A stretch of 64,000 nucleotides of DNA, from positions 36,982,783 through 37,046,782 of the forward strand of contig OX359250.1 in NCBI GenBank assembly GCA_947179485.1, written 5' to 3'. Below the pieces are notes generated by a model. That model did not search any database. It worked only from the letters and a program-made list of their open reading frames with translations, and was not told the origin of the DNA. Shown here one piece after another: positions 1 to 64,000 of the stretch; positions within the stretch are counted from its first letter, which is position 1; the number at the start of each line of letters is the position of its first letter. A program made the translations under genes and the position numbers. The DNA is from Allacma fusca. Its lineage: Eukaryota > Arthropoda > Collembola > Symphypleona > Sminthuridae.

Positions 1-659
1 TCCAGTAACTTTCCCTAAAGTCCGGACCCTGGCTTGGATATCCGTCTTGGAGTGAAAGCACACGGGGCGTAAGAAAATCCAAGGGCCGAGGCTGCTGTGT
101 GTACAGTTGGGATGATCTCTGTTGTGCAGCAGTGGGGATGTTTATGGAGTTTAGATTAAATTTTATCATGACAAACTTCTTGGGATATAGGGCTCATTAT
201 ATATAATGCTCCGGGTACACTCTGTACTAGAGCCGTACAGTCCGGAGGAAAGGAACCAACTTGACAATAAAAAGTCTGGTGATAGTAACTGCGTAGCCTG
301 ATCTGTGGTAGACCTCCAAGGCTTAAGGTACAAGTTTAGCAATATTACTCCTTCTAAGAGGATTAAATTGTTACGGGAATATAAAAAAAACGGTTGAGAG
401 AGTTACACTCCGGGAAAGTAAAGATAAGTATAAATTGGGGAAATGGCACAAGAAATATGTATTGACGGTTTTCCCTTTCCGACTTTATAGCCTCCTCTCT
501 GTCCCGGTCTTTCTCACTAGATCCTTCCTCCAAAGGCTCCTTCCCTGTCTCTCCTCAGCCAGTCCTTCGGTTATCAGGATTTGAGCCAGGTCTGTCTGTA
601 CGACTCGTAACAATACCCGTAAAGCAGTGACGCTTTGAACTTTTTTGAGGGAGGGAAAA

Positions 660-660
<1 letters not shown>

Positions 661-696
<36 letters not shown>
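661..696. repeat. CA then GA microsatellite
   Basis: A few CA units are followed by an almost perfect GA dinucleotide run. Confidence 0.9.
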
Positions 697-698
<2 letters not shown>

Positions 699-1066
699 TA
701 TTGTATGTGTGGAGATGGGAATCAAGGAATTAGGTAATGCCAGCCGTTATTACCTCGTTCATTGGAAATGTGCAGAGGTATTCTCTCTGCGGTTTCCTTT
801 TGTTTTCCACAAAAGAACATATTTCCCTGAAATTTCAGGGCATGGCTTGGCAAGACCATGGTTACAATGTAGGTGGGTCTGTGCACCACATTTGGCTGGA
901 AGGGGTACAATTTCCATTGGAACAGACCCCGGCTCCAATGGTTACAGTAACTACAGACTATTCACATTTTTATTCATTTCCAGTATGTATCCCTGTACAA
1001 GGGAAGCGTTTATTTTCGCATGTTTGTTTCCTTTTTTTATACTTTTTCCATTGATTTTTCCAGACT

Positions 1067-1067
1067 C

Positions 1068-1105
<38 letters not shown>
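1067..1105. repeat. CT microsatellite
   Basis: A CT dinucleotide run with one TTT interruption. Confidence 0.9.
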
Positions 1106-2341
1106 ACACGAACACTTTATTTCCTTTTTTAAAGGCCCCGAACATTTCTCTTTCGGCGGAAGAACAAGAAGGATTTTCCGTGAAAAAGTCTGTAAAATAT
1201 GTTTTAGTGCACACTTTACAACAGGCTGGGTTGTAGAGAGCGGGGAAAGGTAGGAAGACAAGTGGAAGGAGTCTAAAAGGTTGTAGTTGTTTGTGGTCAT
1301 GCATAAGGGGCCATATGTACCTCCATAGGTACGCACACGTTCACTTGAGAGTGCAGGGGCCCACGCTCCTCCTGGATATTTAATGTGGACGGAGGCTCTG
1401 TGCGTAGGAACCTGTGAGGGGATCCCGAAGCCTGGGAAAAAATGTACTGCGAAAGTGATAGCGACTTTGTTAGTGTAAAAATAAAAGTCTTACAAGATAA
1501 AATAAATTTGCTGCTAACACGAAAGGAAGGATGGTCGTTGGGAAAGCAGGAGAAACTCCACAAGATGGATACGCTCTCCTTCAAGTTTTTATGTGTAATA
1601 TTGCAAGATTCCCTCTCCTCGCTCTTGTAATAAGCATTTCCACTTTTTGATGTCCCATTGTTATTTTTCTGGAACCTATCATCATCCTAATAGGCTCATA
1701 TATAATACGGGCTGGGGTGTAGGTCTGTACATTATGGGAGGGCTGGCTGGGAGTATAGGAATGACTCTGGGAGCAAACATCGGTGACAGGCCTGGGATAG
1801 GCCTATACCTCCTGCCCAACAACTCTACTCTCAAGTCTACCACTTGATGTAACACTGTGTGGAATGGAATTATAGAAGTTGACAAGAAAGATTCACGATC
1901 ATGGGATAGCTGGAGGAAGGCTGTCACATGATTTAAAGGATTTATTAATGGTTCCCCAAAAAGCAAACCTACCAACAATGTGCCCAGAACCAGCTTAGTT
2001 ACGCCCGGCGTATGAGGTCTGGAGAGGGAGAGATTTGCAATGAAGATCTATGAGGACCTTGTGTACATAAACAGTCTTTGTGTACGTACAGCTCCCATAG
2101 TCCACACATGCATGATATGAAGCGGAGTACGAGAGGAGTCCCTATTTTACAGTATACTCTCAAACATGTATTTCCGTAATGAAGAGCGTCTTCGCACCAA
2201 TTAAAATTGATGAGGCGGAGAAGCAAAGAGTAGTATGATTCCATAGTGAAAGTCACCCACGTCAGTGTCAAAGGTGTTGAGAAAGATAAATGAATTACTG
2301 TTCATGATTTTGCTTTTTTTTTCATGGCCCACGCTCAACAG

Positions 2342-2399
2342 GAGGAAGCAAAGACAAACCGCAAGGAAGGCAAGAAGACTTGGATCCTTGACCCCGGAA
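2342..2399 (+). CDS. Cow: testican exon, N-terminal segment before follistatin-like domain
   Basis: A T-rich tract ending in CAACAG precedes the exon and GTGAGT follows it. It reads in phase 0 from GAG and ends in TWILDPG plus one base. That corresponds to the LDP segment just before the first follistatin-like cysteines in vertebrate testicans. Joining to the next exon restores Ser-Asp-Leu-Cys in frame. Confidence 0.8.
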
Positions 2400-5300
2400 G
2401 TGAGTCACTATTTTTGATTTTTTTTTTACCTCTTTGGTGGAACTCCATTTGAATGGAGTTCCGGGTAATTGATTCATCCCTCACATGAGAACCTCTATTC
2501 TGTGAAGACTTCAGAGGCTATTTACCTTTGTGTGAATAAACAAGAAAATTTATTGATGTAAATAGGAGTTCATGGATTGGTAATTCTATTCCAAAGAAAA
2601 GCTTTAATTTATTCACCCGGATTGAACACTTGTTTGTAGTCTGGGTTTCAAATATATAGATATATGTAGGGATTCATCGTCAGGATTCCACTTCCGCCTT
2701 TAACTTTTCCTCTCTTGATAGAAATAACTTGGAGTTTGCTCCAATGCCGGAGGAAAAAAACTGGAGCAAAATTTCCCCATTGATCTACAATGTCCTTCAT
2801 TTCCACATTCACACCCTAATTTCCCTAATCCAGTCAGTTTGGGAGTTGAAGATAAAGTCAGTTTAGGGATGAGTTCAAGATAAAATTAATTTTCAAGGAG
2901 AATGGGGCCCTAAGATATAGTTAAATGTATAGATTACTTATTTTTATGCATATATCTCCTGCATAAAAAGTTCTTGGCTGATTACTCGAGGAAGCGGATT
3001 TTTATGGAGTAATAATATTATTGGATGGGGAAGGGATTCGTTTAGATTTTGGTGTAGTTTTTCTTTCAAGAGAATTTTTTTTTTCTAGTGAAGGGGGAAA
3101 AAAATCCACTGGCTTTGTTAGCAAAGAGTTGGGAATTATTTCCTCTCGTTCGTCTCCATTCATTTAACAAGTTGGAGGGATGCCAGGAGGTTATGAGATT
3201 TTCTACTAACTCAACTCCGACTGTAGGCACTTGATACATTCCCTATAAATAAGGTTAATGGGAAGCATACTGTCAAGGGAAGGCTCATTGATAGTGGTCT
3301 CATTCGTAAAATTGAATATGTTTCAAGGACAGGCATGGTCCGAAAAGAATTGCGGGGAGAAGGAACCTCCGGACCTATTTGAAGTTGGAGTCGTTTATAA
3401 TTTTATTGCTCCGCCTAATGCCAAATTAGGAGAGACATGGATAGATTTCGGATGGGATGGGAAAAGTCAGTCTATTTAGTCAGCTTTTGGGAGCCTCTCG
3501 GAAACTTCCTTGTTCCAAGGAGTCAGGATTGACAAAATTAATTAAAGAGCAGGAATTTTTCCAGGTTTCTCGAAACCAATGTAAGCGTAAAATTTTGGGG
3601 CTGGGAAAAACTTTCAAAACTTTTCCTCTCAGTCTCGGGCCTTTCTCCAGTCAATGTAGATAGCAGATTTGGATGGATGAAGACGAGCAAGGAAATCATA
3701 GAGGAAACTACTTTTTTTTTCTCACAGCTATCAAAACTAATAATCCGGAAGGAAAATTTGCCATTGTAAGAATCTTTCTGAACAAATCTAAGGTTCTTGT
3801 GATAGTTGGAGAGAAAAAGTTTCCCATCCCTTGTAGAAAGAGATTGGTTGATTGGGGAAATAGAATTTCTTTTTTTTTGTGAGGGGGGGGGGAGGATCTG
3901 CAGATACCAATTCAATATGTTAAATATTGCGATGATAATGTAACTCTTGAGTTTTTGCAGATTTTAATTTGTAAATTGTTCCTTAGGGCTCTCTGTAAAA
4001 CTTTCTGTGCGAAAACTTTTGAGGTTTTTGATGAAAGGAAATTTCCCTACCCCAGAAATATAGACATATAAAGAGAGATTCTTCATGAGGACTTGAGTGC
4101 AGAAGGGTGCTTGGGGTTTAGAGAGCAGCCCTCCTTCCTCACCATGTTTTAAAGGGAGAGATGGGGAATCTTCTCCGATTCCCAGTATAGATATAGACTT
4201 TTGGACCCCACATGATATTATTTTTCTTTCTTGAGTCCATCTCCTCTCCTTTACTCTCGTCTCGGGGATGGAAATGTACGCGGGTGTAGGTGTATGGAAG
4301 AAAATACGCGAAGCGATGAAAATCGGATCGATCCATTCTGTTTCCGGCACAAATCTTGTCCTCCGTTGAGTTGGAGGAAAGAGGAGCGGTTTGTAGGGGA
4401 AAAGACGGCAAGTTCCCTGGAACACTTTGGGCAGTCAAATGTGACTGTGAAAAGAAGAGATGATGATGGGCTGGAATTTCTACACGCTACAAAACTTTTT
4501 TTTTTCTTCTTCTGCTGACGATTTCCTATGTCGGAACCAACATAACTCAATTTACACACGTTACTTTCGTATCTCACATACCATAACGTTCCCTAAGCCT
4601 TTGTTATTATTTTAATATCTACTTTCCCTATCCCCCTCATGTACAAAAGGAGGGAAGGGAGCCTCAACGTAGGGAATATTCTGCGCATTCTGTCCACATA
4701 GGACAATCTCACGTCTTTCCGCACAACACAACAAGTAAATCTAAATTCAATAAAAGCCCATCATTCCGATTAGACTCCTGTTATTTTCCAAGGAATTCAA
4801 AATTGCATCCTTACCCCTACAAAAAAAAAAAAAAAAGAAGAAGCAGACGGGAGAAATAATATCCGAAAAATCCTGAATCAAATTTTTTTGCAAAAAAGGA
4901 AGGAAAAGCTGATTTTTCTTTGATATCAGCTGATTATTTTCCAAGCAAACCCCTTTTCAAAACAGCTTTTTATTTTCGACAAGGACCGAATTTCTCGGAA
5001 GTTGCTACCTTCTCCCTAAATTCCCATTGATACGTTCCTCTCCAGCTGGTTTTTATTCCCCTACTTTTTTTTTTAGATTCTCGAATTTCTTGGAAGAGCC
5101 CGGGCTTTGTTTTTCCCCATGTAAATATTCCTATCGAACGCTGCGAAACTTTTTTTTTTTTTTGCGGAGCAGTTACTCTCAGGGATTTCTCAAGGAACCC
5201 ATATACCTCCTAATAATGTATGACAACAAAATGCATTCAAGATTATGATGCTCAAAGGAAGTGGACATGAGGGATTACATCATGTAGTACAGGCAACCAA

Positions 5301-8300
5301 AAGAGCGCCAGTCGGAGAGTAGCAAAAGGGAGATAAAATATTTTGACAATCTATGAAAAGTAATATTTTCACAAAAAAAATCCCCAACTCAGCACATTCA
5401 CCAAGGCTGCTTTGTACTCTTCCAGATAGGAGATCCATAGTGGTGATATTATATACATAGTCCTGTAATGGTCTCATAGTACACTTTTAGGTATAATGGA
5501 GTAATGGCACTCTACAAAAGTGGCACAAACTCCGAAAAAAAAACCTAACAATGTGAAGACATCAACGGAGGGGGAAAAAAAACCCGAAGGTACGAACTTG
5601 CAAAATACTCTGGACGCTTTCCCCATGTTCGCAGACTGAATAGCAAAATAAAATATCCTTTGATTTTCACATGATGAAAGTAACAACTGTACGAGGGGAA
5701 AATATAAATTCCGGAGGAAAAATGAACTGGTGCACAGGCCTAAGTATTATTTACAATCCTATGGGGACTAGTTCTTCCTATCTATTGACATAGTATGATA
5801 AATCAACTCCGTCCTTGGCATCAAAGTATTTAGACACACTGCAGTGGTGTCTCTCCGTAAAAGCATCCCTCTCACTCCACCAAGACTCTTACAATGTGAC
5901 ATGCTCTTAAAATGACAGAAACTCAAATTATTTTGAAATGTACTCGAGCACTTCGGAGAGGACCTCCTCTCGGGGGTTTCTTCAAGAGCGAGTGCACTGT
6001 ATGGAGAGCATGCTGTTGGAAGTGAGTCACTTTAAGAGAGAGAGTGCACGGCAAACTCTGGAGTGAGTGGAACGGGCCCGACTTTCGCATGATTCAGAAC
6101 CAGAGGCTCCGTCATGTATTTCTCAGAACGTGTGTTCCGACACACTGACTCTCACTACCAGGGACTCCCTCCGAAGAGCATGTTTTCTGGCAAGCCTACA
6201 GTACTCTGAGAATTCAAATGTAATTTTAATGTGTGATATATCTAGTTGTGATGTTAATTTCTAGGAAGGTATTTCTCCCAAATAGTAGCGGGTCATTGTC
6301 AGAGTGAAGTCTTGTTGTTGTCACAGGGCGGGGGTGAGATGGAGAGAGCTGACTGTAGTCGACTGACTCATTACGGAGAATGTGGTAGAATAGTTTGTAA
6401 AGCGAGAGCTAAGACCAATTGCCGTCCAACCATTTGGTGTTTGCGTTATGCTCGACAATTTATTTTGGGAGATTTCATCTGATAGGGTTAGTTGTGTACA
6501 TAGTATGTCGGTATCATATCAAAAGTTGATACCATCGCTCTTTTTTAATTTTGATACCTTTGATACCTTACGAAGGGACAGGCTAAAAACTGGTGGGAGG
6601 CAAGCACTACGGAACTGGTATGATACCAAGGTATCACAAATTGATGCTTGTTCGCCCTTCAGATTTATGAATGGTATCAAAATTTGATGCATGAACGCAC
6701 ACAAACTGTACAGCTTAAAAAACTAAAAAGCTGCTTCCATTCGAGTCTCCTGTAACAGTAGTAAATTAGTAACTAAGTGCAACTAGTTACTCTAGTGAGA
6801 ATTAAAAACATTGTAATTACTCTAAGAGTCTCAGCGGCAGTTCTCATTAGCTTGCCATTGAAATCACATTACTGCACTACTAAAAACTTCGAAAGAACAA
6901 ACCCCAAATGAAAGTCAGTGGTAATTTTCTAATTTACATTTGTGGAAATGTGAATATACTAAACTTGCAAATACAACACGCTTTTGTTGCATTATTTTGC
7001 AGTGGCTGTAAAAGTATAAAAAGGAAAAAATTGTCCATTCCATTCAGTAGGCTCCAAATATAACTGCCATGTTCGAATGCTCGGCACGATTATTTTTGTG
7101 GTGTAGAGGTACGGTCCCAAATCTATATTTACTAAAGGGCTTGAACCTCGGCTTGCGCCCTCGGCAAATACTGATAAGGATCGACCGTGTGTTGTTCCGG
7201 ATTCAAGTCGATTTATAGGTATCTGTATTGTTGACCGTACCAACAACAACTACATGTCTAGAATGTTACTATACTATGTACATACATGACCATAAGTAAT
7301 ATTAAGTAATAAGATTATGCGTAATGTTCGAGTGCTCCCAGTAACTTAAAGTTGTTTTTCTAATATGCCTTCCAATGACCGCTTCTTCATTAAAACCCGT
7401 GCTAGATCCACTACGGCTTTCAACATTCTTAGCGGTCACCGCTGATTCAAAATTAGTACCCAGAATATCTCGCAGATATTTTTCATTAATAGTTTAAATC
7501 TCTACACCTTGTGAATTCGAGTCAAATTTGCTCATTTTTTGGTTTCAACAACCAGTCTTGTTGTACAATTGTATCAGTGGAAGTGAATGCTATTCTATAG
7601 TTGCAAATTGCAATCGATCGGTTGCTAAAGTTGCGGAAGTGCCTACTTATCAACTTCCCACAGAATAATGTACTACCTGTAATTATTCTTACTCTAAACT
7701 TGTCGCTCAAATATTTGCTTATTAGAACATAATCATTGCAAATCAAGCAACGTGTCCTTTAGTTTGTCATGTCATATGCATGCACGTTTCATTTTTGTGA
7801 ACGAGCTGGCCTATGTACATTTCCACTAATATCTATCCAAAATATGTAAATATGTATTCTGGTTCGAATGCATTATTTTTATTGACTATTTTCTGTACCT
7901 TGGATATCATTATAACAAAGTACTGCAATCGGTAAGTCACAAATTGTGACTCACAATTGCGGTAATCGTGTTTCACCGTAACAGCGAGCCGGCCCGACCA
8001 GGAGTACGCGAAGTTTGTAAACAGGTATCAAATTCTGCTGATTGTTACAGCACAAATGATACTATTTTACCTGGTATCATTTTTTGATACCACCTCCCAA
8101 ACCTCGACCCCTTAAAGCCATTTGCTGACCATTGATACGCGGTATCAAAAGTATCAAAATTAAAAAAGAGCGATGGTATCAACTTTTGATATGATACCGA
8201 CATACTCTGGTTGTGTAAGTTGCACCTTATTTTGGGTTCGGTATCCCTTGATCCTCCTGGAATAGGTTCGTTGGAGGTTCCATCTGACCAGGTTTAATCA

Positions 8301-11300
8301 GTGAGGAGATGCGCGTCGTCTGTCTGTATGGTACAAGGGTGGGACGTAAACCTCGAGGAAATTGCGTTCTTTTTCTTACCGCCAGGAAGAAAAAAAACGC
8401 ATTTCCTACAAAATGCCTTTCTCCAGCCGAGCGTCCTCTTTACAAGGGATAGTACAAATGCTGAGTCTACAAGGCTAATACGGATCCTGGTTACAGGGAC
8501 TCCTGAAGTAGGAGTGGGGCAGTTGTGGGGTCACAATTTAGCCCACGTACAATTTTCTTGATAAAATACACCACTCCGAATGAAATAATGTCTTTCTCCT
8601 GAGATACCACTCAGAGCCCGGTCCGACCACACTTTCCCTCTGGATTTTTCCCCGGCCTGCCACTCTAACAAGGTCTTCCTCCTGGAAGGACCCTCCAGAT
8701 TTGGCTGTATGTAGACGTCATAAAGTCATCGAAAATACGATTGATTGTCCGTGATAATGGTGAGGGTGGATGCGTTCGTAATCTAATAGTTATGTTGTTG
8801 GAGAGTGGTGTTCACAAATCCTTACACTCTCACAACCTTATCACCGCAAGGGATCCGCTTTTTCTGGGTGAATTCCAAAGTATACACTGGGCTCTTTGTG
8901 TACTTCCTCATATTCCAGGGAACAATGAGAGAGTCTGGCTTGGGAGACACATTTCTGGCTCAGGACCTACAGATTCCATATCAGATGTTATTTATTGTCA
9001 TTTCCATCCCAGTTGCGTAGGAACGCCTTCCACACTTATAGGTCTATCTGGTCTCTGTATCTTCTTTTTTTTTTGGGGGGGGGGGGTAATAATACATAGC
9101 TGAGTGATTATTTAGCCTCAAGAAATACAAGCTGGTTACTTTGGTATGGGACTGGGGATACAGATGTAGATACGTGTATGTATAGGCTCCCAAGGCTAGA
9201 ATACCATATTAGCATCGGCATGTTCGTGGGATCCCTTCCTTGGAATTCAATGTTTACATGAATAGTTAACCATCGGATTGGACAGGTAATATGAAAGCAG
9301 TGCATTGGGCAATAAAAACCGGTAGTAACTTTAATTAGATGCCACGCCAACCTTGCCTCTTGGAGACTTCTATGGTAAAATCAATACTTTAAGTAGCTCG
9401 GGCTGACAGGGTATTGGACGGGTTTAGATTGAAATTCGACAGTAAAATCTGCAGTTATTGAGTCTATTTATATGGGGATCCCAGGACGGGATCCGTTGAC
9501 TCAAACTGGATTCGAAGGGTTGTAATCTTCCCTGCCTTTATTGAGGGAAGGTAGCGGGGGGGGGGGTTATGGGGCTCAAATCTTTTTTGGATTGTGGGAA
9601 ATAGTGCTGGGTCTTAATACCATGCTAGTAGTAAATATCTGGAGGAAAAGGCTGGGAAAATTTCGACAATTATTTGAAATGTGTGGAAAGGATATTTCCA
9701 TCCTTGTGGGATTCAACATGTAACACTTGACTACCATTAGCCAAATGGTTGACTCGTCGTCTCTTGATTGCCACTGACATCCGAGTGCGGCTCGTGAATG
9801 ACTGGACCTGCTCGAGGCGGAGAGGGATATAGCCACAAGAATTACATGGTGGGAGACTGTCCGTGGTATGGGGGAAACACTCTCCTCTGTATAAGTTGTA
9901 ATTGCTTTTGGGAGTAATTAATTTTGAAACTGATTTGAACAGAGAGGTATATAGCGGTAATTTAAATACACTCGAGGTATTTGACGAAATTAGGCCCTTC
10001 CAGCCGTTTCCTCACTCTCACCGTTACCATGGTCCGTGTCAAGGAGGAAGTATTTTTCAACCCGAGACTCGGAACTTGCTGTGGCGACAAACTTTCCCCT
10101 TTGAAATGTTGTTGTCTATATTGTAAACTGTAGCATGTAGATCACTGAATTATGTATTTTGTAGTGGTGACAAAAGTTACTTATTGGGTTTCAAGTTTTC
10201 AAATTAGTTTTCTGTCTCTCCTATACTTTCTCTCACCCCCTCGACTACTATACAGGAGCTTTAAGAGACAGTCCCTGTACCTACTGTACGATCTCTCTCT
10301 CTCTCTCTCTCTCTCTCTTTAGGTACTATGAAACCTGTCTCTGTGTTCTATGAGATCTGTCTCTATGCTCTATGAGGCCTCTCTTTCTCTCTGTTGATGC
10401 TGTTGAAGAATCTTCCTACCCTGTAGTTCCTCCCTAGAAAATGTGAAGTCAGATAAGTATTTACTGAAGACCTGTCTACACTAAGGCAAAGATACTTTCG
10501 ACTTTTACGAGCTTCCGAGTATACCCATAGTCCGGGGAAAAGTTTCTCAGCTAGTGTACCATCTCCTTCTCTCTGACGGAAGACTCTTCCTTGTACACAG
10601 ACTACGGATGCTGAGAGTTGTTAGGAGGAGTTGGTTGGACAGATATGTAATAAACGATACGTAGGGGTACTTGATGAGGACCAGTTATACATGCATATTA
10701 GGTGTAGCTACAGAAGTATTCTGTGTACTTAAGAAGTTCCCCCTGAAATTATTGTTTCATCTGACTGTTCCTTTGTGTTGGAGGGGAAAGTAAAAGTTTT
10801 AAAAGTTAAATGAATTTTGAGGGAAATGATTTTTCTTCCCTGTTCCCTCCCTCCTGTCCTGGCGCTCTCCCTGAGCTTCCTCCACTCTGTGAGAAGTCCC
10901 TCCTGGAAAGGATGTGGGCACTCACGTGGAAAGGAGGAAGGGAGGACAAATCTGAAAAAATCTGGGAGATAAATAACAATTTTTTATTCATAATTCAGGT
11001 GATCTCTGCCAAGCGCTGAAGTGCAAGAAGAAGGAATTGTGCCTCTTAGAAGATGAATTCACGGCAGTTTGCGTCAGCAAGAAAGAACTTCATAAGAGTG
11101 GGTGAGTCACATTTTTTTTTTGACAAATTCCAGGTACTGAAGTTAGTCATCATTCAAAAGGGGGGGAAAAAAACTTGTGCGGAGCAAATCCCTGTCACTT
11201 TCTCCAAAGCCTTTCACCGACAACTCAAGTCGGAATGTGAATTTCCAGGGAAATTGACACTTACGGTAAAATAATGAGCGTAATTTAGTGCAGGGATGTT

Positions 11301-14300
11301 AACAAGGAAATACTATACGGGAAATATATCTAATGAATTAACAACTTTTGGTAATTGCTCAAGTCCCACGCACCTCACACCCTACCCATGGCTAATAATA
11401 GGAAGCGGCTCTACTTTTTCCCTTTTTGTTCCACCTGTCTCTGAAAGTTCCGCTCATTGTTCAAACTTTCGATTATATGACAGGGGGAAGCTCTTTAGAA
11501 AGGAAATTATGAACTGGCGGAGGAGCTCATACATAATATACTTTTAGTTTATGGAGCAACTTTTCCCTCAAAACTTTTTAAATCAAGGCAAAAATCCCCA
11601 TGATATAGTGGACTTTGGTGGGAGAAAGGATGCTTAATTGTATTGGTTAGGAGTTCATTGAGTCGCTCATTTTTTTTCTCTCCCTCCCCTCATTGTATGA
11701 TTATACACAGGGCTCCTCACTCCTGCATATGAAATATTAATGAAATGCCCTGAAAATGATTCCCGCTAGTGTAGAACTGACATCTTTATAGGCATTTGAA
11801 CCTTCTAGTTATTCCTGGGTCCCGGAGTAATGTGCAGTTTCTTCTATGAGGGGATCCCGAAGCTCTGCAGATTTGAGTAACGCTCTTCTCCCCAGAAAAA
11901 AGGTGGTTTTACGCTTCGGCAAGCCTGGCTTCATAAGAATTGGGGATTTGAAACCACATGTGCTTTAGATGTAAACAGCCCAGGCCCTCTTTGTTATATT
12001 TAGCCCTTTATGGATACACACACTTAGAATTCATGATTCAATCCTTTTAACAAGTTTTAGGTTTACCAGGCACGTTTTCATACCGATTTGGTCTCGGGCT
12101 CTCTGTATCTAACCCGAACTAAAGCTCCGATGGTTGAGACTCCACGCCAACGCATATTTCTCCCCGTGTGAAAACATTAGGCGGAGGTAGAATTGAATTC
12201 AATTTGCAACTTATAAAACATTCAGATTTCCGAGTAATAGAATAAAAGGGTTTCATGAAAAAAAAATCTATGTTTCCGAAATTTGCACAGATGAAATGTC
12301 CCGTTCATTGAGAATTTATTCCTGTACAAATTGAGTAAATGGAAAAATCCCTCGAACATGAATTTGTGTTAATGATGTGGAAATAATTCCATCGTCTTTT
12401 CAAATTCGACATTTCCTCTCAAGTTGGAGAGAGTAAATTGGGGAAAGCAAATAAGAGATTAAATTAATTGAGCAACGCACATTTTTTTTTGATTTGAGGC
12501 ACTTAATGGAAGCCTGATAATATTTGTGTACTCTTGGAAATATAGGGAAAAGTTCTAGGGACGGAAAAACCTCCCACGTCCACAGAGGCGTCAAACTGCC
12601 AGAAACAATCTATTAGGAGAGGTTCCTCTCATCAAAGTTACATGGGCGGTTGCTGTAGCTGGAAAAGAAAGAGAGGAACTCTTTCCTGTCATACCCTCCA
12701 CGCATTGGGTTCTAGGAGGGGGGAGGGACGCATGAAAGTAATTTATGGAACATGAATTTTGAAAGGAGAATGAGCACTTATCCATCAATAGATGGGAGGT
12801 GTATGTAGAAAATTTGATTGATCAAAATGTTTCATATAGAATCCCTCCACGCCTGGCTTATTCCTCCAACCTGTATCCGCACGTGAAGGCTCGCTGTCAT
12901 CAATTATAATTTTTATGTCAATATTACCTTTTTACGCCGCATTGAGCCGCTCTATAAAAGAATTCAAATTCAAAAGAGCAAGAGAGATACTATAAGCGTG
13001 GAGGTGGAACAGTTGAGACAGAATGTCTGCTTCTGTGGTATAGAGTCAGAGAATGCCAAACTAACGACGAGAGATGTTTCGAGCGGAAAAGAAAACCTTT
13101 TGTGTACTTTCGACCAGCTTTTTTATTCCCTCTTCCAAAAGAATGATTCTAGACTGGCCAATGATTTCCCTCCGTTTTCAGACCCCTTTACCACCAGCTC
13201 ATCCTTGCACTTATAGCCGGTCATAGGAAGAACTGTACAACTGTTGTAGTCGGCCAATGCACTAACTCCACTTAGGTCCCTCTGCTTACTCTCTTACTCA
13301 CATGTGTACGCGTACGCACGTATGAGAGGCGTAGATATCTACAGTTGTTCATATAAATGTGTTCATATAACAAAGTGTCCATAGAAATGCATCCAAAAGG
13401 ATAGTCATACCCATAGGATTATTCGCACGCCACACTGCAAATACATGGAAACATGTTTGAACATTTATGACATGTACAGAGCCATAGTGGCTATATGATC
13501 TCCAAGTATCCGACAGAGTACATCTACAAGGAACTACAGCTTACCCTCAATTTCCCCTAGCATTCATATAAGGATCCCCGAGTGAGGCTCCAAAGCTAGA
13601 GTAGGACAGAGGAGCTACACCAAATGGAATTCTACATGAAGGGAGCTCCAGCACCTGAAATTAATTTCTATCGAGGATCTTCAGCGAGACAATGGTAGCT
13701 CCATACGGATGGGAGATAACCACGAACACCTCTAACCTACATTGGATTAATTGTGGGAAAACAATAGAAGTCTCCAGGAGGACATGAATTTCTCAATAAG
13801 AGCCCGAGGGCATTGTAATTCCAAGCGTTCCCTTGTAGTCTGTCATGTGGTAGGGCTTGTAGTAGCCCTGGTAGCCCCCTCATCCCTCCCATGATCGATT
13901 TGTCGTTGGGAATAATCATTTAATGAATTTCTTGTCTTGGAATGTGTTCTCAGGGATGTTATTGTTCCTAAATCGAAATTGAAGATGGAGACGAGTAAGT
14001 TGGAAGAGGACAGCAAGGAGTACGATGAGGATGAGGATTATGACTCCGACTACGACGATGACGACACGGACTCAAATGAGGACATGTTCTCGGCCAGTAA
14101 TAAATTGGACAGTAAAAGTTTCCAGTCCGCCATGACATCAAATATTGTTTCATCGGTAGGGTCCGCATCCTCCGGCTCCGCTAGCAGTAATTACAAGTAA
14201 GTATACATGCTTTTTGTTCCCAATTTTTACTATTTTTAACTTTCTCCTTGAAAATACATCATCGGAGTGTTTTTCTCCTGACAACAGCCGAGCAACAAAG

Positions 14301-17300
14301 TCTGGGAAAAGTACGGCTAAGTACCATTGTAGGTTGTTATTAGTTGGGATAACAAGGCTTGAGGAGGATATAGACCTGATTTATCATTGGGTTTACCGTC
14401 TGGATGGGGCTCAAATCATTTATTTGAATGTAGAAATAATACTTTGGTGTAATCCTCTCATTGCTATTATTATACGGGGAAAAAACTACTCATCATAACA
14501 ATCTCTTCAGAATTCTCATAACAATGAGGAGCTTGGGATTGATTTTAGGTTTAGCTGACAATTCCATCTTGCAAATATTCATTTTGAGTCTCTCAATGGC
14601 GTCTCCAGTACTGCTCTCCGAGTTTTTTTTTTCTGAGGGATAGACCGTGGGGAAGTATATTAAATCTTTTCAAGAGTCTGCTTCGAGAACAAAAGAATAG
14701 TGTAATAAATAATCTGTGTACACTTGCGTACATGTATTGGAGACGCGGAAAAGTTTTATCAGGCTTTCCTCAAGTGTTATTATTATCGAATCTTTCCCTC
14801 TACCAGTGTCTCTATTTCTCTCTCTCTCTCTCACTTTCTTTCTCTCTCTCTCTCTCTCTCACTTTCTTTCCCTCTCTCTCTCTCATTTTCTTTCCCTCTC
14901 TCTCACTTTCTTTCCCTCTCTCTCACTCACTTTCTTTCCCTCTGTCCCTGTATCTCTGCGCGTCTCCTCTCCCCAAAACGCCGAGGAGTTGAACAGAAGA
15001 ACTTAATCTCTGAAGATTTGTGGAAAGCTTCTATAAGAATATGGAAATCTTTGGCTATGATTTGGTTCTTAATTATTATGCTTAATATTGTACGTCGGGC
15101 CTTACCTTGTTAGACAAGTGTAGCAGTGCAGAAGATAGCGTTATGAAGGGAGTGTGTTTGGGAAAAGGGGAGGAAATGTTAGTAGTTTTGTAATTACTGA
15201 AACTCGGCACGTCCTTGTTTCCTCGGATGGCTTTCTCTAACCCGAGAAACTTCCAAATTTGCCTATATACTTGTAAACGAGAGCATCGATAATGCAGGTT
15301 TTTCCTGTACATGACTCTCTCTCTCCCTCTCCCTCTCTCTCTCTCTCTCCTGTTTCCTCTCATGTAAAGGGACTTTGTGTGTATACTGAGAGACGTAACC
15401 ATTAACTGTGTACATGTAGAAGTTTAACTTGTGAGACTATACACACAGTTTTAAGAGTTTTTCTTGTGCGTGAATAATGCATTGGAAATTTGTTATTTGC
15501 TTTGAATGTCACTGTCTGCTAATGTGGGTTCTGAGAGGCGCTCAATTATTTCCTTCTCAACTCTTTCCTGTGTATGTAAGTTCCAGGGTTGGATTATAGC
15601 CTCCATGTTTAATTCACTTCCCTTCGGAGTTTTCTCTAGATCAGAAGATCGATTTAATCCAGCCTCGCTACTGTAAAGTCAAGTAGTTGTGTGTATCTCC
15701 TCCTACTATTATTATGGCGAGACCGGACTTTGACTCAGTCACCCTCTCACTTATTTACCATTTCTTTCAATCCTCGGATTTTCAAAGGAGTCTGTCTTTC
15801 AAAGGATGACTCAAAGGAGGCTGTATGTAGTTGTTGGGGGAAGCTCGGGAGAGGGAAGGCTTTCTCAAGAGCTATGATTCAGGTCCAGCATAGTATTGAG
15901 AAAAAGAATCGGGACCTGGTTCCGTGGTAAAGGCTGGGGTGAAATAATTCACCAATATCACTTGAAGTGGCGTGCAACCGAATTCCCCAAAACTTAATCG
16001 TCCTTCTACCGCCGGGCTCTTATATTAATGCAGGAATTACCTGTGGTCAGTTCATTTATTTCATTCCGTCAGCATTCATTCCGAACCCTCATGCGAGTTT
16101 CCTCCTTTCGAGGAAACTTATGATATTACTCATGACATTGTGTTGAGTGTAAGTACCTTACATAAATTACAGGGGTTATAGCGTATACTTCTCCCACATA
16201 CATGGTCCTCCTTGCTCCTTGGGTTCATACAAAGGGAACGGAGGATATGGGGAGAGCGCTACCACTTACCCAAATGGCAACTGTACAACAAGAATGACTG
16301 TACCTTGTGTCGGAGCAATTTATGCATGCAAATAACCCAGGCATGACTGTATCCCTCTGCCATCAAGGTGAAGCTCACTGTATGATGAAATCGAGCTAGA
16401 GCATGCAAGACTCCGCGTTTGACTACCAGGGTCGGAGTTGTGAGACATGAGTTTTGAGGAAAGTTCCCTGGAATAAAATAAAATCAAGGAATTACAGGTT
16501 GGTTCCTTTGAACTGAATGCGTTGTCCATGCGGAGTAACAAGATTAGTCCTTATTTTGCATGAGGAGCTCCCAGTTAGAATTTATGTATAGCTCCTCTAA
16601 ATGCTAAAAATTATTGGACGTTCTTGGAAGGAGTTACGTTCCCCTCCTGGGCTGGACTCCTGTAATTTGTTACTCAAAGAACGATTTCTGAAAGGATTAA
16701 AAACATTTAAGCTAAAAGCTATTATCATGCAAAACTTCCTGGGCTTCTGGTGGGGAAGGAGTAGTTTTTTTCTCTCCTTGTGCATTTTGCAAGATGTCAC
16801 AATTGAAGCAGAGTCTAAAGAAAAGAGGGAAAGGAATATATAAAGGGAGAAATGAATGAATTTCTCCCCGGGTTCTTGAGTTGAATATATTTTTTTTTGT
16901 GGCAAATGGTTGGTTGGTGATGAGAAAGAAACTGAAAGAAAAGAAAACTTATATGCTGAGAACTCCGAGCCAGACAACTGAGATGCTCTACCTCCGCTCT
17001 TGGCATATAAATAGAGCTATTGTGTACGTAGGCTTCTTACATGGAGGCGAAAGGGGAGAGAATAATCAATAAGTTTGCCTTTGCTACTATTACCGGGGCT
17101 ATCCATTTTTCCACTCTTTAATATATCCTAAGGAACTTTTACAATACTCTCTCCTCCCGTCTTAAAACACCATACCTCTGGTATGTAAAATGCAATGGGC
17201 TATAGGTCCCTCAGGCACCCACAATTGCACAGTAGTAGCCCCTACCCGGTCTACGGGCTCAACTGCATATATGCAGATTCCCTGGATGTGAACGCCTGGG

Positions 17301-20300
17301 AAGAACATGTGTGTATGTATGTATCTATGCCTATGTGTCTGGATGCAGTTTATATCCACGTGCACATACAATTTATGGTAGGACGGACTTGGAATGTATA
17401 TGTACATACCTCCGTAGAGTGTGATCGTGCTGGCAGGGACCCTCGTAAAAGAGAATGGACTCCATAGCTGCTAAAATGTTTTGACGCATTCCCGTTCACC
17501 ACAACGTTAATTTTCCTCCTGGTGAGAGCCCTCCACTATAATAAGCTTTTTGGTACTTTGAGGGATGCTCTTACAAAGACAGTCGACTGTCTACACATTT
17601 AAGGTGCACCCCCATAGGTTACGTTAGTATCCCATATGTAGTTATAAATGACTTTGAGTATAACCCGCTAGATTGATGTGTACCTATGGGTGGATATGGA
17701 CTATACTTTAAAGATGCGTGCATTGAGATAGGTATCTATCTATAACAGGGGTATGGTTGCAATATGCAGTTCGTATAGATACTATTGGAAGAATCCCAGC
17801 AACTGTCTACGTATAGGAGCGGATGCACATCCAACACATCCGAAGGTAGTTCCTGGAAGAGTGAGGAAGGGTCGGGCGTTAAGTACAGATAGTTGCTGAC
17901 TGCTGGGGCTATGTGTGTGTGTGTGTGTGTGTGTATGTCTGCGTGTGGCAGTATATAAGTATGAGTGCTATGGGGTAAATAAAGGAGGAATTGTGGACCT
18001 CTATCTGGATGCGCATTTCGCTTCTGGTTTCGGACATGGTAATTCAGATCGACGATACCTCCAGTGCTCATAGAAGAGCCGGCCTAATCCGACAACGCAC
18101 ACTACCCCGACTGTTCCTCCAGATATACTATTAAGGATGCTCGGCGTGCGAAATTGGAAACGACCAGGACATCAACACTGGTCACACTTATGTTCACTGT
18201 TCGCTTCGATAGACAAATGTAACGATCGATAAAGGGACTGAAGCACCATAACTTTTTATTTTCCTCCTGCCTTTCGCAAAGGTGTTATTCTTGACCACAA
18301 CATTTATCTGTGCTGCCTGATTTCCAGCTCCGTGTCTAGAGCCTCTCCCCATCACATCCGGCTGAGCAATCAAGGGAAATTGAATCTTGTGGTCCGGGAT
18401 GACTCTCGTTTTGAAGAGCGGACTTTCTCCGGCTGTGTATACTGTAAAAAAGAGTTAATATTCACTTTGGGAGCTAATCAGCTCCTTGGCACACTCTCCA
18501 CTAGGAAGGGTTCTTCTTAGCGTATTGCGTGCGGTAATTATATATTTTTGTGTAAACATTAAAAATGGAATGGAGAGGATGTCGTGGGAAGTAGCAATTT
18601 TTATAATCAACATTAAAAGGCCTCATATCCATAAAATTTAGTTATTAATGCATGAAATTATTTCATCTGGACTCCCAAATACTCAGTGAGAGTCGGCCGT
18701 ATGGGCATGACTTGTGAGTAGTGAAACTTGGGTTTCATTTTTTATTTACACTTAAATCCGCCCAACGATCTCATAAAAGAAGTAGGTGAAGGCACATTTT
18801 ACATTTCAGTCTCAATTCTTCCCAGTCAGGCAATATTTTTGAGGGCGCTTTAAGGATTCTTGTGGGAGGGATTCTGAAAGGAGGCCTCCTCAATGGATTC
18901 AATTTTCAATGTGCAGCCTTAAAAAAAGAGATGTTGGTGGTAGAGTCGGAGTCACAGGAGTATACTCAATGAGCTATTGCGGATTTCCTTGGATGCTCAA
19001 GCTCTCAATTTCTGTAGGAACATTTGACTGGGTACATGTAGGAAGCCCTATAGACCGTCCTAATAGCTTTGCTCAGGGCCATTTACTATCAAATATTATT
19101 AGGAGCAATTCGTTCTACATCACTCTCCTAAGCCTACCCCTCACCAAAATTGATTACTTAAGGAGAATTGATACAGAGTACTAATAGCTGTAATAAAATG
19201 AATGATACCTGCAATCAAAAGACCTACCCATATCCCACGCCTTTCTCTCGTGAGGTACAAGCTAATGACAAACAGTAGCAAATGATGCACATGTCACAGT
19301 CCTAAAGTAGCCTTATCTCTCCTCCCAAAGACGGGCTCACCTAAGTTGGTCATGGAGTTATGTAATTCCATACTTATGATTGTCATACTTCAGGCTCAGT
19401 CTCAAAAGGAACAAAACGCTTTCTCTTAACGATTCTCGAGATCAAAGATATTATTTTTTTTTAGGAATTTGACACATCAGTTATGTTGCTCCCGACATCA
19501 AGAATCCCATGATCTTACTCCCGAGAGACAATGACCTGGCAATCCAAACATACACTAACCGCAATAATTATCTATTTCTATTCAAAAATTGTTATCCCTA
19601 CATCCGTATCTGTATGCACTCGATAGGAGAAAAATTAAAAGCGTGGTAAAGGGGATATGTCCTTTTTTGGGCTTTTAGAGAACCTCCTCTAAAGAGTTCC
19701 TTGCAACGAGAGTGCATGGTAGGAATGACCCGATTCCAACAATTAGTCAATTAACTGCCAATACAACTCTGATAACATTAAATATAATTACATTTTGGGC
19801 CTGCTCGTATACTCCGTTTGCATATGTTGTATGTACTTATGTAGATACATACATCACTGAAATAGTCATGGGGGCTCGAGCCCAGTCAATGGGATCCATT
19901 AGTTTGGTTTAAGGTCACGTTGCTGCAATTCTGGTGGATTAAATGGTAATTTAATCAATGAAAGTCAAATATCCTTGGTTTTATTTCCTTTGTGAGAGAT
20001 AGTGTTGGGAAACATGTCGGACGGGATGCGTTTTGTAGGTAGAACAAGAAGTAATTGAGGTACATGATGGAGGTGTAATGGGGAACGAGTGTTTGGGACT
20101 CCACGTGCCGATACTGAGACTCACTCATTGTCAGTGGAGGTGAGGACTCGGGACGGCATGAGTAATGCAAAGAAAATGGTGATCGATGTGATTCGCGCGT
20201 GGGTGATGGAATTGTTTGTGTGTCCTATGGAAGTTGTGGGACCACTCCTTAATTAAAAGGATACAGATTATATTGACGCTGGGTACAGTGTCTCTTCAGA

Positions 20301-23300
20301 CCACTGCTCCGCGGGACTCTGGACGCAGAGTCTCAGGTGACAATCAGATGTCCATCCATTGACTCCCACGCCTTGACCCAACACTTGATCGGGCCTACCT
20401 TATAAGTGTCTTCTGAGGAAGATTATCCCGAGAGAGTAGACTCTCTATATGAGGGCAGCCCTGAGAGCTGGAGAGGTTGTTGTAATGGAATGCTCGTATA
20501 AGGAGACAAATTAACATTGTATGTTAAATTTGGATGTGTCGAGTCACTTCCACTCCGTTGTAGAAACTAATCTTGGGAGAGGGTCTCTGACAACAGCAGT
20601 CCCCTGTAAATGATCCACCTATAGCCTTTCATGTGAATGGCTTCATAAGATGTTCCTTCCCTTCTTTCTACTTGGCTTTTTGACCCTGCCTTGCCTCTCG
20701 CTCTTCTCCTCTCCCTCGCTCTCCGCATCATCAAAGAGCCATTTGTCCGTGGTGTAGTCTGAATACTTTAATAAGGGATTTGACTGGTTTCAAGAGTGTG
20801 AGGCTGAGGGCACGTTTATGCTAAAATACATGACTGGGGTGTTCCACTTAGCGTGACTTATCAGAAATACGGCCTCTCACAGATTACCAACAGCTTGACT
20901 TGTGTAACACTCCGTATCCAGTCTCAAGTCTCATTGTTGCCTGTAAAAGGAGTTGAAAAATGCACTCTTGTTGTCATCTGACAGGCTCGGAGAAGGGTGG
21001 TGAATTGAGGGAGTGCTAATTCCATTACCAATTCATAGGCAATCTTACGTGTGATTACTATAGTAGTGTAGTGTTCTTGACTGTAGGAGATCTCAACGTC
21101 CGAACATTATCATAACAATTGACTCTTTCCTATCAAAATATAGGTCGTGCACACCTTGTCCGGTGGTGAAGCCCACGTTCCTCTGTGGTTCGGACAACCG
21201 CACTTACAGCTCCTTGTGTCGACTGGATTACCACAATTGCATCCAGACCTCGCAGGTGACCGTGGCTTGTAAGGGATTCTGCCCGTGCAAAGGTAAGAGC
21301 ACTTTCTCATTATCTAATCTTATCTCTTGTTCTGTACTTGTATAGTCTGTCTCTAGATCCAACAACTATCTCACCTACACGAAATCACACTCAGAGTGTT
21401 CTGGTGGAAAGGGAGTCATAAATTGAGTACGTACGGAGCACTTACTCCACTACAGACACACTCTGCTGAAAGATGATTACACGTTATTGGACCAATATCT
21501 TATCAGGATCTCACGACTCTTATCTCCTTTTGCTCTCGTGGCGAGCATCCATCCCTTCCTGCCCTTAAGCTGTATTACGGAGTCTAAAATCTGCTAAGTA
21601 CTTCTCCGCTCCCGGTGACTACCCTGAATTGAGACGTCAGGGGTAATAATGGGACCCGATAATGGGATTTGATTGTGAAGCTGATTCACTTATCCGTCCA
21701 GATACTTAAATACTTGCTTGCCACCCTTTCCCATTTGTCCTTTACTACAGACCTGGTGTCACCATTAGGTCGGCCTTACCCGAGACCATTCGGCCTGTAA
21801 TTTCTCCACTTATATTTCGTTAGCGAAGGTCAAAAATGATGGTCGTAATGACGTTCCATACTCCCCATTAGTTAAGTTAATGATATAATTTCCTCCGTTT
21901 ACTTTTGAGATAGTTTGACGGCTCAATCACATTATCTGTGAGGGCGGTTATTGTGTGCTTAAGAAACTCAACTTTTCCAGCCGATAGCAAAAATATTTCC
22001 GAGGAGCGTACAAGCATATGGGAGGGACGAGGGCTGTAACTTTATACGATGTTGACTATGTGACCCAACCGGTCAGCATTAGTTGTAATTTGTAATAAAA
22101 CTGCTAACATGTTCGGATTTGCTTGTCAGTCAGCAAATAATGCTGGGGCTGTCAAGGAAATTTCTGATGAGGCTGACCCATTTGGAGCTTAATGAAAAAA
22201 AAGGGGAGAATCAGCCATAGGTGCTGAAATCCTATGGACTGGGTATTTGCATGCTTAATGCCAGAGTTCTACATATATCTACATACATAGATACGTAGTT
22301 CCTCAATCTGTCAGAGCCAGTGATGGGATGGATCATTCCAATTTACTCCTCTCGTTTTTGGAGTGCCACACTGTCAGTAGTGGAAATTATTGATTTGGTT
22401 TTTCTATATTCCTAGTATAGCGAATGGGTTGGAGGGAAAGAGCTGGCGGTTTATGTTCTTGCACAGGAACCCAAACTCCCATTGCTGGCGTGTCTCTGTC
22501 CCCTCTCATAGAATAATTTAGCATGGTGGGGGTACGGAGCAGGGTTCACGTTTCGAATAATAAATCATGTGCTTTTTTTTTCCTGGTAAACAAACAAGAT
22601 CGGGAGACTCAAGTATGTAGTGGAGAGGAGCGGAGATACAAAAATACTTGATTAGATTAATATAGTGTATTTTTGCAAGGGAGGAATTTTAGCGGAGAGT
22701 GGCATGCACGCTGGAAGTTGGAGTTGTTGGAGGGGCTGGGGAACTTCACGAGTCATAAAGTATTACAAGGGCTGTGTCTATATATCTATCTATACACAGG
22801 AGTGAGAAGGAGGTCCGTTAGTGGTTGTTGCTTCTTATTATTATTGCATTCTGCATTACATCAGCTATACATTATCAAATGAATGGCCATATTTCATTTT
22901 CGCAGAGCGAGTCCTCCAGCTATGACGAAATAGATTTATTGATTAATAAAATCAAATATGAGAACACAGTTTCGTTCCTTCAAAGTATGCTCCGTCCCCA
23001 TTTGTGTATATATCCATAAGTTTTCACACGACTGGGTCACCGTACTTGTGTATAATGTTAGACAAACATTTCCACCAGGAACGTATTGTACGCCCAGGCC
23101 TCTCATCCAACCTTGGTAAGGAAATTCTTTTTGGAAATGGAATTTCTCCGAGGCAACAACAGTACCCCGAAAAATATGTCCCTGAGAATGATTACTTTCT
23201 AGAAAATATTTAGCTCAAATTTCATTTAAAGCATGTTTTCAAAGACGGTCGTCAAATTCTTGGCTGAGTGTTATATATCTCCTTGGATTCTCCACAAGTC

Positions 23301-26066
23301 AGCATTCAACTTGGGAGAAAATTAACTTTCCTCTGTCGTATAGTTATAAATATATGGTTCATAACACATCTGGAAAGAATGTGCTCGTTATACTTCGAGT
23401 GGCAGTTCCTCTCCTTATAAGTTTTTAAGACCTCGTTTTTAAGTCCAGCGATGGGTTCAAAAGGGAAGGAAGAAAGTTTCAGAAGAAAGTTTGTAATTAA
23501 TTGATTGTCGAGCTAATACATTAACCCTGAACGAACAATGAAAAATTTAATTCAGACGCATCGCGTATTCTCAGCAGGCATACTCTCCAGCATATGTTCG
23601 GATCTACATGCGTCTCATCCAGTTACACAGAGTTTAGGGTATACAATGTAGATATATATTGAGACGTAATTACATATAATTACATCCTTGACACAAGTAC
23701 CTGGATATGGGGGCTTGGGATATCCAGGCAGGTCCATATTCATGCAGGATTAAACAGCACTTAATGTAATTCTTACGGTACTCTACAGACTTTGCATGAG
23801 GCATGGGATTGGCTACTCAGGGCGGAAGTACATGTGGAACGCATATGGGACAGGGAAGTGGGGAAAGTTGGAGAAAGCTTTCGAAAAAGGAAAGTTCTAG
23901 GTTATATAACACGTCTGGGGCCTACCTAATAGTGTTCATACCATTCGTACTTGGGTATTGTTGTACTTGCGAAAAAGAGTTTGTTTTCGGAGCATGAAGG
24001 CTTTCCCAGGAATTACTGAACATGTACCATTAACTGTTGTTAAGTTTCTGACAAGAATAAGAAATGAGGATGGTTGTTTGTGTGGAAAGTCGGAAAGTAA
24101 AGATTTCTAGAGTTTTTCATTTGAAACTTGTCCCAAGACATCTATCTCTCCTGTAGCACATCATTGGTTAAACTTCAAGAAGTACTACTTGCAGAAGTCC
24201 TTAATTTAAAAAAAAAACACAAAATTCGGCCTATGGACCCGCTCTATGTCTTAAAACGCTCCCCTTGCCGGCGTGAGTTCTAATGACAATGTAAGAAGCC
24301 AGAGCGGGCTCCTTTGAGAACTAAGAAATGGTAATGCAGAGGATACTTTTTAAGATGAAGTGGGAGGGAAGAGCCATGTTTTGAAGTTAAGGTTCGGAGG
24401 AAGTGACACTTCTTAAAGTTTTGCGGCCGACGTCTTTGTACTCTTCATTTTCTCTCACTCGTTCCTTTCTTGTTGTGTTCATGATTTCCCTCCCTCAGTT
24501 AGTGTCATCAGTGGTTGGAAACCAAAGAGAAAGTAGTGAGAGGGTATTGAAACGGGGAGATTTCCTTTTGTTTTATTGTGCAAGGCATGCACCATAGGAG
24601 TGGGAAGCGGAGCTGGGAGAGACGACGGGAAGATGAGAGCGCCTATACACGCCCACTTGGTTCCGTGAGAATCCTGAGTAAAATAAATACTTGTGCCATA
24701 AAGAGGACATTTCTTTCTGTAAGTATGATCCTTTTTGCTGCTCCAAACATTGGAACAAGTTGTCTGTCGAAGAAGAATTTTATTTGGCACAAGTCACTCC
24801 ATAGAATCTCTATTCGTCTCCAATTGTGTCTAAAGTTTCGCCGTACTTGTGTAAACATTGTCTTTTTTTTTGAGGAGCGATCGATTCCTCCTTATTTACT
24901 GTAGGTCTCAAGTTTAACCCAGGGAGGGCGGAGTTTTGAAGTTGTTGGAACTGATTTTGGTAAGAGAGGTCAATGATTATAAAACAATAATCTACTGGCA
25001 ACTTGAGGCTTTCATTCTTCAAACTTGAACTGTTGACATGGCCCACTTTCTCTCGGGGGCACTTTCATCCCTGGTCGCTCGGCGGAGGCTATGTACGCCC
25101 GTTTGTATGTACAGTTGGATGTATGTATGTATGCATAAGTAAATCTGGATTATTTGCATGGTAGGATTCTACCCTGTGTATAGCTCTCCTGAGCACTTTC
25201 CAAAGCACACGTAGCATTTGATGGATGTATTTTCTCCATGTGTTCCGACGCCGCCAGGAGTATTGTGAAGAGGGAATTGTTTTCTGGGGGATTTTGTCTT
25301 TTTTTTCCCCTGAAAAACTGGCATTTCTTGTGGGGTTATTTACTGTCTGTTTGAAAACTTTGTGTACACTTTGGAGTTGGGAGGGGAGAGATCATTTGTA
25401 TGCAATAATAAGGACGGGCATGGAAAAATATTACTGAGTCCTAGCCCAGGAGCTACAAGTCAACAGACACTGACTGAAGGATAAATGGTGATGGATGGCT
25501 CATGTAAGTAATGTCAGCTCAGTTTATCATATGTGTTGTTTTTCCTGCGTGAGAATTTGAAATTTGAGTGGGGTATTGCAAGTGAAGTGACTGAGTTATG
25601 AAAGCATAAGCGTATGTAAAATATTTTGAGGGGGATGAGAAAGAACGTGGAAAATTTATTAGAGCAAACAGAGAGGACATATCAGTTCTGCTTAAGTCTG
25701 TCGTATTATATGCAGTCAGACTTTCTCCCCCTGTATGTAATGATATTGAATTTTGCGGTTGGGAGCGTCCCGACAAATATCCTTGTAGTCGCGTGAACGT
25801 GCAGAAATTGGAAAGAACCTGAGTGAGTTGGAGACGTGAACGTGAGGAAGACGAGATTCCCATCTCCATTTTCCACATTTTCTATTCCGTTTCGACCCCA
25901 TTTAGTTTTTTGAACTCTGACTAGCGTATTCAGCCTGAATGAATGTGCTGAATTGAATGAATTTTTTTCCTGGGGATTTTATTTGTTATGGGATGAAGCT
26001 CTCCATTTTTAAGTTTCTTTTCTTTTTCTTCCCCGGACTCTCCACACCCCGTCGTCAACTCTCCCG

Positions 26067-26097
<31 letters not shown>

Positions 26098-29000
26098 GTC
26101 TGTACACATTTAGACGGATTGACAGGATTGGTGACAATTTTGAGACTTTCATGTTGAAATTTGTGCGTATATAAATTTTTACTTCAGTTACGTTTTGTAA
26201 AGAGGAAAGGCGTGATTTTTTTGGCCGATTCCTGTTGGATTTGATGCCACACGAGCAGACACACTAATGCCATGGATTTTTTACTTTCCCTATCATCTGG
26301 TGTCAGGTTGAGCAATTTCATAGAGGATTTCTTCAAATACCCTCGTGTGTGAAAGTTAAGTGACTGTGTCTATGCAAGGGTAGCCATGCAGTTCAAGTGT
26401 TGCTTTCTCCTTCTCTCCAGGCATTCCCCTAATTTTTTATCCTCCCAAATGGTCCTAGTGTTTTTTCCTCATGAGTTAAAAACACCCTTTTAGCACTTAT
26501 ACTTTTTTTTGACATTTATCCCTTATTCGTTGATAGCACCTTGGCAATTCCTTGTTATTCACAACCCAGTGAATAATGTTTTGGTTGTTGCTGTGGTGGC
26601 TCAATTATCTGTCACAATTTTAGTGGATTGCCTAGTGCTGTTCTCCTGAGCGTGGCAGCTTCTCTGAGTCATGTTCCAGGAAGATCTTTGTACAGAAGAA
26701 TTTTCTCCACGACACATAAACTAGAGTCCTATTAACTAGAGCCTTGGTTCAGTTCTGCTTTCTCCAGCATAATGACACTATCTGTGTCTTAATATTGCTC
26801 ACCATGAAATGAGCTCGATCATGGTAAGTTGTACCATTACTGTAAATTTGTGTTGACGAAGGAGCCTGTCTAAATGATAATTTATCTTTCTTTATCTTCC
26901 ACCACGGATTTTGGGCGATGTCATGGTGGACGACTCGGGAGTCTCCCACAATTTCATCTGGTTTCCACATCTCCATTTTTCCATTCCAAGTTAATTATCA
27001 GATAGCACCCACAGCCCGGCGTAATCCTTCATGACAGTCTTCCCGCGAAAGACATTTCATTGGAAAAGCAAGATCCGAAGATCCTGTCATGACTGTACAA
27101 TTGTAGAGAATGATTTGAGGCATGCCTCGCTCCCTGTGAGAATGTGTGGGAGGGAAGGACGATAATAAAGGAAAAGTGCTACGTCAATATTAATAACCAC
27201 GTTACAGTGTCTATTCTCCCACGCTATTGATCAGCAAGAAGAATTACCATGTTGTTTCGGGAAGAGACGTTGATTCCAATTCCATTCTGATTATTACGAC
27301 AACCAATAAGGAGTAAGACATGGGGAATAGGTTGGGAGAGTTGCCAAGAGAGGAGTCAAATGAGTGTATTTGAGGAGCATCATTTCTCCATCTCATGGTT
27401 CTATCCCCGGCATGCCCATGTGAAGTGATTTGTTTTTTGATGGGTTTTCGATGTACCATATGCTCTGCGTTTTAATGTAGCAAGTCCAATCAGGGAAAAT
27501 ACGGAAAATGAAGTGGAAGTTTCCCTCTTGGAAATTGTTCCATAATGACAAGGCTCTGAAAGACTTTCTCCTTTAGTTTCGTGTTGACAGTTAGTTTCTT
27601 ATCGCTTTCCGTCTCTTACTCACACCCTGACTCTCTCCCCCTCCTTGAGACTTCAGGTGAATGAAATATTAATAGACGATGATTGGTTATGTTTCTGAAG
27701 CAACGGTTCTCACTCCGTGTCATAGGGCTCTGCATGAGAGAAAGCATAGGAGAATTCTCCCCTTTTCCCCCATTGTCACTATTTCACTTGATTTTTATTT
27801 TACATGCGTTTATCTTTTGAGCACTGGAGCATGAGTAGGACGGGAGAGAGAGAGAGAGAAAGGGGACAATAAGGTAGAGAAAAAAAGAAAGCACGGAAGA
27901 AATGTTATTTCCTCATCTCCCGTCTCTATGCTACTTTTCATTTGAAAACTGTCGATTCTGCTTGGGCTCGTATGATGTCACGTCTCCGGAATTGGCAGTG
28001 TTGTAAAAACCTATGAGTGCATGCTGTAAACTGAAGGAGGTAAATCCAATATTGTTTCTCACAGGAGTCCAAACAAGTACAAGGAATAGAGAATTTTATT
28101 TCGTGTATCCCAATGATCCTTGTCGTATTTTCTTTCTTTGTAACTTGATGCATGTACTGAATGTAAAATAGGAGCGATCTCTTCCTCCCCCCCCATTCAA
28201 ACTCCTCTGATATATTGGAGGGACTGGGAGACAAAGTGACATTGTTGGAAATAGGGGATACGTTATTCCCGTTATTTTTCTTTCCCTGTAATTTACCTCC
28301 CTCTCCAAGCCCAGCGACTCTCTCTCTCATGCTTTCTCCTCGCATCTGAGTCCATGGTGAGCAAAGGATTGCTGAGGACAGTAAGGGCTCATTTTACCTC
28401 TGCCATTGTCTTACTTCCAGATGACTCCCGAAATTTTTTTAATATTCTCCATAATTTGTTCTCTGGTAAATATGCTCGAATATCTTACAAAGTAACGTAA
28501 GAGCCAGTGTGAATCTACCTGGAAGAGACATTATCAGCCGAAAATCCAAGTCAGGGAAAGATATTAGATTATTTTTGTGGGCGGCAGGGAAAATAAATTC
28601 TCCAGACGCCTTTCCCATTACCCATCCAGGATTTAGATTCTCCTGTTTAGAATATATAGCTCTGGGTTCAGGTAGCCTAACTACTGCAATGTACAGCGAT
28701 GACTGTATCTGTAATTTGAAAGAGTTTCCTTGGAATTTAAATTTTTGAAAGGGATTGTTTGAATAAAATAAGAGCTATAAATGCAAGGGCTGAAAATTAT
28801 TTTTAATGCGGAACCTACTCCTACTGCTACGTACTGCTCCTGGACGGATCTAATAACCTGGAAAGTAGTTTGACTCAAGGCTTTCTCCAGAAAGGCTCCA
28901 GCTGCCCCGACAGAAATATATCCCCTTAGATATTTTAAATATAGACGGAGTGTCGTCTGGGATGGGAGTATGGGAAGAAATATAACTAGAGAAAGTCTCT

Positions 29001-30775
29001 ATCGCTTGGGAAAAAAACCGACGAGTTTATGAGACTTTCTTTGACGACCAGCCTACTTCGGAGAAACTAGAATATCCTCAGTACCTGAGACACCAGTACA
29101 CCAGCCCTAGGAAGAAATTAGAATGTGTAGGTGTGTACACTCTGAATAGCGAGACTTTTCCCTGGATATTAAATTTGGCTCAGTACTTCAAGGGGAAAAA
29201 ATTCAAATTTATATTGGACAATGTGCTGGGGTATTGTAGCCCCAAATCCTCCGAGTTGCCTTATATCTCCGGCTGGTGGGTAAACTTCTACCAGTACCTG
29301 TAAATATCTAGTCTAATAGTGTAATGGGATGACATCGTCATTAAGAAATACGGTTAGAAAAGCAAAAATTGCTCTCTTACAGTAATTTGAGAATATATAA
29401 AAAAGACGTGGAAGGGCTCCCTTTGAAATACAAATGGGTTACTTTCCCCCTCCAAATATACCATTAGAAGTGCCATTGAGTAGACTTATATTAGCTAACG
29501 GACTTTTTATACCCCGTACGCAATTGCTTCCATTGTGTCCTCCCAAGATTTAGGATCATATCAGAGATCGTTCCAGGACTGGATGGACACTTTCCCCCTT
29601 GTTCATTTTCTTCCATGTCCCTTTCCCTCCTCCAGTTATGTTTTCCGAGATGGCTTCTCTCCGAGTTTGGAGAGAGGAGAAGAGAGGCAAAAGTTGGAAG
29701 ACGCGGCCTTCTTGTCATCTCCGCAAGGAAAGCTAAATGTGTGTGGAGACTTTTGAAGTAGTAAATGTATGAGGCTGGGACAACAAAAGGGAGAACCTTC
29801 TTTTGAAGTGATGCTCGTTCACACTTCCATCTCTCTTCCAAAGGACGAGCTAATTATTTAATGAAATTGACCTCCCGTCATTTTTCCTTACTTTTTAAAC
29901 CTATCCCTATAAAGTTACATGCCTGGAGTCCAGGCCCTGGACAGGACCTGCAAGTATAATTACGTATAATTATAGGTGTAATGTAATTACATGTAAAACA
30001 CCTATGTATCTCTGAGGTAGCAGTGCCTGACAACATGTGAGGTACTTAAGTGCAAGGATGTAACTCTGCCTAGTTGTCTGATCCATAGAAAAAAATTTCA
30101 CGGCTATAATGACACAATGTCCTCCTGAAAGCTCGGTGGGAAACAGGAACTTTTAAGCATTGAGACATTAAGGAAAGTTAGGGAGTCTGAGCCCTTTAGA
30201 ACTGTATTAAGTTTTGTATTAACCTCTAATGTTCCATGTCGTACAAATGCGACGGTGTAGTAAATGTGTCCTGCTTAGACCCTGACTTGCGGAATCCGGA
30301 CGGTATCAGAGACGGATGAAACTCTGTGGAGCTGGAACTTTGGGAGAAAAGATTTTTTAATATTTCGGGCGGACTTGGGCTCAACCTGGCATTTCACTTG
30401 GCTTCAGTGAATGACCGAGTGAGAACAAATATAAAAGGTCTTTTATTATGAGCGAGTGAGTTCGCGGGAGAAAGTCCGACTGAAAAAAAAGATTAAACCA
30501 ATAAAATACTGGTGAAGGACAAATAATAAAAGATCTTTTATATTTGTTCTCACTTGAGCTCTTTCAATCCTCAATTCAATTCAAGAACAGTCCTTTCTGC
30601 TCAACGTGATTGTTTCGCTGAACAATAGGAAATTTATTGTATGTTACTTACTACTACTCTCGGACAAGTGAAAAGAGCCGAAGGGTTCAGTTCACATGTA
30701 ACATGTGATTTATTTCACAATAGACTTATACTCTTACCTACACTTAAACTCCTCATGTATCCCAACTCATATGTG

Positions 30776-30830
<55 letters not shown>

Positions 30831-30999
30831 CTGTGATGAATTTAAGATTCAGTTGGGATGAACCTCCGAAATTCATTGTAGCTACTTTAACCACTGCAGT
30901 TCTTCAGCTAGGGAATAAAATTATCTGAAGGAGCAACGGCATCCTTCTTATCAGTGTCGATAAGTACATTAGCCCTGGTACAGTATGTCAGCTGTTTTG

Positions 31000-31037
<38 letters not shown>

Positions 31038-32362
31038 GTCTGCAGACCCACGATACGGCACTCTGTATACATGGTTCTTCCAGAAACCACTTAATGACTC
31101 TTTAATTAGTTCTTTGTGGATCAACTATTTTCTAAGAGTTAGATGATCTGGTCGACTACGAGCAAGTAATTTTAACTTGGAGCTCAATGGTACTACTCCT
31201 TGCGTAATGCTTTGAACAAGGCTCATGAACGTACAATTCCAAGAAATTCTCCTCATAGCTTGTTTATAGGGTAGCGTCAGAGTCTCAACTTTTCTCCGGA
31301 ATAATATTTGAGAGAAGTGAGGCGGCTGGGATTAAAGTTCAGACTCCAGTTCCTCTCCCTGGTGACTTCCTATACATGAGTCGTACATACACGGATGCAG
31401 GGATGCAGGAAATGTGTAAATACTAGATGGGCACCAGATATGGCGTCTATTTGCTTTAGACACATATCTCCGTCAAGTCAAACATGTACTCATGTTTTGC
31501 AACTCTGTTATGTTAATTTAACTTCTGAGTGGGCCATATGACCGTACTGTACAGACTGTAACGTCGGGGTCCATAACGCCGGAGTCTGTAACGCCGGAGT
31601 CTGTACCGTCGGAGTCTGTGTTCCTTTACTTTTGAGTAGCGCTCATCCGCCTGCAGTGTCTCTGGGTAGTCAAAGCTAGTTAGCATCTCCCGAGATACTT
31701 AGGTTTGATTTCCAATGGGAATGATAATTTTCATACATGATTAATGTTCCTTTAGGAAAATATTGTTCTGGGTGGGAATTCCGCTGTTGATGTTACTTCC
31801 TCCCCGAGAGTTCCCCCATCTAAATAATGCTTGGGGTTCCCTTCCAGTGTAATTCTCTAACTTTGAGCTTATTATGAGGGAATTGCAACTCATTTACGGC
31901 ATTAAGGAGGAGGCAGCGGCTCTCCTGAAAATTTTAGGAATTGTATGGCTTTTGGCGGGTGTGGGACTACTCCGTGGATATCCATGTAATTGTGTCCTCC
32001 TATGAACATGCGCACCGACCTGGATTAAAAGATACAACTGTGTCATGACTACATATACACAATTAACTATAACATTTCTCTGGCGTGGGCAAATCAGCTT
32101 AAGCTGTCCCTAAGCATGCTGGAATGTAAGAACCTATAGTACACTTGAGGGGAAGCTTACACACTCTGTAGCTGTCAATTGTAAAGCCATTCTTTGACCT
32201 CGAAATGAACAATCGTCACAAGGTTTCCTCATCCAAATTTTCATTAGCCCCAACACACCCAGTCATTTTTGCCAATGGACAATAGTCCTTTCAAACTACA
32301 CGTTCCCATTCGGAGGAACACATAAGGCTGCAATTGCAGAACCATCATATTTGATTGGCAAT

Positions 32363-32393
<31 letters not shown>

Positions 32394-35300
32394 TACACAG
32401 TTCCCAGTGAACTGCAGCAAGGTAGTAAAATACACCTCGAGCCCTTTCAAAATAATTTATGGGATTGCGATTCCAATGCTCAAATGGAGAACATGCAAGC
32501 AATTCTAGGTCTTACTCCTTCAATTTCTTATTCCCATGTAACCCGGAGGTTGAGATGTATTACGGGGAATAGGTACCATAATGTTTTGATTTATTATTTC
32601 CCAGGATTTTCCCTCGAAAGAATGATGGAGACTGTGAGTCATGGTAGAAAAACATTACATGCTTATTACTCCCTACCTTGCTCTTGAAAAAAAATTATTA
32701 TTGCCCAACTTTTCCCATTAGTTAATACTAAATGGAAAATGGAGTCATTGCAGTCTACGGAGGTACAGCTGGTCCTATTTACAGTCCCCTGTAATTACCT
32801 ACATAAATCTCGCTACGATTGCGTCTTCAATTTTCACAGAACCATTGTGTAATTACATTTCTTCCCAGACTGACATCTTTGAGATTGCCCGAGCTCCTGG
32901 ATACATCAGTCTGTCACAAGGACTCATCTCGGCTGACTGCTCCCACAATCAGGGAATTACAGTAGATGGATCCAAATGGTAATGAGCAAGTATGAGCCAA
33001 ACCGAGACTCAAGTCAGGATCTAATACAGTAACCTCATTGTGACCTCCTTAAAATAAATCCCCCAAATCTGATACACTCTATAGTCTACCTCCCTGGCCC
33101 AACTCCCAGTCCCAACCCCTGACTTAAATGACATGCTCTGATGAAGAGCAAAATTAACAGCGTGGGAAAGGAATTATGTCCAAATATTTCCTAACCTCTG
33201 CTCAATATTCTCAAAACACTGCTCTAAAAATCCCTGGTAAGATAAGTAGTCTCAGCCAGCAAAGAGTGGAGCGTACAAAGTATTTACTAGTACATTTACA
33301 TATAGGGGTAGTATTGTTCAAATTTTAAGGAGCGAGACGAAGGGGAGAAAAGGAATTTAATTGAAATTGATGATGGAAAAGTTGAAAAGAAGTTTGTAAA
33401 GTGATGGTTTGATTTTTTTTTTCCAGTTCAAGATGAATTATTGGAGAAGAAACAAGCGGAAGCAGATCGTAAGAACCGTTTCATGCAGAAATACAAGAAG
33501 ACGGTTAAGTTAGAGCAAGAACAAGGGAAGTTGAACAAATCGAGGCAAAAGTTTTCCAAAAATAGCTACAGCAATGGTAATGCTCTCAAGCAGAGTAACC
33601 AGGATAGTAATGGGATCTTTTCGAACAACAACAATAACATTGAATTTTCCTCAGTCAGTGCGGCTCCGTTCAATTCTCTAGCACCCAACAAGGATCGATA
33701 CTACTCAAAGAATAAGGTGAGACTAGTGTATTCTCTTGTTGAAACCATGTTCAACATTTACTGGCTTGTACCAACTATTTAGAAAAAAACAAGAAGGCTA
33801 AGCAAGGATACAAAAAAAAAACTTTGAAAGAGAAACGAAGAAAATCCCCCTCGGTATCATGTTTTTCTTCCTTTCTTAAAAAAAAAAGTTGCTAGTTACT
33901 TCAGTCCCAATTGTTGTTTCTTTCATTCCTAATATACATTACGGAGGCCTTTCAAGTAAACTAGTAGAATGTAAGCATTGAAGTGGGACGGGAAAGGGAA
34001 AAATGGGGCCAGAGCCCCAGCAATAATTTTAAAGTCTCCTTTGGCTTTCTTTCTTCCTGTAAATACGAAACCTGAAGGAGAAATCTCCAGACCTGTCGGC
34101 AATGCCCGGACCATATCAGCCTCCCTGGGATGGGCTTTGGGAATGTGATTTGGCATTTGATAAAAGGGAGGACTATAGTACATACTGGGGATGATTATAG
34201 GGGGGAGTGTATCCCTGTACACATATAATTATGGAGTGCATTAGCCACCGATCTTGAGAGACGCTGTTGTGGGAGAGCGGAGCTCCGATCCCGTTTTTGT
34301 ATTTTCAAATAGGATGTGTAGATATACCTGCCCCAGTAATGTGTTTGAAGCTTAGGGGAATGTTACGTATAACGGGCTTTATATCAATACTTTGAGCATC
34401 TGTTAATGCTTTCACCTTCCTCGGTTACGTTTAACTTTTATTAGGTTTTGGTTTTATTCTCGCCCTCAGGTTTCGCATTTATTTTCCACGTGGAAAAACA
34501 ACCACCTTTTTTCCTCACCCGTCCTCAATGAGCTGTGCTTTGATCTGAAGGTTGTTTTACTTTCGGGTCCTTATGCATTTCCGGGGGGTTAGAGGAGCTG
34601 CGGAGTTTAACTCCGATCCCGGGTTGGTACATAGCCATGGTCTATGCAGGATCCATCCTTTGGGTACCTTCTCAGCTCCGTACTCGACTACGACCTTGAC
34701 AGCCCCCGTATAATTCTATGTTGTGCTTAATCTCCGTACAATTTATCTTCCCGTGGTTTCCTCTAGTGTAATTCAATCCGAAAAAAAAACCTAGGTTCTA
34801 TAAATGGAGATTGCTCCAAAGAACAATTTTCTGCCGTGATTTAACCTCATGATTTTAACCACGTTATGGAGTCATTAAATTTCCAAGGCTTTACTGCCGC
34901 AGATTATTCGACTTTTGAATCCGACTTTCATTAAAATCACTGAAATACTCTGTTCATATGCATGGGGAAGCACGCTCTCTCTCTCTCTCTCTCTGTGTGT
35001 GTCTCTCTGCATGAAAGGCACGTTCCCTTTGCGGATCTTTTCATTTACTTGAGAATCGATTGGACGTGATTTTATCCCAAAGAAATCAGCTTTTATTTCT
35101 GATTTTTTTCAACCCGTTTTTCCAAGTTTAATCCAACCGTCAAACTTTCTCCCTCTAAATTGGAGTTTCAACTTCAAACAACTCAAGCTGGCTCTGTATT
35201 ACTCTAGCTTGTAGAAACGCCAAGAGTCCATTTCCTCCTGTCATAAAATGACTAGTGGATTTCCGAATCCAACTTGATCTGACTCCTTTCTGAGAACATG

Positions 35301-38300
35301 AGCAAATAATGTGTAATTGCTCCCTATTCAACAGTCAGAGGGAACTTTATGAGGGGATTAGTTTACCCAGACCCAGCACCTCAGGCTTGAGGAACTCCGG
35401 CCTCGGGCTACGGAGGAACCTGTATGGTAGTAGGGGCATTAATTACTGTGTACAATCCTCACTTAAATGGCCCAACTCCCACATGTGCAAAGCCCTTCCA
35501 GAAGTGGCAGGTTTTGGTACTTGGTTTTGCCTTTGGCAAAACTTTCCCCAACTGCAGTTGTAACTTCCATATGTGATCGAGGAACACTTTGCCCACAGCA
35601 GTGGGGAGCTCCGAAGTTTGTTTCACAAACTTAAAATTAATTCAGTAACGCAAAGCATAAATAGGATGGCAAAAATGGGCTCATACTTTCCCCGAGTTTT
35701 CGCATCTGCTAAGGTTCTCGAAAATTTCGAATTGATATGGTATGACATGACAACCCTGCTCCTGCTCCTTCTCCTTATTTTTTTTTTACTACCAATACCA
35801 TTTTTATTTGACGGAGTGGCAGGGCAGTAAAACTCTCCCAAAACTACGGCCCCACATTTCCCAGCCTGTAAAATATGTGCTTGGAGGGATGACCCTGGAA
35901 GGAAGGATAGGAAGGAGGTTAGAGTGTAGTGGGAAGCTGTTGATGTGGATGAATTTAAATTGTACTTTGCAGGATTACATGTCCATGATGAACAAGAAAA
36001 TCTCCTCGGACAAACAACGGAGTCACAATGACGTGGTCAATACTAAACCAATTCTTCCTCGAGGTAAGATCCTGCGGAGCTGTCTCCCAAACTAAACCAC
36101 AGCATTTGTAGAGTAGACATTTTAAGGTCGCGGGAGAGTTGGAGATGGAAGTGAGAAAGATGACTTGGAGCTCGGACGAGGGAGTGGAGTCCGGAGCAAA
36201 TATCACTCTTTGGTTTCATGTCTTTCCAAAGTGTTGTCTCCATCCTTTCCCTTGACTGATTTTTTTTTTGTACATCTTGTCGTTTTTTGGCTCATTTTAG
36301 ACTGCAATGAGGATGCGTTAGAGTCCATGGGGAATCGATTATTGGACTGGTTTTCCGTTGTCATGGCAGACACTCAGAAGCGGAAATTAAATCGTCGGAG
36401 GAGCAATAATCAAGGTGGGTGTCGTCTTGGAATAGTCTTTATGCCCTCGTATATCTGTATTTTTCTCCTCAAATGATGACCATTCTTGGCAACTGCTACG
36501 ATTACAGATCTAGTTAGAGGGATTAAGGCTTTGTGGGGAGAAAGTTGAAAAAGTTTTTTTGTCAAAGGAATCTATACACATTGTACATAAGGTAGGTTCA
36601 GGAGAGGGAGTACGTGTGTGTGTGTGTGCTCAATGCCCAACCTTTCCCCAGCATCACTGTATTTTGAGGCTATAAGGAGAGGAAAAAAAGGGGGAAAGGA
36701 TGACAACATACGATGAGACCAGAAGTTTCCCAAGTTGTTTTCTAAGAGTTGTGAAAGCCTGGTCTCTTAATATCACGAAGCACTGATTTTAGAAATGAAT
36801 CCTTCCGTATCGTCGTCCCTGGAATAGCAAAACTTTCCCTAAGAATTAGACCCCGCAAAAAAAAAAAAAATTCGATATTTCTTCAATGGTAGTAGTTACG
36901 TAGAAATGAATGGTAAGTTGTCTGCGGACCGTAAAGGAGGAACGTGCTGAGATAGGGAGCCGTATTATACAGAATCGACGCAGATCTCGTAACGATATTC
37001 ACGTACAATTTATCTCTGACTCCATACAACCCCCATGCATACCACTGGAGACGTTTGGTATGCACTCGTCGAGTCCTGAGTTCATGAGTCCAGTAGTTAT
37101 GGGAGTATCCTTTTTGTTGTGTGCTTTGGATTCAATTCCTCGAGTCGTTATTCCAAACCGTAGCTTTGTGGACAGTAAACTGTATTCATGGGAATTTTTC
37201 CAGTCCATTTCCCCGGAGAATGCAAGGCAGAGGTCCAGTGGATGTTTCAACATTTGAATTCCGATGAAGACAACCAACTGTCACTCCAGGAATTATTTGA
37301 CTTGGAAAATGATCGCAATGAAAAGTGTATTAAGCCTTTTATTGATCGCTGTGACGCCGATAAGTAAGTTCTCATTTTCAGTCTGCTATTGCAATTTAAT
37401 TAGAAAACCTTTCTAGTGAGATAATTTGAACCCTGATGGATGGAAATCCCGGATTAAAGGTCCGCATAACGTGAGCGGATTTTGGATTTAGCCCCGAATT
37501 GAGTATACAGAAATAATAACGGCACCTTCTAATTCCGGCAATGAGGGAGAGTTGGGAGGCTTCCTATACATATGTACATCCTTTAATTTGAGCATTGCAA
37601 AATGTATGTACATAGCCAGTAATGACTCCCATCCTCGAAAGCATGTATAAATTCAGTTTGAACCCTCTGTTGGAACCAGTGTTGCCCTAACCGGTATCGG
37701 AATTGAGAACAGGGAAAATTGATACGCATTAATGAAATTTCCCCGCGGTAATAACAACGATTAGGAAGTTATGGCCTAATCAGCGGCAATTTTGTAAGGC
37801 CGGACAGCTAAATGTCATTGTACAAATTGGGGTAAAAAAGTGAAGCAGTCGTGCTAATAATGGAAAAACATACAAAGACTTGTGTGTGTACATGTATATG
37901 GGAAATTAACGTCTAGATTTTATAACCTAATCTCCTATCTCAATACTACCTGTGTGTAGGGGCTTATGCATATCTCCCCATATTTACGGCACTTCGGATA
38001 CTACAGTCCCAGGGAAATGGTCCAATTATATTCTCCAATAGGAAGTGTAGTTAGAAAGGTAGTTGGATGTGCGAATGGCCTGTGTAGGTCCATGGCAGGA
38101 TATTAAAGACAGGCTATTCAAACATTGTTATCAGCGACATATATTAGGTTCGGAGGAGTGTGGCTCTATAGATAGGAAAGCCTTAGTAATGTATGTATAC
38201 AGCATTAGCATTTCTCTAGCATCAACAGTACCCACCCAGGCCTGTTCCAGTCCTTGAATAATCCATAGAGATTATTTCTTTAAACTTTCCTCAACACTAT

Positions 38301-40443
38301 CCCCCCCCCCCCTCTGTACAGCCCAATGAGAATGGACATGAGGAGAAAGCAGTGAAAGCAGTACTTACCCATGCTGTCCCCCTTTTTCCCCAAGTAAAAT
38401 TTTTGAGTAGAGATTATGCGGTGGATGGGATGTAGTGAAGGAAAAACGTGCGGGTATTAAGTATGAATGGGAGGGATACACTAATAACCTATAGACTTGA
38501 CTTACATTCGAGACTCGTGGAAGAGGAGTAAAAACAAAAAGCTTTGACATGGTAGACGGAAGGAAACAAATGGAAGTCCATACATACAAGAAAGGAAGAA
38601 AATAGGATTAATTATTGACTGTATTCACGCTTAATACTTTCATTTCATGTAAAGTCCTCGCTAGAAACCTAGCTAGGAAGCTAGCTGGAAAGCCATTAGT
38701 TGGACGGGTATAAAAGCAAGTTTTACTGGCTTTATCCATGTAAATTGCCGCACACTATCCCCCAGACTGACTGCTCCAGAGAGACATGCCTGTCCATATG
38801 TACGCCTAATGCGGAGCTATGGATTTTATCTGAGACTACAGTGTGTAGTAGCTATGTAATTATAATGGTGCTGGATGGTGTTGATGGATCCGAGTAGCTT
38901 CCTCGGATTATGTTCCTTTTTACACAGAAATGACTGTCTAGTTTTATTTCAGTCACTTGTCTATCTGATGAAATGTGAAAGGGATTTTAAGACTGGAATA
39001 TCATTCTTGATGGAGAATTGGTGTGATTAAAGGGTACAAATACCGTCAGATATTTCACTCATGAAACGATTCTCTTGTCTTGGGACTTGAGCCTCAAATA
39101 ATCATTGTAATTAAAATTTTGATTTCGACTTGTAGTATCTACTTTTAGGATTGAACTCCAAATCGACCGTTAGTAGTATCTAACTATAGGGTTATGAAGG
39201 ATTTCTATATTTGGTTATACACGTAATATGCCCCCAAACGGATCGGCTCTAGTCTGAGCTGGTGGGCTCAGGTGAATTTCCAAGCCCAGACATTTTCACC
39301 TTACAAGGATCTAATACTTTGTGAAACCTTTTCAGGGATATATTCATCAGTCCGGACGAGTGGTGTAAATGTTTCGCCAAGTCAGACAGACCTTGTACCG
39401 CCGTGAGAAGAAAGACAGGCAATGGACTACTTGGTGAGTGGCACGATCTCCGTCTAATTACATATAAAGACTGTGTTTCCAAGGCACGGTACAGGTGTAA
39501 GGAGGGAAGAGATTTAATGCGGTTCCCTCCATTCCCAATGGAGGAACTTTGTGGTGCTGTTGTAATGCACAGGAAGTTTTGTGTTTAGTTCTGGCCCAGC
39601 CAGGGAGAGGAATCGAATAATTATACCTTGGGAGCTCTCCGTGCCCTAACTCCTTTCCAATATGTACTATGAAAATACATTAGAGACCACAATACAGCTT
39701 GTACAGGACTCTGTATCTACATATATAATTATACAGAGTTATAACATCATAGAAATCTCTTTTCAGTTGACGATTACCAGTCGGTGCATTAATAATGTAC
39801 AGGGACGGGAAACTTTCACCCCAGACTTTCTCCAGAATATGATGATGAAACAAAACTTTTGCATTTTTTCGCTCCGAATGTTTCATACTTACATTGTTTT
39901 GACAGCTGTAATTTTCAAGTGTTACTTGAGCATTAGTTATTGTATGGTTAGTACAAGCCGGCAGAATGTTACAGTTCGGGCGTACTGAAAAACCCCAGTG
40001 AAAATTACATGTGCGGAAACTCGGATCCAAATGGGTTTCGTGTACACAACACAGAGAGTTCCTAAAGAAATGACAATGACGGAGCTCATGTTACTGGGGA
40101 ACATTAACGGAACGGACGATGTATTTTGTTTTTGTAGGGAGCTACACACCTCAATGTGACGCAGATGGTTATTACAAATCGATGCAGTGTCACACCTCTA
40201 TCGGCCTTTGTTGGTGTGTGGACAAGCACGGTGTAGAATTTGCAAATACTCGCACGAGAGGCAAACCAAACTGCGGTGAGTCAGAGTTGTTCCCAATTAT
40301 CCCCGAGCTTTTGTCATGGGAGGTTGTTTCAATAAAATTTTGTTGTTTTTGTAGGATCATTCTCAACTCGAGATGATAACGACCTGGATGATGACGATGA
40401 CACAGATATTGAAGGAAGTTCGGATGGTCCTTTGGAGATTTAA
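2342..40443 (+). CDS. Cow: Testican/SPOCK family proteoglycan (Carrier of Wingless-like), 11 exons in window
   Basis: This is a secreted extracellular-matrix proteoglycan of the testican family; the Drosophila member binds Wingless. CDS exons are 2342-2399, 10999-11101, 13954-14196, 21144-21292, 33427-33716, 35973-36063, 36301-36414, 37204-37363, 39336-39433, 40138-40275 and 40355-40443. They sum to 1533 nt, giving 510 residues plus a TAA stop. Every junction is GT-AG and the phases match throughout. Modules in order are a follistatin-like Cys segment, an acidic Ser-rich insert, a Kazal module with CGSDNRTYSSLC, a Lys/Asn-rich linker, a SPARC-type EC domain with LLDWF and two EF-hands, a thyroglobulin type-1 repeat with CWCV, and a short Asp-rich tail. 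The first coding exon with the signal peptide is missing. Module order and the LDP..D..C..KC start match vertebrate SPOCK proteins, so the family call is secure. The symbol assumes an arthropod. Confidence 0.93.
6491..6498. repeat. target site duplication, left copy (8 bp)
   Basis: GTTGTGTA directly precedes the left inverted repeat of the transposon and recurs exactly at 8210-8217. Confidence 0.85.
6499..8209. mobile_element. non-autonomous hAT-like DNA transposon
   Basis: The element is 1711 bp long with terminal inverted repeats of about 69 bp, 6499-6567 and 8141-8209. The arms differ at only two positions that I can see. The right end read inward begins CAGAGTATGTCGG and the left CATAGTATGTCGG, which fits the CA-rich termini of hAT elements. 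The 8-bp direct repeat GTTGTGTA on both sides is the target duplication size of that superfamily. Inside are more TGATACC-type palindromic words and no long reading frame, so it cannot encode a transposase and would depend on one elsewhere. It sits in a testican intron. The hAT assignment rests on duplication length and terminal bases, not on a protein. Confidence 0.85.
8210..8217. repeat. target site duplication, right copy (8 bp)
   Basis: GTTGTGTA is identical to 6491-6498 and abuts the right inverted repeat. Confidence 0.85.
10292..10318. repeat. CT microsatellite
   Basis: A perfect CT dinucleotide run, followed by loosely repeated TCTATGAG..CTGTCTCT words to about 10385. Confidence 0.9.
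10999..11101 (+). CDS. Cow: testican exon, follistatin-like N-terminal Cys segment
   Basis: Preceded by TAATTCAG and followed by GTGAGT. It encodes LCQALKCKKKELCLLED and then AVCVSKKEL. This matches the four-cysteine EGF-like start of the testican/SPARC follistatin domain (C..KC...C....AVCVS). It enters in phase 1 and leaves in phase 2. Confidence 0.92.
11102..13953 (+). other. testican intron (2.9 kb)
   Basis: The donor is GTGAGT and the acceptor TGTTCTCAG. No exon, transposon or long repeat is visible inside. Confidence 0.7.
13954..14196 (+). CDS. Cow: testican exon, acidic and Ser-rich insert
   Basis: Preceded by TTCTCAG and followed by GTAAGT. It encodes 81 residues: a long Asp/Glu/Tyr run (EYDEDEDYDSDYDDDDTD) and then a Ser/Gly/Ala stretch with SASSGSAS. 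Ser-Gly beside acidic residues is the usual glycosaminoglycan attachment context, so this is a candidate heparan sulfate site. In vertebrate testicans the matching linker between the first cysteines and the Kazal module is short and not this acidic. Confidence 0.9.
14808..14944. repeat. compound CT / TTTC low-complexity tract
   Basis: Alternating CT runs and ACTTTCTTTCCC blocks repeat at least four times. Open frames across it are Leu/Ser/Phe repeats and not genes. Confidence 0.9.
15314..15350. repeat. CT microsatellite
   Basis: CT runs interrupted twice by CCC. Confidence 0.9.
17911..17934. repeat. TG microsatellite
   Basis: A nearly perfect TG dinucleotide run. Confidence 0.9.
21144..21292 (+). 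CDS. Cow: testican exon, Kazal module
   Basis: Preceded by AAAATATAG and followed by GTAAGAG. It encodes a complete Kazal-type module: CTPCPVVKPTFLCGSDNRTY, then SSLC, HNC and KGFCPC. The CGSD.RTY core and the closing CPC are those of testicans. The upstream AA plus the first G restores Lys, so the module joins the acidic insert in frame. Confidence 0.96.
26067..26094. repeat. CT microsatellite
   Basis: A CT dinucleotide run. Confidence 0.9.
30419..30553. repeat. 31-bp inverted repeat (hairpin) with 73-nt loop
   Basis: The left arm 30419-30449 starts GTGAGAACAAATATAAAA. The right arm 30523-30553 is its reverse complement with one difference (GGTC against GATC). I saw no clear target duplication. 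It could be a small foldback element or the remnant of a MITE. Confidence 0.8.
30779..30830. repeat. GA microsatellite
   Basis: A run of about 23 GA units, the longest simple repeat in the window. Confidence 0.93.
31000..31039. repeat. CT microsatellite
   Basis: A CT run with one TTT interruption. It lies about 170 bp from the GA run at 30779 and in the opposite orientation. Confidence 0.9.
31555..31620. repeat. 15-bp minisatellite
   Basis: Four units of 15 bp are followed by a partial one. The consensus is TCTGTAACGCCGGAG. Unit starts are 31555, 31570, 31585 and 31600. Confidence 0.88.
32361..32391. repeat. CA microsatellite
   Basis: A perfect CA dinucleotide run. Confidence 0.93.
33427..33716 (+). 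CDS. Cow: testican exon, basic coiled-coil and Asn/Ser-rich linker
   Basis: Preceded by TTTTTTTTTCCAG and followed by GTGAGA. It encodes 97 residues. The first half is charged and helical-looking (DELLEKKQAEADRKNRFMQK). The second half is Ser/Asn rich with NNNNN. It links the Kazal module to the EC domain. It enters in phase 1 and leaves in phase 0, agreeing with both neighbours. I know of no such stretch in vertebrate testicans. Confidence 0.88.
33717..35972 (+). other. testican intron (2.3 kb)
   Basis: The donor is GTGAGA and the acceptor TACTTTGCAG. It carries a CT run at about 34974-35008 and no visible exon. Confidence 0.7.
34974..35008. repeat. CT/GT microsatellite
   Basis: A CT run passes into a short GT run and back to CT. 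Confidence 0.88.
35973..36063 (+). CDS. Cow: testican exon, linker before EC domain
   Basis: Preceded by TTTGCAG and followed by GTAAGAT. It encodes 30 residues plus one base, a Met/Lys/Ser-rich segment beginning DYMSMMNKK. No domain is recognised. Its place in the gene rests on splice sites and on phases that fit both neighbours. Confidence 0.85.
36301..36414 (+). CDS. Cow: testican exon, start of SPARC-type EC domain
   Basis: Preceded by TCATTTTAG and followed by GTGGGT. It encodes CNEDALESMGNRLLDWFSVV. The pattern C..E.L..M..RL.DWF is the first helix of the extracellular calcium-binding domain shared by testicans and SPARC. Confidence 0.95.
36415..37203 (+). other. testican intron (0.8 kb)
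   Basis: The donor is GTGGGT and the acceptor TTTTTCCAG. A short TG run lies near 36616-36629. Nothing else stands out. Confidence 0.75.
37204..37363 (+). CDS. Cow: testican exon, EF-hand 1 and start of EF-hand 2
   Basis: Preceded by TTTTTCCAG and followed by GTAAGTT. It encodes WMFQHLNSDEDNQLSLQELF. The loop N-S-D-E-D-N-Q-L-S-L-Q-E has acidic ligands at positions 3, 5 and 12. CIKPFIDRCDADK follows, leading into the second EF-hand loop, which the next exon completes. Confidence 0.96.
37364..39335 (+). other. testican intron (2.0 kb)
   Basis: The donor is GTAAGTT and the acceptor CCTTTTCAG. There is a C homopolymer near 38302. No exon or transposon is visible. Confidence 0.7.
39336..39433 (+). 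CDS. Cow: testican exon, EF-hand 2 end
   Basis: Preceded by CTTTTCAG and followed by GTGAGT. It completes the loop D-A-D-K-D-I-F-I-S-P-D-E and continues with EWCKCF, as in the testican EC domain. It ends in GNGLL, the usual lead into the thyroglobulin repeat. Confidence 0.95.
39434..40137 (+). other. testican intron (0.7 kb)
   Basis: The donor is GTGAGT and the acceptor TTTTTGTAG. Nothing else is visible. Confidence 0.75.
40138..40275 (+). CDS. Cow: testican exon, thyroglobulin type-1 repeat
   Basis: Preceded by TTTTTGTAG and followed by GTGAGT. It encodes PQCDADGYYKSMQCHTSIGL and then CWCVDKHG and KPNC. P.C...G.Y...QC......CWCV is the signature of the thyroglobulin type-1 module, which in testicans can inhibit cysteine proteases. 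Confidence 0.97.
40355..40443 (+). CDS. Cow: testican last exon, acidic tail
   Basis: Preceded by TTTTTGTAG. It encodes 29 residues ending IEGSSDGPLEI and a TAA stop, with an Asp run (DLDDDDDTDIE). Vertebrate testicans also end in an acidic tail but with Ser-Gly glycosaminoglycan sites. No Ser-Gly pair is present here. Confidence 0.93.
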
Positions 40444-43170
40444 AGTTTCATCAAGACCTGGACCTTTTAAGTATCTCTACACAAAGTCTATCATTTAATC
40501 CTACAAAGACACGGTTGTCAACATCCATTAAAGAGCGTTATTTGGGACGGCTAGGCTCCCAAAAAAGAAAGTTTGGTCGTGAGACGTCGGACAAAGTACA
40601 GACATATAGTATCTGTAGATACCGTTATCAAAGATTTATTTTACACGCCGGAATCTCTAACATCGCAGATTGTTTTATCTTTCCTTTTGAATTCTTGAAA
40701 CTTGATGTTCATTCATTTCTACCGGCACAGCATTAGTGCTGTTTGTGAGAGCAGTGTTTTTCTACGGTAGTAACAGTAACCGCAGTCAGTTTAATATCCA
40801 GCATATGTTAAGGAACATGGTGATCGCCTAAAAAAAATCTCTTTTTGTAGACTCTTTGTGTAAGGACCTCGGTATATAGCGTGTAAGGTCACTCCTAAGC
40901 TTCTCTTTATTTGCAATGTAGATAATCCCAAATGTTTACGTAGCATCAACTCTGCTTACAAATTGTAAAAAATCAAAGCTACAGAATCATCATATATAAT
41001 TATATAACTACATACTTAAAATCTGATATTATTTTCAAACAACAAAGCAGGAAGAGATTATGTGAACTTTCTTTACCATTCAGCCCCTGAAATGTATGAA
41101 ACCAGTTTTTTAAGGCTTATTTCCTATCCCTTAATAATAACAGGATTTTGTGCTATATTGTAAGATGAGTTCGGTTTATACCACTGCAAGATGATATATA
41201 CATATATATGGTCTGTAATAACGAAAGGGTTAAGTTGAAAGCTATTATTGCTTTGAGGGAAAAATTGACATTCCTATGGTTGCTGGTCTGCTTTCTCGTA
41301 TTTGACATCACATTTTGTTCAGAGGCTATATTTACACTTTGTTTTTCAACCTACTATTTGTTTTCTCACCGAACATAAAAATGGCATTATCTTGAAAGTA
41401 GATCCATTCTGTAAAGGGTATATACATATAATTATTGTGCATCTTGCAACAGGTAACAAGGCGAATGGTAACGACACAAGTTGAAAAATTTGTTTTAATT
41501 TTAGGCCTAAAGTTTTTTTAGGTTACAATAATTAATATTACACGGACTATTTGTTGTTAAAGGAAAAACGTGTTTCGGAGACAAGTGTCATACATACAAC
41601 GGATAGTTTTTAACTGAAGTTGCATCTTGCCCTTTTGAAAGTCAAAATTAATATGCAAAAATGCAATATTCTATATTTTATTTATTTGAAGTGATGTTTC
41701 AGAAGATGATTTGAGTACCTAATATATAATATGGAGTATAACGTCTCTATATTTCTAGCAGCTTGTAATATTCTCCAGCATCGTATTACGTAATTACTTT
41801 TGGTCAGCTGCCTTACGGTAAAGGTTAATAATGCTGTGTTGTGCTACTTATTTCTAATTAGTAGTATTCGTTACAGATAAGTTTTTGCTTTTTTGATTAA
41901 CACACTTTGGTCTCCCTCGTGCCATAAAATACATACATATGTGGACAAAGTCTATTTCTCATATTTTCTAGATGTTGAACCAAATCATGTTTGATTACGT
42001 ACCGAAGTAGATTTAGGGTTAAAATTAAGTGATGACAACAAGGTACATGTATAATAATTACCTTTTTCAATCATTTTCATCATGGCTTTCAATGGCTTTA
42101 ATTATAATTATTGTATTCCAAATGTCTGGTTAGCTGAATAATTTCTTTAGAGTAGAATTTAAATGTGCTGCTGAGTAAGAGTCATGCAACCGTGTAGTGG
42201 TATTGTCAGACATTGTACGTTGTATGCTTTTCGCCGTAATAATAATAAAAATAATAATGATTACTGCAAATAAATAAATAAATCCACTCTCGATGCGAAA
42301 GTTTGGTAAGTGTAAAGGTTGCGTAGCTCATAACATGTAAGCTATTTAGAAAACTTGTAGGTTTGCGTGTCAAATTTTTGTACGTACCGTAATAATTGTC
42401 GAATTATAACATTTAGGGCGTAGGTGGATTAATGATGCAAGGTCTTATACATACTTAGTAATTCAGTAACAGTATTAATTGGTATTTTATTAATTGGTAC
42501 TACCTGTGTCTAAAAATAAAAGTGTTGAACTTGTGAAATTCTATGAAACATGTAAGGATGTAAATAGTTATATTATCAAGTTAATATGTACTACCACCCA
42601 GGGTGCAGCTAACATTCCATTAATAACAAAATCTTGTGAGAAAATTAACTCTCGTACCACTTTTATTATAAGCAACCACATATTTATATGAGACAAATGA
42701 GCATACATCTGTACATAATTGTGTAGTAAGTAAAAATCATTTCTTTATCTGACTAGTGCTTTGGAAGCCCTTGGAATTAAGTTGAGTTGTGTGCATTCTA
42801 CGTGCTGACTACGTAAATACAGTGTAAGTTTTTTCTAACAGGGCGGAAATTGTTACTCGGATTTTTTCTTTCATTGCCGTAGCCCAAACAGAGCATACAT
42901 ATTTAACGCGAATTTGATACCTTGCTGTCCCACAATTTGACTAGTTCAACTGTACCTTGCTTCATTGAATTCGCAAGTTATCGTCGTATATTTATATAAT
43001 TTAAGTTCATAATCAACTACAGAGTAAGTATTTCAGAACATCAAGCTAAATAATTATCGAAATTTGACCATGATTGTCGTATTATCTGTATCAATTACTA
43101 TTAAATATGTAAGTAAGCTTTAAATGACTAAATAAATACTAATCGTCGAATTTATCTATGTAATTTCTTT
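40444..43170 (+). other. testican 3' UTR and tail-to-tail intergenic region
   Basis: This is AT-rich sequence with no supported reading frame. Possible + strand polyadenylation hexamers AATAAA occur at 42244-42249 and again in the AAATAAATAAATAAAT run just after, so the UTR may be about 1.8 kb or longer. The converging CLCC1 gene has AATAAA candidates on the - strand at 43176-43181 and 43214-43219. Confidence 0.5.
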
Positions 43171-43175
43171 TGGCA

Positions 43176-43181
43176 TTTATT
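43176..43181 (-). terminator. candidate polyadenylation signal of CLCC1
   Basis: AATAAA on the - strand about 290 bases past the CLCC1 stop. A second copy at 43214-43219 is nearer the stop. Either could be used. Confidence 0.45.
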
Positions 43182-43467
43182 ATTAGTCTGAAAGCTTTTC
43201 TTTCAAAAAAGTATTTATTCAGTTACACGATATTAATTCACAGATACATGGTAAAAAGAAGATTTGGCTGCAGATGCGCGGCCAAGATTTAACATCTGCT
43301 GGTGCACTTAATAGCACGCGATTTGAACTTGAACATACAAAATAATTCACAGCGTTTTCGTATAGAGGCGTTACTTATTTGGTAATAACAGAAATACAAG
43401 TTTTACGTAAAGTTACATAAAATATTTATACTTACATTTGCGTGCTTCATGAAAAGTAGTGATTCTC

Positions 43468-44129
43468 TTAACCTAATATATCCATTTGAAGAGGGTCTAA
43501 ACCATCATCCTCATCAGCAACAAATGGAACTTGCCGTAAAGTCTTGTCAAGAATTAACAGAACGATATCTGCTAATCCACTAAGCACTACGAACACTAAA
43601 CTAGTTCTACTTGAGAGAAACTGGTAGAAAGAACGCTTCAGAGGTGGTAGTAATGTCGGTATGGAATTATCTCCATTATTTGAATTCCGATTAGAAGTTG
43701 AACGTAAATATTCTTCAAAATCACTTGTATCTACGCATGCATCCCGCGTTCTGATCTCCACTATTTCTGAACCTTGTCTTTCTGCAATCTGCTGATGACC
43801 GCGTCGTTCCGCTTCAGGTAACATATTGTTTCTCTGGTCGTTACCACTTCGAAATTCCGCCGGTTCGATGGACAAAATCGGTGTTTTGATTCTAAAACGG
43901 AACACTCCCAGAAATACAAACACAAACATAAAAACTAGGACGAACGGTTGCAACCACCATGGAAATACGCTGGAAGCATTCCTAAAAAATTCGCCGAGCT
44001 TCCCTCCAATATAACCAGCAGGGGAAAACACGAGAGTAGCGAAGGTCTGAGAAACAGCCTCTGCTGGTGATACACTCCAGAAAGGATCAACCATAACCTC
44101 TCGGTGGTATGATACACAACGGTCTTCGA
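43468..44129 (-). CDS. CLCC1: CLCC1 exon 3 (conserved core and C-terminus)
   Basis: The acceptor reads AATTTCAG and the phase matches exon 2. It encodes DRCVSYHREVMVDPFWSVSP, aligning with the conserved C.KYYE..LVNP.W.VPP region of CLCC1. A membrane segment follows at FVLVFMFVFVFLGVF, then a polar region with EAERRGHQQ. It ends in MDILG and TAA at 43470-43468. Confidence 0.92.
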
Positions 44130-45447
44130 CTGAAATTATTGAAAAAAGATCGTTAACAGTTGATTTTTTTACTATACATACATTGTAAATAAGAACAATC
44201 GCTCCAAACGTTACTATTTAAGAAGAATTTACTTACACGACAAAATATGAACTCTGAAGAAATAACTAGCTTTGTCCCAGAATCCCAATCTTTCGAATTC
44301 GCAATCAGATGGTACATCTCGAGTTTGTAAAACCCTGGCATAATTTTCCGCCTTTGCTACTTCATACAACGAAACAAAGGACCATACACAACTAATAAGG
44401 ATCATCGCCAAAAAACCGTACATCATAACATGGTAAACTGTCGGGGAAGTTCGTGTTCGCCACAAAACTATGAACAGAAGCAGCAAAAACACTAACAAAA
44501 TTGCAGCTAGCAACAAATTTTTAGGTGTCAAGAACATCCCGAAAACATGCAACATCCCTTCCTTGATGGTTTCAAGAAATTCGGGGGTAGCAGGCGCAGA
44601 AACCACATGGAGCATGTTACTGATTATGGAATCCACTTGGACTAAATACTTGTCAGCATCACTCAATTCCTCTTCCACAAATTTGTTTAGCATCATAAAA
44701 TCAGAATGAGAAATTTCTGCCTGCAGATCAATAGTTATTGCTTCTCCTGGACCAAAAGTATGGCTCTGGAAAGGGAGAAAACATGATTACTAAAGCAAAT
44801 CAAAAACACCTACATATCTCACATCCTCAAATAAATTTGCATCAAAGGTACTTGCGGATTCATACTAGTACTTAGAACATTCCAATAACTTACCCCGACG
44901 TTCATTTGGCGTAACAGTGAAGCAACAACTCTTTTTAAAAATTTCATTGATGATACTCCTCCAGTTGCCAAATCCTCTTCAGGTTTGTACTTTCTAAATG
45001 TCTCCACCACTTCTATACTTTTCAACAAGTCCGGATCAATCCGCCCTGGATGATGCCTCAGCTCACTAGAAATGCTTCCCTCCTGATAAACCCCATCCAC
45101 TGGATCCGACAAGTCTCCACGGTATTCATAATTGTATCTAGTAACTTTGACTTCTTCTGTATCCAAAGAATTCAAATCAATACAATTAATTCCAATAACA
45201 CTCTCTTTTTATGCACGACATAATCCAAAGAAACCTTCAAATTCCGCCTCCTACCTTCAACCACTCCTGGTGGCTTCAGTCCATTTCTCCCTAAATTAAG
45301 ATTCTTCTGAAATCCATGGTTGTACGAGCCCATGTCAGTGAAGTCCACAAAACCCTCATCGTATTCTCCGACATAGTCTAGTCTTGATGAGGTCGTCGAG
45401 GAAATAAGTGCCACGAGTACTGACAACGCCCTCACTTTCATCGTCAA
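43468..45447 (-). CDS. CLCC1: CLCC1-like ER chloride channel (chloride channel CLIC-like 1), 3 exons, one apparent frameshift
   Basis: CLCC1 proteins are multi-pass membrane proteins of the ER and outer nuclear membrane described as anion channels. CDS exons on the - strand are 45447-44894, 44765-44237 and 44129-43468. The product is about 581 residues if the frameshift in exon 1 is set aside. Visible features are an N-terminal signal sequence (MTMKVRALSVLVALIS), a VDFTDMGSYNH motif like the conserved DPTDMLNYD of CLCC1, and hydrophobic segments near residues 269-287, 298-318 and 423-439. The family core lies around VDPFWSVSPAEAVSQTFATL and GGKLGEFFRNA, and a fourth hydrophobic stretch near 538-556 precedes an acidic tail. 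Exon 1 changes frame at a T5 run (45206-45210). Splice phases are otherwise consistent. Confidence 0.88.
44237..44765 (-). CDS. CLCC1: CLCC1 exon 2 (first two membrane segments)
   Basis: The acceptor reads CCTTTCCAG and the donor GTAAGT. It encodes SHTFGPGEAITIDLQ, an amphipathic region, then membrane segments around LLLAAILLVFLLLLFIVLW and YGFLAMILISCVWSFVSLY. It ends in phase 1 after HILS. Confidence 0.9.
44894..45447 (-). CDS. CLCC1: CLCC1 exon 1 (signal peptide, DPTDM-like motif, frameshifted)
   Basis: The ATG at 45447-45445 begins a signal-like hydrophobic stretch. The exon ends at NVG before GTAAGT. The frame open from the ATG runs into a stop at about 45172. The rest of the exon is open in another frame starting near 45209. 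One extra base in the T5 run at 45206-45210 would join both parts. Confidence 0.8.
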
Positions 45448-46514
45448 TACAGACTACTGTTTTGAGTTCCAACTTGAGAATTTCCAGTCCCTATGTGATC
45501 TACTCAATATTACAAAATTATTATCAATCATACATATTCACCTACATGCATTATATAACTGTCAACAAAATTTAATCTGACAATTCCTCGTCAATTTTTG
45601 ACACCATAATTTTCATTGCAATTATTTATTGTCACATTTTTGTATACAATAATAATTATTGTAATAGCGGAAATTAATTACCTCCAAAAGACATCCAAAA
45701 AAGAAAGATACAGGTCACTTCAAAATGTAGCCATTTCATAACGCATTCGAAATAATTTTAAATCCACACAAAACTTGACTTTTCCCATGTTTACGTACAT
45801 AAAGAATTACGAGACTAAATCAAATGTTTTTAGTTATCCAGTTGTTACCATTTACTGACACCTGAACATCTAATCGATTGATTAAAAATTATTCACCTGT
45901 TCGATATACTTTAACAGGTTTAAAAGTCTCACAGAATTAATAAAGTAAGTAATAATGATCACTGGCCTAAAATGTCAATAACAGTTGAATTGCTGGAATA
46001 GCTGGAACGTATATGAAGATATGTATTCACTTGAGTTCTTGCCATCAACGATTTACGTTTGGAGATCGTGTTCAAAGCAGCCCACACCTTTCTGGAGGCA
46101 TAGGGAAAAAGTATAACTCTGATGACGGTGTAAAAGTGTCCCGAACGGCAATAAATGGTACATACAGCTATGCCTTGATGAGTTACATTCAGGCACAAGC
46201 CTCGCACATGCATGTACTTCCTCAACGCACGATGAAGTACGTCACAGCATAACTTTCTGAGGCACACCGACGCATATGTCTGAAAATTATATTGAAATGG
46301 TTTCTTACACGTGGCATACAGTAATATACTCCCTTGTGTCACACCGAAGTATATTTCTGAAAATTATACTGAAATGGTTCTTTACTAGTGGTATATAGTA
46401 TTATACTCCGTACTACCCAACCTTATCGCAATCTTATAATATATTTGTGATGCATTCATACTAACGTTAGCTGTTAAATTATAATTGCGAAGATAGTAAA
46501 AATCATCATAGAAT
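45448..46514. other. CLCC1 upstream region, AT-rich, no gene seen
   Basis: This holds the CLCC1 promoter side and, at its right, the 3' flank of the BEN gene. A 77-bp tandem duplication lies at 46263-46409. No long reading frame has recognisable content. The left end of the putative CACTA-like transposon should lie here if that element is intact. Confidence 0.5.
46263..46409. repeat. diverged 77-bp tandem duplication
   Basis: Copy 1 is 46263-46331 and copy 2 is 46340-46409. Both read CACACCGA, then TCTGAAAATTAT, GAAATGGTT and TATACTCC, with scattered substitutions. Confidence 0.85.
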
Positions 46515-46520
46515 TTTATT
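46515..46520 (-). terminator. polyadenylation signal of BEN-domain gene
   Basis: AATAAA on the - strand about 65 bases past the stop codon at 46583. Confidence 0.6.
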
Positions 46521-46582
46521 CAAGCCAAAGAAGTTAACAATGTAATGATAAATAAGTATTAGTTTGCACGCCAGGTAGCAGA

Positions 46583-46821
46583 TTAATCCGAGGATACGTT
46601 GTTGAGTAAAGGTTGCAAAGAGGTGTCTTTACGCTTTTTGATTGTTCTTATACCTTCGTGGTCATAGTCACTCCTATATGCTTGCAGAATATTCCGGATG
46701 TCTTTACGAGTATTCTTTTTAAGTTCGTTAAGTTGGGCAAGATAAGGATTGTACCCATTCTTATTGGTCTTGTTCTCGTATTGGCTAAGGATACTTTTGT
46801 CCATGGCTTTAGCAACGACCG
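46583..46821 (-). CDS. BEN gene exon 6 (basic C-terminus)
   Basis: The acceptor reads TTCTCCTAG. It encodes AVVAKAMDKSILSQYENKTN, a Lys-rich helical segment and RTIKKRKD, ending NNVSSD and a stop. Confidence 0.8.
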
Positions 46822-47945
46822 CTAGGAGAAATAATTTGAAGATTGATAATGTCTTTTCTCATTTTTATTTAAAAAAAACTACAAATAACTTATGTAAAAA
46901 AAGGTGTTTACCAAGTGCGATTTCAACTGATTCCAGTGGAATTGCTTTTCTTGGATTGAGCTCAATCTGAATCTCGGAATCCGGGGTTTCGTTTTCTTTG
47001 CATCTACGTGTACGAAAAACATGAGTATGCCTGATTTAAAGGTTAGAAGATTTAGGTTAAGTTTTACATTTAAGCTGACCTTTTAATTAATCCTTTTCCA
47101 CTTAAGGTGAACTCTTGCATTTCTTTCACGGTGTGCAAGCTCTCCAACACCACTCTAGCAATTGTCCGTGGAATGCTAGAGCCAGCAATTTGACGCCATA
47201 CACCAGTGGTCAGGAAATAAGGAAGCTCCGTCTCCCCAATAGTGACGGTTACGTATGGCTATAAAAGTAACAGCATTATTATTTTTGTACTCCAAATAGC
47301 GATCATATTTCAGCTACCTAGCATACTAGATAGATGTGTGGAATTAAAATAGACAAAAGTTGTGTATCTACTTATACCTCACGAGATTGGTAAGAAACAG
47401 GTGTGAGACAATTTGATGAGACTAGAGATGCATTTTCCGTTGGTAATTGTTTTTGCCGAACCACATCTAAAACACTTTCCACATTGGTGTGAAGGGGCTG
47501 CATTGATGCCTTTAATTCAAGAATTGCATCTTTGAATGTTCCACCTTCAGGGGTAGCGTTAGACTCAATCACCTTTCTCAGAGAATTTACCTCTGAAACG
47601 CATAAAAAAGTACAGAGTTACAGGTTTATTAAGTTATTAAAAACCTGGCTTATAAGTAGTATTTTTAGAATTCATTAAAACATTCCATACCACTAGTGAG
47701 CTCCTCGACTCTGTAAACAAGTGAATTAATAACCGGGACCAAACAATTATTAAGCTGAAATAAAATAAAGCAAAGCAAAGCGAATAATTAAAAACTAATA
47801 TTAAAACGCGTATAATAATGTATTTAAAAAATTAAACCTTTTCAACTAGAATTTTCTCCAATTCGTCTGCTTGAAAAACTGGGCCGATATAGTTAGGCTT
47901 TCCAGTTTCATCTGTAAATTCGAAAACCTGCGACTTTGTTGCCAT
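46583..47945 (-). CDS. BEN-domain protein, probable accessory protein of a CACTA-like transposon, 6 exons
   Basis: The CDS on the - strand is 47945-47838, 47754-47691, 47592-47378, 47258-47080, 47030-46912 and 46821-46583. It totals 924 nt and 307 residues. All introns are GT-AG and the phases agree. Residues about 38-110 look coiled-coil (VYRVEELTSEVNSLRKVIE). Residues about 132-230 fit a BEN domain: VTIGE..LPYFLTTGVWRQI, then PRTIARVVLESLHTVKEM, FTLSGKG and a closing LNPRK.IPLESVEIAL. BEN domains bind DNA or chromatin proteins. The C-terminus is basic (RTIKKRKD). It is divergent from the transposase gene 409 bp away, so a role in binding the element's DNA is plausible, but that is inference. 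The BEN call is by pattern and is moderately sure. Confidence 0.8.
46912..47030 (-). CDS. BEN gene exon 5 (end of BEN domain)
   Basis: The acceptor reads AAATCAG and the donor GTAAAC. It encodes HTHVFRTRRCKENE, then IELNPRKAIPLESVEIAL, matching the LDP.KL.AI closing helix of BEN domains. Confidence 0.82.
47080..47258 (-). CDS. BEN gene exon 4 (core of BEN domain)
   Basis: The acceptor reads TTTTATAG and the donor GTCAGC. It encodes VTIGETELPYFLTTGVWRQI and IPRTIARVVLESLHTVKEM. The order of G-V-W, R..AR.L and the ..EM..FTLSGKG segment fits BEN. Confidence 0.85.
47378..47592 (-). CDS. BEN gene exon 3 (coiled-coil linker)
   Basis: The acceptor reads CGTTTCAG and the donor GTATAA. It encodes VNSLRKVIE and a polar linker ending SYQSREV. 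It is open in one frame only and in phase with its neighbours. Confidence 0.8.
47691..47754 (-). CDS. BEN gene exon 2
   Basis: The acceptor reads TATTTCAG and the donor GTATGG. It encodes LNNCLVPVINSLVYRVEELT, a probable coiled-coil start. It enters in phase 0 and leaves in phase 1. Confidence 0.72.
47838..47945 (-). CDS. BEN gene exon 1
   Basis: The ATG at 47945-47943 starts MATKSQVFEFTDETGKPNYI. The exon ends LEKILVEK before GTTTAA, exactly 36 codons. Confidence 0.78.
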
Positions 47946-48354
47946 GACGGAAAATTAAGTTTTTAAAAACAATTAATACACTTCCCATGACCTTAAGCAG
48001 CAGCCATTTTAGCACGACCACGCCATGCCCTTGTATTGAGATGGTCCGTTAAAAATGTTCTATGCAGAGCTTATTGGCATTCTATGTTTTATGTGTTAAA
48101 ACGTTCGTACGTATAAATAAAGGGCAGTTCATATTTGCTCTCTTCAAGCGTGCTTGGAGGAATTTTTGGCTGTCTCTTGTATCGTTTATCTCTACGTGTG
48201 TAGGTATTTAACTTTATTATAATACATATGTGATATTTATGCACACACTTACAGAAACTGATATACAGTTTTGAAAGCTTGTAAAAATGTTTAATTGTAT
48301 CTAACTTTATAAAAAATTACAGAATCGCATTAACGTCTGATTATTATCCAGAAG
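47946..48354. promoter_or_regulatory. divergent intergenic region shared by BEN gene and transposase
   Basis: 409 bp separate the two start codons, so both 5' UTRs and any promoters lie here. I see no clear TATA box. The middle contains GCAGCCATTTTAGC, whose complement resembles a YY1-type AAAATGGC word. This is suggestive only. Confidence 0.5.
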
Positions 48355-48427
48355 ATGAGCAAAGAAATTTCATCACGAACAGTAAGATACAGAAGGAGGA
48401 AACAAATCTTAATTGAACGGAAAGCGG
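48355..48427 (+). CDS. transposase exon 1
   Basis: The ATG at 48355 is followed by 24 codons, Arg/Lys rich, then one base and the donor GTTAGT. It joins in phase 1 to the next exon to give Asp. This start was chosen because it adds an in-frame ATG and a basic N-terminus. Confidence 0.72.
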
Positions 48428-50969
48428 GTTAGTTAATCTTTTGATTTAATGTTGTGAAGATCATAGCTCAATAATTATTGTATTTAATATTTTTATATAA
48501 TAATATTATTATTGTGAGATTATTATTAGAATAAGAATACTATAATTATAATCATATTTTAAATACAACCAGATTTGCCATCGTCAATGTTAGCTGAAGA
48601 TGGTCATCATCTAATCATACGAACCTGTGAAAATTTTCCTGATGAAAGATATTTTGAGCGCGTTCCAAGTACTTCGTCAACGAATACATTAAGCTCACTC
48701 CAGTTACAGGAAATTGAAACTGTGTACCAATCTCAAGTGGATCATGATAATGTTAATGTACAGCTTCAAATGGAGGAAGTAGAAGTCTCACATGCTGAGC
48801 ACTCACATTGTTCTAACGTTGATATTCAAATCCAAAATCCTCCATTCGCAACTGGAGGAGACAACACTTCATGTACAATCAATCCAGTGAGTATAAAAAT
48901 AGCAGCACTGGCGAGTAAACATGGCCTGTCAAATTCAGCCGTCAATGATATACTTGGATTTACAACTGAAGTTGCCTTTTTGTACAGGGATCAAATTCCA
49001 CAATGTATTGCCACCGTCGAAGCAGATTTATTTCAGAATAAGCTACAAGCTTTGTTTCTTTGGAAATGCCCTTTGTGCGAAAGTGTAAAAACTCACAGTT
49101 TATATGACAATCCGTTTTCTAAAAAATGCTGCGGAAATCAAATAGATCATAATGAGGATCATTACATTATATTTGATTCGGGAAATGTTCTACAAGCAAT
49201 GTTACCCATAGTTTACTCTCATATTAACCTTGAGAGGTATTTGCATCTTCGACCGAGACTATTCCAGCAACGCGAAAGCCTGAATTTTGGCATAGATGAT
49301 ATATCAGTAACAATTAATCTAGATGGGGTGTCCTTAACCAGTGGATCCAAGTGCGTCATTCACCCAATACTAGGATTTATAGACGGAACTAGTTCCCGCT
49401 GTGCTGACCAAAATATCCTGCTATTTGGATTCTGGCTGGGGAGGAAAGGTGGCAAGCCAGATTTTAATATCCTACTCAATCCTTTGGTCGAGTCTTTTCT
49501 TCAATTCGAAAATTCAGGGATTTTATGGACTAAACCAGATGGCTCTTCATGTATATCTCGTGCCATTATTTCCTGTTGTTTGTGCGATAGCGTTGAACGC
49601 CCCCTGGTTCAAGGAATGATGCAATGGAACAGTGAATTCGGCTGTTCCTATTGCCTGCATCAGGAAAAAGGGCATTACTTCACCCCGGAAGGCACATGCT
49701 CAGGTCTTCGATCTGGTCAGCAATACCGAGCAATTATTGAGCAAATAAACCGCAACAATGTTATTCAGAACTACGGAGTCCGGAAGCCCACCCCGTTTCT
49801 GCAACTGCAATATTTTGACCCAATAATTGGTACATTAATTATAATTTAGCCTGATAACATGACTGCGAGATTTTCATTTGGATATAAATATTTACTAACT
49901 TCTCTGAAAATATTTTTCAGATTTTCCTCCTTGCATCATGCATGCCGGTTACCTCGGAGTCTGTCGTACATTGATAGAAGCATGGATGCAGAGTAGACAG
50001 TGTGATCAATACTACGTTTCTTCTAATCAGATTAAGCTCATTGACAAGTACCTGGAATCAATCAAACCACCCTACAGGGTCTCAAGAAAACCCAGACCAC
50101 TCAAGTTCCTTGCCTGGTACAAAGCTCATGAGCTATGTATGTGGTTGTTGTACTATTCTCCGCCCATTTTACATCATATATTACCGCAGGACTATTTTTG
50201 CCACTGGTTGTTATTATTAAGAGGTCTAAGTGAGGTTTTACGAACAGAAACGCAAGAAGCAAATCTGCAAGCAGCTGCAAATAATCTAAGCAAATTTTGG
50301 ACGGACACGTACAATCTGTATGGGAAAAAAACCTCTCATTTCAATTTTCATTTGCTAACGCACCTCCCGTCTTTAACACAGCAGCTTGGTCCTATGTACA
50401 TGTTCTCTATGGCCCCATTTGAAACATATAATATGAGAATCAAATCGTTTATTTCGTCTTCTCAACATGTTGCAGAGCAAATTACTAAACGGTATATTAG
50501 GGATCTGCACGTTAAATGTCACGACAGTAACAGTCCCATAAGTCAAAACCGAGATCGTTACTCCTGTCATGTCAGAAAAAACTGGATGCCCGGATGGTAC
50601 AACTGTCCTACGGATTCTTGTGCCGTTGAATATTACGGACGAATAGTTAGAAACACTGGTATCAAGTTTTATTCACTGTGCAATACGAAATGCAAAGTTA
50701 GAAATTCTTGCTGTTTTACTTTAATTAATGGGAAAATAATTGAAGTAGATTATTTTGTTCGAGTTCCGTGCAGTGGAAATATTTATGCTGTGGGAAGTAC
50801 TTTTGATGTTGATATTGCGTTTGAGTTGTGGTACTACTTCCTAGCACAGTCAAAAGAACAATTAGTGTGTAACATTGAGGAGCTGGACAGTATAGTGTTG
50901 AAAATAATTTACAAGGGGAATACATATTTTTCAAAATTTATCAATGATGTTGAATGTTATAGCGAATAA
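48355..50969 (+). CDS. tnp2 / CACTA (EnSpm)-like transposase, 3 exons, intact
   Basis: The CDS is 48355-48427, 48573-49829 and 49921-50969. It totals 2379 nt and 792 residues with no internal stop. Features are a basic N-terminus (TVRYRRRKQILIERK), a CPLC zinc-ligand pair near residue 190, and ISVTINLDGVSLTSGSKC with Asp near 275 as candidate catalytic acid. These are followed by KPDFNILLNPLVE, CLCDSVERPLVQGMMQWN and GCSYCLH. Exon 3 gives HFNFHLLTHL near 583-592 and LGPMYMFSMAPFETYN near 599-614. The order (D.G..L..S, a P-L-V block, CD...R..VQGM..., GC..C, N.H...H, FE..N) is that of the transposase_21/tnp2 family of CACTA elements. All splice phases match. It is divergent from a BEN-domain gene. 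It could be an active transposon gene or a domesticated one. Confidence 0.86.
48573..49829 (+). CDS. transposase exon 2 (catalytic core)
   Basis: The acceptor reads ACAACCAG and the donor GTACAT. It is 418 codons of uninterrupted frame with the zinc-ligand pairs and the first catalytic Asp candidate. Confidence 0.9.
49921..50969 (+). CDS. transposase exon 3 (C-terminal half)
   Basis: The acceptor reads TATTTTTCAG. It is 348 codons to the stop, including HFNFHLLTHL, FETYNMRIK and a C-terminal domain with GIKFYSLCN, as seen in tnp2 proteins. Confidence 0.9.
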
Positions 50970-51082
50970 CAGTGTCGTATTTAATCAGGTCATGACTGGA
51001 GTAATTGCTTAAAAAATGAATCTCTGTAAGTATTAGATTCATATACATATATCTCACAATGCGATAGTCTTTGGTTCTGAGC

Positions 51083-52229
51083 TCGTCTTCTCTTACTTTG
51101 TGCATTACAGGTTGTAGATACAAAGCTCGGCGAGGTAAGTCTTTAAATTACTTTATAATTCCATGATTTAATTCAGTTAAATTATTAATAAAATAAAATA
51201 ATAAGTTTTCTTAGAGCGAGGTCACAGCTTGCTAAGGATTTCCAGTTTGACCAATAAATTAATTGAATGTTTAAAAATTAATAAACATTGAATCAATATC
51301 TTCCAACAGACTCGTGGTCCTAAGAAACATTTGAAGCGCTTGAATGCGCCGAAAGCATGGATGTTGGAAAGTTTGGGTTGTATGCACCACGACCCAGCAC
51401 CGGTCCGCACAAGCTCGGGGAATCCCTTTCATTGGTTATTTTCCTCCGGATCCGTTTGAAGTATGCCTTGACCCGGTCTGAGGTGACAAAGATTGTCATG
51501 CAGCGTCTCATCAAGGTCGATGGAAAGGTACGAATGATCCGACTGGATTTATAGATTGGTAGCTGGCAGTCATTATTGAGTGCACGGGTGGATTATCCAG
51601 TGTTTGAAGATTCAAAATCGATTGATAGGAATTGCTGTAATGATTCGAAATTAAATATACTCCTAGATGTGGTTCGAGTTGAGAAGACAGGAGAAGACTT
51701 CAGATTAATCTATGATGTCAGGACAAATTTAGTATTCACAGAATTACCCAAGAGGAAGTCAAATTAAAAACATTTGTAGCTTTTCCTGTTGTTGTGTAAG
51801 TACAAACTTTGCAAGGTTAAGTCCGTAAGTGTATCTCCTAAGAGACTCGCATTCTTGACGACCAGTGATGGCAAACCCATCCGTTACCCCAATCCATTGG
51901 TGAAGATTAACGATACTGTGCACGTAGAAATCGCCACTGCTAAAATCATGGGATCCATCAAAGACACCGGTAAGTTCTGGGGTGTCCGTATTCGTAGGGA
52001 ATTCGAAATTATCTTTAAATTATGGTGACAACTTTTTATCATAATCTGATGATCGTTAAAGATATCAATTTATTTCTGAATTGTGTCAGGGAAGCATAGC
52101 ACTGGAACGATTGGACTAAACTGAGTGATAAATAATTTTTTCATAGGCAACTTAAGATGATTACTGGAACTGTTAAATTGGGTCAAGTGGGAACCGTGGT
52201 GAGCCAAGAACGTCATCCTGGATAATCTG
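51083..52229 (+). pseudogene. RpS4: ribosomal protein S4 pseudogene, unprocessed and decayed
   Basis: Fragments of RpS4 follow in the right order but in shifting frames. They are [18 protein letters not shown] at about 51313-51366, [12 protein letters not shown] and [20 protein letters not shown] to about 51533, VRVEKTGEDFRLIYDV at about 51672-51720, and YKLCKV with IRYPNPLVKINDTV and ATAKIMGSIKDTG at about 51798-51969. The last is TGTVKLGQVGT with QERHPG at 52160-52229. Frameshifts and stops separate them, and the last quarter of the protein is gone. Splice remnants survive: exon 1 ends at 51134 before GTAAGT, exon 2 starts at 51310 after CCAACAG, and there is an intron from 51970 (GTAAGT) to 52146 (TTCATAG). 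It is therefore a DNA-level duplicate and not a retrocopy. The pyrimidine tract near 51083-51096 resembles a ribosomal-protein transcription start. Confidence 0.9.
51187..51192 (+). terminator. candidate polyadenylation signal of the transposase
   Basis: AATAAA about 218 bases past the transposase stop. It lies inside the first intron of the RpS4 pseudogene. Its use is uncertain. Confidence 0.35.
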
Positions 52230-53872
52230 ATACTTACACAGATTCATTTTTTAAGCCATTCCTCCAGTCATGACGATTCCTCCAGTTCATATATATGTAT
52301 GGGAAAATAGTAGCTCACGGTTAAAATTGTGTCTTATTGTTAGCAACAGAGTTTACAGATTTTGTTTATTCCGCTACTAGGTAAAAATAGACACTATTAA
52401 AAAATTTGTTAATTTTTTGTTAATATTTGCATGTTCCTATCCAACGTAATGTTAATTTTTATACAAATTCCTATATCTAACGTAATGTTAAATTTTGGTG
52501 GAATCCATATTCAATCTCATTTTTTATTTTTATTAGTGTACTTTTATTTTTTATTGTGATTGTATTTGACAAACTTTCTTCACCCTTGAATAAATAGATT
52601 TTGTACTCATAAGGGATGAAAAAAATATGGATAATAAAATAATATTCCGTTAATACTTCCGGCAAGAGGACAGGGGAAATAGTATTGAGTGACCCTGAAT
52701 TGTGTTTACAATTTTATGGATAGCTGGGGAAGATTCTTGGCATTGATTCTCTCCTTATAGGGAACTTTTGAAAGAATCTACGTATGAACATATGTACATA
52801 TATGCTAGTGTCCTTGTACCTACTGATATGCAGAGGTACAAATATTGTATGAATGAAAATTTATTTAGTCGCAACGGAATTCCACCATTACTTAATATTA
52901 CAAGGGTTCCATCCTATTTCCCTGTTTGTAGCGTAGTAAATTATAATATTAGTAATCGGAATTTGTTTTCTCTAACCACTGAATAATAACAATTGTATTG
53001 ACGCCGTGGAAAATCACTTACTTTATACTAGCCACTCTAGATCTCATGTACTGAATATATTAAATCATTGCAAGTTTCTCCAAAGTGTGTAGTCACTGTA
53101 GTAATTCATCTAAATCTATTATCAAAAATTTTGGCTATCGGTTATCCGATTGCCATTTTAGAATTTTTAATGTAAAATTTAAAGCATATGCTCCACGGTG
53201 TCTTTCAAAGTACTGCTGCACAGAGGTACATTCAAGCATGTTTAAGCATAACTGTGTGTCCCTGAACAAACGTACATTTGTCACGAAACATTGTCATATA
53301 CTTGGAAGCGTAGCGCGTCGAGATATCCGGTCGATAGAGTGACATTGCCGACTACCAAGATCTACTGGAAATTCAGCTATGCTTGCCAGGGGTATCATTC
53401 AGTATACCACAATGTCTCTCCATTAACGTGTGGGAGTTCGAACGTAAAGACTATCGAATTTGATTACCCCGCGCAAGATCAAGTATAAATACACGTAATG
53501 CTTGCCATTGCTTACTGTAGCTTCTTTCGACTGGACATCACAGTGGACATCCTTATATTCTTACGTAACCATAGGTCAAAACAAGCACTATAAAGCAGCA
53601 ATAATTTATTGATAATGCAAGTTAAGGGATGTTTAATCCAGAACCATGGGTATGTATATATGTATAATGCGTAGAAAGATGCAAGAACTAATAGAAATAA
53701 GTCCAGCTTTTTGTTAAATTCCAACGTTTACGTGCAAAATATAGCCCAATGTAAAACCCATTACGTGTGTATACAAGTGAGTTTATTCACCATGCCAAAA
53801 AATCATAAGGTATATGGAAGGACACCAAAAATAGCTTTTCACGGGCGAGGAATTGATTCCATTTTCTAGGTG
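52230..53872. other. intergenic, AT-rich, no gene seen
   Basis: The RpS4 similarity stops at HPG and nothing recognisable follows. Open frames here are short and lack any family signature. Confidence 0.55.
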
Positions 53873-53878
53873 TTTATT
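53873..53878 (-). terminator. polyadenylation signal of Fdh
   Basis: AATAAA on the - strand about 100 bases past the Fdh stop codon. Confidence 0.55.
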
Positions 53879-53975
53879 CAATGTTTTGTTCTTTCGGAAA
53901 ATTTTGGTTTAACTCGGAAAAATATATGTAGTTCCAGAATCCGGTCAAAGGAAGACAGTTTCATTGAAGAGTAGC

Positions 53976-56104
<2,129 letters not shown>

Positions 56105-58601
56105 CTTTGATGTTTTTTTTTCTAAAGACGAATTCAAATTCGAACAGATACCGGCTCGACCAAGAGGAGTTACACTCACGACAGGCAGCACTGGAATCAA
56201 GTCACAACAACTCCGACCACAAGGCTTTAGTACACACTCAGGCTATGAGGAGAGATTTAACATGGGAGTTATTGGGAGTGGAACTCACATGTGCTTCTAC
56301 GTTTACAGTGCAAGTACTTTACTAGCAACAAGGAACGCTCCAGCCTCTGAGCATACACGAGCACACTCACTGATAAACTCCGACAGCTACCTACACGTCT
56401 GGGACCTTATCACTTATCAGAAGACCACATCAGAAAAAGATTACGACTGGACATGGATAGTCCATATAAATTACACCATGCTATACATTGTACCAACATT
56501 AACCTAACTATAGCCGGAGCTGTCAGTGCTGAGTGTCGTCGGGACATTAATAATTAGGAAAGTGTCCATGTGACAGGAATATTTTGTCACGATGGACTCC
56601 TTCCTCTTGGGATGCAGGATGCAGACAGAGTTACGGCTGCATGCGAGAGAAAAGCAAGACACGGATATAGAGCAGGGCAGGAATTAAAAAAGAAAAAAAA
56701 AATCTATGAAGTAACACTGCTTAAAGGAGTTACTAATACAATGGCAGTAGTAAATGGTACTAGAATATTTAAAATGAATGAATCAGATATTCTTATCAGT
56801 GATAGGATTGCGTTAAAAAATCTGGAAGGTCTTGTCCTGGGGGCAATTATTTCCCTGTAAATAATTTGTGGGTGAAGAAGTAAATTGTACTAGTAGAGAA
56901 TTTTTCCTGAAAGCAGTATGGATTAGATTTGATTTATCTTGACGGCAAAACCGGCCTGGGACTTATGATTTTTATAAGCACTTTTTTAGTTCAATTTTAT
57001 TTTAATGAAAGAAAATAATTTCCTTTCGGGAAGTTCCCATACTGGATTTTTACAATTAGTTCTATTTTTGGGGCAAAGTGAAACGACCTCCCCCAGAAGC
57101 TTTCGTTTAGTGACGCTGTATATAATTTTTTTTTCGAAATAAGTACATCCAGTCCAATTTCCGTCTCCAACGACAGATATGTACACTAGTAAATAAATAT
57201 TGTTAAAAAGGAAGTACGAGCATACAAGTGTATTTATACTTATTCGAAATCAATATAGGAAATCAGCGGACTCGGGAATTTGTTTAGTGGTATAGCCGTA
57301 TTTGGACGGTCTTGCTGTATTAAGTAGTGGTACAAATGATCAAGTCTTTATCGTGTTGTTGCTTAATGATAATAATTTTTTTTCGAGTATGAATGTAGCA
57401 AGTTAGACACATTTTGAATGCTGTTAACTTGGACAGTGGTTATCATTACTGGAACTTCGTTTATATGGTCGGAAGCCGGAACTGTCGGCTCCAGAAGTTC
57501 CATCACACTTCAATGCACTTTTTCCATGTACAGACACCTCTCGATATGGCGGATGTCCGTACAGCGGAAACGTCAATATAGCAAGGGCTGATTCCCTTGT
57601 AACAGGCCCCATGTAAGCAGTGAGTGTATTAATTGAAAATAGTGCAAAAACGGTTAGTTTTTATTGCGAATAAAAATCGTCAGCCCTCGGGAGAGTGTGC
57701 GTACGAAATTGCTAGAGGTGTCTCTATTCATAGTGACTGCATGAGCTGTGGTAACGAATGTGTCGTAAAATCAGGTTTAACAATAAATTATCAACAATGT
57801 CATTCTGGCGGGACGGAGTGATACTGTAACATTTGCAATGAGAAATCCCTTACAAGCCATTCCTTACTGCGATATTTTACTGTATTTTTATTTGACGACT
57901 CCAGAAACCGCATGACATGTGGCGAGAATCAATGGCCATCCCAATAGCTAGCTCTAAATTTTTTATTTTCATTCCAATTTTATTGACTATTTATACACCA
58001 AAAAGGCAATTGTAGCCTAACCCATCTCTGAAGTAGATACTCGAAATAACGGACTGATTTGCCCTTTCTCAGCCCCCCCCCCAAACTGGTTAAAATATTT
58101 ATGGCAGTTTTCATGGCGGGTAACATTTCGCTATCCTCACGGGTTATCCATAATAGCTAGGAGCTCTGGAACTAATCCTACGTATTGATTTATAAATTGG
58201 CAATTTCCACACACCCACCCATAAGCGGGTATGTAACTGCAACGACATTGGAACGCGGGCGTAAAACACATTAAAGACACATTCATCCAAGCATAATACA
58301 AGTGTGCAGAATGTTAAAAGCTCTCCAGATCCGCTTGCGGATTGTCTTGTGTCAAAGTGCGACTGTCTAAGTGCCTGCTGGAAATGTGCAATCTGCAACC
58401 GTTCCCGTATCCTTACGCATAAAACCCACACAATCGTTTTGCTGACAACCAGGCGCGCGCATATTACAGGAATACATATGAAGAGTTCAGGTACGACATG
58501 GACAAAGTCAATTTTCTACAATGTTACAGGAGTAACGGAAAACTTCTCAATCCTAATAATCCTAGACGACAAGACACTTAAATTTTTAAACTGAAAAGTG
58601 G
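56105..58601. other. intergenic, Fdh upstream side, no gene seen
   Basis: No open frame with recognisable content was found on either strand. A stretch at about 57530-57600 (CACCTCTCGATATGGCGGA, TACAGCGGAAACGTC) resembles words in pogo/Tigger-type transposon ends, but I could not find a paired end. Confidence 0.45.
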
Positions 58602-58604
58602 TAA
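58602..58604. repeat. TAA target duplication, left
   Basis: TAA abuts the left inverted repeat and recurs at 59088-59090. Confidence 0.65.
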
Positions 58605-59087
58605 TGCCCTGTTGACACTGCCACTTCTGCAAGCAAAAAGTCGTCTCTGCAAGTATTTACTTGCAGCGCTGCAAGTTCTGTTCACATTGGTCGCCTCTGC
58701 AAGCATTTTACTTGCAGAGGAGACTTGCAGAGGGTCGATTTTACGTGCAGAAGCGAAGTAGAACTCGCTTCTACTTTCCTCTGCAAGCAGAAGATCATGC
58801 TTGCATTTCCTATTGAGCTCCTTGTAACGTCTTGCACCAACTCCTATCCCGCGCAATGTTAAATTTCTGACGATTACTATAATTCTGCACCGTGTTAAAT
58901 TTACGACGTATAGCAAAAGTCGCTAATCGTACATAGCCAAGAGACAAATTGCTTGCGCTAGCAGCTGAAAAGCAATGTGAACAGAACTTCCATACGTGCA
59001 AGTAAATTAACTTGCACACCGTTCGCTCAGAAAGCTAGCTTGCTGACGAAAATATTTAGCTTGCAGAAGTGCGATGTGAACGGAGCA
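58605..59087. mobile_element. PIF/Harbinger-like MITE
   Basis: The element is about 483 bp. The left end begins TGCCCTGTTGACACTGCCAC and runs on to TTCTGCAAGC. The right end read inward begins TGCTCCGTTCACATCGCAC and then TTCTGCAAGC. The repeats are thus about 30 bp and imperfect, with a perfect inner 12 bp. The flanking TAA/TAA direct repeat is the 3-bp duplication used by PIF/Harbinger elements. The interior has at least eight copies of CTGCAAG or its complement, concentrated in the left 200 bp. That is typical of subterminal transposase-binding repeats. There is no coding capacity. Superfamily assignment rests mainly on the 3-bp duplication. Confidence 0.78.
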
Positions 59088-59090
59088 TAA
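59088..59090. repeat. TAA target duplication, right
   Basis: TAA abuts the right inverted repeat and matches 58602-58604. Confidence 0.65.
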
Positions 59091-59104
59091 CATGCCCCAT
59101 TTTC

Positions 59105-59235
59105 CTACCAAAATCCCCATCCAATACTTCGGCGGCAATAAAAAACCCCATTCAATAACTTCAGCGGTATTAAAAATCCCCGTCCAAAATACCGGCGACA
59201 ATAAAAATTTCCGACGAATAATTCGGCAATAGTCA
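59105..59235. repeat. degenerate minisatellite, about 31-33 bp units
   Basis: About four units of the form CGGCGGCAATAAAAA-CCCC-TCCAATACTT. They are related to the cleaner array at 60270-60620. Confidence 0.75.
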
Positions 59236-59239
59236 TCCC

Positions 59240-60269
59240 CAGGCGATCTCCAGTCGATTTACTGTTTTAGAAGTGCATGGGCTTTTCCATCCTTTGAAAC
59301 AGACCAAATTTTGTGTCGGTGAATTTTTTGATGTAAATGTTTCACCAAACAGCAATATTTCATGATAATTATCAATATCCTAAAATAAACTCTTTGGGTG
59401 ACGTTTTAATACTCAGTTGTATTCTTTTCAATAATATCGGCCCGCTAAAGTCTATCGAGTTTATTAATTTCTCATAGCAAATTGCCCGTTAACCTCGTAA
59501 TACAGGAATGGCATTAACTGTCTGGTCCGACATTTTGGAACACATATTTATTGGTCTGGCATGAGTTTGGAACGAAATTGAAAGCAAAAGTTTCAAGTTG
59601 TTCAAACTTTTGATCCAGGCCAAGATTTTGACCTGGATCAGTCTGACATGGGGAAGTCAATATGTTCGGCAAACGTAGTGGGAAATAATATTCCAAATTT
59701 AACCATAGTAAAGAAGGGTGGGTATAAAAATATCCTCTAATTTCTTGATGGGCCGCCTTGCGTTGAATTCCTAAGTTACTATTTGAATAATCACACTATC
59801 ACACAATTTCAACCCTGAAAGTTTATTGCAATACGGGCATAAAATCACTTGAATAAGTTCAAAATCATTATCAAGGATGAAAACGGTAGGTTTAAAAGAT
59901 TTATTTCGGACTGCAGTGTGTAATAGTGTATTGACCCACTACTTTCACTACTCAAATCTGGTAGTTACTTAGATGAACCGATCTCCACATGTATGCATAT
60001 ACCAGGATGAAAAAGATATTTTGGAATTTGTGTAAACATTTTTGTTTAGAAGAGATAGTTTGTTTCGAGTTATTTAAATACAACTAATAATAGCTTGTGG
60101 AGGATTTTTTTTTTAAATGAAGCTTCATAGGAGTTTTGACAGCAAAAAATTAAGAAAAGGTTAATTTGATTCTTAAAAAGTGGGGAACAGTAGTATAGCA
60201 CGTCCCTCCTTGACGTTTTTTGGGAGGGATAATGTCCCCCCTGTCCCCCTTATTCCGGAGTGCCTGGTC
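59240..60269. other. intergenic between two related minisatellite arrays
   Basis: AT-rich non-coding sequence. A local hairpin TGATCCAGG..CCTGGATCA lies at about 59611-59640. No gene is seen. Confidence 0.5.
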
Positions 60270-60620
60270 ATCCCCATTCAATAACTTCAGCGGTAATAAA
60301 TATCGGAGGACAACAATACTCGGACAACAATAAAAACCCTCATACAATAATCGGGCGACAATAAAAACCCTCGTACAATACTCGGGCGACAATAAAAACC
60401 CTCGTACAATACTCGGACGACAATAAAAACCCTCGTACAATACTCGGACGACAATAAAAACCCTCGTACAATACTCGGACAACAATGAAAACCCTCATGC
60501 AATAATCGGGCGACAATAAAAACCCTCGCACAATAATCGGGCAGACATAAAAACCGTCGCACAATACTCGGGCGGCAATAAAATTCCTCGTACAATATTT
60601 TAACGGCAATTAAAATCCGT
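60270..60620. repeat. 31-bp minisatellite array
   Basis: Nine full 31-bp units start at 60321, 60352, 60383, 60414, 60445, 60476, 60507, 60538 and 60569. The unit begins CGGGCGACAATAAAAACCCT and continues CGTACAATACT. Degenerate units flank the array on both sides. The open frames on the - strand here arise because the unit lacks stops. Confidence 0.95.
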
Positions 60621-60640
60621 GGTTTTTACACAAATGAATT

Positions 60641-60830
60641 TTGCATCAAAAGTCTGTTTTCGACAAAAGTTGACTGCATCAAAATGCTGCGTTTTCGACA
60701 AAAATTGATATTGCACCAAAATGCTACATTTTCGACAAAAATTGATATTGCACCAAAATGCTACATTTTCGGCAAAAATTGACTTTGTACCAAAAGGCTG
60801 CATTTTTGCACTAAAATTAGTTTGCAGCCA
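60641..60830. repeat. 37-bp minisatellite
   Basis: Units start at 60661, 60696, 60733 and 60770 with consensus CGACAAAAATTGATATTGCA then CCAAAATGCTACATTTT. Partial units lie on both sides. Confidence 0.9.
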
Positions 60831-63700
60831 GGAATTGCACCTGTGCAGCCTGCGATAACCTTTGACCTTTCGGATTTTACCCATGAATGACCCTAGCTGT
60901 GGAGTAATAATATTTTTGAAATAAAACATATGTCGGTGAAATTGACTTATTCCGTTTTGCATCTGGGGTCCTCGTACATTGTAAGGAAGTTTTAGACACA
61001 GACTCCGATTCTGCTTTCGCTCGTTCCTCAAGTATCTCGGAAACACAGTGCTCCTCCGTACACTGTGCCAGTGCCACGGCCAAGATAAGAAGACTCGGGC
61101 CATCTCCGTCGTTCCTACAGTACGGAATTGTCCACTGGCTTACTGGCTTTGACTTGATTACACACTGACATACAGACTCCTCTTAGAGTCTATAGTTTTA
61201 ATCAAACTTGTATGTACACACTGTACAAGGAACAGCAACTGATTTATTGTTAGAGAGAGAATGAATCCCAAGTTTTATATATTGTTGGATTCAGAGAGGG
61301 AACTTTAAATTGTTTGTGTTTCCTACTGTGAAATTTACTGTGGTTTTGGTTCTCTCTGTTTTTAGTATTGTGAGAAGGTTACGTTGTTTAAATTACCAGT
61401 GGACGCATTTAGTGGCAAATCATCCCTCACAACAAGTTATTACTTCCAACAATAATTTTCTGTCAACATTCAGTTCACACAGTGAGTAACAGGAAAGAGG
61501 ACGTTTATTATTTTTTTTTTACCTTGTGCTAATATTAGCCAGTAGAGGGTTAATTGTTTAGAAAGGAGCGTGTATAGTTTTTTTTGCACGTAGACGAACC
61601 AAAGCTATATTTAATGAAATTAGATCTCGCGTGTATTTTCATAGTAAATCTGGGGTTTCAATAAAATTCGGGGTCAGTTGGGTACGGAGCGAGGAATACA
61701 ATTTTTGGGATAAACGGGAATAAGGACTTCGAGATCATTTGAGCTTTGAAGGGACGAGGGAGTTGCAATAAACAGCGGGATGGACTGGACGGGTCAGTGA
61801 AATGACTGGACGGGTCAATGATCAGAGTCGAGCAATAAAATACGGTATGACCAGTCAGGATGACTGGACGGGGTAAGGAATAGTGCTCAAAGAAATTGAT
61901 TAATTATTATGGTTATTTTGTAGTTTGTCAACGTAGTTACGATCAAGTCACTGGGACAGAAGGGAATTACAGGTAGAATTTGGTAGTGCCTCGGTTTGGA
62001 TGAGGGCTCTTATTGAAACCCGAAATGGACACAATCCGGAGATCAGAATAAGGTCCATGGATGTGAGTTCACGTCGGTCCTCAAAATTACATCCCTGTGT
62101 TTCAGTATCATTAGCTGTACATTATAATGCTGTTGGTGGGGTTTGGAACATGTAAAATTATAAGGGGTATTTCGATTAGTGGCCCCAGAGAACGACATTC
62201 GGAACTTCGATAACTGACGTTAAGAGTGACATTCGGAACTTCGATAGTTGGCCCCAACTGTAACTTTCCAGAACTGAGTTATGTGCTGATGATCTTGACA
62301 CCACGAAATTATCCTTTCTTCCCTACCACCAGGTATTCCAGATCAAACTGAATGAAATGTTTGGATTTGGCATTGTCGGAGTGGAAATAAGTATTGCCGA
62401 GATGCACTTAACCTTTGAAATGAAATGGAAGCAAGGAAGGGATAGAAGGAACATGGTCAAGTGGCAATAATTATTAATGATGAGATGCACTTGCACTAGG
62501 ACAAGGATATGGAAATATTTTGTCTCAAGGAATCTTAAGGATTTTAGAAAGGAATATGTCTTGTCTGTTTAATGTTCTCATGTTTTGGTGTCGCTGTTAA
62601 AAATTTTTTTACTTGTGTTTGGGGCTAGATATCAAATTTGGAAAGTTACGCTTTGGGACAAGTTATCGTTGTAAAGCAGAAATGCCAACACAAAACTAGG
62701 GCTTTACCATTCATTATTAAACTAGTATCTAACCCATGTTGACTGTGTGGCGAATCATTTTTTGTGTGTGGACAACAGAGCAATTATTAAAATTGTTACG
62801 CAGTTATTAACCTATATAATGCTCGAAGAACGCAGTGCTGGTTGCGATAGTCAGTCCCTATCACTCATTCTCTAGATATATACATGTTTATAAGAGCAAT
62901 CACTTAATTGCGTTATTATTTTATCTAATTCATACTATAAAATCATGGCTTATTTCACTGTACAACTGGTAAAATCTTTAAAAACTAGTAGAAATCAATT
63001 CATCAAAAATTTTCCCGTATGGCATCTACTAGAAACCAGTACTGTGCGTAATATTATAAAACCATTATGTATGGAAGCTTTAGTTTGGGAATTGTAGAAC
63101 TAAAAGATCATCCTTCTCTTCTTATGATTTACACATCTAATTTTATTGAAGTATACGGTCGACATTGTGAGGTCCTAGCCCCAGGTGTGGTGAAATAGAG
63201 GGATTTCATTTTGAGGACCGAAGTGTGTTCGCATATATATATATACATATATGGGCCTTGTTGTGATGCCCCGATTGTGTTAAAATATGTGTCGATTTTG
63301 CCTTTCTGTGGAAGCTCCTCAAGTTCTTCTAAATCGAGGCACTACTAATTTCCACCGTAACTTTTATCTGCCCCAGTGACTGATTGCATTTGGGTTGACA
63401 AAAGTACAAAGATAATAATATAATAATTCATGAATTTATTTGACAATGGGCATAACTGTCCCAACGAGTCTACTCCACCAGCTGTACAGCATTTGATTAC
63501 CTCCAGTCAGCTCATTGTTCCGTCCAGGCGATCCTGCCGTTTATTGCGACTACCCGTCCCTTCAATGTTCAACTCATCTCGGAGCCAGCAATCCTGCGTA
63601 TCCCGTATTTTGAAGCCTGTAAATGAGCGATGCAGTTGGTGTAGTTTCGTCTATTTATTTGAGTTTGTATTGCTCCTTTGTAGCTTCCAGAGAATTTGGG
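60831..63700. other. upstream region of CDP-diacylglycerol synthase gene
   Basis: No coding exon was recognised. Short direct repeats are present: GACTGGACGGG at about 61783, 61804 and 61862, and GACATTCGGAACTTCGATA at 62194-62212 and 62228-62246. A TA-rich run lies near 63234-63256. A splice acceptor-like tract (TGCTCCTTTGTAGCTTCCAG) ends at 63690, so a 5' UTR exon may lie further upstream. Confidence 0.5.
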
Positions 63701-63915
63701 ATGGAGTCTGAGGAAGGGCTGAGGCAGAGGAGAGTGGACAGTGACCCCCTTGGGTCAGCTGGGGATTCAGAAGGAGGGAAATCAGAAAGGTCGGAGTCTG
63801 AAGACGAGCGGCTTCCGGAAGAGAAGTATGTCGAAAAATTGGCAAAAGAACTACCTCAAGGCACGGATAAAACACCTGAAGTTTTGTCATCTGCTCTGAG
63901 TGGTCTCTCGGATAG
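63701..63915 (+). CDS. CdsA: phosphatidate cytidylyltransferase (CDP-diacylglycerol synthase), first coding exon, gene continues past window
   Basis: The product family makes CDP-diacylglycerol from phosphatidic acid and CTP in the ER, feeding phosphatidylinositol synthesis. The exon encodes [15 protein letters not shown], an acidic Ser-rich cytosolic tail, and [16 protein letters not shown] before the donor GTAAGT at 63916. It ends in phase 2. The LRQR near the start and TPEVL..ALS.LS.R, which in the family leads into WKNW and the first membrane segment, match animal CDS1/CDS2. The downstream membrane domain is outside the window. The frame is open upstream to an ATG at 63623. I prefer 63701 because it gives the family-like start and follows a probable UTR splice acceptor. 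Only about 72 residues are available, so the call is good but not certain. Confidence 0.8.
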
Positions 63916-64000
63916 GTAAGTGTGTGAATCTAATACTATTATTGTTTGGTGTGATGAGGAATGCATTTTCATTCTGACCATGTTCAGGTTACAATCTCTA

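Follow-up and report, generated by a model that had tools for sequence, protein, structure and literature searches.

A divergent two-gene transposon of probable CACTA affinity with a putative BEN-like partner protein in Allacma fusca

Introduction

On contig OX359250.1 of Allacma fusca, a transposase-like gene and a second gene start close together and run in opposite directions, which raises the question of what kind of unit they form and what the second protein might do in it. The window, i.e., the whole stretch of DNA that was analysed, comprises 64,000 nucleotides. From sequence comparisons we give a probability of about 80% to the reading that the two genes make up an animal DNA transposon related to CACTA elements (TRC/EnSpm, CMC superfamily), which moves by cut and paste, and that the partner is a second factor encoded by it, most likely BEN-like. 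Animal CACTA-related elements are described mainly by their transposase in the relevant passages of PMC1636069, and in a search of the open-access literature, with Repbase outside its scope, no title or abstract was found that pairs BEN with a CACTA/EnSpm/Transposase_21-type transposase. A conserved partner protein that contains a BEN-like region would offer a candidate, open to experimental test, for a role in recognising the ends or in self-regulation, as well as a possible source of BEN genes.

Results

Two spliced genes recur as a divergent pair

Both genes of the window splice into open proteins. The transposase gene (48355..50969, + strand) consists of three exons (48355-48427, 48573-49829, and 49921-50969) encoding 792 amino acids plus stop, and the partner gene (46583..47945, - strand) consists of six (47945-47838, 47754-47691, 47592-47378, 47258-47080, 47030-46912, and 46821-46583) encoding 307 amino acids plus stop. 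Every intron of both genes is bordered by GT-AG, there are no internal stops, and a spliced aligner guided by the two predicted proteins recovered the same exons, reproducing the two stop-free genes of 307 and 792 residues, 409 bp apart and in opposite directions, that the initial annotation had proposed. The 409 bp between the two ATGs (47946..48354) presumably serve as a divergent promoter.

The pair is more than a chance neighbourhood, because the A. fusca genome has both genes in three further families as well. Proteins of these sister families are 41-65% identical to those of the window, and in each of the three the partner has six exons. A DNA search of the genome, which yields a lower-bound list, gave 13 loci where the transposase match is substantial, and at all 13 the partner is present and divergent in the same way, so that the earlier description as a divergent two-gene unit is strongly supported within this genome. 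Partner-like matches lacking a transposase were returned by the same search at 21 further loci, and at three of them (L023-L025) a transposase match was absent in 5.5 kb.

The transposase is probably of the CMC type

Motifs of the + strand protein, together with the score of a sister family for Transposase_21, support its assignment as a putative CMC (CACTA-type) transposase. The protein contains a DDE triad whose second D and E are separated by a stretch that carries C(2)C and H(3-4)H, and residues D275, D363, C382xxC385, H587xxxH591, and E611 are invariant across four families, i.e., that of the window and its three sisters. Since C(2)C and H(3-4)H in this position are common to EnSpm, Mirage, Chapaev, and Transib, as listed in part of PMC12730594, the signature alone does not single out CACTA, Transib having it as well.

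As for the tnp2 pattern claimed for this protein, the window protein itself offers little or no profile support; searches at E<=10 and E<=0.1 gave no match to Transposase_21 (PF02992). In sister families this profile gives E values of 0.037 and 0.065, and against family E it reaches 8.8e-6 (25.5 bits, below the curated cut-off of 28.6); the four-family transposase profile in turn matches the family E ORF at 3e-62. Downstream of the catalytic core, the window protein matches DUF4218 at 0.0032, or 0.00061 for the C-terminal piece alone, both below cut-off, and neither window protein has a Pfam match above cut-off. Against solved structures, the transposase profile returned only two weak, unrelated matches. 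A DxMH motif that reads CIMH in the window protein at first resembled a missing catalytic Asp; a loss of catalysis was rejected because C occupies this position in all four families and the CMC triad is located elsewhere.

Ends, target site, and internal features of the element

Alignment of the genomic copies, which the initial annotation had recommended for defining ends and target duplications, delimits an element of 7354 bp (46081..53434) by left-end homology, an anchored alignment of the right end, and a 2-bp target site duplication (TSD) AG (46079..46080 and 53435..53436). The statement that convincing terminal inverted repeats (TIRs) were missing has to be revised, as their tips lie at 46081 and 53434, outside the interval 46515..51192 to which it referred. 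End comparison of the elements gives CCCACACC as the left TIR (46081..46088, + strand), and the right TIR, CGTGTGGG (53427..53434, - strand), is the sole exact copy within the window; one of the eight bases is mismatched. When the query was extended past 46081, homology to L011 (78%) and L009 (68%) still began precisely at this position. The right end rests on an anchored alignment with L009, at the end that lies on its transposase side; none of 1000 shuffles equalled this alignment with the first 8 bases excluded, and BLAST at E<=0.01 missed the similarity. In the element set, tips read CCCACAC or CCCGCA with a 2-bp duplication. CCC is present at both ends in 14 of 15 elements, counting the window copy, and the TSD is identical in 10 of 15 (10 of 14 if the doubtful end of L011 is omitted), again with the window copy included.

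That doubtful end is TCCACACG, a candidate for the other end of L011: its similarity to the window breaks off about 115 bp before the end of the window element, and the ends of L011 and the window themselves do not align. Inside the window element, a fragment of an RpS4 gene with intron sequence and broken frames (51054..52223, + strand) is present. A 51-nt arm (50989..51039, + strand) is an inverted copy, 92% complementary, of a second arm (52224..52274, - strand), whose surroundings (52192-52282) are found in L011 in element order beside an RpS4 remnant. This repeat was rejected as the TIR of the element; it has three matches in the genome, two of which lie inside the window element. The partner-side end region also contains a tandem duplication of 70 nt at 84% (46263..46409, + strand).

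Recent movement in a sister family

Six copies of family A are 98.9-99.9% identical and have both frames open to the stop, and because of these near-identical copies recent movement of putative elements of this two-gene kind is supported for that sister family. They also make the question of the partner directly testable. Within its own family, the window copy stands as a single, older member whose two frames are both still open; no near-identical sister was found in the A. fusca genome. Relatives of the partner or the transposase were not found in viral contigs, nor were relatives of the transposase found in prokaryote contigs.

The alternative of a recently active or a domesticated system, originally left undecided, is thus met by recent activity in family A, but not by a near-identical sister of the window copy, and domestication gains no positive support. 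That the host kept both proteins of a former element for a chromatin or regulatory role seems very improbable. Such a role would be in keeping with two intact frames in a copy that has no near-identical sister and whose nearest relative, L011, is missing almost all of the transposase and carries a decayed partner, and with the mismatch in the TIRs. However, one can still recognise the TSD and the two ends, the element carries the broken RpS4 fragment, and the two genes also occur in multicopy, recent sister families, so that transposition would explain the constraint. This constraint was measured between copies, as had been proposed: relative to family C, dN/dS is 0.06 for the transposase, where dS is saturated, and 0.19 for the partner.

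The partner probably carries a BEN domain

The partner consists of a coiled-coil stretch followed by a conserved BEN-like region at about residues 130-235, as judged by eye. The initial annotation had also noted a coiled coil; a PDB profile search ranks a designed coiled coil first (E 0.00042), and matches to dynactin (E 0.02) and to PDB coiled coils were taken as indicating a coiled coil only. A BEN domain is probable from the position of the gene and from a weak resemblance, in profile comparison, to the BEN exons of sister elements. Genome-wide, BEN matches exceed the cut-off at 14 loci, of which five were inspected. At L026, L027, and L031, a Pfam-positive BEN exon lies divergent from a more distant relative of the transposase, whereas the BEN-positive loci L028 and L029 have no transposase match in 6 kb (tblastn, profile). 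Compared by hhalign with the BEN exons of L026 and L027, the four-family partner profile gives a probability of 13.9% (E 0.002), equalled by none of 200 shuffles, and the alignment covers the BEN core in register.

Rather unlikely, in our view, is a partner that lacks a BEN domain and is an unrelated coiled-coil factor placed there by chance. Pfam BEN (PF10523) is absent above cut-off from the partners of the window and of the three sister families, the 30 matches of a genome-wide BEN search include none at the 13 paired loci, and the 11 PDB profile matches listed contain no BEN, the top one being the designed coiled coil. Yet true BEN exons occupy the same divergent position at three loci, and the in-register alignment to two of them beats all 200 shuffles. 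Comparisons with BENs from elsewhere gave low values: against an HMM built from three solved BENs, 858 of 2000 shuffles scored as high as the partner, and 156 of 2000 did so once a further probe was included; profile-profile probabilities were 0.7% for the three solved BENs (10.5% with the further probe), 2.6% for seven BENs (1 of 150 shuffles equal), and 5.2% when the seven were taken as longer pieces (2 of 200), where true BENs left out singly score 70-99%. A single-sequence structure model of the partner, with a mean pLDDT of 38, was useless. The putative BEN-like domain stands on exons in an equivalent place and on weak profile similarity, although the Pfam model misses the window partner. 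No profile put the - strand protein into another family, and some BEN exons do adjoin a transposase, so that neither finding that might have overturned the original proposal was obtained.

Discussion

A model for the two proteins

Clean gene models, invariant residues, CCC tips, TSDs, and the pairing at 13 of 13 loci argue for a CACTA-related transposon. Given the motifs and ends observed, the 792-aa DDE transposase would cut and join at the CCC tips and leave the 2-bp duplication. The 307-aa partner would most likely oligomerise via its coiled coil and bind the end regions and the central promoter via a BEN-like domain, the BEN fold itself being likely, and it may thereby help to bring the ends together or tune transcription of both genes. 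This role is modelled on TNPA in maize En/Spm, and the conservation and pairing of the partner are observed.

Alternatively, the partner might be a repressor of its own element, acting in copy-number control or silencing and not as a co-factor of transposition, which we consider possible but doubtful. In Drosophila, a BEN protein recognises specific DNA sequences and represses transcription, according to work cited in part of PMC4574769, and the divergent promoter arrangement would suit such a function; conservation across the 13 paired loci, however, fits a co-factor equally well. Returning to the CACTA-related transposon with a second factor, it would be speculative to extend it to a large branch of the CACTA-like transposons of animals, with a divergently arranged BEN DNA-binding protein as the regular second protein and animal counterpart of TNPA, and with some host or bracovirus BENs descending from transposons.

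Comparison with known systems

Plant En/Spm elements encode two proteins, TNPD and TNPA, one catalytic and one end-binding, from one transcription unit by alternative splicing, and they have CACTA tips and a 3-bp duplication. The window element shares the possession of two proteins, but with its CCCACAC or CCCGCA type of tips and its 2-bp duplication it is not a plant CACTA (En/Spm) element proper. CCC tips and a 2-bp target duplication instead place it with the animal TRC elements (SmTRC1, Tribolium, Aedes), for which passages of PMC1636069 describe a CACTA-type transposase, these same ends, and sizes of 4.5-9.2 kb, a range that includes the window element. Its transposase also has a motif resembling the TRC D-x-[LM]-H-x3-L-G; the window family and its three nearest sisters carry C in place of the D, which family E has. 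In contrast, TRC elements are described there with alternatively spliced and tandem ORFs, not with a divergent partner. Such a partner is known from Sly1-1 of Neurospora, a CMC element in which, in the portion of PMC4592977 concerned, a divergent second gene of unknown function adjoins the transposase, an arrangement also present in Chaetomium; Sly1-1 is, however, fungal and 11.5 kb long, and the resemblance of the second genes lies in their arrangement.

Regarding BEN proteins, i.e., insv, BANP, BEND6, and the bracovirus BEN genes covered in part by PMC4574769, the L026 and L027 exons resemble them in exceeding the Pfam BEN cut-off, whereas the window partner does not exceed it and is element-encoded. 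Finally, the RpS4 fragment recalls animal Pack-TIRs, in which a host gene fragment lies inside a TIR element. In the part of the Pack-TIR survey considered (PMC8277862), these are mostly hAT and TcMariner (323 of 370), whereas the window element is CACTA-like and retains its own genes.

Ends of the Element

The CACTA-like element at 46081-53434 carries two divergent genes, open and conserved, inside recognisable ends. The initial annotation had found no convincing terminal inverted repeats; this was wrong, and related copies elsewhere in the same genome (392.7 Mb) revealed the ends. The six copies of family A (L013-L018) have 5,435-5,438 bp in common, with 98.9-99.9% identity to L013, and share the tips CCCACACG...CGTGTGGG, and the tips of family B (L012, L020, L021, and L022) read CCCGCACG...CGTGCGGG. 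The window element starts with CCCACACC at 46081 and finishes with CGTGTGGG at 53427-53434, with AG outside either tip, so that its flanking duplication is intact, and it has one mismatch in its terminal inverted repeats. A query extended 1 kb beyond 46081 confirms the left end: its matches to the related loci L011 (78%) and L009 (68%) begin precisely there, and the sequence flanking the element shows no match to these loci (665 and 860 of 1000 shuffles equally good). In an anchored alignment excluding the first 8 bases, the right end is similar to the end of L009 on the transposase side (0/1000 shuffles as good, vs. 59/1000 for the flank outside), a similarity unseen by BLAST at E 0.01. The match to L011 ends about 115 bp short of the right end, which probably reflects truncation or rearrangement of L011 on its transposase side. 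A tandem duplication of about 70 nt (84% identical) is seen at 46263-46409 in the partner-side end region.

Tips were set by where copies cease matching for families A, B, and E, the last comprising more distant transposase relatives, and by motif search for L009, L011, and the window. Identical 2-bp flanks border 10 of the 15 elements with assigned ends (chance 1/16 each, P ~2e-9), or 10/14 if L011 is dropped, and are absent from L013, L015, L012, L021, and L011.

Transposase and Partner Genes

Both gene models of the initial annotation are borne out by a spliced aligner, which gave identical exons: a transposase gene on the + strand (3 exons, 792 residues) and a partner gene on the - strand (6 exons, 307 residues), with 409 bp between the two start codons. 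At all loci of the genome with a substantial transposase match in the DNA search, a lower bound (13/13: the window copy, six family A loci, four from family B, and two from family C), the protein search finds a partner match nearby, on the opposite strand and divergent. At a fourteenth locus, L011 on contig C5, about 100 bp of transposase are left and the partner is decayed and partly duplicated. The pairing is not reciprocal, since the protein search yields partner-like matches at 21 further loci, mostly short and to the C-terminal part. Three of these that were read (L023-L025) have no transposase match in 5.5 kb and are perhaps non-autonomous derivatives. All three are short, retain nothing of the partner but its C-terminal part, and have a flanking repeat in common.

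Among Pfam profiles, the window transposase matches DUF4218 weakly (E 0.0032; E 0.00061 for the C-terminal piece alone). Its earlier description as tnp2-type finds no match to the Transposase_21 profile, but the catalytic pattern is complete, and D275, D363, C382xxC385, H587xxxH591, and E611 are invariant across four families of this genome. A C(2)C and H(3-4)H pattern between the second D and the E is common to EnSpm, Mirage, Chapaev, and Transib (PMC12730594). A four-family transposase profile retrieves the family E transposase ORF (E 3e-62), which matches Transposase_21 (8.8e-6) and DUF1258 (2e-6), both under the curated cut-offs. For animal CACTA-related (TRC) elements, the motif [LVI]-D-x-[LM]-H-x3-L-G has been described (PMC1636069). 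The corresponding position in the window transposase reads P-C-I-M-H-A-G-Y-L-G, and the motif with C permitted for D is present in 7/10000 shuffles. As the change from D to C is found in 4/4 families, it is a lineage trait and is ruled out as a sign of a dead transposase; family E keeps D.

Activity and Constraint

The element has recent, multicopy relatives, and the catalytic pattern is intact. Family A moved recently; both of its genes are open in 6/6 copies, with the partner stop at an identical position. Some copies of families B and C have apparent lesions. A comparison of the window copy with family C gives dN/dS values of 0.06 (transposase, dS saturated) and 0.19 (partner); for L013 against L017, both in family A, the corresponding values are 0.46 and 0.56, based on few changes. 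The system had been proposed to be recently active or domesticated. Recent activity is supported for family A. Constraint is expected of elements still moving and therefore gives domestication no support. A DNA search of the genome found no near-identical sister of the window copy; given this, its one terminal repeat mismatch, its intact duplication, and its two open frames, it would most simply be the single survivor of an older family.

Captured RpS4 Fragment and Neighbouring Genes

Between the transposase gene and the right end, an RpS4 fragment at 51054-52223 is bounded by two 51-nt inverted arms. It matches the open RpS4 exons of locus L019 on contig C10 (pieces of 81-90% identity), retains intron sequence, and has broken frames; the C10 gene is likely its parent. 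A 32-bp RpS4 remnant, 90.6% identical to L019, occupies the equivalent internal place in L011, so that the capture probably preceded the separation of the two copies. A survey of 100 animal genomes reports 370 captures of gene fragments, with none among the insects it covered (PMC8277862). The C10 gene (L019:3590-7784) is itself present twice in inverted orientation; both copies have identical exon sets, and the stretch separating them is partly N. To the left of the element, at 43468-45453, lie - strand open frames, one matching MCLC (Mid-1-related chloride channel), and to the right, at 54537-55448, a gene of the zinc-binding alcohol dehydrogenase type, also on the - strand.

Does the Partner Carry a BEN Domain?

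The partner contains a coiled-coil stretch as well as a conserved region about 105 residues long. Its initial assignment as a BEN-domain protein is not upheld by Pfam, as BEN (PF10523) has no match in the partner of any of the four families, but gains from divergent BEN exons in relatives and from weak profile similarity to them. Searching the genome with PF10523 gives 30 matches, of which 14 are over cut-off; none of the 30 coincides with any of the 13 loci where the genes are paired. Five of those over cut-off were read (L026, L027, L028, L029, and L031). At L026, L027, and L031 the BEN locus is divergent from a relative of the window transposase, represented at L026 by the N-terminal part only (E 1e-4); at L026 and L027 the BEN exon exceeds the Pfam cut-off. 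Family E is made up of L027 and L031, whose tips read CCCGCA, with 2-bp duplications in 2/2. No transposase match lies within 6 kb of L028 and L029. At L029, a long ORF beside the BEN exon resembles reverse transcriptase by eye, and at L031 a second, broken transposase relative (best piece E 1.9e-14) adjoins the family E element, outside it.

With a home-made BEN HMM, 858/2000 shuffles score as high as the partner, and 156/2000 when a further, less certain probe is added. Profile-profile comparison with three solved BENs scores 14.8, within the range of shuffles vs. the four-sequence set; inclusion of the less certain probe raises this to 22.7, above 100/100 shuffles, and for seven BENs without it 1/150 shuffles is as good. 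The four-family partner profile matches the L026/L027 BEN exons with E 0.002 and probability 14% (0/200 shuffles as good), and longer pieces of the seven BENs, pooled, are matched as well by 2/200 shuffles. A single-sequence structure model of the partner has a pLDDT of 38 and is uninformative. The positional argument for BEN is stronger than the profile scores. Judged from sequence, it is likely, with a probability of roughly 0.7, although not proven, that the partner carries a BEN domain.

Comparison With Known Elements

The transposase would carry out cut-and-paste movement of the element, and the partner may bind DNA and participate in end pairing or self-regulation. For such a role of the partner, TNPA of maize offers an analogue. 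The second gene of Sly1-1, described without an assigned function, is another (PMC4592977). In their CCC tips and 2-bp duplications, the elements described here resemble animal TRC elements, for which the same features are reported, with duplications at 7/14 SmTRC1 copies (PMC1636069).
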